64,000 nt of DNA from Candidatus Gastranaerophilales bacterium (GTDB lineage Bacteria > Cyanobacteriota > Vampirovibrionia > Gastranaerophilales > Gastranaerophilaceae), in contig CALUSL010000002.1 of the NCBI GenBank assembly GCA_944323425.1, forward strand, positions 1 through 64,000, read 5' to 3'. Shown here in pieces: positions 1 through 64,000 of this stretch (the stretch's first letter is position 1; each line of letters begins with the position of its first letter). The position numbers and the translations under genes were made by a program. The notes beneath the pieces are model-generated. The model was not told where the DNA came from and ran no database searches. It worked only from the letters and a program-made list of their open reading frames with translations.

Positions 1-167
1 AAGCTGAGGTTTTTAAATTAAAATCCATTTCGGCACCATCAATTGAACTTTGACAGCATTATTTGCCGATGTGGCGACTAACCGAAGCGAAAGCTGAGGT
101 TTTTAAATTAAAATCCATTTCGGCACCATCAATTGAACTTTGACAGCATTATTTGCCGATGTGGCGA
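1..167 (+). repeat. 90-bp-period tandem repeat containing the tRNA-Leu(CAG) 5' end
   Basis: Bases 1-77 are repeated exactly at 91-167, joined by a 13-base linker (78-90). Each copy ends with the first 13 bases of the downstream tRNA-Leu (GCCGATGTGGCGA). The first copy therefore carries a truncated tRNA start at 65-77, and only the second continues into the intact gene. The left copy begins at the window edge, so further copies may lie upstream. This is read directly from the sequence; origin by slippage, recombination or assembly error cannot be told apart here. Confidence 0.9.
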
Positions 168-235
168 AATGGTAGACGCACACGCTTCAGGTGCGTGCGA
201 GGAAACTCATGGGGGTTCGAGTCCCTTCATCGGCA
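155..235 (+). tRNA. tRNA-Leu (anticodon CAG)
   Basis: The acceptor stem pairs GCCGATG (155-161) with CATCGGC (228-234), followed by discriminator A at 235. The anticodon stem CACGC/GCGTG encloses loop TTCAGGT with anticodon CAG at 188-190, which decodes CUG. A long variable arm, as expected for class II tRNA-Leu, precedes the T arm GGGGGTTCGAGTCCC-type segment. No CCA is encoded, so CCA must be added by nucleotidyltransferase. The gene sits at the end of the second 90-bp repeat copy, and the first 13 bases of the tRNA are part of that repeat. Confidence 0.95.
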
Positions 236-252
236 ATTTTAAAAGAATATTT

Positions 253-282
253 TTGCAAAAATTATGTTTATGGTAATATATT
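253..282 (+). promoter_or_regulatory. candidate promoter for the tRNA-Leu(GAG) transcript
   Basis: TTGCAA (253-258) is followed after 18 bases by TATATT (277-282). It lies just before the first of two 88-bp repeat units. A transcript from here would run through both truncated tRNA units before reaching the intact tRNA-Leu(GAG). No equally clear promoter lies between the last unit and the tRNA. This is inference from box similarity only. Confidence 0.35.
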
Positions 283-287
283 TTTTG

Positions 288-463
288 TTGAAAATTGAAT
301 AATGATGTCGACGTGGCACTCTGCCGAGAAAAACGATTGAGTATCGTTTTTCGAGAGGGGAGGTATACGCGACAGTTGAAAATTAAATATTGATGTCGAC
401 GTGGCACTCTGCCGAGAAAAACGATTGAGTATCGTTTTTCGAGAGGGGAGGTATACGCGACAG
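288..463 (+). repeat. two 88-bp tandem units with truncated tRNA-Leu 5' ends and a hairpin insert
   Basis: Units at 288-375 and 376-463 differ by two bases in their first 19 and are otherwise identical. A third, incomplete leader (464-482) abuts the intact tRNA-Leu(GAG). Each unit has a 19-base leader, then GTCGACGTGGC (the first 11 tRNA bases), a 44-base insert, GGTATACGCG (which matches the tRNA D-arm region) and ACAG. The insert contains a perfect 10-bp stem, GAAAAACGAT pairing with ATCGTTTTTC around loop TGAGT. No T-run follows the stem, so it does not look like a terminator. In effect each unit is a tRNA 5' quarter with six bases replaced by a 44-base stem-loop. Confidence 0.9.
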
Positions 464-482
464 TTGAAAATTAAATATTGAT

Positions 483-564
483 GTCGACGTGGCGGAATCG
501 GTATACGCGCACGTTTGAGGGGCGTGTGGGGAAACCCGTGCGGGTTCAAGTCCCGCCGTCGACA
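483..564 (+). tRNA. tRNA-Leu (anticodon GAG)
   Basis: The acceptor stem pairs GTCGACG (483-489) with CGTCGAC (557-563), followed by discriminator A at 564. The anticodon stem CACGT/GCGTG carries loop TTGAGGG with anticodon GAG at 517-519, decoding CUC and CUU. A long variable arm and the T-loop GGTTCAAGTCC are present, and no CCA is encoded. Two truncated copies of its 5' part precede it and two copies of its 3' end (758-773 and 908-925) follow it. A strong terminator begins two bases after the gene. Confidence 0.95.
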
Positions 565-565
565 A

Positions 566-601
566 TTAAAAAGAGGATAACAATTGTTATCCTCTTTTTA
601 A
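566..601 (+). terminator. rho-independent terminator of tRNA-Leu(GAG)
   Basis: A perfect 16-bp inverted repeat around an AATT centre reads TTAAAAAGAGGATAAC on the left arm and GTTATCCTCTTTTTAA on the right. The right arm ends in a T-run. It starts two bases after the tRNA discriminator base, so it most likely ends the tRNA transcript. Confidence 0.8.
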
Positions 602-757
602 TATGCTCAAGTGGTGAGGGCTTTAATCCGTATATCGCGGTTTCAAGCGGATTTGCGGACGGACGACACGAAGTTAGTCCGGATAGCGAGGAAATTGAGC
701 GAAGTTGAACCGCAGGTTCAAAAGCGAAACTTTCCGAGCGTGGAGCAAATCCAAGAC

Positions 758-773
758 AGTCCCGCCGTCGACA
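758..773 (+). repeat. direct repeat of the tRNA-Leu(GAG) 3' end (copy 1)
   Basis: The 16 bases AGTCCCGCCGTCGACA match the last 16 bases of tRNA-Leu(GAG) exactly (549-564). A terminator-like stem follows at 782-805, as a terminator also follows the intact tRNA. A repeated tRNA 3' end is the usual mark left by site-specific integration of mobile elements. No integrase gene is present in the window, so the att-site reading is inference. Confidence 0.85.
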
Positions 774-781
774 CCATATAT

Positions 782-805
782 AAGACTCAGTAAGGAGTCT
801 TTTTT
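782..805 (+). terminator. terminator-like hairpin after tRNA 3' fragment
   Basis: AAGACTC (782-788) pairs with GAGTCTT (795-801) around a six-base loop, and T-rich sequence follows to 805. It comes nine bases after the first tRNA 3' fragment. Confidence 0.6.
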
Positions 806-907
806 AATGCGGACTTTTCACCCGAATTGTTTCTGTCGAAACAATCGCGGGTTTACCCTCACGAGCATCCTGCACTGTACGGCTCATTCTTCGCCTACAT
901 TGCAAGA

Positions 908-925
908 CAAGTCCCGCCGTCGACA
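908..925 (+). repeat. direct repeat of the tRNA-Leu(GAG) 3' end (copy 2)
   Basis: The 18 bases CAAGTCCCGCCGTCGACA match 547-564 of the intact tRNA exactly. Together with copy 1 this gives three in-line tRNA ends spaced by roughly 210 and 150 bases. The segments between them have no integrase or other gene. Confidence 0.85.
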
Positions 926-933
926 TTTTATTT

Positions 934-953
934 GTTGGGCAAGACCAACCTAC
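934..953 (+). repeat. REP-like palindrome, left copy
   Basis: GTTGGG and CCAAC form a small stem, followed by CTAC. An inverted relative occurs at 2346-2366 on the other side of the 1138-2241 gene. The two share the outer words GTTGGG and CCAACCTAC. Short dispersed palindromes of this kind are common in cyanobacterial-type genomes; assignment to that class is inference. Confidence 0.5.
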
Positions 954-1137
954 AACTTATAATACATCATTTGGGAAGTGTAATAAATAATATATTCCAC
1001 CTGTAATGCCTCAGCTATTACAAATGGATGATATACTGTAGGTGTTGTCTATTATCTTCAAAATTTGGATACCATGCCAGTAAATAACCCCTCTTGAAAC
1101 ATGTGCTAGCGGGATTAGGTTAAACCTTTTCAAAGGT

Positions 1138-2241
1138 TTAACAACACAAACCAGCACCATACTCACGTAATCTTGCTTTTTGAGCTTTCTGGTAGAATTT
1201 ATATTGTTCTTTAGCAAAATTCACAAGTTCTTCAGCTTCTTTTCTGTCAATTTTTAAATCTGTAATTTCATTAGTTCTGTAATTGAAGTTAAATAATGGA
1301 ACTTCTCCATTTATTACGGTTCCAGATTTAAAGTCGTAATTTAATTTTTTGTACTTACCGTACTTGCCAGATAAGTCAATTATCTTTCTAGATTGCCCAG
1401 AATTATTAAATTGATATATATTATCTACTACAAAGCTATTATTATTTTGCGAACCTCTATATTGCCAACTAATATTGCAGTTTCCTTGAGGGAGTGTAGC
1501 ACCGCCGTGAGAAAAAGCATCAGTTGGAATCTCTACTCCATTTATTTTTGTTGGATAACCTATACCACCTTCTGCAGGTAAAACTATAGTTGGCTTATGA
1601 AAATATCCAGAGATATTCTTTTGTTTGTCAATAAACCTTCCATCTATACTCACGAGACCACTTGGTTTATCAATTATAGTAAGATGTTTAGAATTTTCTA
1701 TATTTAAGTTACCTGCTTCATCGATAAATTTCTTTAAAGTGGTAGTATTATTATTTATAACTTGTTCTAATCCCAATTCATCAGAATATTTGTATGTTTT
1801 TTCAAAAATGTTTTCTGAACCTTTAGTTTTAGTTGATTTCTGTAATACTCCGTCTAAGTATTCCATAACAACTTTAGAGCCGTCTTTGCTTTCACTAACA
1901 ATTTTACCAGTATAATTTGTTCCGTCAGCCATTACTGCTTTACCTTTTACAAATTTATTGCCAGCTTCTTTAAAGGCACTTACAGCCAATTCTTTAATCT
2001 CTTGCACAGGATTATTAGTAGTAACTGGTGGAGTTGTCTTAGGTTTAACTTTTCCTCTGGTTGCTACATATATACCATAAGAAGCTAATGCAACTAAACC
2101 TGTTCCTATAGCAACTTTAGCTCCAGTAGAAAGACCTTTGTTTTCTTTAGTAGTTGGATTAATTGGATTAGTATTACTACTTCTAAATTGAGGAGTAGCT
2201 ATTGGCATATTAAACTTTTGAGAAATACTTAAATCAGACAT
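1138..2241 (-). CDS. hypothetical membrane-anchored protein (367 aa)
   Basis: I do not recognise this as a named family. A polar N-terminus of about 38 residues contains the short motif TPQFRSS, which resembles the Phe-basic N-terminal motif of other unknown proteins in this window. One membrane segment spans about residues 41-60, followed by a Pro/Thr-rich linker. The rest is a beta-rich soluble region in which phrases such as DGTNYTGKIV and MEYLDGVLQKSTK recall MORN-like or toxin-repeat strands. The protein ends in GLCC. ATG is at 2241; no convincing Shine-Dalgarno lies before it, although TTGTAA-18-TATTAT on the minus strand near 2335-2306 could be a promoter. The gene stands alone between two related inverted palindromes. 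Confidence 0.7.
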   Translation of the reverse strand: MSDLSISQKFNMPIATPQFRSSNTNPINPTTKENKGLSTGAKVAIGTGLVALASYGIYVATRGKVKPKTTPPVTTNNPVQEIKELAVSAFKEAGNKFVKGKAVMADGTNYTGKIVSESKDGSKVVMEYLDGVLQKSTKTKGSENIFEKTYKYSDELGLEQVINNNTTTLKKFIDEAGNLNIENSKHLTIIDKPSGLVSIDGRFIDKQKNISGYFHKPTIVLPAEGGIGYPTKINGVEIPTDAFSHGGATLPQGNCNISWQYRGSQNNNSFVVDNIYQFNNSGQSRKIIDLSGKYGKYKKLNYDFKSGTVINGEVPLFNFNYRTNEITDLKIDRKEAEELVNFAKEQYKFYQKAQKARLREYGAGLCC

Positions 2242-2345
2242 ATTTACACACTAATTTTGTAACCTATATATATTAAACATTAACAATACTAATATTTGCT
2301 AAAATAATAATAAATATAAATAAAATGTTACAAATTATTTAGTAA

Positions 2346-2366
2346 GTAGGTTGGCTGCAACCCAAC
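2346..2366 (-). repeat. REP-like palindrome, right copy (inverted)
   Basis: GTAGGTTGG (2346-2354) and CCCAAC (2361-2366) flank a small loop. Read on the minus strand it matches the left copy at 934-953 in the words GTTGGG and CCAACCTAC. The pair encloses about 1.4 kb holding only the 1138-2241 gene. Confidence 0.5.
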
Positions 2367-2370
2367 GAAT

Positions 2371-2535
2371 TTAAATAATTTCTAATCCTAATACAATTCT
2401 CATATTATAATATTCCTGCATAGATTGTTTCATTATTAGGACCACCTTATGATAAATATTGAATTTACTGCCCAATTCTGATACAATTTTCTTGTCAAAG
2501 GGTTCTAAAGTCGTGAGCTTAACGACACCATAAAA
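2371..2535 (-). pseudogene. C-terminal remnant of an unrecognised coding sequence
   Basis: On the minus strand a stop-free frame of about 55 codons runs from the terminator at 2532-2559 down to TAA at 2371-2373. Its composition is protein-like, including KLTTLEPFDKKIVSEL and MKQSMQEYYNMRIVLGLEII. No start codon with a ribosome binding site precedes most of it, and its upstream end coincides with a terminator palindrome. It therefore looks like a truncated gene end rather than a functional gene. I do not recognise the family. An internal ATG could give a peptide of about 20 residues. Confidence 0.3.
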
Positions 2536-2559
2536 AAGCGGCATTAATGCCGCTTTTTT
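2532..2559. terminator. bidirectional terminator palindrome
   Basis: A perfect 28-base palindrome has arms AAAAAAGCGGCATT and AATGCCGCTTTTTT, giving T-runs in both directions. On the minus strand it would end transcription of the acetyltransferase gene that stops at 2608. The remainder of 2242-2607 holds the right palindrome and the remnant frame and nothing else I can identify. Confidence 0.8.
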
Positions 2560-2607
2560 AATTGTAAATGCAGAAACACGAATTTTTTATATAGAAACAC
2601 CTGCTAT

Positions 2608-3129
2608 TTATTCAAAAAATTCTGGCGGATATTCAACTATTGCATTAAGCATTGTTGATTTGCCCTGAAGATTTAAAGCCATAAAAAATTCTGATGGCAC
2701 ATCAAAAGGACATTGTATTCCAAATTTTATAGCTGGAATATAGCCAAAACGTGGATAATAAGACGTATGCCCAAGAAGAATTGAGTATTCATAACCAATA
2801 TTTTTCGCGATTCGGTGTCCTTCTTTAATAAGCGTTTTTCCAATACCACGACGCTGAAAATCTGTTAGTACAGTTAATGGTGCAAGAGCTAGCTGAGTAG
2901 TATTCCCGACTTTGACTTCAGTAAAGAGTACATGCCCTATTATTTTTTTATTGTACTCAGCAACAAGCGAAAGTTCAGGAATAAAACTTTCACTTTTTCG
3001 TAATCTTTCAACCAGATAATGCTCATTCCCGTCGCTGTGTTCTGCATTTTTAAAAGTATTTTTTATTAATTCAAAAACTTGTATATAATCAAGTTTTGTT
3101 TCTTGGCGTATTATTATATTCTCTATCAT
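2608..3129 (-). CDS. GNAT-family N-acetyltransferase (YhbS-like)
   Basis: This 173-residue protein has the GNAT fold. Its acetyl-CoA pyrophosphate loop reads QRRGIGK at about residues 93-99. The preceding strand, ELSLVAEYNKKIIGHVLF, is typical of motif D, and LGHTSYYPRFGY near residue 130 is typical of the YhbS (COG3153) group. The substrate cannot be told from sequence; relatives include putative small-molecule and protein acetyltransferases. It starts at ATG 3129 and is followed by the terminator palindrome at 2532-2559. It is not in an obvious operon. Confidence 0.85.
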   Translation of the reverse strand: MIENIIIRQETKLDYIQVFELIKNTFKNAEHSDGNEHYLVERLRKSESFIPELSLVAEYNKKIIGHVLFTEVKVGNTTQLALAPLTVLTDFQRRGIGKTLIKEGHRIAKNIGYEYSILLGHTSYYPRFGYIPAIKFGIQCPFDVPSEFFMALNLQGKSTMLNAIVEYPPEFFE

Positions 3130-3338
3130 AAATTTATTCCTTAATAAAATATTACTATTATATTATTTCAAAGATACATTATATCCGAAATTCCAGTATT
3201 CAATACTCAATTAAGAAACATATTTTCAAAGCTCAAAGTAATTTATACTAATTTCTTTGTAACTTTTTTTATAAAAAAGGCAATTATTAAGCACAAAAAT
3301 ACTTTAATAACATGTGAAGTAATAGTGTGAGAAATTTT

Positions 3339-3779
3339 ATGCAACCTATCTATCCTAATTGTTTTGATTTATTGACAACGCATGGTGTAATACATAATGA
3401 CCTTGTCGGATATATAACGGGGACACCGTCAGCGTATTTACAAAATTATGTAGCCCAAAGAGGAGGCATCCCTCAATCGTATGCACATACACAAACTATG
3501 CAGCAACCAAATGTTCAAATTCAGCAGCAGCCCGCAGCAGATGAATATAAAAATAAAAAACCAGAGAACAATATAGAAAATGCTGAAGCACCATCATTGC
3601 ATTCTCACAATCCCCATAGAAATAATATAGGAAAGAGTATAGCAATGAGTCTGATTCTTTCTCTTGGTGCTTCATTATTACTTGCCAAGGGAATAAGAAT
3701 GGTCAGAGGAACAACTGTTCCGCCGGCGCCCGCAGGAAGCCCGTGGTATCAAAAATTTCTAAATCTTTTTAAAGCTTAG
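3339..3779 (+). CDS. hypothetical protein with one C-terminal membrane segment
   Basis: I do not recognise this protein of about 146 residues. The N-terminus is polar and followed by a Gln/Pro/Asn-rich low-complexity stretch (about 50-100). One membrane helix spans about residues 102-122, and a short Pro-rich tail ends in KFLNLFKA. I start it at ATG 3339; an in-frame GTG at 3327 would add four residues, and neither has a strong ribosome binding site. The last 11 bases overlap, tail to tail, the end of the malic enzyme gene on the other strand. It could be a tail-anchored inner-membrane protein, but no function can be assigned. Confidence 0.6.
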   Translation: MQPIYPNCFDLLTTHGVIHNDLVGYITGTPSAYLQNYVAQRGGIPQSYAHTQTMQQPNVQIQQQPAADEYKNKKPENNIENAEAPSLHSHNPHRNNIGKSIAMSLILSLGASLLLAKGIRMVRGTTVPPAPAGSPWYQKFLNLFKA

Positions 3780-5277
3780 AAGACATAACCTCTGTGATTT
3801 TTTGAACAACCCTTGTATCAAGCGGCTCCGGAAGAATTTTTTCCCGGGATAACTCGTCTTTGCTTACAATCGACGCAAGCGCGATTGCGCAATTGAGTTT
3901 TATTTCATCAGTAATTTTATGGATATTGCCTTCTATTGCACCTTTAAAAACACCGGGAAATGCCAGAGAATTGTTAATCTGGTTAGGAAAATCACTGCGT
4001 CCGGTGCCAATAACATAAGCACCCGCCTTTTTTGCGTCATCCGGCATTATTTCCGGAACCGGATTTGCAAGTGCAAAGATAATAGATTTTTTATTCATTG
4101 TTTTAACCATATCAGGAGTAAGAAGATTTCCCTTTGATAGCCCTATAAATATATCCGCACCTTTTATTTCTTCAGCCAGTGAGCCTTTTTCCTGGTTCGG
4201 ATTTGTACTTAAAGCAAGATTTTCCAGATTTTCATTATTTTTAGGTCTGCCTTTATAAATACTGCCTTTGCTGTCCAGAACAATAAGATTTTTTGCTCCT
4301 GCAAAAATTAATAATCTGGCAACAGCACTTCCTGCCGCTCCGGCACCATTTACGATAATTTTCACATCAGAAAGCTCTTTGTCTACCAGAGTCAATGCAT
4401 TTAAAATTGCAGCCAGCACAATTATTGCCGTACCATGCTGGTCATCATGAAATACCGGTATTTTTAGCGTATCTATTAACGTATTTTCTATTTCAAAACA
4501 TGCCGGTGCTGCAATATCCTCAAGATGTATCCCGGAAAACGATTCTTCCAGAAGTTGAACGATTTTTATTAATTCTTTAGGATTTTGTGTTTTTATGCAT
4601 AACGGCATTGAGCTCACCCCGGCAAGTGCCGCATACAAAGCGGATTTTCCTTCCATTACAGGTATCGCCGCATCAGCACCGATATTTCCAAACCCGAGAA
4701 CTGCTGTTCCATCAGAAACAATAGCAACCATTTTTGTGCATTTTTGTTCGCTTAATTCTGTCTCTATAACCCCTCCGGCAAGTTCATGGAGCTGCAATGA
4801 TTTTTCTGAGACATTGCCTTTAAGCTGGTTGGGATTAAACATAAAGACATTTCTTGAAATTGCGCCGAAAAAGTCTTTTATATCCGGCACTGTTCCTTTT
4901 AGTACAGGTATATCAACATCAAATTCGATTTCTTTAACATAGTCTGAAATAAGACTCAAATCTATTCCGCAAAAATTAGGCTCAATATTGTCGACTACAA
5001 ATTTCAAATCTTCAGGCGTAGTTTGTTTTATACATAAAGGATATGCATCTATTAATAGTGAACTTTTCAAAAAAATTGCACGTTTTAAAGATTGTTCATA
5101 ATCAAAGGACAAAACAGCCACAGAATCGATTTTATTCGTATATATTTTTTCTGCTTCAATATTTTCACTTATTTTAAGACAGGAGGAACCTACTCCCGGA
5201 GTATAAACGAGGGAAAGAATTTCCTTGTCCTTAATTTCTATTTTCGGAACTACTTTAATTCCCTGCATATATGCCAT
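3769..5277 (-). CDS. malic enzyme (oxaloacetate/malate decarboxylating, NAD(P)-dependent)
   Basis: Malic enzyme converts malate to pyruvate and CO2 with reduction of NAD(P). Recognisable parts are YTPGV (about 25-29), VAIVSDGTAVLGFGNIG (184-200), VMEGKSALY with the catalytic Lys, FHDDQHGTA (277-284) and the nucleotide-binding loop GAGAAG (311-316). The layout is odd. YTPGV normally stands shortly before the SDGTAVLG strand. Here about 150 residues intervene, and part of them (about 53-112) resembles a degenerate second copy of the following segment: VAVLS/VAIVS, PLCIKQTTPEDL/PLCIKTQNPKEL, GIDLSLI/GIHLEDI. At 502 residues it is longer than most bacterial single-domain malic enzymes. Its ATG overlaps the plsY stop codon by one base (TAATG), implying coupled translation. 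Confidence 0.88.
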   Translation of the reverse strand: MAYMQGIKVVPKIEIKDKEILSLVYTPGVGSSCLKISENIEAEKIYTNKIDSVAVLSFDYEQSLKRAIFLKSSLLIDAYPLCIKQTTPEDLKFVVDNIEPNFCGIDLSLISDYVKEIEFDVDIPVLKGTVPDIKDFFGAISRNVFMFNPNQLKGNVSEKSLQLHELAGGVIETELSEQKCTKMVAIVSDGTAVLGFGNIGADAAIPVMEGKSALYAALAGVSSMPLCIKTQNPKELIKIVQLLEESFSGIHLEDIAAPACFEIENTLIDTLKIPVFHDDQHGTAIIVLAAILNALTLVDKELSDVKIIVNGAGAAGSAVARLLIFAGAKNLIVLDSKGSIYKGRPKNNENLENLALSTNPNQEKGSLAEEIKGADIFIGLSKGNLLTPDMVKTMNKKSIIFALANPVPEIMPDDAKKAGAYVIGTGRSDFPNQINNSLAFPGVFKGAIEGNIHKITDEIKLNCAIALASIVSKDELSREKILPEPLDTRVVQKITEVMSSKL

Positions 5278-5876
5278 TATTCACGTACCTTATTTTCTTC
5301 GCCCTTTAAAAGTCTTTTTATATTTTCTCTGTGAAGCCAGATTATATAAATTGCACCGATTGTACAATAAATAACATATCCGATTGGTTGTTTAAAAAGG
5401 TACATTAAAACCGGAGAAAGAGCCAGTGCAATGATAGAGCCCAGCGAAACATATTTTGAAATATAAGTAATTATACCCCAGATTACAGCGATACAAATAC
5501 CTACAGGGAAACAGAGGGCAAGAATCGTACCAACACCTGATGCAACAGATTTTCCTCCTGTAAATCTCAGGAATACGGATTTGCTATGACCTAATAAAAC
5601 AGATATAGCAGCAACAACCGGGGTTATTCCGTATTGAGCATATGCTTTTAAGAAGAAAAAAGCCAGCAAGACAGGGATTGCGCCTTTAATTGCATCAAGA
5701 AACATTACAATAAAGAACCATTTTTTGCCCAGCACTCTTTTAACATTTGTCGCACCCGTAGAACCGGACCCGATTTTTCTGATATCCTGCCCTGTTTTAA
5801 GCTTAACGATAATATATCCTGTGGGTATTGAACCTATTATGTAACCAATGATTGCCGCTATTAAAATTTGTAGCAT
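5277..5876 (-). CDS. plsY: glycerol-3-phosphate acyltransferase PlsY
   Basis: PlsY transfers the acyl group from acyl-phosphate to glycerol-3-phosphate, the first step of phospholipid synthesis, at the inner membrane. The 199-residue protein has about five membrane helices and the family's conserved loops: GSIPTGYI near residue 15, GSGSTGATNV near 37-46, FLDAIKG near 60 and GHSKSVFLRFTGGKSVA near 93-109. A strong GAGGAG ribosome site lies five bases before ATG 5876 and overlaps the end of der, only 13 bases upstream. der, plsY and the malic enzyme thus form a minus-strand operon. Confidence 0.95.
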   Translation of the reverse strand: MLQILIAAIIGYIIGSIPTGYIIVKLKTGQDIRKIGSGSTGATNVKRVLGKKWFFIVMFLDAIKGAIPVLLAFFFLKAYAQYGITPVVAAISVLLGHSKSVFLRFTGGKSVASGVGTILALCFPVGICIAVIWGIITYISKYVSLGSIIALALSPVLMYLFKQPIGYVIYCTIGAIYIIWLHRENIKRLLKGEENKVRE

Positions 5877-5889
5877 AATAACTCCTCAA

Positions 5890-7221
5890 CTATTGCTGTT
5901 TTTCTTTGCGTTCTCTGAAAGAAAGTCTTATCGGTGTTCCGTTAAAACCGAAAGCTTCTCTCATTTTGTTTTCCAGATATCTTTTGTAGCTGTCCTGTAT
6001 TAAATCTTCATTGTTTACAAAAAGCACGAATGTGGGCGGAGCTGTTTTAACCTGTGTCGTATAAAGTACACGCAGCTTTTTGCCTTTTTTTGTGGAAGGC
6101 GGATTCATTGCCAGAGCTTCAATTATAACTTTGTTTAAAATACTTGTCGAAACACGTTTTTGACACTGTTCATACACTTCTTTTGATTTTTTGTATATAC
6201 TAACCAGCCTTTGTTTTGTTTTTGCACTAATAAATATTATCGGCGCAAAACTCAAAAAAGGCGCATCCTGCCTGAGCTTTTCTTCATATTTAACAGTAGA
6301 ATTAGACTGCTTATCCTCAATTAAATCCCATTTGTTTACAGCGACAATTATACCTTTTCCTGCTTCTACAATAATCTGAGATATTTTTTTATCCTGATCC
6401 GTCAGTCCCTCCGTTGCGTCAACAATCAACAAAGCAATATCACAGTCCTTAATTGCTCTTATTGCCCTGTCTACAGCAAACTTTTCTACACCCCAGTCGA
6501 CTTTTGCTTTTTTTCTTATACCGGCTGTATCAACAAGAGTATATTCTTCGCCTTCGTATTTTACTTTCGAATCAATACTGTCACGGGTCGTGCCGGATAT
6601 GTCACTGACAATAACTCTATCTTCTCCAAGCAATGCATTGGTTATAGAAGATTTGCCGGCGTTTGGTTTTCCTACTATTGCAATTTTTATATTGTCATTT
6701 TTTATAGTTTCCTGATTTTTTTCAAAATCTTTCGTTATCTCATCGAGCAAATCACCGACCCCGCCGCTTCCATGCAATGCAGAAATCGGAAACGGATCGC
6801 CCAGAGCAAGTGCATAAAAATCAGCAGTCATCATGGAACGTTCCGGTGAATCTATTTTATTAACCGCAAGATAAACAGGTTTTTTACTACGCCGCAAAAT
6901 GTTTGCAATATCATAATCTACAGGATTTATTCCCTCTTTACCATCAACAAGAAAGATTATACTGTCAGCTTCATCGCAGGCAATTTGTGCCTGTGAGAAT
7001 ATATTCAGCATAATTTCATCCTCGTTGCCCGGAATGATACCGCCTGTGTCTATAATGGTAAATTCTTTTTGCTGCCATTCGACATCAAAATATATTCTGT
7101 CTCTTGTGACACCGGGTAAATCGTCAACAATAGACTGTCTTGTTCCGACAAGTCTGTTAACAAAAGTTGATTTTCCTACATTTGGTCTGCCAACAACAGC
7201 AACTACAGGTATTTTAGCCAT
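5890..7221 (-). CDS. der: ribosome-assembly GTPase Der (EngA)
   Basis: Der is an essential GTPase needed for maturation of the 50S ribosomal subunit. The 443-residue protein has the diagnostic pair of GTPase domains. The first has P-loop GRPNVGKST (11-19), DTGG and NKID. The second has P-loop GKPNAGKSS (about 184-192), DTAG and NKWD. A C-terminal KH-like domain carries NPPSTKKGKKLRVLYTTQ. Length and order match the family. It is the first gene of the der-plsY-malic enzyme operon and is divergent from the pilin-like gene at 7415. Confidence 0.97.
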   Translation of the reverse strand: MAKIPVVAVVGRPNVGKSTFVNRLVGTRQSIVDDLPGVTRDRIYFDVEWQQKEFTIIDTGGIIPGNEDEIMLNIFSQAQIACDEADSIIFLVDGKEGINPVDYDIANILRRSKKPVYLAVNKIDSPERSMMTADFYALALGDPFPISALHGSGGVGDLLDEITKDFEKNQETIKNDNIKIAIVGKPNAGKSSITNALLGEDRVIVSDISGTTRDSIDSKVKYEGEEYTLVDTAGIRKKAKVDWGVEKFAVDRAIRAIKDCDIALLIVDATEGLTDQDKKISQIIVEAGKGIIVAVNKWDLIEDKQSNSTVKYEEKLRQDAPFLSFAPIIFISAKTKQRLVSIYKKSKEVYEQCQKRVSTSILNKVIIEALAMNPPSTKKGKKLRVLYTTQVKTAPPTFVLFVNNEDLIQDSYKRYLENKMREAFGFNGTPIRLSFRERKEKQQ

Positions 7222-7414
7222 GATTGCATCCGATTAATTTTTACTATGTATAGCATTATATTAATATAAAGCAATCTTTTTATCTATAGCGAAAAAACAT
7301 TTTTTAATACACAGAAAGCGCAATCAGAATAAAGACTTTAAAAATTTGGTATAGTTAGAGTATGAGCGTTTGGTGGAATTATAGTATTATGACAGTAAAT
7401 TGGAGAAAATATGT

Positions 7415-8269
7415 ATGAATTATAAAAAATTTAAGAAATTTAGTGCTTTTTCTCTAGCAGAAATACTTGTAGTGCTTGGCATTGCCAGTTTTATTATTGT
7501 TGCAATGATGACAATAATAAGACCAAACGACAAAGAATTAAGACACCAGTATTACAAAGCCTATCACGTTCTTGCTACAGCGACATACAACCTGTATCAG
7601 GACAGCCTCGGAGAAAACACTAATAACGCTAAAGTAAGTACCGGCACACAGTTTTGTCAGGATTTACTTTTTTACATGAACACCACTACACCAAAATCCT
7701 TGCAATGCAAAGGAGCAAGAGTCTCTATCAAGGGTGATTCTTTCCCAGCATCAAACATCCAATTTACAGCAAGTAACGGTATGATTTTTTACTTCTCGCC
7801 TGATATTGTAGATAATAATATAGGAACTCAACGTATAGTCTGGGTAGACATAAATGGAGAACGTGGTCCAAATACCGCTGTATGGTCAAAAAACAGAGCT
7901 GCAGATATAGTTGCATTTTCTGTAGTAGATTACGGAGAAGTTATTCCGCTCGGATACCCCAAAATTGATAGAAGGTATATGCTTGCCAGAGTTTATGTAC
8001 CCAATGACGAAGATATCGAAGAAGGTTCCGAAAAAAGAAATCTGACAGATTTGTACTCATTCTACAATGCCCAGCAACTTGCATATGGCGGCAAAGTATT
8101 TAAGTATGACACATTCAGCTATCAGGATAACCCGGCATTCAAAGGCGGCGCTCTTGAAATAAATAATGCCGATGTTCCTGAAAATATGGATATGCTGGCA
8201 GACTGCCAAGATCCGGACAATCCTGATGATACCGATTTTTCAAGATGCTCTATAGAAATCGAAGACTAG
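7415..8269 (+). CDS. type IV pilin-like (pseudopilin) protein
   Basis: The N-terminus has a short basic leader, then A-FSLAEILVVLGIASFIIVAMM, the prepilin signature with Glu at position +5 of the mature protein and a hydrophobic helix. The residue before the cleavage site is Ala rather than the usual Gly. The body (about 280 residues) is larger than a typical major pilin and contains Cys pairs and a DIVDNNIGTQRIVWVDINGERGPN segment seen in minor pilins of this lineage. I place the start at ATG 7415, nine bases after a GGAG box; the in-frame TTG at 7400 has none. It probably goes to the cell surface through the type IV pilus or type II-like machinery, whose pilMN and pilO genes are at 53134-55402. 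Confidence 0.8.
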   Translation: MNYKKFKKFSAFSLAEILVVLGIASFIIVAMMTIIRPNDKELRHQYYKAYHVLATATYNLYQDSLGENTNNAKVSTGTQFCQDLLFYMNTTTPKSLQCKGARVSIKGDSFPASNIQFTASNGMIFYFSPDIVDNNIGTQRIVWVDINGERGPNTAVWSKNRAADIVAFSVVDYGEVIPLGYPKIDRRYMLARVYVPNDEDIEEGSEKRNLTDLYSFYNAQQLAYGGKVFKYDTFSYQDNPAFKGGALEINNADVPENMDMLADCQDPDNPDDTDFSRCSIEIED

Positions 8270-8355
8270 ATGAATTGTTAGTATAATTCTATTATGATAT
8301 TCCTTCAATAATATAGTATAATATATTGGACTTATTATTGGAGGAATATATTTAT

Positions 8356-9087
8356 ATGAGAACAACTAATCCTGTATTTAATCAAGATATTGAAGCTCAA
8401 GTTCTTGATGGCGAACCAATGACGGTTTCCGGAACTATAAACAAAACTTTTGTTTTATTGTTTTGTGCTCTAATCCCGGCATGCGTAGCATGGTATCAAG
8501 CATTACTCGGGTACACTGACAAAGTAAATCTTATAATGTGGATAGGACTTATTGTAGGTGCTATATGTGCTTTTATAGTTGTTTTTAAGCAAAAAACCGC
8601 ACCATATCTGGCTCCTATTTATGCATTTGCGGAAGGTGCTTTTCTTGGTGGTCTATCCGGATTTGCAGAAAAAATGTATCCAGGTATTGCAATTCAGGCT
8701 GTAGGCGGTACATTTCTCGTTTTATTTGTAATGCTCGGTTTATACAAAACTAAACTGATAAGAGCAACTCAAAAATTTAGAAGTGTTATTTTTTCGGCAA
8801 CACTGGCTATTGCTATTATATACTTTGGAGTATTTATAGGTCATTTTTTTGGTATCCAAGTGCCATTTCTTTTTAGTCCCGGACCGATAGGAATAGGATT
8901 TAGTATTGTTGTGATTGTTATTGCCTCATTGAGTTTGATTATTGATTTTGACAGAATAGAAGATGCCTCTATGAGCATGGTTCCAAAATACTATGAATGG
9001 TATCTTTCATTCGGATTGATGTTGACTCTGGTATGGCTCTATATTGAAATTTTAAGACTTATAGCTTTACTTAGAAGTGATAACTAG
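8356..9087 (+). CDS. Bax inhibitor-1 / YccA family membrane protein
   Basis: This is a multi-spanning inner-membrane protein of about 243 residues with roughly seven helices. The N-terminal RTTNPVF and MTVSGTINKTF match the YccA-like branch of the BI-1 family (COG4760). The C-terminal pair of helices contains DFDRIEDA and KYYEWYLSFGLMLTLVWLY, with the conserved acidic residues of the family pore. Related proteins act as pH-sensitive Ca2+ leak channels or modulators of membrane proteases; the role here is not shown. The start is ATG 8356, 11 bases after GGAGG. An upstream in-frame TTG at 8326 lacks a ribosome site. It precedes miaB by 37 bases. Confidence 0.88.
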   Translation: MRTTNPVFNQDIEAQVLDGEPMTVSGTINKTFVLLFCALIPACVAWYQALLGYTDKVNLIMWIGLIVGAICAFIVVFKQKTAPYLAPIYAFAEGAFLGGLSGFAEKMYPGIAIQAVGGTFLVLFVMLGLYKTKLIRATQKFRSVIFSATLAIAIIYFGVFIGHFFGIQVPFLFSPGPIGIGFSIVVIVIASLSLIIDFDRIEDASMSMVPKYYEWYLSFGLMLTLVWLYIEILRLIALLRSDN

Positions 9088-9124
9088 TCTGTTGATTTAA
9101 ATATGTTTCCAGTATAATAACCTT

Positions 9125-10441
9125 ATGAAAAAGGTTTTTGTAGAAACACTCGGCTGTCAGATGAACAAATCTGACTCAGAAAGAATACTCGGCATGCTCT
9201 CACATTTCGGCTTTGATGAAGCTGAAAGAGCAGAGGATGCTGACTTTTTGATTATAAACACATGCAGCATAAGACAATTGTCTGCAGATAAAGCATACAG
9301 TCGTGTAGGTGTATGGGGAAAATGGAAGCAGAAGAATCGAAATCTAAAAATTGCTTTCTGTGGTTGTGTTGCTCAGCAAGATAAAGATAGGCTTTTGAAA
9401 AGATTCCCTTACCTGGATTTAGTTTTCGGAACCCACAATATATATCAGCTGCCGGAACTGGTCAAGCGGATTTACGAAGGGGAGAGAGTTTGTGCTATAA
9501 CACAAAAGCCATATATTGTTGATGAAACACAATATGAAATTAAACGTGCTGACAGCTTAAATGCCTGGATTCCAATAACAGAAGGATGTGACAACTTTTG
9601 TACATATTGTATAGTGCCATTTACAAGAGGTAGAGAGAGAAGCAGAGAACCGGAAAAAATCATAAAAGAAGCCGAAATTGCGATAAAACAAGGTTTTAAA
9701 GAAATTACTCTTCTCGGACAAAATGTTGACAGTTACGGAAAAACTCTTGGAGAAAATGTTACTCTGGCAAATCTTCTAAGACAGTTGAACAAATTGGAAG
9801 GCAAATTTAGAATAAGATTTGTTACTTCTTATCCAACGGATATTTCAGACGATTTAATAGATGCCGTTGAAGAATGTGATAAAGTCTGTGAATATTTTCA
9901 TATCCCTATGCAATCAGGTAATTCCGAAGTCCTTGCAGCAATGAACAGACGCTACAACAGAGAACAATACGGTGCTATTGTCAAAAAAATACGTGACCGA
10001 TTTGAAGATGTTACAATAACCTCTGATTTTATTGCAGGATTTCCCGGTGAAACAGAAGAGCAATTTCTGGATACACTTAGCGCAATTGACGAATTTGGAC
10101 TTGACTATTCAAATACTGCAGCTTACTCACCCAGAGAATTTACAAAAGCAGCAAAATGGACCGATAAATTCATAGATGAAGATACAAAAATAAAAAGACT
10201 TGCAACCTTGAATGAAAAAGTCAAAGAGGCATGCCTAAAATCTAATAAAAAATTTATCGGAAAGACACAGGAAATTCTGGTTGAGTCCTCGGAAGAAAAA
10301 GACGGACAGTGCATTCTGGCCGGAAGAGCACGAAACAATAAAATCGTACATTTTTCCGGAGATAGTTCATTAATCGGTCAATTTGTAAATGTAAAAATTA
10401 CAGGAGCAAGTGTTTGGCATTTGCGTGGTGAATTGCTTTAG
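9125..10441 (+). CDS. miaB: tRNA-2-methylthio-N6-dimethylallyladenosine synthase MiaB
   Basis: MiaB is a radical-SAM methylthiotransferase that adds the methylthio group to i6A37 of tRNAs reading UNN codons. All three regions of the family are visible. The N-terminal UPF0004 domain starts LGCQMNKSDSE and carries its three cluster Cys. The radical-SAM motif is CDNFCTYC (about 155-162), followed by the family motif IVPFTRGRERSR. A C-terminal TRAM domain ends in WHLRGELL. At 438 residues the length is normal. A short stem-loop at 10477-10498 follows the stop. Confidence 0.96.
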   Translation: MKKVFVETLGCQMNKSDSERILGMLSHFGFDEAERAEDADFLIINTCSIRQLSADKAYSRVGVWGKWKQKNRNLKIAFCGCVAQQDKDRLLKRFPYLDLVFGTHNIYQLPELVKRIYEGERVCAITQKPYIVDETQYEIKRADSLNAWIPITEGCDNFCTYCIVPFTRGRERSREPEKIIKEAEIAIKQGFKEITLLGQNVDSYGKTLGENVTLANLLRQLNKLEGKFRIRFVTSYPTDISDDLIDAVEECDKVCEYFHIPMQSGNSEVLAAMNRRYNREQYGAIVKKIRDRFEDVTITSDFIAGFPGETEEQFLDTLSAIDEFGLDYSNTAAYSPREFTKAAKWTDKFIDEDTKIKRLATLNEKVKEACLKSNKKFIGKTQEILVESSEEKDGQCILAGRARNNKIVHFSGDSSLIGQFVNVKITGASVWHLRGELL

Positions 10442-10476
10442 CTCGTTTTTGAGTGTTGTAAAAAATATATAAATTT

Positions 10477-10498
10477 AACCTATTGTAAAGAATAGGTT
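10477..10498 (+). other. stem-loop after miaB
   Basis: AACCTATT (10477-10484) pairs perfectly with AATAGGTT (10491-10498) around a six-base loop. No T-run follows, so it may be a weak terminator or an mRNA 3'-end stabiliser. Confidence 0.35.
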
Positions 10499-10574
10499 GT
10501 AAAATATTTCCATTATATGTAATTTAAAATATAATATTGTCAATAGGACTTTATCTTTATTGTGAGGAGTAAAT

Positions 10575-11162
10575 TTGGCTACTTTAATAAACGGTCGACA
10601 GCCGCAAAGAAGGCAACAGCAAAAAAATCAGTATGTGGATTTTGATAACAAAATTCAGAATTTTTCTGTTGAAACAGTAAGAAATCTTCTAAAAATAGAC
10701 AATAAAGGTATTGCCAAACTCTGTGCAAAAGTTTCTCTTATGCCCAAAAAAGATGCACATGGCAGAACTTATTTTTCAAGAGATGATGTAGAAATTCTCA
10801 GAAAGGTAAAATCATTGCACGATAATGCACAAAAATTGCAGAACCGCACAGTTGCCAATCCTATGGAAAGAGTTGCTCCGGTAAAACAACCTGCATCCAC
10901 AGCTGTCCAAAAAATGATTTCAACTCTGGAATCACTTGAGGATAACATAGCGTCTAAACTTTCAAAAATGATAGATGAAAAACTTGACGGTATGGACGAA
11001 GTGGTTGTTGAACTTGTCAGATGTAAAACTGAAAATGAAACGCTCAGATATAAAATGAATGAGCTGAACAAAGAAAATTACAATCTGAAAAATGAACTGA
11101 GCAAATACAAAACAATAGGACTTGGACTGTACGTCAAGAAAAACGGCGAAACACTTTTGTAA
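10575..11162 (+). CDS. MerR-like helix-turn-helix protein with coiled-coil tail
   Basis: The 195-residue protein has a Gln/Arg-rich N-terminus. A MerR-type winged-helix segment follows at about 30-80 (SVETVRNLL ... GRTYFSRDDVEILRKVKSL), with the wing YFSRDDVEIL typical of MerR relatives. A long charged coiled coil covers about 105-180 (TENETLRYKMNELNKENYNLKNEL). It could be a DNA-binding nucleoid or segregation-type protein rather than a metal regulator, since no effector Cys pattern is present. The start is TTG 10575, supported by GAGGAG five bases upstream; no ATG competes. The stop is two bases before the next gene's ATG, so the two are cotranscribed. Confidence 0.7.
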   Translation: MATLINGRQPQRRQQQKNQYVDFDNKIQNFSVETVRNLLKIDNKGIAKLCAKVSLMPKKDAHGRTYFSRDDVEILRKVKSLHDNAQKLQNRTVANPMERVAPVKQPASTAVQKMISTLESLEDNIASKLSKMIDEKLDGMDEVVVELVRCKTENETLRYKMNELNKENYNLKNELSKYKTIGLGLYVKKNGETLL

Positions 11163-11164
11163 CG

Positions 11165-11530
11165 ATGAAATATATTTTAACTTTATTTCTTCTTTTTGTT
11201 TCTGTTTTGCCCGCGGCGTCTTTGTCTTTTGATGAAGCTATGAGTTCCTCAAAACCATTCGTTTTTTATATGTATCAAGATGGTTGCTCAGCGTGTAAAT
11301 ATTTTGATTCTATTTATGACTCTTCGCAAAAAGAATATAATTCAAAATTTAATTTTGTAAGACAGAATTCTGATACATCATTGTCCGCAAAATTAATTGA
11401 AAAATGGAATATTGACTCTGTTCCTTTTGTTCTTGTTATAAACCCAAAGACTAAAAGGGCATCAAAAGTCGGAGAATATTGTATTATGGCAAAAGATTGT
11501 TTCTTGAAAACGCTAGAAACATATGATTAG
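11165..11530 (+). CDS. secreted thioredoxin-like protein
   Basis: A signal peptide (about residues 1-19, ending PAAS) precedes a small thioredoxin fold. The redox motif CSAC is at Cys41 and Cys44, and the cis-Pro loop DSVPFV is near residue 85. The family reduces or oxidises disulfides; an exported version of 121 residues would act in the periplasm, perhaps on pilin or other exported Cys proteins. Two further Cys near the C-terminus (EYCIMAKDC) are unusual. It follows the MerR-like gene with a two-base gap. Its stop is one base from the end of the convergent GH13 gene. Confidence 0.8.
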   Translation: MKYILTLFLLFVSVLPAASLSFDEAMSSSKPFVFYMYQDGCSACKYFDSIYDSSQKEYNSKFNFVRQNSDTSLSAKLIEKWNIDSVPFVLVINPKTKRASKVGEYCIMAKDCFLKTLETYD

Positions 11531-11531
11531 T

Positions 11532-13613
11532 TTACATATTTTGTTTATAAACTTTCCCGCCAGACTGTTCAACAAGCTGTTCAATATTCGGGTCATCTAT
11601 TTCAAAAATATGACCTCTAGCCATACCGAGTTCTATATTAATAGCCCCGTCCTCAGCTTTCCAGGCACTTTTCTGTCCATATTCCGGTGACAAATCAGTC
11701 AAAGTCTGAGAAGCTTTAAGACCCGGAACAAATACTTTTACCTTATGCCCTGAATGAACATTTTTATTCAAAATAACAACAAGCGTTTTTCCATGATTAT
11801 GCCGTGCATAGGCAATAACATCATCTCTGTCATCACCCTTTACTTTTAATGGAATATATGATGAACCTTTTGCACCAATTACATCATAGTACTGTTTTCT
11901 GAATTCATTCATTAACTTACCGAAATGCTGACCTATTTCAGGATTTTTTCCTGCCGGTTTTCCTGAACGGTTGAAAATGTCTATTTGCTCATTATGTGCA
12001 TAATGAATAATGCTGTCTTTTGTAAGTTTAAATGTACTTAAAAAGTCTATAACTTCACCAAATTCCTTGTCATTCTTCAAATCTGCAAGCTTCATATTCG
12101 CTTTCGGACTTTTCATAAGAGCTTCGATTTTACTGTATGGAATAACATCATCTTCACTTACTTCAAGTTTCTTTTCCAAATCAATAAATTTCGGAGAATT
12201 CTTTTCAGCCATCATTGCATCAAACACTGCTTTATATCTTGGCTTTTTCAAAAGCTCATTAAATGAAACATCAAGCAAACGATTTGCATATTCATAAATA
12301 TATCTGTCACCGGTTTCAAATCCAGAAACAATATATGGATTAAGCATCGGCAAAGTAGCCTGTGCAACATTTGTAAGCATACAATAGTCAGCGCCGCCGT
12401 TTGACATAGCGCTCTTATCATCGTGTGTTGCAAATGAACCGATTACGGATTTACCCTTATCAAATCCCGGTTTGTATGTCATTTCGAGATTTTCTGTTAC
12501 AAATTTATGAACATCAGAAGCCTTCCATATCGGGAATATATGATATTGTCCATAATAAGAATCAAATCCGGCCTTCAAAGCTTCTTCAGGTCTGTCGGCA
12601 GGCATATTCTTCATCGGTGAGGCATCTTCATATGTATAAGTCTCCGCAAGCATCGCAAATTCAGGATCTTTACTTCTAGCATAAGGAATTATTATATCCC
12701 AGAATTGAGGAGCTTTTGCTCTGGAAACATCCGCTCTGATACCATCAATACCGAGATCAATACACATATCAATAAATTTTTTGTGATAATCAACTAATGC
12801 CTGATTAAGAATTTTTTTGTCAGCATCTTCCCAGACCTTAAACATTTTAATATCTTCCCAACCTTCAGGAGTTTTAGGTTTTCCATCTACATCAACAGCA
12901 CTTAAATCCTTAAACCTTTCAGCATAAAGGTCAGCTGACATGCAGCTAGGCAAATCCAGCATAACTCTTATGCCTCGTTTATGACATTCGTTGATTGCTT
13001 CTTTCGCTTCTTCATAAACATTTTTAGGATTTTTGGGATCATCAAGAAGCGGGTCTATTGATAGGTAGTCAGCCGGTGCATAAACAGAACCGGAGTCACC
13101 CTTAGCCGAAAACACTCCGGGCGGATTTATCGGAAGCCAGTGAAGTGTATTAATACCATAACTTTTAAGTTCATCAAGGCGTTCTATCATATTGATAAAA
13201 GTACCACTTTCTTCATTTCCTTCTATCAAACCATTGCCATCCGTATCTTTTGCATTGAATGTTCTTGGAACCATTGCATAGATAACAGCCTGATTGTTTT
13301 GGAACATTGAACGAAGATTATTTTTATATCCCTCAAGTTTTGGTGTTTTAAGATTTGTATTAGTCGGAGTTATGGACACAGCAGCAGGGATTTGGTTTTT
13401 AGGCTGCATCATTATAGAAATAAGATTACCGACTTTTGCATACTGGTTTGCAACCGGTGTAGATACCGGAGCATAACCGCCGGGAAGTGCATTATTGGTC
13501 ACTGAAGCAGGGGAAGATGCTGAATGACTGTATTTGTTATTCATCATTTCGAGCAATGAAGCTTTGAATGAAGTTTTTTGCGTGTAAGACTGGTTTAGAG
13601 GATTAATCTTCAT
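11532..13613 (-). CDS. GH13 family glycoside hydrolase/transferase, cytosolic
   Basis: The protein has a GH13 alpha-amylase-type barrel from about residue 100, preceded by a low-complexity N-terminus with the SFKA motif (15-18) and no signal peptide. The nucleophile is Asp295 in GIRADVSRAK, the acid/base is Glu324 in LAETYTYED, and the transition-state Asp lies in FATHDDKS (397-399). Region I, normally ending in an Asn-His pair, reads DLPSCM at 220-225, so the usual His is missing. The spacing RxD-xxxx-K-xxx-FW after the nucleophile recalls GlgE-type maltosyltransferases, which is a hint only. A C-terminal beta domain covers about 600-690. Its ATG overlaps the stop of the 1162-residue gene by four bases, so the three minus-strand genes here are translationally coupled. 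Confidence 0.82.
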   Translation of the reverse strand: MKINPLNQSYTQKTSFKASLLEMMNNKYSHSASSPASVTNNALPGGYAPVSTPVANQYAKVGNLISIMMQPKNQIPAAVSITPTNTNLKTPKLEGYKNNLRSMFQNNQAVIYAMVPRTFNAKDTDGNGLIEGNEESGTFINMIERLDELKSYGINTLHWLPINPPGVFSAKGDSGSVYAPADYLSIDPLLDDPKNPKNVYEEAKEAINECHKRGIRVMLDLPSCMSADLYAERFKDLSAVDVDGKPKTPEGWEDIKMFKVWEDADKKILNQALVDYHKKFIDMCIDLGIDGIRADVSRAKAPQFWDIIIPYARSKDPEFAMLAETYTYEDASPMKNMPADRPEEALKAGFDSYYGQYHIFPIWKASDVHKFVTENLEMTYKPGFDKGKSVIGSFATHDDKSAMSNGGADYCMLTNVAQATLPMLNPYIVSGFETGDRYIYEYANRLLDVSFNELLKKPRYKAVFDAMMAEKNSPKFIDLEKKLEVSEDDVIPYSKIEALMKSPKANMKLADLKNDKEFGEVIDFLSTFKLTKDSIIHYAHNEQIDIFNRSGKPAGKNPEIGQHFGKLMNEFRKQYYDVIGAKGSSYIPLKVKGDDRDDVIAYARHNHGKTLVVILNKNVHSGHKVKVFVPGLKASQTLTDLSPEYGQKSAWKAEDGAINIELGMARGHIFEIDDPNIEQLVEQSGGKVYKQNM

Positions 13614-16600
13614 TTTTTATCTCCATTTTGTTTTAGTCGCTTCCAGTGATCCGGATTAAACGAATTTGTATGTCCCATATTGGCTAAAGTAATTAAAGAA
13701 ATACCCACAGTGCCTGCAAATAATGACCAAACAAGCATTTGCCATTTATTTCTTGAACGTATATTCTGTGCAGCTCTGAGTATAAAATCTACTGTATTTT
13801 TACCAGCCATTTCGCCTATATCTTTATTAGCAGTTTTTGTGTCAAGAATTCTATAAAATGGTTTAGTGCAATCTGTTTTATTAAAATCTGTACCATGTTT
13901 CAGATGAGAAATATAACCGTTAATTGTATTCAAAACGTCTTGAAAATCTTTCTTCGCACCGAGTTCAGTAGCTCTGTCCTCAAGCAAAAGTATCAATCTC
14001 TGTTTTGCACTCTCTACATAATTTACATCGCGAGAATCGAATAAGTTCTTTATTAATTTGGTCATATTTATACTGTTGTTATGATTGTAAATATCTTTGA
14101 CCCCTTCTATGCAAGATTTTGATTTATCAAACGGGCTGCCATCAGAGAGATGTCTTATATAACCTTTTACTGAATTAATTGCATCACTTATTTCTTTATC
14201 ATTAAGCCCTTTTATTTCTCTTGATTCAATAAGCTTCAGAAGTTGATTTCCTTTATCCTGGGCTTTAGCAAGATCTGTTGTATTGAAAAATTCATCAACA
14301 AGTTGACAGAAATCCGGACTGTACACAAAGTTTGTATCATAATTTCTGAAATTAGAGTGGGTAACTATCACACTATCAGCACCTAGCAAACGACGTCTCA
14401 TTTCTGTTTTATTCTTTTCGAAAATATCAGAAAGACCTCTGGAACCATTTTCTATCGCAGCTCTGGTCGCCGGTGAAAAATGAGCAAATATTGTATCTGC
14501 CATTGTTCCGACCATGTGTTTGCTATGCTTAATACCTTTTGTAAAACCTTCAGGCTGTGTCTCATGTTTTGTAATCCAATCACTGATATCATTTTTCTGT
14601 AAAGCAATATCTTTAACGTAATCAACAAGAGAATATACCGCTTTTCTATATGCACCAGGTTCATCATAACCTTCCTGGAAAGTATAATATTTGCCTGTTT
14701 CCAAATCATCCTGCATTTTTTTGAAAAATTCCTGAGTATCTACTCCAAGAAACTCTTTAACAATATGCGGTGCTTTTTCAGAGGCAACAAGTTTTTCACC
14801 AACAATAATACCATTTTCTACTTTGGGAACAACCTCTACATCGAGAGTTTTGAATATATCTAAAATTTGTATTGGTTTTCCAAGAGAATCTATTGTATTA
14901 ATAACTTTTTGTTTTACTGATTTTTTGCTTCCAATAAAATATCTATCAAATCCGGCTCTCATTTCATCAAATGGACTGCCACTCAACAATTTTTCAGTTA
15001 ATTTCTCAGCCTTTGTAATCAAACCAGGATTTTCTGTAGTTCCAACGAGCTGAATAAATGCTTTTTGTTCTTTTGTGACAGCATTGCCGGCATATTTGGA
15101 CATCATTGTTATTGCATGATTAAGTTTATTTTCATCTTTTGCCAGTTCACTAAATCTATTAGCTATAATTTTAGAAGCCTTTACAGTATCAACCCCGGCA
15201 AGCTGCTCCAGCTCTTCTTTTGTAAATCCAATTAAATTGAAATACTTTTTAGGTAGTCTATCCCAGGATCTTGCAGTAACAGATTCTGCGATATCTTTAA
15301 TTGTTGCAGCTTTATAGCTGTCAATTTTATCTTTAATCTGCAGGTTCAACTCTGCAATTTTAAACAATTCTTGTAACTGTTTTGGTCTTATCAGAGTTCC
15401 TCTGCGGGTATTAAAATATTTTGTAAGTTCATTTTCAAGCACCTTATTCATGGCGTTTACAACCTCAGCATCAACGCCGGCAGATTTAAATTTATTACCG
15501 AACACAAGCTGCAGCTGAACAGAAGCATATTTTTGTCCAACAGGAGTAAAGGCATTATCTGTATTTTGCATTATGCCTTTAACACTGTCTAAAGCCCGCC
15601 ATATCTCCTGTTCGCTAAGAGTAGTATTAACTTGGTATTTTGAAAGATTTAACTTTTCCAAATCTTTAGAATTAATTGCATTTTTTAATTCTTCTACAGT
15701 CAAGTTTCCATACTCTGAAGCTGAGGTTATAAGAGATCTGAATTTGCTTGTTCTACCTTTTTTACTGTTTTTTAATGAATCAAGAATATCGGAAATTTTT
15801 AACGAGTTGATGTTCTCTTTATTCGTTGGGTTTAAATTAAGATATGTTTTTTCAATTTCGTTAAACAGATTCCTGATTTCCTCAGTTTTTATCTCCTGTA
15901 ATTTTCCGGAAATACTTCTTGACAAATCAACAATATCCAAACCAAGATTTGCATTAACAGGAATAGCATTTCTGCTTATCACTGAGCCTGATTGCAATTC
16001 TTGTAAAATCCCGGCACCAAAACCTGTTCCGTAATATCTTTGTCCCAAAAGATTAGAAAGAATTTGCTCTTCTTTTGGAGAAATATATTGAGATAGACCT
16101 TCTTGAGCTGCCAAAGAATATTTTTCAATTTTTTGTGCTAGTTTTGGATCCAATTTCGTTCCCAAAGTTTCTATCGCAGTGTCAACATGCAAATTATTTT
16201 GAGCCAGTAGCGAATCTATTTTTTTAGACAAACTTTGAATATTCATGCCTGTATGAACAGTTCTGGTTTTTTCTATCGCTGCACCTAACGGGATTTGAAG
16301 CTGATCCGCAACAATAGATGATAAAACAGGAGTCATAACACCTGCAGTCAGCATTGTTAATGCATGATACTGTACGGCATACTGTGCAATCTTATTCTGA
16401 ATAGCTTCTCGTCTGTTCGGAATATTTCTCGGTATACCGAGTTTATCGCCTATATTGTCAAACATTTCATATTCAGGGGCATTCGGATTGTAATTTCCAT
16501 TTTTGTCAATGTGTTTAAATAAATCAAAACAGAGATACTGCCTGTCTTCAAAGAATGATTTTCTTCTACCTTGTGAATCTTCATACTTCAAGGTAGGATC

Positions 16601-17098
16601 AATACCGGTTTTAGCTTTAACAGGCATAGCCAAAAGTTTTGGCCAGGCAGCCATTGCAGCAAACCATGTACCCAGACCGACAAACTCCATACCTCTTGCA
16701 AACGGGAAAAATTTGGAAGAAGCAAGTGTGATAGCTATCCCCAAACTTCCGACTCTTATTGCAAGATCGTTAATTTTTCCTACGCTGTAATCAGTACCTG
16801 TGCCCTTAAATCCTGCATTATAGAAATATTTACAATAATCTCCGTAGCTTTTTACAGTACTTTGCATTGACTCTAAAAAGTTTTCTTTTATCAACTTACC
16901 CTTCGGGGGATCTTCCTTAATACCTTTAGGTACTGTAACTGCCTGACTAAGTGGCAGAGCCTGCGGATATTCAAATCGTGAAAAAGTTTCCCTGGGGTTA
17001 AATACATGTGAAGCTGCTGCACTCTGCTGATTATTTTGCGGTGCCTGAATTTGCGGTCTTACCGGTATTTGGATTTTAGTAAAAAGATTGCCGGTCAT
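13610..17098 (-). CDS. large membrane-associated protein of unknown function (1162 aa)
   Basis: I do not recognise a family. A Gln/Pro-rich N-terminus of about 60 residues is followed by hydrophobic segments at about 125-170 and 245-270. A very long soluble, mostly helical region of about 850 residues comes next. A single strong membrane helix near 1125-1147 precedes a short basic tail. The helical part is rich in Lys, Glu, Asn and Leu and looks like an elongated helical domain, not an enzyme. Its N-terminal layout (a glycine and aromatic loop before paired hydrophobic segments) resembles that of the upstream 358-residue protein. It overlaps that gene by one base (TAATG) and the GH13 gene by four. 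The context suggests a scaffold or membrane complex with the GH13 enzyme. Confidence 0.75.
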   Translation of the reverse strand: MTGNLFTKIQIPVRPQIQAPQNNQQSAAASHVFNPRETFSRFEYPQALPLSQAVTVPKGIKEDPPKGKLIKENFLESMQSTVKSYGDYCKYFYNAGFKGTGTDYSVGKINDLAIRVGSLGIAITLASSKFFPFARGMEFVGLGTWFAAMAAWPKLLAMPVKAKTGIDPTLKYEDSQGRRKSFFEDRQYLCFDLFKHIDKNGNYNPNAPEYEMFDNIGDKLGIPRNIPNRREAIQNKIAQYAVQYHALTMLTAGVMTPVLSSIVADQLQIPLGAAIEKTRTVHTGMNIQSLSKKIDSLLAQNNLHVDTAIETLGTKLDPKLAQKIEKYSLAAQEGLSQYISPKEEQILSNLLGQRYYGTGFGAGILQELQSGSVISRNAIPVNANLGLDIVDLSRSISGKLQEIKTEEIRNLFNEIEKTYLNLNPTNKENINSLKISDILDSLKNSKKGRTSKFRSLITSASEYGNLTVEELKNAINSKDLEKLNLSKYQVNTTLSEQEIWRALDSVKGIMQNTDNAFTPVGQKYASVQLQLVFGNKFKSAGVDAEVVNAMNKVLENELTKYFNTRRGTLIRPKQLQELFKIAELNLQIKDKIDSYKAATIKDIAESVTARSWDRLPKKYFNLIGFTKEELEQLAGVDTVKASKIIANRFSELAKDENKLNHAITMMSKYAGNAVTKEQKAFIQLVGTTENPGLITKAEKLTEKLLSGSPFDEMRAGFDRYFIGSKKSVKQKVINTIDSLGKPIQILDIFKTLDVEVVPKVENGIIVGEKLVASEKAPHIVKEFLGVDTQEFFKKMQDDLETGKYYTFQEGYDEPGAYRKAVYSLVDYVKDIALQKNDISDWITKHETQPEGFTKGIKHSKHMVGTMADTIFAHFSPATRAAIENGSRGLSDIFEKNKTEMRRRLLGADSVIVTHSNFRNYDTNFVYSPDFCQLVDEFFNTTDLAKAQDKGNQLLKLIESREIKGLNDKEISDAINSVKGYIRHLSDGSPFDKSKSCIEGVKDIYNHNNSINMTKLIKNLFDSRDVNYVESAKQRLILLLEDRATELGAKKDFQDVLNTINGYISHLKHGTDFNKTDCTKPFYRILDTKTANKDIGEMAGKNTVDFILRAAQNIRSRNKWQMLVWSLFAGTVGISLITLANMGHTNSFNPDHWKRLKQNGDKK

Positions 17099-18174
17099 TA
17101 CGATTTAACTCCATCTGATTTATTTTCAACTTTGTAGTTTTTAGCCGTTGTTTTTGTCAATAATAGTCCAATTGCTGTCAATGTACCCAGCCCAGCGAGA
17201 GACATAGTTGTTTTCCCTATTATTGAAGAAGCCTTGCTATTTCCATGCCAGAACTGTTTTACACTTTCAATAAAAGGATGTATTACATAATCGTTTATAG
17301 CTATTTTGGTATTTTCGAATTTTGTTTTTGCTGACAATTTGCTATTAAATATACCGTTTTTCAAAAGTCCTTTAAATTCCTGCAAATTTTCTTCATCCCA
17401 TGCCTTCTGATTTGCAATACCTATACCGATAGGCACAAATAGAGCCGTTAATGCATACTGCCATGCTTTAGCCATTATTATAGTCTTTTTAATGAGATGT
17501 TTCAGCGTACCGTCAGGATCTTCTGTTTCAGCCTTAATTTTAAATTTTTTAGCCATGTCAGTGTAACGTTCATTTATTTCAGAAAGATTATTGCCTTCTT
17601 TTTTGTAAAGAACATCCCAGCGGGTAAATTCGTTGCTTCCAAAGACCTTCTGTATCTCAAACCCCTTCTGGAATATACCTGAATATCCGGGAGTTTTTGA
17701 AATAACACGTTGATACGGATGATTCAAGTCCATACCGCGCGAGAGCTGAACTGTCGTGTTTATTATACCTTTAGCAAGAGACGCAGCAAGATAATAAAGT
17801 CCAACCCCCAGAGCCATATGTTTCGCAACCTTTTTGGCAGCGTTGCCGGCAAGCTGGTTGTCATATTTAACACCTGCATAAAACAGTGCAGCCAGTATAG
17901 GACCGCCTACGTAATACGGGAATTTTGCTGTTTGGAGATATTCAAAAAACGTATAATCCGGAGCTCCGTACAACCCTCTCGGAAAATGAGTAAGAGCAAT
18001 ATCTTTAGTTTTTTTTAGATTGTATTTCATTTTGCTGAATACGTCATTCGGCAAAATTTTGTCCTCTTCTTTGACAGCGGGTTTCTTTTTCTTTTTAAAC
18101 GAGGTCTCCGGCATGCCTCTAAATGACGCCGCATTATTCTGTCTAGGTTCTAAACTCTGTACTAAATTAACCAT
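17098..18174 (-). CDS. multi-spanning membrane protein of unknown function (358 aa)
   Basis: This is the first gene of the GH13 operon. The N-terminus has two Phe-basic motifs, SFRG and SFKKKKK, before about residue 30. About four hydrophobic segments follow, near 92-110, 120-142, 235-258 and 316-338. No enzyme motif is visible. It starts at ATG 18174. It is divergent from fliJ across a 278-base gap that contains AT-rich sequence with TTGTTACA and TTTTACAA words but no clear promoter. The product may form a membrane platform with the 1162-residue protein. Confidence 0.75.
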   Translation of the reverse strand: MVNLVQSLEPRQNNAASFRGMPETSFKKKKKPAVKEEDKILPNDVFSKMKYNLKKTKDIALTHFPRGLYGAPDYTFFEYLQTAKFPYYVGGPILAALFYAGVKYDNQLAGNAAKKVAKHMALGVGLYYLAASLAKGIINTTVQLSRGMDLNHPYQRVISKTPGYSGIFQKGFEIQKVFGSNEFTRWDVLYKKEGNNLSEINERYTDMAKKFKIKAETEDPDGTLKHLIKKTIIMAKAWQYALTALFVPIGIGIANQKAWDEENLQEFKGLLKNGIFNSKLSAKTKFENTKIAINDYVIHPFIESVKQFWHGNSKASSIIGKTTMSLAGLGTLTAIGLLLTKTTAKNYKVENKSDGVKS

Positions 18175-18452
18175 TTTCCCCTTCAGATCGCATGAATTCC
18201 TATAATAATAAGGTCCCTAAAAATTTTTTTTGCTACCTTATTTGCTAAAAATACAGACTAATTTTTACAAATCCAGTCTAGCATAGTGTTTCGGGTGATA
18301 AAAACATATTTACATTTTGTTACAGTAAAATATTGATTATATTTATTTGACTTTCACTAAAAAATAATTAAATCATAATCATCCAAAAAGACGTAGCGCC
18401 AGCACTTTTTGTCTGACATAATCAAAATGTATCAGTGTAAATTAGTACAATC

Positions 18453-19001
18453 ATGCCTTTTCGTTACAGATTACAAAAAATTCTGGATTTCAGAATCAGA
18501 AAAAAAGAAGAACAGCTTCAGGAAGTACGAAAAGCTCAGGCGGTAGTTCTCAAGATAGAAGCTTTGATAGAAAGGAATAATAAGGAAATTGCAGAAACAA
18601 GAATAAATATGCGTCAGGCTGACTTTATGATGTATGAGTCTTACGACAACTATTTAAAACATTTATATATAAAAGGTGAAAATCTTGAAATGGATCGCCA
18701 AAAGGCTCTTGAAGCGCTAGAGGCAGAAAAAGAAAAACTAAGAGAACTTGAAAAAGCAGTAAAAGTTCTTGAAAAACACAAAGAGCACGCCCGTGATGCT
18801 TATATAGAAGAAGAAAAACAGGCAGAGCTAAAAAGACTTTCAGAAGTCGCGGTACAAAAATATTTTGCAAAAACCCAGGCGGCAAGAGAAGAAGAAGCCG
18901 CACTCCTATCCCGGGAAGAACTCCGTTTATTAAAAGGACAAAACAATGAATATCAGCAGCAATACCCAGACAATAGAAACTACCCAGCAGACTCAGACTG
19001 A
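18453..19001 (+). CDS. fliJ: flagellar export chaperone FliJ
   Basis: FliJ is a cytoplasmic coiled-coil protein that links the FliI ATPase to the export gate FlhA. The N-terminus MPFRYRLQKILDFRIRKKEEQ is the standard FliJ opening, and nearly the whole 182 residues are predicted coiled coil with regular Glu/Lys heptads. It is somewhat longer than usual (about 145-150), and the tail of about 19 residues is read from the segment overlapping the next gene by 56 bases. It opens a plus-strand flagellar operon of fliJ, a fliK-like gene and a rod/hook gene. fliI and flhA, its partners, are at 28858-32321. Confidence 0.85.
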   Translation: MPFRYRLQKILDFRIRKKEEQLQEVRKAQAVVLKIEALIERNNKEIAETRINMRQADFMMYESYDNYLKHLYIKGENLEMDRQKALEALEAEKEKLRELEKAVKVLEKHKEHARDAYIEEEKQAELKRLSEVAVQKYFAKTQAAREEEAALLSREELRLLKGQNNEYQQQYPDNRNYPADSD

Positions 19002-19710
19002 TACTCAGGTTGCAGCAGCAGAAAAACAGTCCTCTGTGTCAAACAAAAACTCTGCAGAGCATGCTGAAGAAACTAAAAAAAATAAAGACAGTGACTTTAA
19101 AAAACTATTAGAACCGCAGGACACTGACAAAATTTCTGTTGAGCAACAAAATGCCCAGAGCATGAATATGCAAATGAATGGTGAACAAATTAATCAAAAT
19201 TATGTCAACAAATTCGGTTTTGATATTGGCGATTCTTTAAAAAACAAATATAGTTCACTTTTTAACTATGACACTGTAAAAATAAGCAAAGAAGATGCAA
19301 GATTTTTTGCAGACCTTGTTGAGAATAAACAATTTGCTATACAAAATAACGGCGGAAAAACAGACCTTATTAAATTTTCTGATGAAGTAGGACCGACATA
19401 TAAAACCCAACAAACATCAAAAGTTTTAATAGATCTTGTTAACAAAGCATACGAGGACGGAAAACCTGTAAGAATTGATTTTGACAGCAATGTATCAGTT
19501 ATTCTGAAAGTCGATAAAAAAGGTAAAGTTTCAGCTGAATTCATCCCCGGAGATAAAGCAGTGGAAGAATATTTAAGAAATAATATCAGATTTTTAAAAC
19601 AAAGACTGGATGAGCAAAATATTTCTTACAATGATATTTTATACAGACAATCCAGAAATAATCAGAACAATAACCGGAATAAAAAACAAAATAATGAAGG
19701 AGAGCAATAA
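18946..19710 (+). CDS. FliK-like flagellar hook-length control protein
   Basis: The 254-residue protein has a low-complexity Gln/Ser/Asn-rich N-terminal half. A compact C-terminal domain (about 165-235) contains KPVRIDFDSNVSVILKV, a beta segment, then VEEYLRNNIRFLKQRLDEQNISYNDI. The pattern of paired strands followed by an amphipathic helix and 'LkxxLxxxxI' matches the FliK C-terminal domain that switches export specificity at the completed hook. FliK is usually longer, so the match is structural rather than by clear sequence identity. Gene position between fliJ and a hook/rod gene is the usual fliK slot. It overlaps both neighbours: fliJ by 56 bases, the next gene by one (TAATG). Confidence 0.65.
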   Translation: MNISSNTQTIETTQQTQTDTQVAAAEKQSSVSNKNSAEHAEETKKNKDSDFKKLLEPQDTDKISVEQQNAQSMNMQMNGEQINQNYVNKFGFDIGDSLKNKYSSLFNYDTVKISKEDARFFADLVENKQFAIQNNGGKTDLIKFSDEVGPTYKTQQTSKVLIDLVNKAYEDGKPVRIDFDSNVSVILKVDKKGKVSAEFIPGDKAVEEYLRNNIRFLKQRLDEQNISYNDILYRQSRNNQNNNRNKKQNNEGEQ

Positions 19711-20546
19711 TGAATGACTCTTTTGTAAATGCGCTTAATACTCAAATGGCAACATCGGACTGGATAGATGCAGTCGGTGAAAACCTTATGAACATATATA
19801 CACCCGGATACAGAGAAACGCAGGCGACATTCAAAACATTTTTGAACTCGGCTATTGTTGATACTATGAATAAAAATACCGGTCAGGGTAAATCAACCCC
19901 GGGTACATCTAACGAAAACGTTTTTCTCGAAGGGGAAGGATACTTTACGTTAAGAAGAGATGACGGAAAAATAGTTTACTCAAGACTGGGTGAATTTACT
20001 TTTGACAAAGAAGGCGTTTACAGAAACCCGGGCGGGTTAACTGTTCAGGGTTATATATTGAACGATAAAGGCGAAATCATGCAAGGAACAAAACCTGTGG
20101 ATGCTGATATATATGCTGAAACAGGAATAAAGGGCGGTGCAGTTAATATACCGACTACAAATATAAAGCTCTGGATAGACCCTAATAACGGAAAATATCT
20201 TGGGAAATATGATGAATTTGAAATTAAAGAAGAAGGTATTTTGTACGGAAAATCCGACGGCGGGAAAACAATGGTGCCCCTGTATAAACTTGCGATAATG
20301 AATTTTCATAATCCCGAAGGGTTATATGAAATCCGTCCCGGAGAATTTATAGAAACAGAAGAATCAGGTTCTCCGGTTGTAGGAAGAGGAGAAGTAAGAG
20401 GCGGATTGCTGGAAATGTCAAACTGTGACTTTAAAGCAAATATTGCTTATTATCAACAGGCAAAAATGCAACTCGACGTATCAAGCAAAATCATCCAAAC
20501 AAACAAACAGCTCTTACAATCCATTTTGGAATTGATTTCGTCATAA
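19710..20546 (+). CDS. flagellar rod/hook protein, FlgF/FlgG-like
   Basis: The N-terminal helix with NALNTQMATSDWIDAVGENLMNIYTPGYRETQ is the Flg_bb_rod signature (normally ANNLANxxTxGFK), and the C-terminal helix contains GRGEVRGGLLEMSNCDFKANIAYYQQAK, the Flg_bbr_C signature. Between them lies VFLEGEGYFTLRRDDGKIVYSRLGEFTFDKEGVYRNPGG, the FlgG/FlgE core. The length of 278 residues fits FlgF or FlgG rather than the hook protein FlgE. The product is exported by the flagellar apparatus and builds the rod or hook base. It is the last gene of the fliJ operon, and a terminator follows at 20686. Confidence 0.85.
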   Translation: MNDSFVNALNTQMATSDWIDAVGENLMNIYTPGYRETQATFKTFLNSAIVDTMNKNTGQGKSTPGTSNENVFLEGEGYFTLRRDDGKIVYSRLGEFTFDKEGVYRNPGGLTVQGYILNDKGEIMQGTKPVDADIYAETGIKGGAVNIPTTNIKLWIDPNNGKYLGKYDEFEIKEEGILYGKSDGGKTMVPLYKLAIMNFHNPEGLYEIRPGEFIETEESGSPVVGRGEVRGGLLEMSNCDFKANIAYYQQAKMQLDVSSKIIQTNKQLLQSILELISS

Positions 20547-20685
20547 AGTAGTTAACCTGACATAACATCCGGTTAAATATTTGCGGCTCTTAAAAAACAT
20601 GGAGCCACTACTCGCAATGTCTACAGACCTGAATAAAAAACAGATACCCGTAGATAATCAAAAAATATAATAATCCTAATTTATT

Positions 20686-20714
20686 AAGCTCCTTTTACGA
20701 CCAAGGGGCTTTTT
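20686..20714 (+). terminator. terminator of the fliJ-fliK-flg operon
   Basis: AAGCTCCTT (20686-20694) pairs with AAGGGGCTT (20703-20711) with one G-T pair, and a T-run follows to 20714. It lies just before the stop codon of the convergent ABC permease gene and could also serve that strand weakly. Confidence 0.75.
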
Positions 20715-20715
20715 G

Positions 20716-21573
20716 TTATTCATTAAATACCCATTTTTTCCGAACAATCCACTGTATAAAAGTCAGAGTAAATATAATAATAAACAATATATATGCACCT
20801 GCAGAAGCTTCTCCTATATTAAAAAATTCAAAAGAATTTTTGTAAATCCAATAAACCAATACATTTGTACTGTTTAACGGACCACCCTGAGTCATAAGAT
20901 ATATCAAATCAAAAACCTGAAATGAAGAAATTGTTGTGATTATTGCAACAAAGAATATAGTCGGACTCAACAAAGGAAGTGTTATTTTGAAAAATGTTTT
21001 CACCGGATTTGCACCATCTATTTTAGCTGCTTCGTATAAACTTTGATTTATTGCGGAAAATCCTGAAAGGAAAATTACCATATTATATCCGATAAGCTTC
21101 CAGGCAGAAACTATTATCAACGCAATCATCGCAGTCTTTGTGTCATATAACCAGTTTATATGAAGTTTCAGAAAATGGTTCAACAAACCAAAATTCGGAT
21201 CAAATATCCATTCCCATACAATGGCGATTACTATCATAGGTGTTACAAACGGCAGAAAGTATGCTGTTTTGAAAAATTCACTGCCCCGAATTTTATTGTT
21301 AAGGCAAGAGGCAAGAAGCAACGGTAAAATTATTGCAATAACTGTAGTACTCAATGAAAAAATAAATGTATTTTTTAATATTAGAGCAAATTCAGCACTT
21401 GTTAAAAGAGTTTTGTAATTTTCAAGACCGGCAAAAGAAATATCTGAAAGCAAGTCCCAGTCACAAAAACTCAAAAAGAACGAAAAAAATACAGGAATTA
21501 CAATAAAAATAAATGTCCCTGCTGCTGCAGGCAAAATGAACAACTTTTTAACTGTATCATCAGCAAACTTCAT
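20716..21573 (-). CDS. sugar-type ABC transporter permease (MalF/UgpA-like), orphan
   Basis: The inner-membrane protein of 285 residues has six hydrophobic segments and the cytoplasmic EAA loop EAAKIDGANPVKTFFKITLP near residue 190. That loop contacts the transporter ATPase. The N-terminus AAAGTFIFIVIPVFFSFFLSF is typical of the MalF/UgpA group. It normally works with a second permease, a solute-binding protein and an ATPase, and none of these is adjacent here. The neighbours are flagellar genes and a phosphohexomutase, so the substrate cannot be inferred. Downstream the convergent terminator at 20686 is shared. Confidence 0.88.
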   Translation of the reverse strand: MKFADDTVKKLFILPAAAGTFIFIVIPVFFSFFLSFCDWDLLSDISFAGLENYKTLLTSAEFALILKNTFIFSLSTTVIAIILPLLLASCLNNKIRGSEFFKTAYFLPFVTPMIVIAIVWEWIFDPNFGLLNHFLKLHINWLYDTKTAMIALIIVSAWKLIGYNMVIFLSGFSAINQSLYEAAKIDGANPVKTFFKITLPLLSPTIFFVAIITTISSFQVFDLIYLMTQGGPLNSTNVLVYWIYKNSFEFFNIGEASAGAYILFIIIFTLTFIQWIVRKKWVFNE

Positions 21574-21654
21574 TCAAAAATTATAACAAATAATATTCTA
21601 ATTTACCTTTAATATTTTTTATGAAATAATAAAAAATAAAGAAAAGGGGATAAA

Positions 21655-23130
21655 ATGACTAATACACTTGAATTACGTGCTTTTGGCAAGAATGACATCA
21701 GAGGAATATACGGCGAAGACATTACTGAAGAATTATTTTATTATGCTGCCAAAGGTTATATCCGGTTTGTCGAAGAATATTCAGGAATACCGGCAAAAGA
21801 TATATGGGTAAGCGTTGCCAGAGATGTACGTCTCCATTCAGAACCCCTGACAAAATCTTTAATCAAAGGTATTACGTCTACAGGTGCAAATGTACTAGAT
21901 ATCGGTGTAGTACCGACACCGCTCGGATATTTTTCAGAATTTGCACAAATCCCCGAAGACGTAATAGGAAGCGGAAAAATATCAGGTGCTCTAATTGTAA
22001 CAGCCAGCCACAATCCGAGTGAATATAACGGACTTAAAATGACATACAACAAGGCTTCTTTGTCTGAAGAACAAATAAAAGAAGTTAAACAATTTACTCT
22101 TGAAGAAGTTAATGCAAGAGAATCTTCATACAGACATGGAATCACGAAAAAATTTAATATGATTGATTTATATGCGGAAAATATTATCAATAAATTCGTA
22201 CCGATGGGAAAAGGCATAAAAGTCGTTGTAGACAGCGGAAATGCCACAGGTGGAATAGTTGCTCCGGCTTTATACAGAGAGTTGGGCTGTGAAGTTATCG
22301 AACTTTTTTCAGAACCTGACGGAACTTTCCCGAATCACCATCCGAACCCGAGTGATGAAAAAACACTTGATACAATCAAAAAAAGGGTTGTAGAAGAAAA
22401 AGCAGATTTTGGTATCGCATTTGACGGTGATTCCGATAGAATCGGCGTCATCGACAGCAATGGTAACAGTTTAACAGGTGACAAACTGCTCTTGATATAC
22501 GCAATGGATATTATAGACGAGCTCACAAAAAGAGGGGAAAAACCGGCTATAGTATCAGAAGTAAAATGTTCTCAGGTTTTGTATGACACAATTGATGCAA
22601 AAGGCGGAAACGCTGTTATGTGCAAAACAGGACACGGTTATATAAAATCCAAAATGAAAGAAGTGAATGCAATTCTCGGAGGTGAGATGAGCGGTCATAT
22701 ATTCTTTAAGGACAGATATTATGGTTTTGATGATGCAATTTATGCAGGATGCAGAATCATTGAAATAGTTGCAAAACATAAACTGAACAATCCCGATTTC
22801 AGAATCGAAGATCTGCTGGAACCGTTTAAAAAAGTCTTTACTTCAAAAGAAACCCGTTTTCGCTGTCCGAATGAATACAAAAAATGCGTGCTCGAAGAAA
22901 TGGAAAAAACAATCAGAAAAACCCCTGACTTTTTCGACACAAATATCAAAGATATTATTACCCTGGATGGCATGAGAATAATATTGGATGACGGATTTGC
23001 AATGATAAGACAAAGTAATACAGAGCCTGTATTTACTTTGAGATTCGAAGCAAAATCAGAAGATAACTGCAAAAAATACGAAAAGGCAATGATAGACTTG
23101 CTTGACAAAGTTGTAAAAAAATATATATAA
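21655..23130 (+). CDS. phosphomannomutase/phosphoglucomutase
   Basis: This enzyme interconverts hexose-1- and hexose-6-phosphates for glycan and LPS precursors. The 491-residue protein shows the active-site serine loop TASHNPSEYNGLK (about 119-131), the metal-binding loop DGDSDRIG (about 262-269), the sugar-binding loop GEMSGHIFF (about 345-353) and the phosphate-binding C-terminal motif RQSNTEPVFTLR. This is the AlgC/ManB branch of the alpha-D-phosphohexomutases. A purine-rich AAAAGGGG box precedes ATG 21655. It stands alone, divergent from the ABC permease. Confidence 0.93.
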   Translation: MTNTLELRAFGKNDIRGIYGEDITEELFYYAAKGYIRFVEEYSGIPAKDIWVSVARDVRLHSEPLTKSLIKGITSTGANVLDIGVVPTPLGYFSEFAQIPEDVIGSGKISGALIVTASHNPSEYNGLKMTYNKASLSEEQIKEVKQFTLEEVNARESSYRHGITKKFNMIDLYAENIINKFVPMGKGIKVVVDSGNATGGIVAPALYRELGCEVIELFSEPDGTFPNHHPNPSDEKTLDTIKKRVVEEKADFGIAFDGDSDRIGVIDSNGNSLTGDKLLLIYAMDIIDELTKRGEKPAIVSEVKCSQVLYDTIDAKGGNAVMCKTGHGYIKSKMKEVNAILGGEMSGHIFFKDRYYGFDDAIYAGCRIIEIVAKHKLNNPDFRIEDLLEPFKKVFTSKETRFRCPNEYKKCVLEEMEKTIRKTPDFFDTNIKDIITLDGMRIILDDGFAMIRQSNTEPVFTLRFEAKSEDNCKKYEKAMIDLLDKVVKKYI

Positions 23131-23346
23131 CTTAACGATTATTTTTTTATCAACAACTTAACCTGAACATAATACTTTAGGATAATCCGCTTTTTCCTGT
23201 TAATTCATTATTAGGAAATTTTAAGCTGCTTTCAGGTTAGATTTTTAACTATTTTTTTTTCAATTTTGGTTTACTGTAGGAGAATTGAACAGGACAATAA
23301 TGCTGTTTAATCTGTGCATACATTATTAAATTGAGTGAGTGTATGT

Positions 23347-24249
23347 ATGCATATAAAAATAAATATAAAAGAATTTTTAATCTTTACGATGATATTTTTC
23401 AGCTTTTCGTCTCCCGTCTTTTCTGCAGCCGGCGTTTCTTCACAAATTCAGGAACTGGAAAAGGCGTATTTTGGTTATGATTATCCGGATGATACCGACA
23501 AAGCCCGTCTGAACAGGCTCGAACTAGCAATTTATGGAAGAACATATCAGGAATCAATGACAGAAAGGATAAATAATTTATATGCGGACATAAATACCCA
23601 GACACAACAGGAACAGGAAGAGCTTGCCCGATACGAGGAAAATTCCGAAGAAAGACCTCTGCCAAAGGCTGAAAGTGATGTTAAATATCCTGTTGTAGAT
23701 AAAATGGAGCAAAAGATTTTAAAAAAAACATATGAAAATGAGGATATATATAATAGGCTGGCAAGACTGGAAAAGCAGGTCTTCAAAAAAGAAAGCACCG
23801 GTTCTTTGAGTGAAAGAGTCGATGCATTGAGAGGGAAAGTCCTTTATGAATCACAGCCTGAAATAGATTTGGCAATGGATGATGATATTTCTTCGTCCGA
23901 ATTACTTGATGACAGCAAGTACAACTATTACAGCTATGAGGGGTCAAAAAACAGAATTGCAAAACCATCAGCCGGCAGTATTGATACCTTTGATATAGAT
24001 TCTCTGGAGGAATCTGTTTTCGGTCGTAAGACTTACGGGAGTATAAATGAACGTTTATCAAAACTTGAACAGAAAGTATTTCAACGTACATTTTCTGACA
24101 GCACAGAAGCGAGAACACAGCGTCTGCTGGCTGTAACAACAGCTCAAAAAACCGCAAAACAGTATGATAATAATAAATGGATGAATCGTTTAAATACCGG
24201 AATGCAGATAGGCGGTGTTATTTTAATGATTTTAGCCATGATTTTATAG
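23347..24249 (+). CDS. secreted or membrane-anchored repeat protein, unknown family
   Basis: An N-terminal signal-like helix (about 8-30) precedes six related segments of about 23 residues arranged as three pairs. The pattern is L-E-x-x-[VI]-[FY]-G-R-x-Y-x-x-S-x-x-E-R-[LI]-x-x-L. Examples are ELAIYGRTYQESMTERINNL, KQVFKKESTGSLSERVDAL and ESVFGRKTYGSINERLSKL. A last hydrophobic helix ends the protein at about 285-300. Acidic linkers separate the pairs. I start it at ATG 23347; an in-frame GTG at 23335 adds four residues. With helices at both ends it could be anchored to the inner membrane with periplasmic repeats. No function can be assigned. Its 3' end overlaps the convergent small gene by 32 bases. 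Confidence 0.7.
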   Translation: MHIKINIKEFLIFTMIFFSFSSPVFSAAGVSSQIQELEKAYFGYDYPDDTDKARLNRLELAIYGRTYQESMTERINNLYADINTQTQQEQEELARYEENSEERPLPKAESDVKYPVVDKMEQKILKKTYENEDIYNRLARLEKQVFKKESTGSLSERVDALRGKVLYESQPEIDLAMDDDISSSELLDDSKYNYYSYEGSKNRIAKPSAGSIDTFDIDSLEESVFGRKTYGSINERLSKLEQKVFQRTFSDSTEARTQRLLAVTTAQKTAKQYDNNKWMNRLNTGMQIGGVILMILAMIL

Positions 24250-24442
24250 AATCTTTTACACTTTGTTTTTCAGACTGTTGTTCTTTTTGTGTTGTCTTAT
24301 GCTGTTTTGAAACCTGACTTATTTTATTTAAATCAGAAATAGAACACGCCTTTTTAACCTTGTCGCAGGCACAAAATACAGCTGTTTGAGTCAATACAGA
24401 GATTGCAAACAAAACTAAAAAGGCGCTTTTTATCTTTTTCAT
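24218..24442 (-). CDS. small exported protein (74 aa)
   Basis: A clean signal peptide MKKIKSAFLVLFAISVLTQT is followed by a short Cys-containing segment (CACDKVKKAC) and a Lys/Gln/Ser-rich tail ending in KSWLKSLK. The start is ATG 24442, with AAGGA six bases before it; the frame stays open upstream, but no ribosome site supports a longer protein. The Cys at the cleavage region is not in a canonical lipobox. The last 32 bases overlap the end of the plus-strand repeat protein gene. I do not recognise it. Confidence 0.55.
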   Translation of the reverse strand: MKKIKSAFLVLFAISVLTQTAVFCACDKVKKACSISDLNKISQVSKQHKTTQKEQQSEKQSVKDSIKSWLKSLK

Positions 24443-24577
24443 ACTTATTCCTTTGTAAACTAATTTTTTAATTCCCGTGCAAAGCAGCAGAGTTATCAAA
24501 AATCTTTTTAATAATATTGTGCCGTTTTTTGAAAAAATTACATTACCTTATATATCTAACTCACAGAATTAACCAAA

Positions 24578-24619
24578 TTGACTAGTATTTTATGCGCTAG
24601 TATAAAAATATGATATAAT
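24578..24619 (+). promoter_or_regulatory. promoter of the homocitrate/Re-citrate synthase-like gene
   Basis: TTGACT (24578-24583) is followed after exactly 17 bases by TATAAA (24601-24606). A second TATAAT lies at 24614-24619. The gene's start codon is about 40 bases downstream. Confidence 0.6.
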
Positions 24620-24649
24620 CTGAGTAATTATTTTTTTATGAGGAATTTT

Positions 24650-25966
24650 ATGAGTACTAGTGAAAACAAAATTTATTTCGTAGATGTAACAAATAGAGAC
24701 GGTGTTCAAACGTCACGTCTCGGACTGGCAAAACTACAAAAAACTATTATAAATCTCATGCTCGATGACATGGGTATCACACAGTCTGAATTCGGCTTCC
24801 CCACAACAAAGCATGAATTGAACTATTTGAATGGAAATCTGGAACTTGTCGATAGAGGCGTTATCACAAAAACAAAATTGTCCGGATGGATGAGAGCTCT
24901 CGCAAGTGATGTCATACAGTCTTTTCAAAATGTACCGAGATTAAAATATGTTAATCTTTCCCAGTCAACTTCCGACCAGATGATAAACGGCAAATACGGC
25001 GGAAAAAAGACAAGAGAAGACATACTAAAAATGACATGTGAAGCAGTTAGAGCTGCAGTTACATGCGGTGCTGAAATAATTGGAGTAAATGCTGAAGATG
25101 CATCAAGAACAGATCTCGACTTTCTCATAAAATTTGCACAGGAAGCAAAAGCCGCAGGAGCTAAAAGATTTAGATACTGTGATACTTTAGGCTATAACGA
25201 TCCTCATTCTGCATATCAGAGAATTTTTGAAATTGCAAAAGAAACTCAAATGGACATGGAAATGCATTTTCATAACGACCTGGGAATGGCTACTGGATGT
25301 TCGGTATTAGGAGCGAAAGCCGCTATAGATGCTGGCGTAAATGCATATATAAATACAGCTGTAAACGGAATGGGCGAAAGAGCAGGAAATGCCGATTTGA
25401 TATCCTGTTTGCTTGCTGTGCTAAAATCCAGCGGTTTCGCAGGGAAATATGTCATTGATGAAAAAATCGACCTTTCAAAAGCGTGGAAACTTGCAAAATA
25501 CACAGCATACGCATTTGGAGTTCCTATTCCTGTAAACCAGCCTGCTGTAGGTCGTAATGCATTTGCGCACGAATCAGGTATTCATGCAGACGGTGCTTTG
25601 AAAGACAGAAGGAATTATGAGCTTTATGATTTTGAAGAACTCGGAAGAGGAGAACCGGAAATCGTTGAAACAGGAAGAATGATTACGGTAGGAGAATACG
25701 GCGGTATCCGAGGATTTAGAAATGTATACAAAAATCTGGAACTTGAATTTCATGATGAAGACGAAGCAAGAAATATTCTTGAGTTAGCACGTTATGCAAA
25801 TGTACATACCCAGAAACCGCTTACAGACAGTGAATTGAGATTTATATATTATTATCCCGATATTGCTGCAAAAATAATGACGGTAACTCCTTATTATATG
25901 CCTACAGGCGAATTGAAAAAACGTCTCGAGGCTCATGAAGAGGTTCTTCCGTCGAATATTATTTAA
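24650..25966 (+). CDS. homocitrate synthase / Re-citrate synthase-like acyltransferase (DRE-TIM family)
   Basis: This protein of about 438 residues belongs to the 2-isopropylmalate/homocitrate synthase family, which condenses acetyl-CoA with a 2-oxo acid. The first strand reads FVDVTNRDGVQTSRLGL in place of the usual DTTLRDGEQ, the variant I associate with Re-citrate and homocitrate synthases of anaerobes. Metal ligands lie in HFHNDLGMATG (about 212-222) and NGMGERAGNADL (about 240-251), and the conserved GRNAFAHESGIHADGAL loop follows. There is no LeuA C-terminal regulatory domain. ATG 24650 is preferred because GAGGA lies five bases upstream; ATG 24638 overlaps that box. Oxaloacetate as substrate is inference from the family and the neighbouring ppdK. 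Confidence 0.75.
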   Translation: MSTSENKIYFVDVTNRDGVQTSRLGLAKLQKTIINLMLDDMGITQSEFGFPTTKHELNYLNGNLELVDRGVITKTKLSGWMRALASDVIQSFQNVPRLKYVNLSQSTSDQMINGKYGGKKTREDILKMTCEAVRAAVTCGAEIIGVNAEDASRTDLDFLIKFAQEAKAAGAKRFRYCDTLGYNDPHSAYQRIFEIAKETQMDMEMHFHNDLGMATGCSVLGAKAAIDAGVNAYINTAVNGMGERAGNADLISCLLAVLKSSGFAGKYVIDEKIDLSKAWKLAKYTAYAFGVPIPVNQPAVGRNAFAHESGIHADGALKDRRNYELYDFEELGRGEPEIVETGRMITVGEYGGIRGFRNVYKNLELEFHDEDEARNILELARYANVHTQKPLTDSELRFIYYYPDIAAKIMTVTPYYMPTGELKKRLEAHEEVLPSNII

Positions 25967-26057
25967 ACGTCTATTGTGAAATATCTTATAAATCCTTTAT
26001 ATATATGAATTTTCAGTATAAAAAGTATTTGTAAGAATCGCATTTTTGTGGTAGGCT

Positions 26058-26086
26058 TTGACTGTGTATTTAAATGGTTTTTTAAT
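26058..26086 (+). promoter_or_regulatory. promoter of ppdK
   Basis: TTGACT (26058-26063) and TTTAAT (26081-26086) are separated by 17 bases. The start codon of ppdK follows 33 bases later and has an AAAGGAG ribosome site. Confidence 0.5.
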
Positions 26087-26118
26087 ACTTACTCAGTTTA
26101 TTTAAAAGGAGAACAAAC

Positions 26119-28788
26119 ATGACAGAAAAACGAGTATGGTTATTTGAAGAGGGTAACGCAAATATGCGCAACCTTTTAGGGGGTAAAGGTGCAAACCTTG
26201 CTGAAATGACTAATTTAGGATTACCGGTTCCTCCGGGGTTAACAATCACTACAGAAACTTGTATGGATTACATAAACCACGGCAACAAAATGCCGGCAGG
26301 CGTTATGGACGAAGTAAAAGAAGCATTGAAAAAAGTTGAAGAAAAAGCAGGCAAAAAATTCGGTGATGCTGAAAATCCGCTTCTTGTTTCAGTTCGTTCA
26401 GGAGCAAGACTTTCTATGCCAGGTATGATGGAAACTATCCTCAACCTCGGTATGAACGATCAGACCGTTGAAGGTATGATTAAACTTACTAACAATCCGA
26501 GATTCTGCTACGATTCTTACAGACGTTTCTTAACTATGTTTGGATCTGTTGCATGGGATATTGAAAGACAAAAATTCGAAGATTATATCGATAAAATCAA
26601 AGAAGAAAAAGGCTACAAATTAGATACAGAATTGACAGCTGAAGACTGGAAATCATTAATTGAACCTTACAAAGCTTTGATTAAATCAGAAACAGGAAAA
26701 GAATTCCCGCAGGATCCATTTGTTCAGCTTGAAGAAGCTATCGAAGCTGTATTCCGTTCATGGAATATTCCGAGAGCTGTTGCGTACAGAAATCACTACA
26801 AAATTGACCACAACTATGGTACTGCCGTAAACGTACAGACTATGGTATTCGGAAACATGGGTGATGACTGTGCTACAGGCGTTTCTTTCACAAGAAACCC
26901 ATCTACAGGTGAAAACAAATTCTACGGTGAATATTTAACAAATGCACAGGGTGAAGACGTTGTTGCCGGTATCAGAACACCTCATCCGATTGCAGACCTT
27001 GAAAAAGAAATGCCTGAACAATATAAACAGTATGTTGAAATTGCTAAAAAACTTGAAGAAGGCTACAAAGATGTTCAGGATATGGAATTTACAATTGAAA
27101 AAGGTAAACTCTATATTCTTCAGACAAGAAACGGTAAAAGAACAGCTAAAGCAGGCGTAAGAATTGCTGTTGAAATGGCAGAAGAAGGTATTATCTCTAA
27201 AGAAAGAGCAATCGAACTTGTTGATGCAAATCAATTGTATCAGGTATTGCTTCCTGACTTTGACCCTGCTGCTAAAAAAGAAGCTCACAAAATTGCTCAA
27301 GGTCTTGCTGCATCTCCAGGTGCTGCTGTTGGTAAAGTTGTGTTCGATACAGAAGAAGCAGCTGAACGTGGTAATGCAGGTGAAAAAGTTATACTCGTTC
27401 GTTTGGAAACTTGCCCTGATGATATCCACGGTATGATTGCATCTCAGGGTGTATTAACACTCAGAGGCGGTATGACTTCTCACGCAGCTGTAGTTGCAAA
27501 AGGTATGGGTAAACCCTGCGTTGCAGGTTGTGAAGACCTGAAAATCGACCTGAAAAATGAAACATTGACTGACGCAAGCGGTCAGGTATATCACAAAAAT
27601 GATATTATATCTCTTGACGGCGGTACCGGTGAAGTTATGGCAGGGGCAGTTCATCTTGTTCCTCCCAAAATGGATGAAAATTTCCAGAAACTTTTCCACT
27701 GGGTTAATAACGTTAAGAGACTCGGCGTACGAGCTAATGCTGATACTCCTGCTGACGTTGCAAAAGCTCTTGAATTCGGTGCAGAAGGTGTTGGTCTTTG
27801 CAGAACAGAACACATGTTCATGGCTCCTGAAAGACTACCGTGGGTACAAAAAATGATTATTGCAGAAAATGTAGAACAGAGAAAAGAAGCACTTTCTCAC
27901 CTGCTTCCTATGCAATATCAAGACTTCTACGATATGTTCAAAGCAATGGGCGAAAAACCGATGACTATTCGTTTACTCGACCCGCCGCTTCACGAATTCC
28001 TTCCTTCTAAAGAAGAATTAATTGCAACAGTTGCAAGAAAGAAAGCACTGAACGAAGACTGCAAGAAAGATGAAGAAATGCTTCACCTTGTTGAATCTAT
28101 GTCAGAATTGAACCCGATGATGGGTCTTCGCGGATGCCGTCTCGGTTTGACATGGCCTGAAATCAACGAAATGCAAGCTAAAGCAATCTTCTCAGCTGCT
28201 TGTGACTTGAAAAAAGAAGGTCTTGACGTAAAACCGGAAGTTATGATTCCGCTTGTTGGACACGTTAATGAGCTTAAAGAAGCAAGAGCAGTTGTAGAAA
28301 AAGTAGCAAAAGAAGTTATGGAAGAAAAAGGCGTAACTGTTGAATACAAAATCGGTACAATGATTGAAATTCCGCGTGCCGCATTAACAGCAGACAAAAT
28401 CGCTGAATACGCAGAATTCTTCTCATTCGGTACAAACGACCTGACTCAAATGACATTCGGTTATTCAAGAGATGATGCCGAAGGCAAATTCCTCAACAGA
28501 TATGTTGATAATAAAATCCTTCCGGCTAACCCGTTTGCTACACTTGATCAGGAAGGCGTTGGTCAGTTAATGCAAATTGCACTAGAAAAAGCTCTTCCTG
28601 TAAGACCTGATCTGAAACGCGGTATTTGCGGCGAACACGGCGGAGATCCGGAATCAGTTAAGTTCTGCCACAGAATCGGATTGAACTATGTTTCCTGCTC
28701 ACCGTTTAGAGTTCCGCAGGCAAGACTCGCTGCTGCCCAGGCTGTTATTGAAGAAAACAAATGCAAAGAAGCTTGCGGCTGCAAGTAG
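26119..28788 (+). CDS. ppdK: pyruvate, phosphate dikinase
   Basis: PPDK interconverts pyruvate, ATP and phosphate with PEP, AMP and pyrophosphate. Domains are in the usual order. The N-terminal ATP-grasp opens GGKGANLAEMTNLGLPVPPG and contains VSVRSGARLSMPGMMETILN. The swivelling phosphohistidine domain has GGMTSHAAVVAKGMGKPCV, with catalytic His at about 455. The C-terminal PEP barrel has CRTEHMF, LRGCRLG, SFGTNDLTQMTFG and GICGEHGGDPESV with its catalytic Cys. The length of 889 is normal. The last residues, KCKEACGCK, form a Cys-rich tail that I do not expect in the family. Transcription is monocistronic: promoter at 26058 and strong terminator at 28806. Confidence 0.97.
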   Translation: MTEKRVWLFEEGNANMRNLLGGKGANLAEMTNLGLPVPPGLTITTETCMDYINHGNKMPAGVMDEVKEALKKVEEKAGKKFGDAENPLLVSVRSGARLSMPGMMETILNLGMNDQTVEGMIKLTNNPRFCYDSYRRFLTMFGSVAWDIERQKFEDYIDKIKEEKGYKLDTELTAEDWKSLIEPYKALIKSETGKEFPQDPFVQLEEAIEAVFRSWNIPRAVAYRNHYKIDHNYGTAVNVQTMVFGNMGDDCATGVSFTRNPSTGENKFYGEYLTNAQGEDVVAGIRTPHPIADLEKEMPEQYKQYVEIAKKLEEGYKDVQDMEFTIEKGKLYILQTRNGKRTAKAGVRIAVEMAEEGIISKERAIELVDANQLYQVLLPDFDPAAKKEAHKIAQGLAASPGAAVGKVVFDTEEAAERGNAGEKVILVRLETCPDDIHGMIASQGVLTLRGGMTSHAAVVAKGMGKPCVAGCEDLKIDLKNETLTDASGQVYHKNDIISLDGGTGEVMAGAVHLVPPKMDENFQKLFHWVNNVKRLGVRANADTPADVAKALEFGAEGVGLCRTEHMFMAPERLPWVQKMIIAENVEQRKEALSHLLPMQYQDFYDMFKAMGEKPMTIRLLDPPLHEFLPSKEELIATVARKKALNEDCKKDEEMLHLVESMSELNPMMGLRGCRLGLTWPEINEMQAKAIFSAACDLKKEGLDVKPEVMIPLVGHVNELKEARAVVEKVAKEVMEEKGVTVEYKIGTMIEIPRAALTADKIAEYAEFFSFGTNDLTQMTFGYSRDDAEGKFLNRYVDNKILPANPFATLDQEGVGQLMQIALEKALPVRPDLKRGICGEHGGDPESVKFCHRIGLNYVSCSPFRVPQARLAAAQAVIEENKCKEACGCK

Positions 28789-28805
28789 TATTTGCAAAAC
28801 AGCAT

Positions 28806-28838
28806 AAAAAAAGCCCCGTTATTTAACGGGGCTTTTTA
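28806..28838 (+). terminator. terminator of ppdK
   Basis: AAAAAGCCCCGTT pairs with AACGGGGCTTTTT around a four-base loop. The A-rich left arm also gives a T-run on the minus strand, so it can end fliI transcription too. Confidence 0.85.
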
Positions 28839-28857
28839 ATAACTATTTTTTTAATTA

Positions 28858-30207
28858 TTAAATATCCACACCCGACATCATATCAATAAGTGTATTTATT
28901 GTTGTTTGCATACTAACTGTATCAGTAACTCTTTGCTGCAAAAAAGCGTTAATCTGAGGCATTAACTGAATTGCAGTGTCCAGTCTCGGGTTTGAACCTG
29001 CAACGTACATACCTACATCTATTAAATCCTTATTTTCTCTATACAATGCCATTGTACGACGCATTTTTGCGGCGGCTTCTTTGTGTTCGGGAGTAGCAAT
29101 TGCGGACATAAGCCTTGAGATACTTCCAAGAACATCAATTGCAGGATAATGATTCATTTCTGCAACTTTACGGCTCAAGAAAATGTGACCATCCGTAATA
29201 CCACGCACCGTATCAACAATAGGATCGTTTATATCATCACCCTCCATAAGCACTGTATAAAGTGCAGTAATGGACCCTTTAGGACTGTTTCCGGCACGTT
29301 CAAGAACTTTTTGGAGCCAGGAAAAAATAGACGGAGGATAGCCTTTCATTGTAGGCGGTTCACCGATAGACAGACCTACCTCACGCCCTGCCATTGCACA
29401 ACGTGTTACGGTATCTGTCATTAAAAATACTTTTTTACCCTGATCTCTAAAATACTCGCAAACCGAAGTTGCCGCCTGTAAACATTTTTGACGAATCAAA
29501 GGCGGCTGGTCTCCTGTTGAGCAAACCAAAACCGATTTTTTCATGCCCTCTTCACCGAGAGAATCCTCAATAAATTCTTTTACCTCCCTGCCACGTTCAC
29601 CTATCAGCGCTACAACGTTTACATCCGCGTCTGAGTTTCGTGCAATCATACCCAGCATTGTACTTTTACCGACTCCGGAACCTGCAAAAAGCCCCATACG
29701 TTGTCCTGCCCCCATTGTCATTGCAGCATCTATTGCCCTGACACCTGTTGAAAACATCGTACTAATAATCGGTCTGTCGAAAGGACTTGGTGCCGGTCCG
29801 TCTATAGATACAAAATTTGCCCCGGCTGTGTCCAGAGGTCTACCGTCTATTGGTTCACCCATCGGATTTATTAACCGTCCGAGCAAAAAATCACCGACAG
29901 GAATCATAATAGGCGTACCGGTTGTTTGCACAAGACTTCCCTGACCTATTCCGGAACCGTCATACAAAAGCAAAAGCTGTGCAGTATCTCCTTTGAACGC
30001 AACAACTTCAGCAGGTTTTTTTTCTCCATTATATGTTTCTATAAAACACAAATCCCCTATTTTCAAGCCCGGCAACTGAACTTCTACTGTTAACCCGAGA
30101 AGCTTTGACACTGAACCTTTGTACTGATACAGAGGAGTGTTGTTTAAAATTTCATATGCTCTTGCCTTTAAATATTCAATTGAACGTTCCGTGCTTTGAA
30201 CTATCAT
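28858..30207 (-). CDS. fliI: flagellar export ATPase FliI
   Basis: FliI energises the flagellar type III export apparatus at the inner face of the membrane. The 449-residue protein shows the Walker A loop AGSGVGKST (about 173-181), the family motif GERGREVKEF, Walker B (VFLMTDTVTR) and the C-terminal EGDDINDPIVDTVRGITDGH characteristic of FliI/YscN ATPases. The N-terminal barrel includes GLTVEVQLPGLKIGDLC. It is the last gene of the minus-strand flagellar operon. Its ATG overlaps the flhA stop codon by one base (TAATG). Confidence 0.97.
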   Translation of the reverse strand: MIVQSTERSIEYLKARAYEILNNTPLYQYKGSVSKLLGLTVEVQLPGLKIGDLCFIETYNGEKKPAEVVAFKGDTAQLLLLYDGSGIGQGSLVQTTGTPIMIPVGDFLLGRLINPMGEPIDGRPLDTAGANFVSIDGPAPSPFDRPIISTMFSTGVRAIDAAMTMGAGQRMGLFAGSGVGKSTMLGMIARNSDADVNVVALIGERGREVKEFIEDSLGEEGMKKSVLVCSTGDQPPLIRQKCLQAATSVCEYFRDQGKKVFLMTDTVTRCAMAGREVGLSIGEPPTMKGYPPSIFSWLQKVLERAGNSPKGSITALYTVLMEGDDINDPIVDTVRGITDGHIFLSRKVAEMNHYPAIDVLGSISRLMSAIATPEHKEAAAKMRRTMALYRENKDLIDVGMYVAGSNPRLDTAIQLMPQINAFLQQRVTDTVSMQTTINTLIDMMSGVDI

Positions 30208-32321
30208 TAACCGCCTCCCATATCGTATTCAGGAGCATAGGATTCACCAATTGTGTCTACAGCTTCCACCTTAATATCTGTAATTAATTCACTGTATGAA
30301 ATAACAACAATTGTTGGAATATGGCGCTCAAGAAGCTGGTACAATGGCAGCCTTATTCTTGGAGAACATAAAATAACCGGCTGCCTGCCTACTGTCTGGT
30401 GTGCTCTCATAAGAGTGGAGGCTGTTGTTTCAATCAAATCCTGCACCTGCATAGGATTCAAAAGGAACATTGTCCCCAGCTCTGTTCTTTGACAGCTGTC
30501 ATCAAGCGTTTTCTCCCATTCAGAAGAAAGGGTCAAAGCATAAAGAACTTTGTCCTCAGTTGTATGAGCAAGACATATTTGTCTGCCCAGAGCAGCTCTT
30601 ATTCGTTCAGAGAGAATATCGGGTTCTTTTGAAAATCTTGCATAGTCACAGAGACGTTCAAATATAAAGATAATATCCTTAATTGAAACTTTTTCACGTA
30701 TCAGGTTAACAAAGATTTTACGGAGGTCACTTGTTGATATAATTGTAGGAATAAGGTCATTAACAAGTGTCGGATCCTGACTCTTGACGAGTTCCATAAG
30801 TTTCAGTACATCAGTTTTTGTCATAACTTCGTCAACGTATTTTCTTACACACTCTTGTAAGTGAGTAACAATTACATCAACGGAATCTACGGCAGTGAGC
30901 CCGTCATTAGGGTCTATATCATCCTGAGAAACCCAGTATGCCTGCGCCTGATATGTTGGATCAATATTTACGATTGCATCAGCCGGAGTCGGTTTTCCGG
31001 TACTATCCCACTGGTCAGCAATAATCATAAATTTGCCGGGGTAAACAAAACCGGTTGCAACAGTATTTCCGCGAATTGCAATCAAATATTCGTTAGCATC
31101 AAGTGCTGACGAGTCCATAATTCTTATGTTCGGTATAATGTAGCCGAGTTCATCCGTAACACGCTGTCTTAATGCAGCAATTTTTGCAAGCAGCTGTCCT
31201 TCCTGATCAGGGTCGGCAATCGGCAGCAGACCTGAACCTACCTGCAAACTTAATACATCAACACCCAAACGTTCGTACATTTTATTTGGGTTAACAAGGT
31301 CTTGCATGTTCTGACGTACATGTTCGAGTTGTCCGAGTTGTGCCTGTACATCTTGATTGACCAGTACAGAAAATCCGGCTATGGCAATTATGATTGTAAA
31401 TACAACAAACGGAAACCATGGCAAACCAGTTATACCGCTTGTTACAGCAATCAATAGCAAGAACCCGCAAGTGAAAAACAAACTGTAAGGTTTGTTCATA
31501 ATCTGAGCCGCAAGGTCACCACCTAAGCTGGCGCTTGCTGCAGATGAACGGGTCATTACGATACCGGCTGAAATTGACATAAGAAGCGATGGTACCTGTG
31601 ACGCAAGACCGTCACCGACTGTCAATACAGTATATTTTGAAACAGCGTCGGCTGCAGGCATTCCGTTCATTAAAACACCAATACACAAACCGCCTATAAT
31701 GTTTATAATTACGATAATGATACCGGCAATTGTATCACCTTTTACGAATTTCATAGCACCGTCCATTGAACCGAACAGTGCAGATTCTCTTTGTAAATCT
31801 TCTCTTCTTTTTACTGCTTCTTCAGGAGAAATCAACCCCGCGTTAAAATCCGCGTCAATGGTCATTTGTTTACCTGGCATAGCATCCAGAGCGAACCTCG
31901 CGGAAACTTCCGCAATACGTTCAGCACCTTTTGTTATTACCATAAACTGAACTATTGTAATAATAATAAATATAACGCCGCCAACGATTAAATTTCCTCC
32001 GGTTACGAAGGTTCCGAATGCGTGTATTACTTCACCAGCTTCCCCTTTTGCAAGAATAAGCCTTGTCGATGCGATACTCAATACAAGACGAAACATTGTA
32101 CCGATAAGAATAATCGACGGGAAAGCCGCAAGTTCAAGAGGTTTTTGCACATACAGCGATATCATAAGCAGGACAATACCTATTGTGATATTCAAGCTTA
32201 TTGAAAAATTGATAATCCATGTAGGCATTTCAATAAGCAGGATAAGTATCAGCATTATTACAAATATTGCCAATGAAATTTCACTTATAGGATTTACTCC
32301 GCCTGCCTGCTGGTTTGCCAA
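30207..32321 (-). CDS. flhA: flagellar export gate protein FlhA
   Basis: FlhA forms the nonameric export gate and binds FliH-FliI-FliJ and chaperone-substrate complexes. The N-terminal half has eight membrane helices. The FHIPEP motif, ARFALDAMPGKQMTIDADFN, lies in the large cytoplasmic loop near residue 145-165. The C-terminal cytoplasmic domain (about 355-704) begins after VLVNQDVQAQ and contains DPTYQAQAYWVS. Length and order match the family. It lies between fliH (18-base gap) and fliI. Confidence 0.97.
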   Translation of the reverse strand: MANQQAGGVNPISEISLAIFVIMLILILLIEMPTWIINFSISLNITIGIVLLMISLYVQKPLELAAFPSIILIGTMFRLVLSIASTRLILAKGEAGEVIHAFGTFVTGGNLIVGGVIFIIITIVQFMVITKGAERIAEVSARFALDAMPGKQMTIDADFNAGLISPEEAVKRREDLQRESALFGSMDGAMKFVKGDTIAGIIIVIINIIGGLCIGVLMNGMPAADAVSKYTVLTVGDGLASQVPSLLMSISAGIVMTRSSAASASLGGDLAAQIMNKPYSLFFTCGFLLLIAVTSGITGLPWFPFVVFTIIIAIAGFSVLVNQDVQAQLGQLEHVRQNMQDLVNPNKMYERLGVDVLSLQVGSGLLPIADPDQEGQLLAKIAALRQRVTDELGYIIPNIRIMDSSALDANEYLIAIRGNTVATGFVYPGKFMIIADQWDSTGKPTPADAIVNIDPTYQAQAYWVSQDDIDPNDGLTAVDSVDVIVTHLQECVRKYVDEVMTKTDVLKLMELVKSQDPTLVNDLIPTIISTSDLRKIFVNLIREKVSIKDIIFIFERLCDYARFSKEPDILSERIRAALGRQICLAHTTEDKVLYALTLSSEWEKTLDDSCQRTELGTMFLLNPMQVQDLIETTASTLMRAHQTVGRQPVILCSPRIRLPLYQLLERHIPTIVVISYSELITDIKVEAVDTIGESYAPEYDMGGG

Positions 32322-32339
32322 AGTTTAGCTCCTTTAATT

Positions 32340-33395
32340 TTACGGTTCTTCGTCCGTGTCTTCTTCTATTTCATCCCCGTCATCATCTTCGTCCAGGTCT
32401 TCTTCGTCATCATAGTCATCCTCGTCAGGATTTTTCTCAGATTCGTCAGGTGATGAAATTTGTTTGAAAGATTCTTTTATTACCTCGAGCTGGGTATCTA
32501 TATTAGCATCAATCAGACCGTTTGAAGTTTCGATGATTACACTGCCTTCTTCTACTTTGTCATCACCGGTTACATAGATTTTAGCTTCAATTTGTCCGGT
32601 TGACAAAATACCCGGCACAAGTTCTTTTGTGTATTCTACATCAGAAGGTGATACTTTTAGTATAATTTTAGTTTCACCTTTGGCAATATTTTCAAGTGCA
32701 CCAAGAATAATATTTTTTAGAACACTTTTACTTGATTTAACCTCTTTTTTTATAATTTTCTCTGCTATTTTTACAGATAAATCAAGGAAATTATCGCACA
32801 TTTTTTCATAAATTTCGTGTTTATAACCCATAAATTCCGCAATACTGTCTTTTAAATCATCAATTGTATCCTCGGCATTCATAAGTCCTGATTTAAAACC
32901 GTCCTGATATGCTTTTTCTTTGATTGCAATAGCTTCTGCCTGCGCACGGGAAACAAGATTTCTGTCATCTACTCTTCTGTAACCTCGTCTTCTGTCTCCG
33001 CGTCTTCTTTCCTGTCTCTGAGTAAAATCAATATTTTGCAGGTCAAAGCCTTCAAACAAATCAAGAACTTTTTCTTCAGGTTCAGGTTCAGGTTCAGGTT
33101 CCGGCTCTGGTACCGGTTCTGGTTCGGATTCCGGCATGCTAATATCTTCTTGAGAAATTGTATTTTCTTCTTCTATATTTTGAAGAATTTCTGTTTCTGG
33201 TGTTTCAACAGGAACGACCGCAGGATTTTCCAACGAAATATTTTTTTCTGTATCTGGTATAGCAACTGGTGTTTGTTGGATTTGTGATTCCTGGATTTTT
33301 GCAACAGAAGGTTTCGGAGTTTCTATTTTTGTTTTTGTCTCCTCCGTATGAACAGTTTTTTGTTTTGGTTGTGCGTTTCTCTTCTTTATTATCAT
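32340..33395 (-). CDS. fliH: flagellar assembly protein FliH, extended
   Basis: FliH regulates FliI and anchors it at the C-ring. The family core is at about residues 150-310: a long helix (AEAIAIKEKAYQDGFKSGLMNAED) followed by CDNFLDLSVKIAEKIIKKEVK and LKVSPSDVEYTKELVPG, ending VEEGSVIIETSNGLIDANIDTQLEVI. At 351 residues it is much longer than usual. An N-terminal low-complexity region contains a run of alternating Glu-Pro (about 92-110), and the last 35 residues are almost all Asp and Glu. Its ATG overlaps the upstream fliG-like gene by four bases, so translation is coupled. Confidence 0.85.
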   Translation of the reverse strand: MIIKKRNAQPKQKTVHTEETKTKIETPKPSVAKIQESQIQQTPVAIPDTEKNISLENPAVVPVETPETEILQNIEEENTISQEDISMPESEPEPVPEPEPEPEPEPEEKVLDLFEGFDLQNIDFTQRQERRRGDRRRGYRRVDDRNLVSRAQAEAIAIKEKAYQDGFKSGLMNAEDTIDDLKDSIAEFMGYKHEIYEKMCDNFLDLSVKIAEKIIKKEVKSSKSVLKNIILGALENIAKGETKIILKVSPSDVEYTKELVPGILSTGQIEAKIYVTGDDKVEEGSVIIETSNGLIDANIDTQLEVIKESFKQISSPDESEKNPDEDDYDDEEDLDEDDDGDEIEEDTDEEP

Positions 33396-34369
33396 TGCAA
33401 TTTTTCTTCCAGGTGGTCACAAATTATTTCAACAACTCTTGGCGGAACTTCTGGGTCCTCTGCTTCATAGACTCCAGAAACAAGCCTTTTAACACATTCT
33501 CGTTCTCTTTTTATAATATTAGAAAGTTTTGAAATATCCGAATTTTTTACAATTTTATATAATCTATCATAGACTTTTTTAGGGTTTATGTTTTTAGGTT
33601 CAGGTAGACTGTCTTTCAAATCTCTAGCGCATCGTGCTGTAATGCCCCTATCTATCTTGCTCTCTAAATCATCCATCTGAGCATACTCTTCAAGCACACC
33701 CTTGTCTTCCTGACTTATTTTTCTAAGAACAGCAGCACGTTTATTTTCAGGCAATCTTTTCAAAACCATTGCAAGAGTAGCCAGCTTAAGGATTTTATTG
33801 TCACTCATATTTTTGACATATTCATCCTCAATCTCACCGCCTCCACCAGAAGCCGCTGCAGCAGCCTGTTCCTGGACCTGCTGAGCCATATCATCTATAT
33901 TAGATAGTTTCTCTGCGTTATAGCACTGCTCTTCGTTAATGACACCTTTATTTTTTAATTCCTGCAATGCTTCAACATATGCTTTTTTTACATGGAATTC
34001 TACAATGTTAATTGTGTCATCCTGAGTCATATTTTTTAGAATAGCCTGTTTTGCAATTTCAAAAACGGTAAATGCAATTTTTTGCATAATTCCGTCTCTA
34101 AACTGTGCATCAATACCGCTTCTAATAACATCAATTGATTTATGAAAAGACCATTCACCGATAAATTGGGTAACAAGCATTGCCTGTTGGGAATTGAAAT
34201 TAAGATTAGCATCATTAAACAGTGCTTCACCTGCCATATAGCTGAAGTTATAGACAATATTAACAATATATTGTTTATCAGGGTCTGAAATATCAGCAGG
34301 GATAACCTGTCCTGCTTGTTCTGCAAGATTTTTCGCAAACTCTTTGTAATCAAATCCTTCTATAGGCAT
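33392..34369 (-). CDS. candidate divergent FliG (motor switch) protein
   Basis: This 325-residue protein occupies the slot between fliF and fliH where fliG normally lies, and its length fits FliG (about 335). It lacks the canonical EHPQ motif of FliG middle domains, and I cannot align the C-terminal torque helix with confidence. Visible parts are a helical N-terminal domain, an Ala/Gly-rich linker (QEQAAAAASGGGGE, about 165-180) and a C-terminal helical region whose KLATLAMVLKRLPENKRAAVLRKISQEDKGVLEEY resembles an ARM-like FliG repeat. The start at ATG 34369 has a GGGAGAGG box before it. fliF ends 23 bases upstream. FliG is the best guess from position; a novel rotor or export protein is the alternative. 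Confidence 0.5.
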   Translation of the reverse strand: MPIEGFDYKEFAKNLAEQAGQVIPADISDPDKQYIVNIVYNFSYMAGEALFNDANLNFNSQQAMLVTQFIGEWSFHKSIDVIRSGIDAQFRDGIMQKIAFTVFEIAKQAILKNMTQDDTINIVEFHVKKAYVEALQELKNKGVINEEQCYNAEKLSNIDDMAQQVQEQAAAAASGGGGEIEDEYVKNMSDNKILKLATLAMVLKRLPENKRAAVLRKISQEDKGVLEEYAQMDDLESKIDRGITARCARDLKDSLPEPKNINPKKVYDRLYKIVKNSDISKLSNIIKRERECVKRLVSGVYEAEDPEVPPRVVEIICDHLEEKLQ

Positions 34370-34392
34370 GTATCCCTCTCCCTGTTTTTAAA

Positions 34393-36015
34393 CTAAGCTT
34401 TTTCTATCCAGCTTTTTACATGTTCTGCAATCTCTTCATCATCAATGTATTCCATTTCATCACTCAATTCTTCAAGTACGGAATTTATTTCCGGCAAAGA
34501 CTGATTTCTCTGTTCAAGCAGTCCTTGAGACATCTGAGCCTGTTTTTCTATTAATTCTGCAGCTTTAAGATTTACATCTCTAAGCTGTTTTTCCTGTTCG
34601 AGAGCTTTTTCTCTCAACATTTCTATTTCCTGTTTTTGCTTTTCCTGAGCCTGTTTAACTTTATCTGAAAGGAATTTCAAGCTGCCCAAAAGACCGATTA
34701 CAATAAGAGCAATTGCAATCCACCATGGATTTCCTGTCGCATCCGGTTTAGGCAGTGCTTCCGGTTTGTCTCCAGCAAGGAAAGGATCAATTGTGTCAGA
34801 AAACGCAATCTGAACATTGTCCGGTGAAGCCTTTGGAGACGCAGCATTAGCTATCAAAACTTTCATTTCTTCCAGTGTAGTATTAGGAGGAATTGCACTT
34901 TCTTCGAGAGTAACGGCAATAGATATATCCTCAACAATTCCGGGTTTAAGAAATTCATTTGTCTGAATTTTAGCAACTCCGTATTGAGTTTCTCTTGCTG
35001 TTCTTGAATAGCTTCTGTCCTGAGATGAATCGGCATTACTTGCCGGGAGTCCGTTAGGCAGGTAGACACTTACGGCATTTATACCTTTATTCGAATCTCT
35101 TGTCTGGTCGCCCAGCCCTTCTGAAAAAGTCTGCTCGGTTACCGCTGTTTTTTTATTCGGGTCGAAATCTATAGTCGACCTATCCATAGGTGATTCTCTT
35201 AAATATGTACTTACTGTTGCAACATAGTTTCCTTTACCGACAAGTTTATCTAACTGTTTACTTACTTTTTGCTGCATGTAAGCATCATTTTCCTGTAATT
35301 TTTGCAGAATATCATCTTCAGCCGTGATTATACTGTCATAAACATTTCCGTTTGTATCAGTAATAGAAATATTCTCTGATGTTAATCCATTGATAGAACC
35401 GAGAAGCAAATTTCTTATTGCTTTAATTTTCATTGCATCAAGTTTTTCACCGCTTGGCATCACAACCTGAACGGTTGCAGTAATAGGTTTTTGATCAGCA
35501 GAGAACATTGTTTGTTCCGGAATTGAAATAAACACTGACGCATTTTCAATAGGCGGAATTTTTCTGATAAGTCTGGATAGTTCACCGTTTATCGCTCTCG
35601 CAAGACGTATTCTTTTGTCTTCTTTTGTAGAAGTAAAATCGCCTTTGTCGAAAATTTCCAGACCGACATTTTGATCCATCAAGCCGCTTTTAACAATTGC
35701 AAGCAGCACTCTGTCACGTTCTGACATAGTGTAATTCTGGAGATAAAGAGTAGATTTTGTACCATCAACACGACGTTGGATATTTATTCCTTCTCTTGCA
35801 AGAAGAGCCTGTATTTCAATAGCTTTTCCCAGATTATCTGTAGTAAGCAGGTCTAAACTTTCTTTTATAACTTTTTCTTTGACAGTTTTAGGACCATCGC
35901 CGGATTTTGCGGATATCGCAAACCCTATAGTAATAATAAGCGCAACCGACAATACCAGCGCCCCTATTATCCCGTAAAGTAATGGCTTATTGTTTAAGAT
36001 ATCCTTAAAATTCAT
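34393..36015 (-). CDS. fliF: flagellar MS-ring protein FliF
   Basis: FliF forms the MS-ring in the inner membrane, the base of the flagellum. The 540-residue protein has two membrane helices, at about 13-34 and 427-447. Between them are the ring-building motifs: LLTTDNLGKAIEIQALLAREGI, the YscJ-like ARAINGELSRLIRKIPPIENASVFI and VSVYLPNGLPA. The cytoplasmic C-terminal tail (from about 500) ends EIAEHVKSWIEKA, the segment that in other bacteria binds FliG. It is the first gene of the operon and has a promoter at 36044-36072. Confidence 0.95.
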   Translation of the reverse strand: MNFKDILNNKPLLYGIIGALVLSVALIITIGFAISAKSGDGPKTVKEKVIKESLDLLTTDNLGKAIEIQALLAREGINIQRRVDGTKSTLYLQNYTMSERDRVLLAIVKSGLMDQNVGLEIFDKGDFTSTKEDKRIRLARAINGELSRLIRKIPPIENASVFISIPEQTMFSADQKPITATVQVVMPSGEKLDAMKIKAIRNLLLGSINGLTSENISITDTNGNVYDSIITAEDDILQKLQENDAYMQQKVSKQLDKLVGKGNYVATVSTYLRESPMDRSTIDFDPNKKTAVTEQTFSEGLGDQTRDSNKGINAVSVYLPNGLPASNADSSQDRSYSRTARETQYGVAKIQTNEFLKPGIVEDISIAVTLEESAIPPNTTLEEMKVLIANAASPKASPDNVQIAFSDTIDPFLAGDKPEALPKPDATGNPWWIAIALIVIGLLGSLKFLSDKVKQAQEKQKQEIEMLREKALEQEKQLRDVNLKAAELIEKQAQMSQGLLEQRNQSLPEINSVLEELSDEMEYIDDEEIAEHVKSWIEKA

Positions 36016-36043
36016 CTGTAAATTTTACCTGCCTATATTAAAG

Positions 36044-36072
36044 ATTATACTATCAATTACGGTATAAGTTAA
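36044..36072 (-). promoter_or_regulatory. promoter of the fliF-fliG-fliH-flhA-fliI operon
   Basis: On the minus strand TTAACT (36072-36067) is followed after 17 bases by TATAAT (36049-36044). The predicted transcript start is about 20 bases before the fliF ATG. A housekeeping-type promoter, rather than sigma28 or sigma54 boxes, is what I see. Confidence 0.5.
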
Positions 36073-36167
36073 CTTTTGATTTGGCTTTAGAGAATTATTT
36101 CATCCGTTTGGTGGAGATTTTATATTTCTTTTTTAATGAAAATTTTCGGATAGTCATGTTTTTCTAT

Positions 36168-36203
36168 AAAAAAACGGAATCCAAAATATTGGACTCCGTT
36201 TTT
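36168..36203 (-). terminator. terminator of enolase gene
   Basis: AAAAACGGAATCCAA pairs with TTGGACTCCGTTTTT with one mismatch around AATA. On the minus strand it ends in a T-run and lies 20 bases after the enolase stop codon. Confidence 0.8.
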
Positions 36204-36222
36204 AAAGTTTTTATTTTAAAAA

Positions 36223-37572
<1,350 letters not shown>

Positions 37573-37582
37573 CTATAGTCAG

Positions 37583-37611
37583 ATTATCCCACGAGAAAAA
37601 ACAATTTACAA
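37583..37611 (-). promoter_or_regulatory. promoter of eno
   Basis: Minus strand: TTGTAA (37611-37606), 17-base spacer, GATAAT (37588-37583). The same TTGTAA box with a 17-base spacer is found before glyQ. A second TTGTAAC word lies further upstream near 37640-37660. Confidence 0.55.
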
Positions 37612-37786
37612 GAATTTAAAGGTTATAAAATTGTTAAAAATTTTGTTACGAAAAGTTACAATTTTAGAAATTGTTTAAATACTTTGTATATAAATGTTTT
37701 TATTATAATAGATACGTTTAGCGTATTATATTTCCAAATATGTTAAGCGCATGTGATAGTAGAATAAGCAGGGCGAGCATCCATCC

Positions 37787-38713
37787 ATGATTAGATTAGA
37801 CATAGATTTAAGCTATCTTGCAAAAAATTATCAAATCGGAACGTCACGTATAAATCAATATACGTACAAGACTATTGACGAGATAATGGAAACTGAAGCT
37901 GCTCAAGGAAACACTCAGGCTGCAGATTTCGAAATGGATGTTCTGAACAATCCGCGAGAACTCGTTAAATTATTTAAGCTTGCCAGTGCAGAAAACAGAT
38001 ATAGAATTCTCAGAAATATGAACACAGCGGATTTGATTTATTTGTTGCAATATCTGGATCAACAGGATTTGCTTATGGGGCTGATGTTTTTTACAAAAGA
38101 AAAAATTCTGCAGCTTATATACAAACTTCCAAAAGAAAAAATGGTAAAAATTTTGTTTAACAGCATTTCTCCGGAAAGATTTCTGAAAATGATACCGGAA
38201 AAAGAAATCAATAAATTTTTCGATTCTGATAAACTTGATAAAAATAAAATAATGGATTATGTAAAAACAATAGATCCTGACAAATTAAACAAAATGATGG
38301 AGAAATTCATCAAAAAAATGACCGGTAAAAAAGTAGAAAATTTGGAAATGGAACCAGAACAAATTTTCAAATTTCTTGAAAATTTAAAACCGGATCATTT
38401 TAAAGAAGCACTAAAATGTTTTGAAAAAGAAGAAAAAATGGGAATAATTCTTTATCTGACAAAAGAAGAACCGGAACTTTTCACGGAATTCTCAAAAGAT
38501 GCGCTGATATTCCCGTTAAAACAAATGGACAAACCGGACATAGTCAAATCAATGAACAAACTGGAACCAGAAGATCTGATTAAGATGGTACAGGAACTTC
38601 CTGACGATTTTCTTGCTGCGGTTATTACCCAGATTGATCCGCTTGAATTTGCTGAAGTTTTGACAAAATCTTACAAAGATATATTGTCTGAGATTGCTAT
38701 AGGAAATAACTAA
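37787..38713 (+). CDS. helical-repeat protein related to FliG middle domain / MgtE N-domain
   Basis: The 308-residue soluble protein is built of repeated helical hairpins of about 25-35 residues. They carry the phrases LIYLLQYLDQQDLLMGLMFF, KILQLIYKLPKEKMVKILFNSI and DLIKMVQELPDDFLAAVITQIDPLEF. The pattern of Leu-Pro turns followed by amphipathic helices is that of the MgtE_N/FliG-M superfamily. No MgtE channel domain or CBS pair is present. As the window's flagellar operon has only a poorly matching fliG, this protein could supply part of the motor switch, or be an unrelated scaffold. There is no strong ribosome site before ATG 37787. It ends four bases into the convergent small gene. Confidence 0.6.
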   Translation: MIRLDIDLSYLAKNYQIGTSRINQYTYKTIDEIMETEAAQGNTQAADFEMDVLNNPRELVKLFKLASAENRYRILRNMNTADLIYLLQYLDQQDLLMGLMFFTKEKILQLIYKLPKEKMVKILFNSISPERFLKMIPEKEINKFFDSDKLDKNKIMDYVKTIDPDKLNKMMEKFIKKMTGKKVENLEMEPEQIFKFLENLKPDHFKEALKCFEKEEKMGIILYLTKEEPELFTEFSKDALIFPLKQMDKPDIVKSMNKLEPEDLIKMVQELPDDFLAAVITQIDPLEFAEVLTKSYKDILSEIAIGNN

Positions 38714-38994
38714 TATCCTATATAACGCCTTTTATAATAACTGCCGGCATTTAAATCCTGAGGATTGTATATTGCAGGTCTAATAAGTCTTGGAAATTTC
38801 TTTTTTGATTTTTTTGATTTTGATTTTTTTGTGTCTTCTTCTGACGCCTGCATTTGTTCATCATACTCTTCCACAACTACAGTACCATCCGAAGGATAAT
38901 CAGCTGAAGACGGTACATAATAGCTGCTGTCCGCATAAGCAGCCTGCGAACAAATTAATAAAGAAAAAAATAAAAAAACGTACAATTTTTTCAT
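38710..38994 (-). CDS. small exported protein (94 aa)
   Basis: A signal peptide MKKLYVFLFFSLLICSQAAYA precedes a short Tyr/Ser-rich segment, an acidic stretch, a Lys/Ser-rich stretch (KKSKSKKSKKKF) and a Tyr-rich C-terminus ending YYKRRYIGY. The start is ATG 38994, ten bases after a GAGGT box; an in-frame TTG at 39003 is less likely. It probably sits in the periplasm or outer envelope. I do not recognise the family. It follows the binding-protein gene with a gap of about 13 bases and may be cotranscribed with it. Confidence 0.65.
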   Translation of the reverse strand: MKKLYVFLFFSLLICSQAAYADSSYYVPSSADYPSDGTVVVEEYDEQMQASEEDTKKSKSKKSKKKFPRLIRPAIYNPQDLNAGSYYKRRYIGY

Positions 38995-39007
38995 AATTAA
39001 CAAGACC

Positions 39008-39838
39008 TCATTTTATTTGTCTTTTAATTCTCTTCGAGAGAATTTCTTTGTCAGAATCAGATGGCACCCATTTATGTTTTAGATAAACAAGTGTTCCATC
39101 TCTTGTCATTTCATCAAGAATATTGTCTATATCTGCAGCAAGTGAGTCTGTTGATTCACCTTTTTGCATTGCAATTGCATAACCCTCTTTTGTATAACGC
39201 TGGGGTAATATAACAAATTCGGGATAGTCCTGTGCAAATCCGGAAAGAATTGTATCATCGCTTGTGAAAGCCATTGCACGTTTGTCCCTCAACGCCTGAA
39301 AGGCTTGTTCATATGTTTTATATCCGAGTACACGAGCCTCCGGAGCAAAGCGACGAAGATTTTTTTCGCCTGTAGTACCGAGAACGACAATTGTTCTTTT
39401 TCCGTTTAGATTTGCTATTGTTTCAATCGGACTACCTTTAGGTACCATTATAGCCTGTCCGACAGTATAGTATGGTTTTGAAAATCTTACAACTTCTTCC
39501 CTTTGGGGAGTAATCGTCATAGTCGCTATTAATAAATCAACTTCGCCTGAATTTAGTTTAGAAATTCTATTATGCGGATAAACTTGTTTGAAAACAACTT
39601 TTTTTTCATTTCCGAATATTTTTCCGGCTAAAGCTCTTGCCAAATCCACATCATATCCTTTTAAAACATTGTCTCCGTCTACGAATCCAAAAGGCTTTGT
39701 ATCATATTTTACTCCGACAATAAGATGTCCTCGTGCTTTTATTTCAGCAAGTTTATCAGTTTGTTCTTCTTGTTTTTCACAGCCGCACAGAATAAATACA
39801 GATAGCAGCATAAAACTCAATAATATTTTTTTTAACAT
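39008..39838 (-). CDS. amino-acid ABC transporter substrate-binding lipoprotein (SBP family 3)
   Basis: A lipoprotein signal with lipobox L-C-G-C gives acylated Cys20. The mature domain is a two-lobed family 3 binding protein: RGHLIVGVKYDTKPFGFVDGDNVLKGYDVDLARALA, then SGEVDLLIATMTITPQREEVVRFSKPYY and DNILDEMTRDGTLVYLKHKWV. The closest functional group is binding proteins for polar amino acids (Gln, Arg, His, Glu). The permease and ATPase are not adjacent. The start is ATG 39838. The protein would be tethered to the inner membrane facing the periplasm. Confidence 0.88.
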   Translation of the reverse strand: MLKKILLSFMLLSVFILCGCEKQEEQTDKLAEIKARGHLIVGVKYDTKPFGFVDGDNVLKGYDVDLARALAGKIFGNEKKVVFKQVYPHNRISKLNSGEVDLLIATMTITPQREEVVRFSKPYYTVGQAIMVPKGSPIETIANLNGKRTIVVLGTTGEKNLRRFAPEARVLGYKTYEQAFQALRDKRAMAFTSDDTILSGFAQDYPEFVILPQRYTKEGYAIAMQKGESTDSLAADIDNILDEMTRDGTLVYLKHKWVPSDSDKEILSKRIKRQIK

Positions 39839-39874
39839 ATATAAATTTATCCTTATTATTTATTTTAACAAATA

Positions 39875-40414
39875 TTATAAAAATAGCCACCTGGCAACAA
39901 CAATAGCTGCTATTATGCCTACACAATCAGAAAGTATTCCCGTCAAAAGAGCGTGTCTGAGTTTTTTTATACCAACAGCACCAAAATAAACAGCAAGGAT
40001 ATAAAACGTAGTTTCCGAACTTCCAACCATTATTGCAGCAAGTTTTGTTGTATAGGACTCAACATCATGCTGGCTTGCTATATCAGAAAACAATCCAAGC
40101 ACAGCACTACCCGAAAGAGAACGCACAATCATAACAGGTAAGATATCAACAGGTATATCAAATCTATTCAGAATCCCCCCGAGAATAGATTGCAAAATTT
40201 CTATAGCACCTGACGCTCTGAGCATTCCAACAGCTACCATTATTGCAAGCAAATAAGGAATAATTTCTACAGTGACTTTTAATCCATCTTTTGCACCATC
40301 AATAAAAACTTCATATACCGGAACTTTTTTTATTAAACCAAAAGCTAAAACAGAAATTATAATTATTGGTATCAGCCAGACAGAAATGATATCCATAAAA
40401 ATTTTTATTGTCAT
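39875..40414 (-). CDS. spmB: SpmB-like nucleoside-recognition (Gate) domain membrane protein
   Basis: This 179-residue membrane protein has about four helices and the conserved phrases PYLLAIMVAVGMLRASGAIE, MIVRSLSGSAVLGLF and KLAAIMVGSSETTFYILAVYFGAVGIKK of spore maturation protein B. In non-sporulating bacteria these Gate-domain proteins also occur as SpmA/SpmB pairs of uncertain transport role. Its ATG overlaps the spmA stop codon by four bases, as is usual for the pair. Nothing else in the window suggests sporulation. Confidence 0.88.
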   Translation of the reverse strand: MTIKIFMDIISVWLIPIIIISVLAFGLIKKVPVYEVFIDGAKDGLKVTVEIIPYLLAIMVAVGMLRASGAIEILQSILGGILNRFDIPVDILPVMIVRSLSGSAVLGLFSDIASQHDVESYTTKLAAIMVGSSETTFYILAVYFGAVGIKKLRHALLTGILSDCVGIIAAIVVARWLFL

Positions 40415-41028
40415 TTTTTACCTCCGTTTTCAGTTGATTGTTCTATAGTCTGCGGAGGCATAATTTTCTCAAGAATTTTTGCAATTACAATGGCAGACAA
40501 AAATGAAACAGACGTGACAATCAAAGTCGGAAACACAATTTCCGTCGGATTTTTTGCTCCGTTAGCGGCAAGCACGGCGATTACTGTTGCCGGCACAAGT
40601 TGAAAAGCAGCCGTGTTCATACCTACTAACATACACATATCATTAGATGCTGATTTCTTGTTTTTATTTAATTCCTGTAAACCTCGTAAAGCCTGTATTC
40701 CCATAGGAGTAGCCGCATTAGAAACACCTATTGCATTTGCCGTAAAATTCATTGCAATATCTCCGATAACAGGACTGTCTTTCGGGACAGACGGAAATAA
40801 AAATTTTGCGGCGGGAGAAAGAAATTTTGAAATTAAATTAACAAGTTTTGATTTTTCAGCAATACGCATTATTCCAAGCCAGAAAGCCATAATACCGGCA
40901 AGATAAATAGCAACTTCAATAGCTTTCTGAGCACTGTTCAAAACCGCATTTATCAAATTTTCCATTCGTCCGGTTACCGCAGCTGAAATTATTGATACCA
41001 AAATTATAAAAAACCAAATGTAATTCAT
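40411..41028 (-). CDS. spmA: SpmA-like nucleoside-recognition (Gate) domain membrane protein
   Basis: The 205-residue protein begins MNYIWFFIILVSIISAAVTGRME and shows the SpmA core AIEVAIYLAGIMAFWLGIMRIAEKS and IAMNFTANAIGVSNAATPMGIQALRGLQELN. I start it at ATG 41028, which aligns with family starts; the open frame continues 26 codons upstream without support. No clear ribosome site precedes it. It is paired with spmB. Confidence 0.88.
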   Translation of the reverse strand: MNYIWFFIILVSIISAAVTGRMENLINAVLNSAQKAIEVAIYLAGIMAFWLGIMRIAEKSKLVNLISKFLSPAAKFLFPSVPKDSPVIGDIAMNFTANAIGVSNAATPMGIQALRGLQELNKNKKSASNDMCMLVGMNTAAFQLVPATVIAVLAANGAKNPTEIVFPTLIVTSVSFLSAIVIAKILEKIMPPQTIEQSTENGGKK

Positions 41029-41192
41029 TTTTTTATAATGACAAAACAAAAAATAATTGGCAAAAAAATGAATTTTGTTACAATTAAAAAACAATAATGC
41101 AAACATAGCAAATGCATTGTTATATTTGATTAAAACACGTTTCGAAATTGAGTGACATGTTACGCAGTTTGCAAACTATTTATAACAATGGT

Positions 41193-41221
41193 TTGTAAAA
41201 TAGAATATATTATTATATAAT
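41193..41221 (+). promoter_or_regulatory. promoter of glyQ
   Basis: TTGTAA (41193-41198), a 17-base spacer and a perfect TATAAT (41216-41221). The start codon follows 33 bases downstream. No T-box leader is visible. Confidence 0.65.
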
Positions 41222-41254
41222 GTTAGAGCTAAACGTGTAGGAATAGAGAATAAA

Positions 41255-42130
41255 TTGGCTTTAACTTTTCAAGAATTAATTTTAAATTTATCTAAATTTT
41301 GGTCGGACTATGGATGCATAATTCAGCAGCCTTATGATATTGAAAAAGGTGCAAGCACAATGAATCCTGCAACGTTTTTGCGTTCGCTTGGTCCGGAACC
41401 TTGGAATACTGCAATGGTTGAACCCTGCAGAAGACCTACTGATGCAAGATATGGAGAAAATCCAAACCGTCTTGGTCATTATTTCCAATATCAGGTAATA
41501 TTAAAGCCATCCCCTGATAACGCACAGGAACTTTATTTAAAAAGTCTTGAGGCAATGGGTATTGATTTATCAAAACATGATGTAAGATTTGTAGAAGATA
41601 ACTGGGAATCTCCTACTTTAGGTGCAGCCGGTGTGGGCTGGGAAGTATGGCTTGATGGTATGGAAATTACTCAGTTTACATATTTTCAACAGGTTGGCGG
41701 TCTTGAAATCAGACCGGTTGCACTGGAATTGACATACGGTCTTGAAAGAATTGCTATGTATTTGCAAAACGTAAATTCTGTTTACGACGTTATGTGGAAT
41801 AAAGAGCTTAAATACGGCGAAATTTATCTTCAAAACGAAATTGAACAGTCTAAATACAATTTTGAAGTTTCAAATGCAGAAAGATTATTCAAACTTTTTG
41901 ATATTTTTCAGGAAGAAGTTGAAAATTGCGTAGACAATAGTCTTGTTCTTCCTGCGTATGATTATGTTTTAAAATGTTCTCATACTTTCAATCTGCTTGA
42001 CGCACGCGGTGTAATAAGCAAGGATGAAAGAATTAATTTCATAAACAGAGTAAGAAGAATGGCGGCTATGGTAGCCAAGTTATATGTAGAACAGAGAGAA
42101 AAACTGGGTTTCCCCTTATTAAAAAAATAG
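41255..42130 (+). CDS. glyQ: glycine-tRNA ligase alpha subunit
   Basis: GlyQ is the catalytic subunit of the bacterial alpha2-beta2 type glycyl-tRNA synthetase. The protein (291 residues, family length) begins [31 protein letters not shown] and includes the class II motifs near [14 protein letters not shown] and [22 protein letters not shown]. The start is TTG 41255, which gives the expected N-terminus; a GGAA box is about 12 bases upstream. The beta subunit gene glyS is not in the window. The APC permease follows 16 bases downstream. Confidence 0.96.
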
Positions 42131-42146
42131 TAAAGGATAAATTTAC

Positions 42147-43778
42147 ATGAGCCAAGACGTAACAGAAGTAGGGCTGGTCGAGCATTTCGTTTCAAAATTA
42201 TTGAAAACGAAAAATCCTGATGATATGCTTGCACAGTCTGCTGAAACAGGACTTAAAAAAACACTGAACTGGGTAGATTTGATAATATTAGGTATTGGTG
42301 CCGTAATCGGAGCCGGTATTTTTTCAATGGTAGGTTCAGCAGTAGTAGGTACGGCGGCACATCCCGGAGCCGGTCCTGCACTCATAATCTCTATGATTAT
42401 TGCAGCAATAGCATGTATATTTTCAGCATTATGTTATGCTGAATTTGCATCTATGATTCCGGTATCAGGAGGTGTTTACACATATACTTTCGCAACAATG
42501 GGAGAACTTGCAGCCTGGATTGTCGGATGGGTTCTTATGTTGCAATATACAATTGGTAATATTGCAGTTGCATGCAGCTGGACAGGATATCTGCTCCAGT
42601 TTCTCAGAGGATTTGAGCCTTATACGGCACATCTTCCGGCGTTTTTACAAAGTATAGCTCATCATATTATGTATCCGCCGCTGTGGCTGGTGAGTGATTA
42701 CGGTACGGCTAAAGCAGCATATTTAAAAATGGGATTAAATCCGGCAGATCATATTCCGCATTTATTCGGATTGATTCCAATATCAGTAAATATTCCTGCA
42801 ATTTTAATGATATTGCTTGTAACAGCAATTCTTGTAAAGGGTATTTCCGAATCTAAAAATATGGCAGGAATCATGGTTATCATAAAACTGGTGGTAATCG
42901 GTTTATTTATAGGTGTTGGTGCATTTTATGTCAAACCTGACAACTGGACTCCGTTTATGCCGAATGGATTGGGTAGTGTTTTAATTAGTGCGTTTACGAT
43001 TTTCTTTGCATACACAGGTTTTGATGCAATTTCTACAGCGGCTGAAGAAACAAAAAATCCCCAAAGAGATATTCCTATCGGTATCATCGGAACACTTGTT
43101 TTATGTACGGTAGTTTATATTTTCGTTGCACTTGTTTTAACAGGTGTTGTCAGATGGGATATGATAAACATTCATGCGCCGATTGCACATGCAATGCAAG
43201 TTACCGGTCAGGGCTGGGTTGCAGGTCTGATTTCAGTTGGGGCGCTAACCGGTTTGACATCAGTATTGCTGGTTATGCAGCTTGCGGCAACCAGAATTTT
43301 ATTTTCAATGGCTAGAGACAACTTTTTCCCGAGTGTATTGAAAAAAGTTCATCCTGTTTACAAAACTCCTCATGTAATTACATGGGTTGTTGGTATCGCA
43401 ATGGTAATCGGATGCTTATTCCTTGATTTAAATCTGGCAGCAAGTCTCTGTATTTTCAGTGTATTTACTTCTTTCATCATTGTATGTATAGGAGTTTTAA
43501 TACTGAGAAAAACAGATCCGGACAGACCAAGACCATTCAGAGTACCTTGTTCACCACTATTCCCGGCACTGGGTATTCTCTTATGCGGAACTCTTATGGT
43601 TGTGGCTGTTATCAGTATGGGGAAAACTGCATTATTATTCCCGTTGTGGTTATGTATAGGTCTTGCAATATACTTCTCATACGGATACAAACGTAACCGC
43701 CGCATGGAAGTTATAGAAGATAAAAAACGAGCAAACAGAGAAGCTCGTGCGAAGGCAGCTGCAGCCGCAAAAAAGTAG
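42147..43778 (+). CDS. APC-family amino acid permease (cationic amino acid transporter type)
   Basis: The 543-residue inner-membrane protein has about 12-14 helices. It shows the APC hallmark first helix LGIGAVIGAGIFSMVG with the unwound GAGIF loop, FAYTGFDAISTAAEETKNPQRDIPIGI in the middle, and LVMQLAATRILFSMARDNFFP. The polar N-terminus (about 45 residues) and the large size resemble the CAT/YfnA branch. The substrate is probably an amino acid, with the ion-coupling and specificity unknown. It is probably cotranscribed with glyQ. A terminator follows at 43831. Confidence 0.92.
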   Translation: MSQDVTEVGLVEHFVSKLLKTKNPDDMLAQSAETGLKKTLNWVDLIILGIGAVIGAGIFSMVGSAVVGTAAHPGAGPALIISMIIAAIACIFSALCYAEFASMIPVSGGVYTYTFATMGELAAWIVGWVLMLQYTIGNIAVACSWTGYLLQFLRGFEPYTAHLPAFLQSIAHHIMYPPLWLVSDYGTAKAAYLKMGLNPADHIPHLFGLIPISVNIPAILMILLVTAILVKGISESKNMAGIMVIIKLVVIGLFIGVGAFYVKPDNWTPFMPNGLGSVLISAFTIFFAYTGFDAISTAAEETKNPQRDIPIGIIGTLVLCTVVYIFVALVLTGVVRWDMINIHAPIAHAMQVTGQGWVAGLISVGALTGLTSVLLVMQLAATRILFSMARDNFFPSVLKKVHPVYKTPHVITWVVGIAMVIGCLFLDLNLAASLCIFSVFTSFIIVCIGVLILRKTDPDRPRPFRVPCSPLFPALGILLCGTLMVVAVISMGKTALLFPLWLCIGLAIYFSYGYKRNRRMEVIEDKKRANREARAKAAAAAKK

Positions 43779-44081
43779 TTGTTAGTTAATTAAAATAGTG
43801 CGGTTCTCGCACAGGCGAAGATATCGAATGCAAAAACCGGTTTTTACTAAATCGGTTTTTGTATATTCCGTCAAAATAATTCACCTGTAGTCCAAGTGAT
43901 GTCAAACCTATTGGAGTATCGTCATTATCAAATTTGCATATGAACTTTAAGCAATGCGTTTTCATTGCCCCGAGCTGTCTTACAAAGCGGATTAATATTC
44001 TTCTGTAAAAATGTAAGTTTTTCATGTATAATACTTATTAACGATACAAAATAAAAAATCAATGTAGGAAAGGACTAAATT
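43779..44081. other. gap with terminator and no convincing gene
   Basis: This stretch holds the terminator at 43831-43861 and the purine-rich AGGAAAGGA ribosome site before the DUF1858 gene at 44082. A minus-strand open frame (43786-44025) runs across the terminator and has no ribosome site; I do not accept it as a gene. Confidence 0.5.
43831..43861 (+). terminator. terminator after the APC permease
   Basis: CAAAAACCG (43831-43839) pairs with CGGTTTTTG (43853-43861) around a 13-base loop, with the T-run in the right arm. Confidence 0.65.
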
Positions 44082-44282
44082 ATGTCAGAAAAAGTAACCA
44101 AAAAGATGAGCATAATAGATATTGTTCAAAAATATCCCGAATCACTTGAAATTTTTGCAAAATATGGAATGGGCTGTATCGGTTGTGCTGCTGCAAAATT
44201 TGAAAATCTTGAAGCTGGAGCAAAAGTTCATGGTTTTGATCCAGATGAAATGGTAGCAGAAATAAATGCCTTAATAGGCTAA
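44082..44282 (+). CDS. DUF1858 redox-disulfide domain protein
   Basis: This 66-residue protein is a stand-alone DUF1858 domain. It begins with a helical segment IIDIVQKYPESLEIFAKYGMG and then the CIGC motif (Cys32 and Cys35). The domain is found next to hybrid-cluster proteins and other anaerobic redox enzymes and probably carries a reversible disulfide or binds a small ligand. It has a strong AGGAAAGGA ribosome site. The neighbouring genes give no partner. A palindromic terminator follows at 44325. Confidence 0.9.
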   Translation: MSEKVTKKMSIIDIVQKYPESLEIFAKYGMGCIGCAAAKFENLEAGAKVHGFDPDEMVAEINALIG

Positions 44283-44324
44283 TCTTTTATTTTTATAAAA
44301 ACAATTACACCTTAAAAAGGAAAA

Positions 44325-44350
44325 GAAAACTCATCATATGATGAGTTTTC
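44325..44350. terminator. bidirectional terminator
   Basis: A perfect 13-bp inverted repeat has arms GAAAACTCATCAT and ATGATGAGTTTTC. It separates the DUF1858 gene from the convergent small gene at 44373-44519. Confidence 0.65.
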
Positions 44351-44372
44351 ATATTATGTGCTTTATGTTATG

Positions 44373-44519
44373 TTATTGTTCTTTAATTTCAACAGGAATT
44401 GTTGCTAATTTTGAATAACGAAAAATTTTATTTTCTCTGATTTTTTCTTCTTTTTCAGCAACTACGTATTCGTTAATGTCTCGACCAATTAAGAATTTCA
44501 TAAATTCAGGACTGAACAT
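44373..44519 (-). CDS. small conserved-looking protein (48 aa)
   Basis: A short frame from ATG 44519 to TAA 44373 encodes 48 residues, beginning MFSPEFMKFLIGRDINEYVV and ending RYSKLATIPVEIKEQ. The composition is protein-like, with a hydrophobic N-terminal helix and a charged middle (EKEEKIREN). AAGGAAA lies about 12 bases upstream and AGGTG three bases upstream of the start. It ends 23 bases before the shared terminator palindrome, an ordinary gene layout. I do not recognise it. Confidence 0.45.
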   Translation of the reverse strand: MFSPEFMKFLIGRDINEYVVAEKEEKIRENKIFRYSKLATIPVEIKEQ

Positions 44520-44596
44520 GAACACCTACACTTTCCTTACACATATATATAAACACAAAAACGCTGCGTCATGTTCATCTTAATCGTGTAATTTTT

Positions 44597-44613
44597 ACAA
44601 TTTTTAAAATTGT
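44597..44613. promoter_or_regulatory. 17-base palindrome, candidate operator
   Basis: ACAATTTT-T-AAAATTGT is a perfect dyad between the 48-residue gene and the small helix-turn-helix gene at 44713. It could bind that regulator, but AT-rich palindromes arise by chance in this genome, so this is a guess. Confidence 0.2.
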
Positions 44614-44712
44614 ATATACAAGCTATGTATATATTTAATAAAAACTGTTGTATTGATTTTGTTTAGAACAAAATAACAAACCAAAAAAATTATGAACGTG
44701 TTTCAACATTAA

Positions 44713-44928
44713 TTACAAATTTTTTCTTTTAACAAACACTATATCATATCCTAAAATATCGAGTATTTCCTCAACATCTTTATATTTTATTGAATCCCTT
44801 AATAATTTTTGAGAAATACTGTCAGGATTTATTTTGGTCCCTTTTTTTTGTGATAAATTCTCTGCTAAACCTTTTATTGTTAAATCTTCATTTGTTAATA
44901 TATTTTTTATTTTTTTTCTAATTGTCAT
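44713..44928 (-). CDS. small helix-turn-helix (XRE-like) protein
   Basis: The 71-residue protein reads as a single helix-turn-helix domain: MTIRKKIKNILTNEDLTIKGLAENL, then the recognition region TKINPDSISQKLLRDSIKYKDVEEILDILGYDI. The order resembles small XRE-like regulators of mobile elements and toxin-antitoxin modules. AAAGGA lies six bases before ATG 44928. No toxin partner is evident in the adjacent genes. It is divergent from the 72-residue gene at 45073. Confidence 0.7.
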   Translation of the reverse strand: MTIRKKIKNILTNEDLTIKGLAENLSQKKGTKINPDSISQKLLRDSIKYKDVEEILDILGYDIVFVKRKNL

Positions 44929-44971
44929 AAACTATCCTTTTTAATAATAATCTTACATTTTTAAATTTAAT

Positions 44972-45000
44972 TTGACATTATTTTGGGTAAAATATAAAAT
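44972..45000 (+). promoter_or_regulatory. promoter of the 72-residue gene
   Basis: A perfect TTGACA (44972-44977) is followed after 17 bases by TAAAAT (44995-45000). The start codon is about 70 bases downstream. Confidence 0.6.
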
Positions 45001-45072
45001 ATCTATTATAAACAACGTAATAGATTTAAAAATAAAGTTTTTAGATTATTATTACTTAACAAAAGGAGCATC

Positions 45073-45291
45073 ATGAACAAAAAAAAGCTAAAGCAACAGA
45101 TAGATGAAACTCTTGATGAACTAATGCTTGCCTCGAGTTTATGCAAAACTCTCACAGCAGTTATCGAAAACGACATAGGAAATCTCAGAAAAATTGACAA
45201 AATCTATCTCAGCATGGCGCTTGATAAATTTTTAGATAAACAAAAATTTGAATGGGGTGAAATAAGAAAAAAATTATATGGACTTTATTGA
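45073..45291 (+). CDS. small hypothetical helical protein (72 aa)
   Basis: This 72-residue charged protein is predicted fully helical (KKLKQQIDETLDELMLASSL ... IDKIYLSMALDKFLDKQKFEW). It has an AAAGGAG ribosome site and a good promoter at 44972, so it is probably expressed. I do not recognise the family. It converges on kdsC six bases downstream, with no room for a terminator between them. Confidence 0.65.
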   Translation: MNKKKLKQQIDETLDELMLASSLCKTLTAVIENDIGNLRKIDKIYLSMALDKFLDKQKFEWGEIRKKLYGLY

Positions 45292-45297
45292 AAATTA

Positions 45298-45840
45298 TTA
45301 AACGCTTTGAGTATATTGTTTTACAAAAAATTTTTCCATAAGCAAATCGTATTTACCTGTGTTTTTTAAAATAAAATCACACATTTCACGTACAGCTCCG
45401 CGCCCGCCGTTTTTTGTACAAATAAATTCAGCGACCCCTAATACCTCATCAACAGCATCAGCCGGTGCACATGACAACCCCACCGTTTTTAAAACGCATA
45501 TATCCGGCAAATCATCTCCCATATAGGCTATTTCTTCAGCTTTTAAGTTAAATTCTTTCATAAAATCCTCTAAAGCTGCAATCTTATTTTTTTGTCCTTC
45601 GTATAGTTTTGTCATTCCAAGATTTTCAAATCTATATCTAACCGTTCCGTTTTGTCTTGCTGTAATAATAGCCGTTATAAAACCTGCGCGATTTAGCATA
45701 ACTATACCCTGACCATCCTTTGCATTAAAGGTTTTATACTCAACTCCGTTTTCATCAAATGTCAGTGAGCCGTCTGTCATTACTCCGTCAACATCAAAAA
45801 CAACTGCCTTTATCTTTGAAGCTTTGTATTTCAAATCCAT
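45298..45840 (-). CDS. kdsC: 3-deoxy-D-manno-octulosonate 8-phosphate phosphatase
   Basis: KdsC removes the phosphate of Kdo-8-phosphate in the synthesis of the LPS inner-core sugar Kdo. The 180-residue HAD-superfamily protein has the nucleophile motif VVFDVDGVMTDG (16-27), GQGIVMLNRAGFITAIITARQN and the metal motif YMGDDLPDICVLKTVGLSCAPADA, all diagnostic of the C0-type KdsC. Its ATG overlaps the kdsD stop by one base, so they form a coupled pair. This supports an LPS-containing outer membrane. Confidence 0.95.
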   Translation of the reverse strand: MDLKYKASKIKAVVFDVDGVMTDGSLTFDENGVEYKTFNAKDGQGIVMLNRAGFITAIITARQNGTVRYRFENLGMTKLYEGQKNKIAALEDFMKEFNLKAEEIAYMGDDLPDICVLKTVGLSCAPADAVDEVLGVAEFICTKNGGRGAVREMCDFILKNTGKYDLLMEKFFVKQYTQSV

Positions 45841-46826
45841 TATGCAACACCCGCCTTCAGCAAATCATGAATATGAATCATACCCACCGGATGATTCTCT
45901 TCATCACATACAACAAGAGATGTAATAGAATGTTTTTCCATTATATTCAATGCTTTTGCAGCAAGATCAGTTTTCTTAATTGTTTTAGGATTTCTTGTCA
46001 TTACATCTTTTGCAAGCAAACCTGAGGTATTTTCATATTTTAAAATTATTCGTCTTATGTCGCCGTCAGTCAGCACCCCTGTCATTTCTCCTGAATTATT
46101 AATTATAATAGCCGCACCAAGTTTCTTTTCAGATATAAGAGAAATAGTTTTTTGGAATGTTGTATTTTCTTCTACAATAGGCAGTGCGCTGCCCACAATC
46201 ATCATATCAGAAACTTTGTACAGAACGCCTTTGCCCAATGCCCCTGACGGATGAAACATAAGAAAATCTTCTTCTGTAAAACCGCGTTTTTTGAGTAGAC
46301 AAATTGCCACAGCATCACCCATTGCAAGTGTTGCCGTCGTACTTGCCGTCGGCGCTTTTCCAAGAGGACAAGCTTCTTTTTCAACTGATATATCAAGAAC
46401 AACTTCACTTTTTTGGGCAAGTGTTGAATTTAACTTACCGGTCATTGCTATCATTGGAACACCAAATCTTTCAATCAAAGGTAAAAGATTTAAAAGTTCT
46501 GCTGTCTCACCACTATTAGATATAGCAACAACAACATCATCTCTTGTTATCAATCCTGAATCACCGTGAGTGCTTTCTGCAGGATGTAAAAAGTAAGAAG
46601 GTGTCCCGGTAGAAGAAAGAGTAGCTGCAATCTTTCTGCCAATATGTCCGGATTTACCCATTCCTGTGATAATAACTCTGCCTTTGCAGTTATATAAAAT
46701 ATCTATTGCCCTATCAAAGTCCTCGCCTATTCTTTCTTTGAGTTTTAAGATAGACTGTGCTTCTATTTCAAGAACTTCTCTTGCCAATTCATTAATAGAG
46801 CTAATTTTGTTTAAAGTTTGCAGCAT
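45840..46826 (-). CDS. kdsD: arabinose-5-phosphate isomerase (KdsD/KpsF type)
   Basis: This enzyme makes arabinose-5-phosphate from ribulose-5-phosphate, the first committed step toward Kdo. The 328-residue protein has an N-terminal SIS sugar-isomerase domain (about 35-175; ITGMGKSGHIGRKIAATLSSTGTPSYFLHPAE, ISNSGETAELLNLLP) followed by a pair of CBS domains (about 205-325), the standard KdsD layout. It pairs with kdsC downstream. The two are the only Kdo genes in the window. Confidence 0.93.
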   Translation of the reverse strand: MLQTLNKISSINELAREVLEIEAQSILKLKERIGEDFDRAIDILYNCKGRVIITGMGKSGHIGRKIAATLSSTGTPSYFLHPAESTHGDSGLITRDDVVVAISNSGETAELLNLLPLIERFGVPMIAMTGKLNSTLAQKSEVVLDISVEKEACPLGKAPTASTTATLAMGDAVAICLLKKRGFTEEDFLMFHPSGALGKGVLYKVSDMMIVGSALPIVEENTTFQKTISLISEKKLGAAIIINNSGEMTGVLTDGDIRRIILKYENTSGLLAKDVMTRNPKTIKKTDLAAKALNIMEKHSITSLVVCDEENHPVGMIHIHDLLKAGVA

Positions 46827-46879
46827 ATTTTTTCCCTCTTTTTATTAAATTATACGACAACATAAACTGTATTTACAAT

Positions 46880-46903
46880 AAAAAGCCTCTGAATATCAGA
46901 GGC
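46880..46903 (-). terminator. terminator of the 47079-47663 gene
   Basis: GCCTCTGA (46885-46892) pairs with TCAGAGGC (46896-46903), and on the minus strand a run of T follows. It is downstream of the minus-strand gene ending at 47079. Confidence 0.65.
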
Positions 46904-47078
46904 GAAATCGGTTAGTAGTTTGGTAGTTAGTTAGGTTTTATAGAGTTATTTATATAAAATAGGAACGTTTTTCGTAGAATTTCTGGTTTTACAAAATTCC
47001 TAAAGACAAAAAATTTACTATTCATCTTTCCTTTTTTACAAATATTAACAATAAAACGTCTCTAACATGAATGCTTGT

Positions 47079-47663
47079 TTAGAGCACTTTCGGATATCTC
47101 TGAAAATTTATCAGCCTGTCTGGCATTTCATCAATCATTTTCAAAATTTTATTATAAACTTTTTCCTGAAATTCCTTAGTTTCTTCAGGAGTAATTACTT
47201 CTTTAGGGTCTCTTGTTTTAGAAAGAACCATTACTGATTCAGTTGGCTTTTGCAAGATTCTCATGGTTGCAGGTTCATTATTTGTTAAATCCCTAATCTG
47301 TCTTTTATACAAAAAAGGATTTTCTGCTTCTATGTCAAGTATCATCTGCTTAATTTTTTCGACAGGCAGCAAGTATCTAAGCTCTACAGTCATGCCTTCT
47401 TTCGGAGCAAGATATAAATATTCAAAAATACTATTAAACTTTTCTCTTACACCTCTAAATGTTATTTCAAAATCGTCAGATAAATGTTTCACTTTTTCTT
47501 CAAGATTTGCCGCTATATTCCACATTTTATATCCATTTTGTTTGCATTTCATAAAAGATTGTCTATCAATTATGACTCTGGCTTTAAAGGATTGAGGATT
47601 TTTTTGAATATTATTTTTTCTATAAATATTTTGGGATGATGGGGATATGTTTCTGACCTGCAT
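47079..47663 (-). CDS. hypothetical protein with N-terminal SFKA motif (194 aa)
   Basis: I do not recognise this soluble protein. The N-terminal 30 residues are polar (SPSSQNIYRKNNIQKNP) and lead into SFKARVIIDR, the short Phe-basic motif shared by other unknown proteins in this window. The rest is helical and mixed, containing EEKVKHLSDDFEITFRGVREKFNSIFEYLYLAPKEG and a C-terminal TPEETKEFQEKVYNKILKMIDEM. Start and stop are clear; there is no strong ribosome site. It stands alone between kdsD and speE with its own terminator. Confidence 0.65.
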   Translation of the reverse strand: MQVRNISPSSQNIYRKNNIQKNPQSFKARVIIDRQSFMKCKQNGYKMWNIAANLEEKVKHLSDDFEITFRGVREKFNSIFEYLYLAPKEGMTVELRYLLPVEKIKQMILDIEAENPFLYKRQIRDLTNNEPATMRILQKPTESVMVLSKTRDPKEVITPEETKEFQEKVYNKILKMIDEMPDRLINFQRYPKVL

Positions 47664-47790
47664 AAACTAAAAATTATTCCTATGTTGACCATTCTTATTA
47701 TTTCTTGATGATTTTACATGTATCATAAAAATATATCAAATGGTATAAATCCATCTGATATACTTTTATAATTTGTTACAAATTTAGTTT

Positions 47791-48630
47791 TTATTTTACA
47801 AGTTCTTTAACAAAATTCGGCAGAGCAAAACGTGCAAGATGATAATCTTTATTGTAAATCTTGCATTGTTTAGCTATTTTTTCTGCTCTGTTTTCATCAA
47901 TAAAACTTAAGGGCTTAACAGTTTCCGAACAGAAACACCAGCTCCAATAACCACCCGGATAAGAGGGAATAGGTCCTGTAAATGTATCAACAATCGGGAA
48001 AACTTTTCTAAGCAGCGGATACATCTTTTTCATTTCAGCCTGATTTATAAATGGAGATTCCGATTGTGCCGACATAATCCCGCCTTCTTTCAAAGCCTCT
48101 TTCACATTTGTATAAAATTCTTCAGTGAACAGCCCTTCACCAGGACCCATTGGATCCGTTGAATCTATCAAAATGATATCATACTGGGCTTTTTTATCTT
48201 TTATAAACTCTATTGCATCTTCAATTCTCACTTCGACTTTTGGATTATCCAGTTCACAGCCTATAGTAGGAAGATATTTTTTGCAAGCATCTACGACCAT
48301 ACCGTCAATTTCGCACAATACAACCTTTTTAACAGTGTCATGTTTCAAAACTTCGCGTATTGTTCCACCGTCACCACCGCCAATAACAAGTACTGACTCA
48401 GGATTTTTGTGATTTATCATTGGAATATGAGATATCATTTCATGGTAATAAAATTCATCACGTTCAGTCGTCATCATCAGTCCGTCTAGTGTGAGAACTC
48501 TCCCCATTGACTCTGTATCAAATATATCCACTTTCTGAAATTCAGATTGACCGCTGAATAAAGTTTCTTTAACAGTCATACAGCAGCCAAATCCATCTTT
48601 GCTCAACTCACAGTATTTCATATCTAACAT
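47791..48630 (-). CDS. speE: spermidine synthase (polyamine aminopropyltransferase)
   Basis: SpeE transfers the aminopropyl group of decarboxylated S-adenosylmethionine to putrescine. The 279-residue protein shows the dcSAM loop VLVIGGGDGGTIREVLKH (about 80-97), the acidic VEVRIEDAIEFI and the active-site DSTDPMGPGEGLFTEEFY with catalytic Asp. An AGGGGA ribosome site precedes ATG 48630. speB, the agmatinase that makes putrescine, is at 52287. No SpeD gene for dcSAM is in the window. Confidence 0.95.
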   Translation of the reverse strand: MLDMKYCELSKDGFGCCMTVKETLFSGQSEFQKVDIFDTESMGRVLTLDGLMMTTERDEFYYHEMISHIPMINHKNPESVLVIGGGDGGTIREVLKHDTVKKVVLCEIDGMVVDACKKYLPTIGCELDNPKVEVRIEDAIEFIKDKKAQYDIILIDSTDPMGPGEGLFTEEFYTNVKEALKEGGIMSAQSESPFINQAEMKKMYPLLRKVFPIVDTFTGPIPSYPGGYWSWCFCSETVKPLSFIDENRAEKIAKQCKIYNKDYHLARFALPNFVKELVK

Positions 48631-48679
48631 AATAGTTTTCCCCTTTTTACTAATGTTTAAAAATTATAACATACAAATA

Positions 48680-48710
48680 ATCAAAAAGGGCTTTTCAAGC
48701 CCTTTTTGAT
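48680..48710. terminator. bidirectional terminator after the OPA transporter gene
   Basis: ATCAAAAAGGGCTT and AAGCCCTTTTTGAT are perfect 14-bp arms around TTC. It lies four bases after the transporter stop codon on the minus strand. Confidence 0.85.
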
Positions 48711-48713
48711 TTA

Positions 48714-50171
48714 TTAACATTGTTTTTTCTTGAAACACATTGGAAGACAAATCGCTGCACATATTAATGCGGACAATCCCCAGAAGGCAAGTGCTCCGTT
48801 CCATCCAAATTTATCAACAACAAAACCTGTTCCCAGACCTGAAAGCATTGCGCCAATATATCCGAATGTACCGGTAAATCCGGTTACAGCCGATGCAACT
48901 TTTTTGGAACTTGATTCTATTGCACAGACACCTCCGATAAGCATCTGCGGACCATACGTAAAAAATCCGGAAAAACCGATTAAAAGAATATCAAATAAGC
49001 CTGAACCATTAATTTTGAAAACGTCTATCATTTCTTTTCCGGTAATTGCATAGAACGCACTGTCTATAAAGTTTGTACCTGTACCATTCAGGTATAAACC
49101 AAGCATACAAATAATTACACCAATTAAGAAAATAACGTTAATTGGTGCTCTTTGACCTTTAAAAATTTTGTCCGAAATTAATCCGGCAGAGATTGTTCCA
49201 AAAAATCCGAACAATGGCAGACAAGCAAGCTTCATTGATGCAAGCTCAAGAGAATTGTCTTTCGCTTCTACAAGATATTTTATAATCCAGTCCTCTGTGC
49301 CGAATCTTATTACGTATACAAAAACGTAAGCAAGAGCCAGAGCCCATACTGCTTTATTTGTTAATACATTTTTTACGAGAATCTGAATATATGACATACC
49401 GTCATCTTCTGACTCAACTTTTGCAGCTTTCTGCGCTTTTTCAGGTTCTCTGTATTCTTCAACATCAGGAAGCCCAATGGTCTGCGGTTTGTCTCTCAAT
49501 CTATTAAACAGCCATAAAGCAACAAGAATTGCCATAATACCGGGAATATAAAAAGCTGCCTGCCACCCGAATCTTGCAATCAAAAATCCGGAAATAATTA
49601 CAGCCAGAAATGTTCCTGTCTGGTGAGATGTTGACCACATTGCCCATTTAGTAGCACGTTCAGAGTTAGAAAACCAGTAAGTCAAACTTTTTGCAACAGG
49701 AGGAAATCCCATTGATTGGAACCATCCATTGCATCCCCAGAAAAATGCAAACACCCACAGAAGAATTGTTGCAGACGGCATTCCAAAAAATGTAAATTTA
49801 CCGGGCGTAAAAACAAAAAAACTAAGTGCAAAACAAATATTAGCAAGACCGGCAAGAATTAGTCCGGTCGGTAAAAATTTTCTGACATCAGAGCGATCTG
49901 CTATCATTCCATTTACAAACTTACCTATAGCGTATGTGAAATACAAAGAACTACCAATAACGCCAAGTTCAAGGTTTGAATATCCAAGCTCTGTACTCAT
50001 AGAAGGCAGTGCAGCAGCAATATTTTTTTTGCATAAATAAAACATTGCATATCCGATAAAACAAGAATAAAATATTCTCCATCTAAAATGCGAATATTTT
50101 TTATCAATTTCTGCCTTGTCCTGAATCCGTTCAGCAACCGCAGGTTCTTTGAAAAATCCTAATATGCTCAT
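48714..50171 (-). CDS. OPA-family major facilitator (organophosphate/hexose-phosphate antiporter)
   Basis: The 485-residue inner-membrane protein has about 12 helices and the OPA (GlpT/UhpT) pattern. It begins FRWRIFYSCFIGYAMFYLCKKNIAAALPSM, with conserved Tyr and Lys/Arg in the first helix, then GKFVNGMIADRSDVRKFLPTGLILAGLANICF. WFQSMGFPPVAKSLTYWFSNSERATKWAMWSTSHQTG marks helix 4-5. Homologues exchange phosphate for glycerol-3-phosphate or hexose phosphates, or sense them (UhpC). Which of these applies cannot be decided here. The C-terminus ends MCFKKKQC. Confidence 0.9.
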   Translation of the reverse strand: MSILGFFKEPAVAERIQDKAEIDKKYSHFRWRIFYSCFIGYAMFYLCKKNIAAALPSMSTELGYSNLELGVIGSSLYFTYAIGKFVNGMIADRSDVRKFLPTGLILAGLANICFALSFFVFTPGKFTFFGMPSATILLWVFAFFWGCNGWFQSMGFPPVAKSLTYWFSNSERATKWAMWSTSHQTGTFLAVIISGFLIARFGWQAAFYIPGIMAILVALWLFNRLRDKPQTIGLPDVEEYREPEKAQKAAKVESEDDGMSYIQILVKNVLTNKAVWALALAYVFVYVIRFGTEDWIIKYLVEAKDNSLELASMKLACLPLFGFFGTISAGLISDKIFKGQRAPINVIFLIGVIICMLGLYLNGTGTNFIDSAFYAITGKEMIDVFKINGSGLFDILLIGFSGFFTYGPQMLIGGVCAIESSSKKVASAVTGFTGTFGYIGAMLSGLGTGFVVDKFGWNGALAFWGLSALICAAICLPMCFKKKQC

Positions 50172-50304
50172 AACTTCTCCACTATAATGTAACAGCTGTT
50201 TTTATTATCACAAAAGCACCCCCTAAATACAATAGAATGTAATATTTTATGATTATTTGTTTTAAATTTCCGGCTAAAACAAAAATTATACAAAAATATA
50301 TAAG

Positions 50305-50332
50305 AAAAGGGTCAGTATTTTTCTACCGACCC
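50305..50332 (-). terminator. terminator of the winged-helix protein gene
   Basis: GGGTCAGTA (50309-50317) pairs with TACCGACCC (50324-50332) with one mismatch, and a short T-run follows on the minus strand. It is downstream of the gene ending at 50362. Confidence 0.55.
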
Positions 50333-50361
50333 ATTGTGTGCCAAAAATCACTTGTATAAAA

Positions 50362-50922
50362 TTAAGCTTTTAGAACAAAACCGCCATTTTCTGCGTTTTG
50401 CAATGCATCTTCATTCATTTTTGCTCTTAAATTTTTTATATACTTATACACATAGTCTCTAGGAAGTTCAAGGACTTCAGCCAGGTCTTTTGCATATACA
50501 ATAGTATTTTTATGATTGAGAAAATGATCGAGCACCGCAGATTCTCTAGGTGTTAAGTTTTTTTTGAAAGTTAATTGTATATCCTCAACAGACTGTTTCT
50601 CAGCGGGTTTATTTTTTGTTTTTGCTTCTTTTTTTGCAGACTCTCTTTTTGCTGATTTTAATATATCTTTAATATCCAGATTTCTTTCTATATCAAAAGA
50701 CTGTCTGGCAAGTTCACCTATTTTTTCGTTTTTAACTTTTCTTGGGGTAATTGTTGTTTCATTTGTATAGTATGTTTTTTCCATCATCTCATCAACAACA
50801 TCATGTGTTTCTTTTTCTTCACATATAACTTTCCCTAATCGTTGAGCATATTCTTCCAGCGTGATTCTCTCGAGTGAGCTTCTCCATTGTTTAATTTCCT
50901 CTTTGCTCAGATATTCTGGCAT
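50362..50922 (-). CDS. winged-helix (OmpR-type effector domain) protein, unknown
   Basis: The 186-residue protein has a C-terminal winged-helix (about 122-183): NLTPRESAVLDHFLNHKNTIVYAKDLAEVLELPRDYVYKYIKNLRAKMN, matching the trans_reg_C fold of response regulators. There is no receiver domain; the N-terminal 120 residues are charged, include an EERE/KKEAKTKNKPAEK low-complexity stretch and are otherwise unrecognised. It may be a stand-alone transcription factor or a DNA-binding accessory protein. It starts at ATG 50922, with AAGGAG near the start, and has its own terminator at 50305. Confidence 0.6.
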   Translation of the reverse strand: MPEYLSKEEIKQWRSSLERITLEEYAQRLGKVICEEKETHDVVDEMMEKTYYTNETTITPRKVKNEKIGELARQSFDIERNLDIKDILKSAKRESAKKEAKTKNKPAEKQSVEDIQLTFKKNLTPRESAVLDHFLNHKNTIVYAKDLAEVLELPRDYVYKYIKNLRAKMNEDALQNAENGGFVLKA

Positions 50923-51061
50923 ATTGTTAAATCTCCTTGACTCGAACTATTACTTAAAATCCCATTCCTGTTCTCAAGTTATGTATAATCTAGCATGAAA
51001 CTTGATTAAAAATCTCTAAATATGTACAAATTTTAAAATTATTTATTAAAAAATTTACAAA

Positions 51062-52210
51062 CTAAAGATTTATTAATTTTTTAACTTTTTCTCTTGTAAT
51101 TTTATCCTGTTCAATAACAACATCTATGTCCGGATTTGTTATACTTTGATAATTTTCCAGCATTTTTTTTGTAATTTCATATATATTCCATAGCGAAATT
51201 TTTCCGGCAAGAAATGCATACACAGCTTCTTCATTCGCAGCATTCAAACAAACAGTGTAAGTACCGCCGGCTTTTCCCGCTTCGTATGCCAATTTCAAAC
51301 AAGGGAATTTGTCCAAATCCGGTTCCTCAAAATCAAGACGTGCTGCTTTTACAAAATCAAAACTATTTGTTTTTATACCAACCAATCTTTGAGGATATGA
51401 AAGAGCATACTGAATCGGGATATGCATACTGGGAAATCCAAGCTGGGCAATAACGCTTCCATCATAATACTCAACAGCACTATGCACAATACTTTGCGGA
51501 TGCACAACAACTTTTATCTTTTCATAATCCATATTGAAAAGATGGTGTGCCTCAATCACTTCCAGACCCTTATTCATTAGTGTCGCAGAATCAATTGTAA
51601 TCTTTTTTCCCATATTCCATTTCGGATGATGAAGTGTTTCTTCGACCGTTGCGTGTTTTATATCTTCTATCGTTTTATTTCTAAAAGGTCCACCCGATGC
51701 AGTGATAATAAGCCTCTGCACGTCATTAATATTTTTTATACACTGGTGTATGGCACTGTGTTCACTGTCAACCGGCAAAATTTGTACATTCTTTTCCCGT
51801 GCCCGTTTCATTACAATATCACCCGCCATAACAAGTGTTTCTTTATTTGCAAGGGCAATATCTATTCCTGACGCAATAGCTTTTAGTGTCGGTTTTAGTC
51901 CAACCTTACCAGAGACAGCAACAAGAATCATTTCGTTTTCTGTATCACTACATATATTGTTCAGCCCTGATTCTCCATACATTACATTTATATTTTTAAA
52001 TTCTTTTTGCAAAATTTGAGCGTTGGCATCAGATTTCACACAAACATTTTTGGGGTTGATTTGTTTTATTTGTTCTCTAATTTTATCTATATTATCTCCA
52101 GCACAAAGAGAAATAACCTCAAAGCTATCCGGCATTTTTGAAATAACTTCCAGTGCCTGAGTACCGATTGAGCCGGTTGAACCTAAAATTGAAATTTTTT
52201 TCTTTTTCAC
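51062..52210 (-). CDS. dxr: 1-deoxy-D-xylulose 5-phosphate reductoisomerase
   Basis: Dxr (IspC) makes MEP, the first committed step of the non-mevalonate isoprenoid pathway. The 382-residue protein has the NADPH loop ILGSTGSIGTQAL (8-20), ALANKETLVMAGD, the metal/substrate site PVDSEHSAIHQC and ASGGPFR, and FNMDYEKIKVVVHPQSIVHSAVEYYDGS. Length and order are normal. speB ends 76 bases upstream. This protein-coding order (pilMN, pilO, speB, dxr) shares one strand. Confidence 0.96.
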   Translation of the reverse strand: MKKKKISILGSTGSIGTQALEVISKMPDSFEVISLCAGDNIDKIREQIKQINPKNVCVKSDANAQILQKEFKNINVMYGESGLNNICSDTENEMILVAVSGKVGLKPTLKAIASGIDIALANKETLVMAGDIVMKRAREKNVQILPVDSEHSAIHQCIKNINDVQRLIITASGGPFRNKTIEDIKHATVEETLHHPKWNMGKKITIDSATLMNKGLEVIEAHHLFNMDYEKIKVVVHPQSIVHSAVEYYDGSVIAQLGFPSMHIPIQYALSYPQRLVGIKTNSFDFVKAARLDFEEPDLDKFPCLKLAYEAGKAGGTYTVCLNAANEEAVYAFLAGKISLWNIYEITKKMLENYQSITNPDIDVVIEQDKITREKVKKLINL

Positions 52211-52286
52211 TTTTCCAAATCCGTAACCTAAATTCTCATTAATTATAGCACAATCGAGTGTATCTGAATTTTTTAAATTTTATTCA

Positions 52287-53123
52287 TTACAAAATCATCA
52301 GGACATCGCGTATAACTTTGGCAGTAATAGCAGTAGACACTTCACTTTTGTCGTAATCCGGCGCAAGCTCTACCACATCCGCACCAACTATATCAAAATC
52401 TTTTAAATACTGTATCCACCCATTTAGCTCTTTGTAACTCATACCACCGGCTTCTGGTGTTCCCGTTCCAGGCATTACAGATGGATCCAACACATCAATA
52501 TCTATTGTTAAAAATATTTTTTGGTCTTTAAAAACATCCAGTTCAGAATGAGAATGAATCAGTGTGCCGTATTCCTTCATAATATCAAACTCTTCTTTTA
52601 GACCGGAACGTATACCAACCTGACGTATATTCTGAAAACCTGTTAATTCTCCTATACGACGCATAACAGAAGCATGTGAAAATTTTTCTCCAAGATAGTC
52701 TTCTCTAAGATCTGTATGTGCATCAAAATGAACTATTTTTAAATCAGGATATTTTTCAATACAAGCCTTTACCGACGGATATGTCACAAGATGTTCTCCG
52801 CCTATGCCCAAAAATTTTTTCCCATCACTATATATCTGACGAACATTATCTTCTATCAAGCCAAGTGATGCCATTGTATTTCCGAGGGGAAATTCAAGCT
52901 CACCTGCATCAAAAAATTTTACATCATCAAGATGTCTATCAAAAACCGGTGAATAATCTTCCAAACCCCAGCTCGCAAGGCGTAACCTTTCAGGAGCAAA
53001 TCTGCTTCCGGGTCTGTACGAACAGGTTCCGTCAAATGGCAGCCCTACCATTACAATTTCTGACTGGTCATAATCAGATACTGAGCCAATCCAATCACGA
53101 GATAGAAACGGTCCTCTAAGCAT
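52287..53123 (-). CDS. speB: agmatinase (ureohydrolase family)
   Basis: Agmatinase hydrolyses agmatine to putrescine and urea with a dimanganese centre. The 278-residue protein has the metal-binding motifs GIGGEHLVTYP, HFDAHTDLRE and TIDIDVLDPSVMPGTGTPEAGG with conserved His and Asp ligands, and GLPFDGTCSYRPGSRFAPERLR at the N-terminus. This is the bacterial SpeB layout and length. It lies 10 bases after pilO. With speE (47791) it covers two steps of spermidine synthesis. Confidence 0.93.
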   Translation of the reverse strand: MLRGPFLSRDWIGSVSDYDQSEIVMVGLPFDGTCSYRPGSRFAPERLRLASWGLEDYSPVFDRHLDDVKFFDAGELEFPLGNTMASLGLIEDNVRQIYSDGKKFLGIGGEHLVTYPSVKACIEKYPDLKIVHFDAHTDLREDYLGEKFSHASVMRRIGELTGFQNIRQVGIRSGLKEEFDIMKEYGTLIHSHSELDVFKDQKIFLTIDIDVLDPSVMPGTGTPEAGGMSYKELNGWIQYLKDFDIVGADVVELAPDYDKSEVSTAITAKVIRDVLMIL

Positions 53124-53133
53124 AACTAGTCCA

Positions 53134-53688
53134 TTATTTCTTTGAATATAATGCTATATTAACTGTACCGAGAAGAATTTTTTTGTTTCTTTCATATGGT
53201 TTCAGTTCAACTTTAGCAATATTAATAAGATATGGATAATTATAAATTATATTAAAGTATGATTTAAACTGTGAATATGTTCCAATTAATTCCAATTTAA
53301 CAACACAAACATTATAATAATCTTTGATATTATCATAGATAACATCACCGGCAGGAGCAGTATTGTATTCAATTGAACGTAATTTCATTTTATTTTCTTT
53401 TGCTGCTGAAATTATATCTTCAAACATTATGCCAAAAGTCGAAATTGCATCGCCAGAATTTCCTGCTTCATTTGTGTAAATGGGTTTTGCATCCTGTTGA
53501 GCAAGTACTTCTTCCTGCTGCCGTTTTTGTTTTAAACTATCTACTTCAGCCTGTAATGCTTCAACAGCAGCCTTTTGTGTTTTAACTGCATTATAAGATT
53601 CATAAGCACCCTTAGCTTTCGGATAAATAAAATATAAACCGGCAACTATTGCAACTATTATTACACTTACAAATATATTTTTATTCAC
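53134..53688 (-). CDS. pilO: type IV pilus alignment protein PilO
   Basis: PilO is an inner-membrane protein with a short cytoplasmic N-terminus, one membrane helix (VSVIIVAIVAGLYFIYP, residues 7-24), a coiled-coil (about 33-62, AAVEALQAEVDSLKQKRQQ) and a periplasmic ferredoxin-like domain containing LELIGTYSQFKSYFNIIYNYPYLINI. This is the PilO profile. At 184 residues it is close to the family length. It follows the pilMN fusion by 25 bases, in the usual pilM-N-O order. Confidence 0.9.
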   Translation of the reverse strand: MNKNIFVSVIIVAIVAGLYFIYPKAKGAYESYNAVKTQKAAVEALQAEVDSLKQKRQQEEVLAQQDAKPIYTNEAGNSGDAISTFGIMFEDIISAAKENKMKLRSIEYNTAPAGDVIYDNIKDYYNVCVVKLELIGTYSQFKSYFNIIYNYPYLINIAKVELKPYERNKKILLGTVNIALYSKK

Positions 53689-53713
53689 GATTTATCCTTT
53701 CAAACTATATAAA

Positions 53714-55402
53714 TTATTGAAGAGTTGGCAAATCCTGCACTTTAGGAACATTCAGACCATCTCCACCTGCCGGAGCATTTGGATCTACAGGCAACGGATT
53801 TCCGTTTGCATCAACGCCAGCAGCCGCTGCAGCTGCTGCTTCTGCCTGCTGGGTTATTGCCTGTACATAGTTAGAATTTGTTAATTCAAAGTTATAAACA
53901 AGATCTGTTGCTTGATCAACATCAACATACACATTTTCATCTTTTACACCAAGTTTTGAAAGAATCAAAGATGAATTTGGAACTTGTTCTTTTAATCCTC
54001 TAAAGAACAAATATACATCATCTACAGAAACTGTTTCGCCTTTTATTGCAAAAGAACCTTTGTCATCTGCATAAAAATTATTTAGCCAGACTTTCTGGGG
54101 AATATCAACACCTATTGCGTTGTAATATGAAATAGTACTTGTCATATTTTCCACAATTCTTTTTGATGCTGTATAAATATCTATTTTCCCTTTATTTTGT
54201 TTTAAATCTTCAAGTTCTTTTTGTAATGTTTGCTGTTGGGTTTCAAGTTGAGATTTTTCAGATGTAAGTTTATTTATTGTAGAATCCAATCCAAAAATAA
54301 TCGCGTATGAAATCGCGCCAATAATAACCAACGCAAATACCAACAACATAGTAACTTTATCTTTTTCCATTTCTGTACCGAAGAAATCAACGGTATCAGG
54401 TGCTTTGTAATCGGAAATATCAAGGAAATTGAAAGCAATACTGAATTCTCTTGCCTTGTATATTGCCGCACCTATTGCTTCCGGAGTAATAAGCGGCACA
54501 TAATTTGGCAAGATATTCAAATCAACATTCATTATAGAATTCTTAGCGTATTTATTGCATTCTAAGAATAAAACTTCCCCTGCTCTTTTCATCTGAATTG
54601 CGAGAATTTCAGCACTGATATAATTGGTTTCACTTATTATCATCAGTCTGTCAGACGGGAATTTTGCAAGCGCAGCTGAAGCTGCCTGACCAACTGCTAT
54701 ATAAACTTCATCATTGCTAAATGATTTAAGCGCCAGAGGGTCTTCAAAATAGTCGATTACATTATATTTATTCATAGAAAATACTGCATAACTGTTTTGA
54801 GAAACAAGCAATATATTCCAGTTTCTTGAAGCCATTGCAAAGTTTTTTGTAATCTCTGTATATTCCAACGTTTTTAACAATGACGAATATGTATTTTCAA
54901 TAGCAATAAGAGTTGCACCCATATCATTAAATATGGTTTTTATAGCTTCAACAACGCCCTCTTGAATAGCTGAATACAACACATATCTATTTTCTGTCTT
55001 ATTATTAGACTGCACTTCAATCCAACTAACAACAGGAGTATTCTTTTTGAAAAGATAATTTTGTTCAACTTCTGAAGTTAATGCTGTAGTCACGCTTTCA
55101 TCATCCAATGTCGTAGGAAGATAAGTATGTGCAAAATGGACATTCGGAAGGTTAACAACTACATTAGAATTTTGAGGACTAATTCCCAATTCTGAAAAAA
55201 GTTCCAACACACTGTTTTTGAACTGAGCATAATCCTCTATTTCTCTTGTGGAAGGATTGTATGCTAAAGGACGATTTGCGTATTTTACAACTGACTTTGT
55301 AGCAGGGTCGACCTGTATCATTTCCAATCCAACATTTAATGATACTGAAATACCTACTGTCGCTTTAGCTTTTGTTCCAAGACTTGATAAAAAACTACTC
55401 AT
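53714..55402 (-). CDS. PilM-PilN fusion, type IV pilus assembly
   Basis: The 562-residue protein joins two normally separate pilus assembly proteins. The first part (about 1-340) is an actin-like PilM domain (VGISVSLNVGLEMIQV, VVVNLPNVHFAHTYLPTTL and RNWNILLVSQNSYAVFS). A membrane helix follows at about 353-375 (VTMLLVFALVIIGAISYAIIFGL), then a periplasmic PilN coiled-coil and fimbrial-assembly domain (about 376-520). A Pro/Gly/Ala-rich tail ends the protein. PilM normally binds the cytoplasmic N-terminus of PilN, so a covalent link would fix that contact. The next gene is pilO. It starts at ATG 55402. Confidence 0.85.
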   Translation of the reverse strand: MSSFLSSLGTKAKATVGISVSLNVGLEMIQVDPATKSVVKYANRPLAYNPSTREIEDYAQFKNSVLELFSELGISPQNSNVVVNLPNVHFAHTYLPTTLDDESVTTALTSEVEQNYLFKKNTPVVSWIEVQSNNKTENRYVLYSAIQEGVVEAIKTIFNDMGATLIAIENTYSSLLKTLEYTEITKNFAMASRNWNILLVSQNSYAVFSMNKYNVIDYFEDPLALKSFSNDEVYIAVGQAASAALAKFPSDRLMIISETNYISAEILAIQMKRAGEVLFLECNKYAKNSIMNVDLNILPNYVPLITPEAIGAAIYKAREFSIAFNFLDISDYKAPDTVDFFGTEMEKDKVTMLLVFALVIIGAISYAIIFGLDSTINKLTSEKSQLETQQQTLQKELEDLKQNKGKIDIYTASKRIVENMTSTISYYNAIGVDIPQKVWLNNFYADDKGSFAIKGETVSVDDVYLFFRGLKEQVPNSSLILSKLGVKDENVYVDVDQATDLVYNFELTNSNYVQAITQQAEAAAAAAAGVDANGNPLPVDPNAPAGGDGLNVPKVQDLPTLQ

Positions 55403-55519
55403 TTACTAATTCCATACTTTTAAAAATTTTACTAATACATTATAAAAACTGTAAGTTACTTATAATTATATTATAGTATAATGATTATGGCAATAAATAA
55501 AGAGAAAGTAATCTAAACG

Positions 55520-56275
55520 GTGGATAAAGAAAGCATAATATACGGCAAAAATAGTATAACAGAAGCTCTTTTGTCAGGAAATAGACAAATTAACAAAATC
55601 TTGATTTCAAAAAGTTCAAATTCTGACCCTAAGATACAGGAGATTATTACTCTTGCTCGTTCAAGGGGTATTATTTTTCAATTTGTACCCAGAGAAAAAT
55701 TTTTAATATATTCTGAGTTACCGCACCAGGGCATAATTGCACAGATTTCACCTGTAAAATATAAAGAGCTTGATGAGTTTTTAGAGGACAATAACGGTTT
55801 TAAAAGTATTGTTATACTTGACGGAGTCGAAGATCCTCACAATGTAGGCTCAATTATCCGCACAGCAGTATGCGCAGGATACGATGCAATTATACTCCCT
55901 TCAAGAAGAAATGCACAGGTCAATGCTACTGTAGAAAAAGCTTCGGCAGGAGCTATTAACCATATAGCAATAATTCAGGTTAATAGTCTTTCGCATACAA
56001 TCGAAAAATTAAAAAAACACAACTATTGGATAATTGCCGCAGATGCAAAAGGAAAAGATAATTATTTTGACATAGATTATTGCAATATGAATTTTGCACT
56101 TATTATGGGCGGAGAAGAGACAGGTGTTTCAAGAAACAATTTGAATAAATCAGATTTCGTTGTTAAAATACCAATGTTAAGAAATTTTAACTCTCTTAAT
56201 GTTTCTAATGCTGCCTCTGCTATTATCTATGAAAGCGTTAGGCAAAAGTTACAAACAACTAAAGATAGTGTATAA
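55520..56275 (+). CDS. rlmB: TrmH/SpoU-family rRNA 2'-O-methyltransferase, RlmB-like
   Basis: The 251-residue protein is an rRNA ribose methyltransferase of the SPOUT group. An N-terminal substrate-binding domain (IIYGKNSITEALLSGNRQINKILIS) is followed by the trefoil-knot catalytic part: ILDGVEDPHNVGSIIRTA, LIMGGEETGVS and IPMLRNFNSLNVSNAASAIIYE. RlmB methylates G2251 of 23S rRNA; the family also contains TrmH, but the domain order fits RlmB. It uses a GTG start (55520), and no ATG gives a complete domain. It precedes rpoD by 18 bases. Confidence 0.92.
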   Translation: MDKESIIYGKNSITEALLSGNRQINKILISKSSNSDPKIQEIITLARSRGIIFQFVPREKFLIYSELPHQGIIAQISPVKYKELDEFLEDNNGFKSIVILDGVEDPHNVGSIIRTAVCAGYDAIILPSRRNAQVNATVEKASAGAINHIAIIQVNSLSHTIEKLKKHNYWIIAADAKGKDNYFDIDYCNMNFALIMGGEETGVSRNNLNKSDFVVKIPMLRNFNSLNVSNAASAIIYESVRQKLQTTKDSV

Positions 56276-56293
56276 TTTTATAAAGAGGTTGTA

Positions 56294-57298
56294 ATGACAG
56301 ATAAAGTCGATAAATACTCCCAGGATGAGACCGATACTACTGAAGATACAGATGAAGTTTCTCTGGAAGAAATAGAAGCAGAACCGGATGATGATGAGCT
56401 CATTATGTCTGTTGACGAGCCAAAAACAGCTGAAAGTGTCAGCACGATTAATGCTGATGATTCAGTAAAAATATATTTGCAGCAAATTGGTAAAATTCCT
56501 TTATTAACCCCTGAAGAGGAACTTGCTGTCGCTCGTGATATTAAAGAGCACAATTCTGACAGATCAAAAGAAATCCTTGTAAATGCAAATTTAAGGCTTG
56601 TTGTAAGCATTGCAAAAAAATATATCGGGCGCGGTCTTTCGTTCCTTGATCTAATTCAGGAAGGAAATATGGGACTGATGAAAGCAGCTGAAAAATTTGA
56701 CTACGCTAAGGGTTATAAATTTTCTACTTATGCAACCTGGTGGATTCAACAGTCTATAACACGTGCTATTGCGGATAAATCGAGAATAATACGTCTGCCT
56801 GTGCATATGATAGAAACTTTGAGCAAAATTAAAAAAGTTACTATGGATTTGACAACTGAAACAGGAAAAGCGCCCTCAAAAGAAGAAATTGCATACAGAG
56901 TAGGTATTCCTGTAAGCAAACTTTCTGCTTTAATAAAATCGGCACAATCCACCATAAGCATTGAAACTCCGGCTACAGTGAAAGACGAATCATCAAAACT
57001 CGGTGATTTTATTGTTGATGAACATACATTGTCACCGGACACCAAAGTTACTCAGGAAAATTTGTTCGACGATATAAGAAAGATGTTAAACCAGCTGAGT
57101 CCAAAAGAACGCGATGTTTTAATTATGCGATACGGGCTTAACGATGATGGCGCAAGAAAAACACTTGAAGAAATAGGCTCAAGATATGGGGTTTCCCGCG
57201 AACGTATACGTCAAATAGAAAACAGAGCTATCAGCAAATTAAAGAAAATATGCAAAAATCATAATCTCAGTAAGAGTTTAAAAAATTATTTTAATTAA
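56294..57298 (+). CDS. RNA polymerase sigma-70 family factor (principal sigma)
   Basis: The 334-residue factor has an acidic N-terminus (about 1-45) instead of a full region 1.1, then region 1.2 ([21 protein letters not shown]), region 2 ([41 protein letters not shown], then [15 protein letters not shown]), region 3 and region 4 with helix-turn-helix [23 protein letters not shown]. Region 2 and 4 are complete, which fits the housekeeping factor (RpoD/SigA). It is shorter than E. coli RpoD, as in many cyanobacterial and Gram-positive SigA proteins. A GAGG ribosome site precedes ATG 56294. No other sigma factor is in the window. Confidence 0.92.
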
Positions 57299-57491
57299 AA
57301 ATCTATAACAACAATACTTAAAATATTGTTATTATATTCCTCTGAATGTTAAAAATTGTTAAGATTGTGTTTTTATCCGCCAAATTCTGCATTACAGCCA
57401 TTACAAAAAAATAATTGACAATAAATCGTTTCCGATTGTTTTTATAAAATAAAGAGGAATAATTTAAATTATAAAAATAAGAGGAGAAAAC

Positions 57492-58040
57492 ATGATTACA
57501 AATTCATTAGGCACAATTAAACTTACACCCAAAACAACAATACAAGAATTATCGGCAGAAAAACAAAAAGAAATACTAGACAATTTTAAAAATACCGACA
57601 AAAATAGTGATTTAAAAGTCGGTAAACAGGAACTTACAGATAAAATAATAGAAGAATACCAAAAAACAGGCAAACTTCCTGAAGGATATGACAATATCGG
57701 CGATTACATTGCAGATCAGATGGAAAAATTTGAAAAATTTGACAAAAATCAGGATGGAAAATTAAACATTGACGAATATACATCAATGACAACTACACCC
57801 GAATTCAACATCAAAAATTTACCAAAAGATTATGATTTAAGCAAATTGTTAAAAAATAAAGATAATGACAAATTTGCATTGTTGAATGATAAGAACATCT
57901 TGAATTTAACAAAAGATATCTTTGATGACGACTTAAAAAAGAAGATAGATAAAGCACTTGCAGAAAGACCTTTCGGTAGGCTGGACATTTTAACAGATTA
58001 CGATATTAAAAAAGGTGCCGGAAAATTAGAACTTCAATAA
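57492..58040 (+). CDS. EF-hand calcium-binding protein
   Basis: The 182-residue protein contains two EF-hand-type loops: DKNSDLKVGKQE (36-47) and DKNQDGKLNIDE (84-95). The second has the full Asp-x-Asn-x-Asp-Gly pattern with Glu at position 12; the first lacks the Gly. There is no signal peptide, so it is probably cytosolic. The rest is lysine-rich and helical. The ribosome site is GAGGAG. TTGACA at 57415 has no -10 box at the usual distance. A terminator at 58057 follows. The function is unknown beyond likely calcium binding. Confidence 0.75.
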   Translation: MITNSLGTIKLTPKTTIQELSAEKQKEILDNFKNTDKNSDLKVGKQELTDKIIEEYQKTGKLPEGYDNIGDYIADQMEKFEKFDKNQDGKLNIDEYTSMTTTPEFNIKNLPKDYDLSKLLKNKDNDKFALLNDKNILNLTKDIFDDDLKKKIDKALAERPFGRLDILTDYDIKKGAGKLELQ

Positions 58041-58056
58041 ATCTTTTATATTACAG

Positions 58057-58087
58057 AAAAAGGGAGAATGAAATATTCTCCCTTTTT
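58057..58087. terminator. bidirectional terminator between EF-hand and groEL genes
   Basis: AAAAAGGGAGAAT pairs with ATTCTCCCTTTTT around a five-base loop. Both genes converge on it. Confidence 0.85.
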
Positions 58088-58108
58088 TGTTGGTTTCTTG
58101 CGTTATGA

Positions 58109-60077
<1,969 letters not shown>

Positions 60078-60168
60078 AATAGCCTCCTGTCTTTCTAAGT
60101 TTTCAATACTACTCTTTTATACCATTAACTTTATTTTTTTTTTGAAATATTAATGAAAAATTAATTAT

Positions 60169-61554
60169 TTATAATTTAAATTTAATGATTTTAAATGCTT
60201 CCCCTTCGGCAATTGAAGGTTTTGATGTATAAACAACCTCTGTAGGTACTGTAAATATTTTATCTATGTCAGGATTTGGTATGGATACAATAAAATAAAT
60301 ATGTTTCTCTTTTACATCTCTTCCATTAAATACAAATAAATTGTTTTGATTACAACTCCATTTCATATATTTCATATATTGGGAATGTGTACCTGACCAG
60401 AATTTTCTCTCAGGCAAATATAACAAAACAGAAAGCGCATGAGGTTCCGGTATAGGAACAAATAGAGAGTCTTCCGGCAAATTGTTTTTTATAAACTCAG
60501 CTGTCTCTTTTCCGCTCGAATAATTATTTACTAAATCACTAAAAATATTAAACAAACCATAAAAACAACTCAGTATAAAAAATAAACCTACTATTAATTT
60601 TATATATTTACCACGCTCAACAATCCATAAACAAAATATGAGGATTAAAAAAGCACAAAAACTTTTTGTTGCATAAATATGAAGACTATAGCTCGTAATA
60701 TAGATAAAAAACTGAAAACCTATTGACAAAAAGGCAAGAGCAAAGAGCTTCTTACTCTTTGTAAATATATATACAATAATCGTAAGAAACAAGACTGATA
60801 TTATTAAATACATGATTGGTGAATTAAAGCCGAATGAATTACCAAAAAATTGAAGAAATGTATTAACCGTATTTTTTATAATAGAGCTTAAATTATATTT
60901 TATTGCACAGCTTGCCCCAAATGGAGTTGCCGATAGTTGTATAACAACTGCTAATAACCCCAGGGATATTATTCCTGCGGATATAAGATTTTTCTTCTCA
61001 CAAATTTTTTCTTTTAAAATATTATCATAAATGAAATACGCCCCCAGAATCGCTGAAAAAGCAAACATTATAATATGTGTATTTGCTATTAAAGCCAGTA
61101 TAATTGCATAAAACACCGGGTATTCTTTTTGCTTTTTATACAGCATTGCAGCCAGAAAAACTAATACAGGAATCATTGAATAACTTCTGGCTATTACAGG
61201 AAAAAAATACAAAAATCCTGCACTAAGAATAATTGATGCTTTTTCAAATTTTGAAAACGTAGAGAATTGAAGCAGCAAAAACACAGCTGCACTGGCACAA
61301 ATCCAGCAGAATATCTGCATCACAATAACAGAACATCCTGTTTTAGCAAACGGCATCATCAGCAGGTAAAAAAGAGAGGGGTGACCTTCCTGCACAAGAT
61401 GTTTAAAAAGCTCGAAAACAGAAAGATTTTTACATAATAACCAAACCTGCGCTTCATCAGCCCAAATTTCATGATGTAGTACTATCATTAATGTAAATAG
61501 CGCATATAATATCATCAACAAAATATTTACTATAACTTCTCTTTTATTTTTCAT
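60169..61554 (-). CDS. GT-C fold membrane glycosyltransferase (GT39-like), copy 1
   Basis: A multi-spanning membrane protein of 461 residues in the GT-C/PMT-ArnT class. The first helix is followed by a conserved loop HHEIWADEAQVWLLCKNLS with the Asp-Glu pair that in this class is catalytic, then GHPSLFYLLMMPFAK. About ten helices follow, with a C-terminal soluble domain (ESVVP-type loops near 370-460). Such enzymes transfer a sugar or lipid-linked sugar across the envelope, using polyprenyl-phosphate donors; the target is unknown. It is one of three tandem paralogues. Its start overlaps the next copy's end by 11 bases. Confidence 0.75.
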   Translation of the reverse strand: MKNKREVIVNILLMILYALFTLMIVLHHEIWADEAQVWLLCKNLSVFELFKHLVQEGHPSLFYLLMMPFAKTGCSVIVMQIFCWICASAAVFLLLQFSTFSKFEKASIILSAGFLYFFPVIARSYSMIPVLVFLAAMLYKKQKEYPVFYAIILALIANTHIIMFAFSAILGAYFIYDNILKEKICEKKNLISAGIISLGLLAVVIQLSATPFGASCAIKYNLSSIIKNTVNTFLQFFGNSFGFNSPIMYLIISVLFLTIIVYIFTKSKKLFALAFLSIGFQFFIYITSYSLHIYATKSFCAFLILIFCLWIVERGKYIKLIVGLFFILSCFYGLFNIFSDLVNNYSSGKETAEFIKNNLPEDSLFVPIPEPHALSVLLYLPERKFWSGTHSQYMKYMKWSCNQNNLFVFNGRDVKEKHIYFIVSIPNPDIDKIFTVPTEVVYTSKPSIAEGEAFKIIKFKL

Positions 61555-62932
61555 GTTTATCTTCCAGTTTGTAGATGTAGTATTTTTCTTGTGCCATCAT
61601 AACATTATTTTTTGATGTATATATTGGCTTAATATCAGTATAATAACAGTTTCCACTCATCAAGACATAAATTGTTTCATATTTTTTCAACATTTCATCA
61701 AGAGGAAGCGGATCCGTAGGATTAGGGGCAACTTTATTCCAGATAGTATAAGTATAAAAATCATTATATTTATGATAGAAAAATTTCCATTTATCTGACG
61801 GTAAATATATACTGACAGAGGATGTCGTTATTGGAGAATTACTTATAATAAAAGCATTTTCAGGTATATTTTTCTTAATAAATTCTGCTGCATTTTTCCC
61901 GTCAGAAAATGTCAAAAACAAGTCTTTAAACATCATTGTCCCTGCATAGTTTATAGAAAACAAAAATGTCAGAGCTATAACTGTGTTTAAAACGCTTTTT
62001 GTTTTTAAAGAATTTGTTTTTTCAAAAGCTACCCACAAACAAAACAGTCCGACAAGTATTAATGTCCAGGCTCTCTGTGCAATTATGCCCCATACAAAGA
62101 GAAAAATACAAAATTGGTATAAAAAATGAGCTACAAAAACGAAAAACATTTTTTTATCTTTTTTAAACAAAAAGATTATTGTCACAATGCAAAACAGAGA
62201 AAAAATTGTAATAAATACCGGCGAAATTGAACCATAGATATTAAATATTATATTTTTGTAAGTGTCAAAAATCAGCCCCGGACTAAATATTTGATTGTAT
62301 CCCTGCACTGACAAATTTTCATTCTGGCTTCCATATAAATAAAAAACTACAAATAATATGCTAATTATACCTGTCAGAGAAGGATATAAAAATCTTTTTC
62401 CACGGTTATCAGCAAAAAATAAAAGTAATAATACAGAACAAAAACAAAGCATTACTACATGTACATTTGCAAGAAGTGCTATCGTTAAAACATACAAATA
62501 CGGATGTTCTTTCTGCTTTTTATACAAATACGCCAGCAAAAATAATAAAATCGGTATCAAACAGTAACTTCTGGCAAGTGCAGGATACCAGTATAAAAAT
62601 GCAGAACTACATAACACTGATATTTTAGTAAACATATTAAATGGAGATTTCAAAAGCAAAATTCCGCCGGCAATTGTAACTATAGACCAGCTTACTATCT
62701 GCATAGATATGACCGGAAAATGTAATTTTGCAAATGGCAAAAGTATAAAATACCATAGCAACGGGTGCCCTTCAGTTCTTACATGACGGATTATTCCACA
62801 TATGTCCAAATCTCTTACAACAAGCCATGCCTGTGCTTCATCCCCCCATAGTTCATGGTGCATCATTATACCAGAAGTAATAAAAGCATATATTAATATG
62901 ATGATAGAAATAATTATGTACTTTTTATTCAT
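61544..62932 (-). CDS. GT-C fold membrane glycosyltransferase (GT39-like), copy 2
   Basis: A 462-residue paralogue of the neighbouring genes with the same plan: one helix, then MHHELWGDEAQAWLVVRDLD, EGHPLLWYFILLPFAKL, many helices and a C-terminal soluble domain beginning near residue 360 (KNIPENAFIISNSPI). The N-terminal catalytic-loop residues (His, Glu, Asp-Glu) are conserved with copy 1. Copies overlap by 8-11 bases, which points to one transcript with coupled translation. Confidence 0.75.
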   Translation of the reverse strand: MNKKYIIISIIILIYAFITSGIMMHHELWGDEAQAWLVVRDLDICGIIRHVRTEGHPLLWYFILLPFAKLHFPVISMQIVSWSIVTIAGGILLLKSPFNMFTKISVLCSSAFLYWYPALARSYCLIPILLFLLAYLYKKQKEHPYLYVLTIALLANVHVVMLCFCSVLLLLFFADNRGKRFLYPSLTGIISILFVVFYLYGSQNENLSVQGYNQIFSPGLIFDTYKNIIFNIYGSISPVFITIFSLFCIVTIIFLFKKDKKMFFVFVAHFLYQFCIFLFVWGIIAQRAWTLILVGLFCLWVAFEKTNSLKTKSVLNTVIALTFLFSINYAGTMMFKDLFLTFSDGKNAAEFIKKNIPENAFIISNSPITTSSVSIYLPSDKWKFFYHKYNDFYTYTIWNKVAPNPTDPLPLDEMLKKYETIYVLMSGNCYYTDIKPIYTSKNNVMMAQEKYYIYKLEDKHEK

Positions 62933-64000
62933 TATTTTTTAACTCATATATATAGAATTTTTCGGATTTTAAAAGTGTACTATCCCCTGATTTGTAGATA
63001 TTTATCAAATTTTTAGGCAGTATTTTAGGCAGTTCGGATGGTTCAAAGACATAACTAAAAATATAGTAGATTTTTTTCCCTTTAAATAGCGATGAAATGT
63101 AAAAAAAGTCCCGGGAATCAATATATGGTGTTAGTATACCGTGATTCCATTTTGAATACGTGTAAAATATTCTCTCCTGAGGGAAATAAAATTTCTTTTC
63201 TGGCAAATATGCAGAAATAGCAGCTGTTGTTACATTATAGTTTGATATAATTACCGCATCAGACGGTATATTATTTTTTATAAATCGGGCAGCTTCTTTG
63301 CTTCCGGAATAGGAATATTTTATATCATTTTTCACAGTTAAAAAAGATATATGAAAGGTAAAAATGAAAAGAACAGCAATTATTGTACAAACAATATTCT
63401 TGACCTTTTTAGTAACTTCCTGCTTATTCAGAATTATCCAGCTGCTGAAAAGCAAAATTAACAAGAGCAAAAACGCTTTTTCCGTGCTCGTTACCCATAT
63501 ATAACGATATACAAAAAACTGAAACAATATGCCTGAACAGGCAACAGAAAAAATTTTTTTGTCGTTTTTCAGTAAAACAATAAAAAAACCTATTAACATC
63601 AAAAGAAATATCACACAAAAATATTCATGTACATTTCCATAAATATTACGAAAAACCGAGATTACAGTCTGAAAACAATTAACCGCAGTTGCTGCCTGAG
63701 AAGAAAATTTTTGCACAAGTGCATTTTCATATCGTCCCATCGCCAGATACAAAATTATTGAAAAATAGTTGACTGCCGAAAACACTACAGGCCATATAGT
63801 TTTCTCTTTATGTGTAATAAGTTCAAAACTAAAAAGCAGCGTCAGCATTGCACAAAAACCAAACATTAAAACGTGTGTATTGGAAAGCAATATTAATAAA
63901 AATGCGTATATATAAGGCTTTTCAAGACGTTTAGGATATATCATTGCACACAAACATAATAATGGCGGAATTAGTGAATAACTTCTTGCAATTACCGAGT
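62925..64000 (-). CDS. GT-C fold membrane glycosyltransferase (GT39-like), copy 3, 5' end beyond window
   Basis: This third paralogue runs off the right edge. The window shows the C-terminal part of about 358 codons. Upstream of an in-frame TTG at 63953 the frame continues in the same family pattern, with the residues VIARSYSLIPPLLCL matching the ALARSYCLIPIL segment of copy 2, so that TTG is not the true start. The N-terminal catalytic loop lies outside the window. It has the same C-terminal soluble-domain opening (KNNIPSDAVIISNYNV). Confidence 0.75.
   Translation of the reverse strand, partial: SVIARSYSLIPPLLCLCAMIYPKRLEKPYIYAFLLILLSNTHVLMFGFCAMLTLLFSFELITHKEKTIWPVVFSAVNYFSIILYLAMGRYENALVQKFSSQAATAVNCFQTVISVFRNIYGNVHEYFCVIFLLMLIGFFIVLLKNDKKIFSVACSGILFQFFVYRYIWVTSTEKAFLLLLILLFSSWIILNKQEVTKKVKNIVCTIIAVLFIFTFHISFLTVKNDIKYSYSGSKEAARFIKNNIPSDAVIISNYNVTTAAISAYLPEKKFYFPQERIFYTYSKWNHGILTPYIDSRDFFYISSLFKGKKIYYIFSYVFEPSELPKILPKNLINIYKSGDSTLLKSEKFYIYELKNNE

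Follow-up and report, generated by a model that had tools for sequence, protein, structure and literature searches.

Why should truncated copies of a tRNA gene, each interrupted by the same hairpin, stand in tandem in front of the intact gene? This question is raised by the tRNA-Leu(GAG) locus of a Candidatus Gastranaerophilales bacterium, in the first 64,000 nucleotides of contig CALUSL010000002.1 (GCA_944323425.1), a stretch that we call the window. Its relevant features are listed below, where H denotes a 41-nt hairpin element, T1 a copy of the first 11 bases of the tRNA and T2' a copy of its bases 18-27.

1-167, + strand: tRNA-Leu(CAG) 5'-end unit, truncated and lacking H (77-nt repeat at a spacing of 90)
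154-236, + strand: intact tRNA-Leu(CAG) (ARAGORN)
253-282, + strand: promoter-like site for the tRNA-Leu(GAG) transcript (TTGCAA-18-TATATT, 9/12)
287-306, + strand: leader copy 1, GTTGAAAATTGAATAATGAT (direct repeat)
307-317, + strand: T1 copy 1, first 11 bases of tRNA-Leu(GAG) (identity to the tRNA 5' end)
318-358, + strand: H copy 1, 41 nt (covariance model, 71 bits, E 3.2e-15)
362-371, + strand: T2' copy 1, GGTATACGCG, tRNA bases 18-27 (sequence, fold)
375-394, + strand: leader copy 2 (direct repeat)
395-405, + strand: T1 copy 2 (sequence, direct repeat)
406-446, + strand: H copy 2 (covariance model, 71 bits, E 3.2e-15)
450-459, + strand: T2' copy 2 (sequence)
463-482, + strand: native leader of the intact tRNA-Leu(GAG) (third copy of the leader repeat)
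482-565, + strand: intact tRNA-Leu(GAG) (ARAGORN; Rfam tRNA, 52.6 bits)
565-602, + strand: perfect 19-bp inverted repeat 3' of tRNA-Leu(GAG), probable terminator
758-773, + strand: truncated 3'-end copy of tRNA-Leu(GAG) (direct repeat)
908-925, + strand: second truncated 3'-end copy of tRNA-Leu(GAG) (direct repeat)

As the initial annotation had described, truncated tRNA sequence, a 44-base stem-loop and further tRNA bases follow one another twice at 287-462, in two 88-bp units (287-374 and 375-462) that lie 5' of the intact gene. Each unit consists of a 20-nt leader, GTCGACGTGGC (tRNA bases 1-11), the 44-nt insert, GGTATACGCG and ACA, the insert being H followed by GGA. The units are 98% identical, and their two differences both fall within the leader, so that they are indeed identical outside it. 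The promoter-like site is weak, its score being at about shuffle level, and its position before the first unit fits. As RNA, the 68-nt unit body folds at -30.7 kcal/mol (z -5.8), with 0 of 200 shuffles as low; as single-stranded DNA it folds at -15.0, far better than shuffles, and the 3' side of the first T2' is predicted to pair with T1. In window positions 1-5000, the Rfam 15 search matched only the two tRNAs above the gathering score. A TTGAAAATTnAATA-like motif stands directly 5' of many tRNA genes (window 287-306; leaders in L004-L032), and we take it to resemble the boxA antitermination motif.

When the region was searched against relatives, the insert alone matched at many places. The matches share ACTCTGCCGA, a stem with the loop TTRAGTA, and GAGAGG; the recurrence of this hairpin of 41 nt throughout the family shows that the insert is more than a chance sequence. 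H is a repeat restricted to Gastranaerophilales, an order of gut bacteria. The covariance model found it in 135 of the 146 genomes of the window's family, representing 38 of 41 genera, with up to 50 matches per genome and a range from 2 to 42 within the genus g7 alone. Sampling the phylum, we found matches in 123 of 292 genomes, 122 of them in the window's family and one elsewhere in the order, in a different family; the sampled Cyanobacteriota outside Gastranaerophilales had no match. Most pattern-match records that give an order read Candidatus Gastranaerophilales, and the locus of one match labelled Heliobacteriaceae coincides with a genome of the window's family. No exact match to the H pattern was found in IMG/VR, and a viral origin was dropped on that account.

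The edges of the element are sharp. We profiled 212 distinct copies, using seeds taken solely from the loop and inner stem: the information exceeds 1 bit inside the 41-nt core and stays below 0.45 bit outside; the loci were gathered by H searches, and the conservation within the core is therefore partly selected, whereas the outward drop is not. H is also extragenic, with 11 of 162 copies in open reading frames against an ORF coverage of 73%. Its inner stem is 98.7% paired and has 23 double-change cells versus 6.2 in shuffles, and the G-U test for RNA-level selection gave 7 GT versus 2 AC cells among 54 distinct 41-mers. The GCCGA/GA internal loop may resemble an RNA kink-turn. Some copies of H are interrupted by nested hairpin insertions of ~135-150 nt (L017, 1276-1456; L004, L005 and L006).

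H is very often associated with the ends of tRNA genes. We examined 257 distinct copies and found a tRNA gene no more than 400 nt away from 153 of these, with 112 of them upstream in the sense orientation, 33 downstream in antisense and 8 downstream in sense; none of the 153 is upstream in antisense. Where H is linked to a tRNA, the adjoining DNA is in most cases that tRNA's own end, copied in truncated form, and H most often starts ~11 nt inside the copy; typically, the truncated end with H is followed by a repeat of the leader or terminator and then by the intact gene. Such units form 43 distinct arrays of 2-5 units each, with periods mostly of 78-141 bp. In the Leu arrays, T1 is mostly identical at 11 of 11 positions to the adjoining tRNA although these tRNAs vary between genomes, which points to a recent origin or to homogenisation of the copies. 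The units also differ among relatives: three of these (L009, L012 and L014) have an empty Leu(GAG) site, with the gene and no unit, and the congeners G001-G003 have a single unit at this gene, the H of which is split by ~135-150 nt. For one H copy of G160, for which a clean empty site was sought, only the left-hand gene aligned in congeners.

The duplication of tRNA ends is a broader phenomenon, of which H is the most widespread passenger. We counted copies of the terminal 12 nt of each tRNA (at most 1 mismatch, within 700 bp) and found that such copies accompany 18 of the 40 tRNA genes of the window's genome, flanking the 5' end in 13 cases and the 3' end in 8, while mid-tRNA and reversed-sequence controls gave 0 of 40. 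The corresponding figures are 1 of 29 tRNA genes in a closed cyanobacterial genome belonging to a different class and 2 of 31 sampled tRNA genes in G097, a member of the window's family with few H; these counts indicate that the extent of the duplication varies within the family. H lies near 7 tRNA genes of the window's genome, and most end copies carry other hairpins, some of which have the same tip on another foot (AGGGACCC...GATTGAGTATC...GGGT at Thr, AAGGACTCCG...GATTAAGTATC...GGAGG at Pro). Since end copies are common without H, the duplication and the insertion of H may be separate processes or a single one.

The element is found in other settings as well. It occurs within antisense remnants of 5S rRNA, identified by eye as CCGTGTTCGGGATG-H-GGGGTG, and in an intergenic compound repeat with many copies in G160; it also caps GTCATNCTGAG...GAAGNATC repeats, of which G313 has 275 copies. 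In GTCATCCTGAGCC-GNA-GGCGAAGGATC repeats, H takes the place of the GNA loop. These non-tRNA repeats usually end in a GNA loop, a GNNA loop or a small hairpin, and H stands in for CC-GNA-GG. Loops of the GNA and GNNA types (e.g. GCGAAGC) are unusually stable in DNA, which suggests that single-stranded DNA would be the relevant form. The tips of the GTCATNCTGAG-tip-GAAGNATC repeats, which number from 62 to 275 copies per genome (G313, G127, G165 and G060), are interchangeable: GNA/GNNA loops, GGCTTTAGCC and H. The initial annotation had proposed a tRNA-derived repeat family or a scar of element activity. A repeat family and element activity are both supported, as H is spread through the order and often seated in truncated tRNA ends; derivation from a tRNA did not survive, for H itself contains no tRNA sequence and is found, besides, within remnants of 5S rRNA and hairpin repeats of unrelated kinds.

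The Leu units have a further conserved property. Thirteen of them, drawn from several genera, adopt as their fold a three-way junction whose outer stem, GTGRC/GYCAC, is formed by T1 and an inverted partner, T1', and whose other arms are the H arm and a second hairpin, h2, almost free in sequence yet always paired. Of the cells in this structure, 99.6% are paired, 8 pairs are changed on both sides, and 0 of 500 shuffles reached as high a covariation score; most of the 13 units were chosen by a pattern requiring the outer-stem partner, so that the independent test covers the other two arms only. In the window's own unit, GGTATACGCGAC is predicted to act as the outer-stem partner. Considering all contexts, complementarity between T1 and T1' is modest, with a score of at least 8 in 14% of cases versus 2.5% of mismatched flanks, and flank complementarity exceeds that of mismatched flanks with p ~1e-6. 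Such strong structural conservation could reflect a function.

Four other explanations have to be weighed against the reading of H as a mobile hairpin. That the units are an assembly artefact might be suspected because the assembly is a draft of 47 contigs and the window's contig starts within a similar array, that of the truncated 5' ends of tRNA-Leu(CAG), in which window positions 1-77 are repeated at 91-167. A stretch of 77 bp is common to the start of the contig (C2) and the end of contig C13, from which we conclude that the two contigs probably lie next to each other and that the array extends further than shown; as the contig begins inside an array, local copy numbers are uncertain. The refutation by artefact that the initial annotation had envisaged does not apply to the phenomenon: the 43 distinct arrays are nearly all in other assemblies, some of them inside contigs of hundreds of kb. 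The two leaders of the window differ at two positions, and in congeners, too, a unit stands at this tRNA. An artefact is thus extremely unlikely as regards the phenomenon, the exact number of units in the window's genome being uncertain. The units might instead be a putative functional RNA, a pre-tRNA leader serving processing (as an RNase P site or decoy), antitermination or tRNA dosage. Their position between the promoter-like site and the tRNA, the conserved T1-H-h2-T1' junction with its compensatory changes and the way T1 tracks the local tRNA all speak for this. Nevertheless, the 33 antisense copies of H in 3'-end units weaken the decoy proposed earlier, H occurs in non-tRNA intergenic repeats, units are absent from 22 of the 40 tRNA genes of the window's genome and from 29 of the 31 sampled in G097, some relatives have empty Leu(GAG) sites, and positions 1-5000 match no Rfam family except tRNA. 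We regard such a role as unlikely.

Truncated tRNA ends are classic traces of integrated elements, which leave tRNA gene fragments (PMC9897764), and the units resemble these in adjoining the intact tRNA. Copies at both ends of tRNAs and Y1 transposase genes beside H units at three loci also speak for such an origin. However, as remnants of integrase attachment sites the units are quite improbable. They are short (periods mostly 78-141 bp), contain no genes and do not bound cargo with an integrase, the depth of the hairpin is nearly constant, occurrence at both ends also sets them apart from the known fragments, the 5' end has most copies, the window's units have ordinary gene neighbours (GNAT, malic enzyme, PlsY and Der), and H has neither a recurrent neighbouring gene nor a match in IMG/VR. 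It is very doubtful, too, that H serves a RAYT (REP-associated tyrosine transposase) as its REP and is moved by it in trans. H is a short imperfect palindrome, extragenic and in high copy; RAYT-like Y1 transposases (PF01797) occur in 50 of the 146 family genomes, the median H count is 10 in Y1-positive versus 5 in Y1-negative genomes (p = 2.7e-4, kinship ignored), and three Y1 genes lie within 300 bp of H units. Against this, neither a GTAG nor a CGTC tag is present on H, the inspected Y1 genes are accompanied by their own GTAG-type palindromes, and no Y1 match was found in the window's genome or in the H-rich G127, G160, G124 and G023. These palindromes and the patchy presence of Y1 led us to set aside H as the REP of local RAYTs. 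We also observed that RAYT-like Y1 genes of ~180 aa have GTAG-type palindromes nearby in L258, L267, L268, L276 and L277, and that for most of these genes a second, matching palindrome lies within the gene or past its far end. We likewise rejected a partner gene next to H: clustering the ORFs within 700 nt revealed no recurrent gene, and the clusters comprised translated repeats and apparently syntenic genes, nothing else.

Compared with known systems, H is of a known kind as a dispersed, REP-like palindrome, but neither the tag nor the transposase by which the named REP classes are recognised was found for it. Like GTAG-tagged REPs and REPINs, imperfect palindromes of 20-40 or more nt that are extragenic, in high copy and thought likely to move as single-stranded hairpins, H is a short, extragenic, multicopy imperfect palindrome; unlike them, it has no invariant GTAG, its edges being ACTCTGCCGA and GAGAGG, no dedicated flanked RAYT was found, and it prefers duplicated tRNA ends and nests in other hairpins. 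CGTC-tagged REPs and Rickettsia palindromic elements are likewise dispersed palindromes with no known dedicated transposase (PMC3733652), but H has no CGTC tag at its edge and is tied to tRNA ends and hairpin loops. The mobile repetitive or double hairpin elements of mitochondria in Allomyces and sponges have conserved stems, as H does, and the basis of their mobility is unknown (PMC2800124); H differs in being bacterial, in the conservation of its loop and edges and in its seat in tandem tRNA-end duplications. That seat appears to be new: the open-access literature, which excludes most subscription papers, yielded no description of the H repeat or of hairpin-bearing tRNA-end arrays. A second dispersed hairpin repeat, GGATTTGCGGACGG...GCAAATCC, at ~646-771 of the window, bears a 3'-end copy of tRNA-Leu(GAG), and similar sequence is present many times in congeners.

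On balance, we lean towards the reading that H is a mobile hairpin of a REP-like, non-autonomous type, nesting in DNA hairpins and persisting at tRNA genes only if the end is duplicated. Its mobility would proceed by targeting single-stranded hairpins, although no transposition has been observed: H would enter near the loop of a DNA hairpin, taking the place of the apical loop in dispersed palindromic repeats. The end of a tRNA gene is hairpin-forming too, and entry into a sole copy would destroy an essential gene, which would explain why H is seen at tRNAs only where the end and its flank (the leader on the 5' side, the terminator on the 3' side) are tandemly duplicated. The outer copy would carry H and the inner one would stay an intact tRNA, and recombination between direct repeats would then expand, contract and homogenise the arrays. 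This order of events is the one we propose, and H and its units would have no cellular role. It is doubtful that a system inserts a hairpin ~11 nt inside tRNA or 5S ends, or DNA hairpins generally, and rebuilds the end simultaneously; if true, this would be a self-repairing insertion that spares its target gene, without a known enzyme class.

Nearly half of the tRNA genes in the window's genome are accompanied by copies of their ends in truncated form, and some of these copies contain a hairpin found order-wide. The arrays are a warning that tRNA loci break assemblies in these MAGs, and they provide a defined family of natural tRNA-end mimics for tests of RNase P and RNA processing. They bear on how very short, gene-less repeats spread, and on whether single-strand folding makes tRNA genes attract such repeats.
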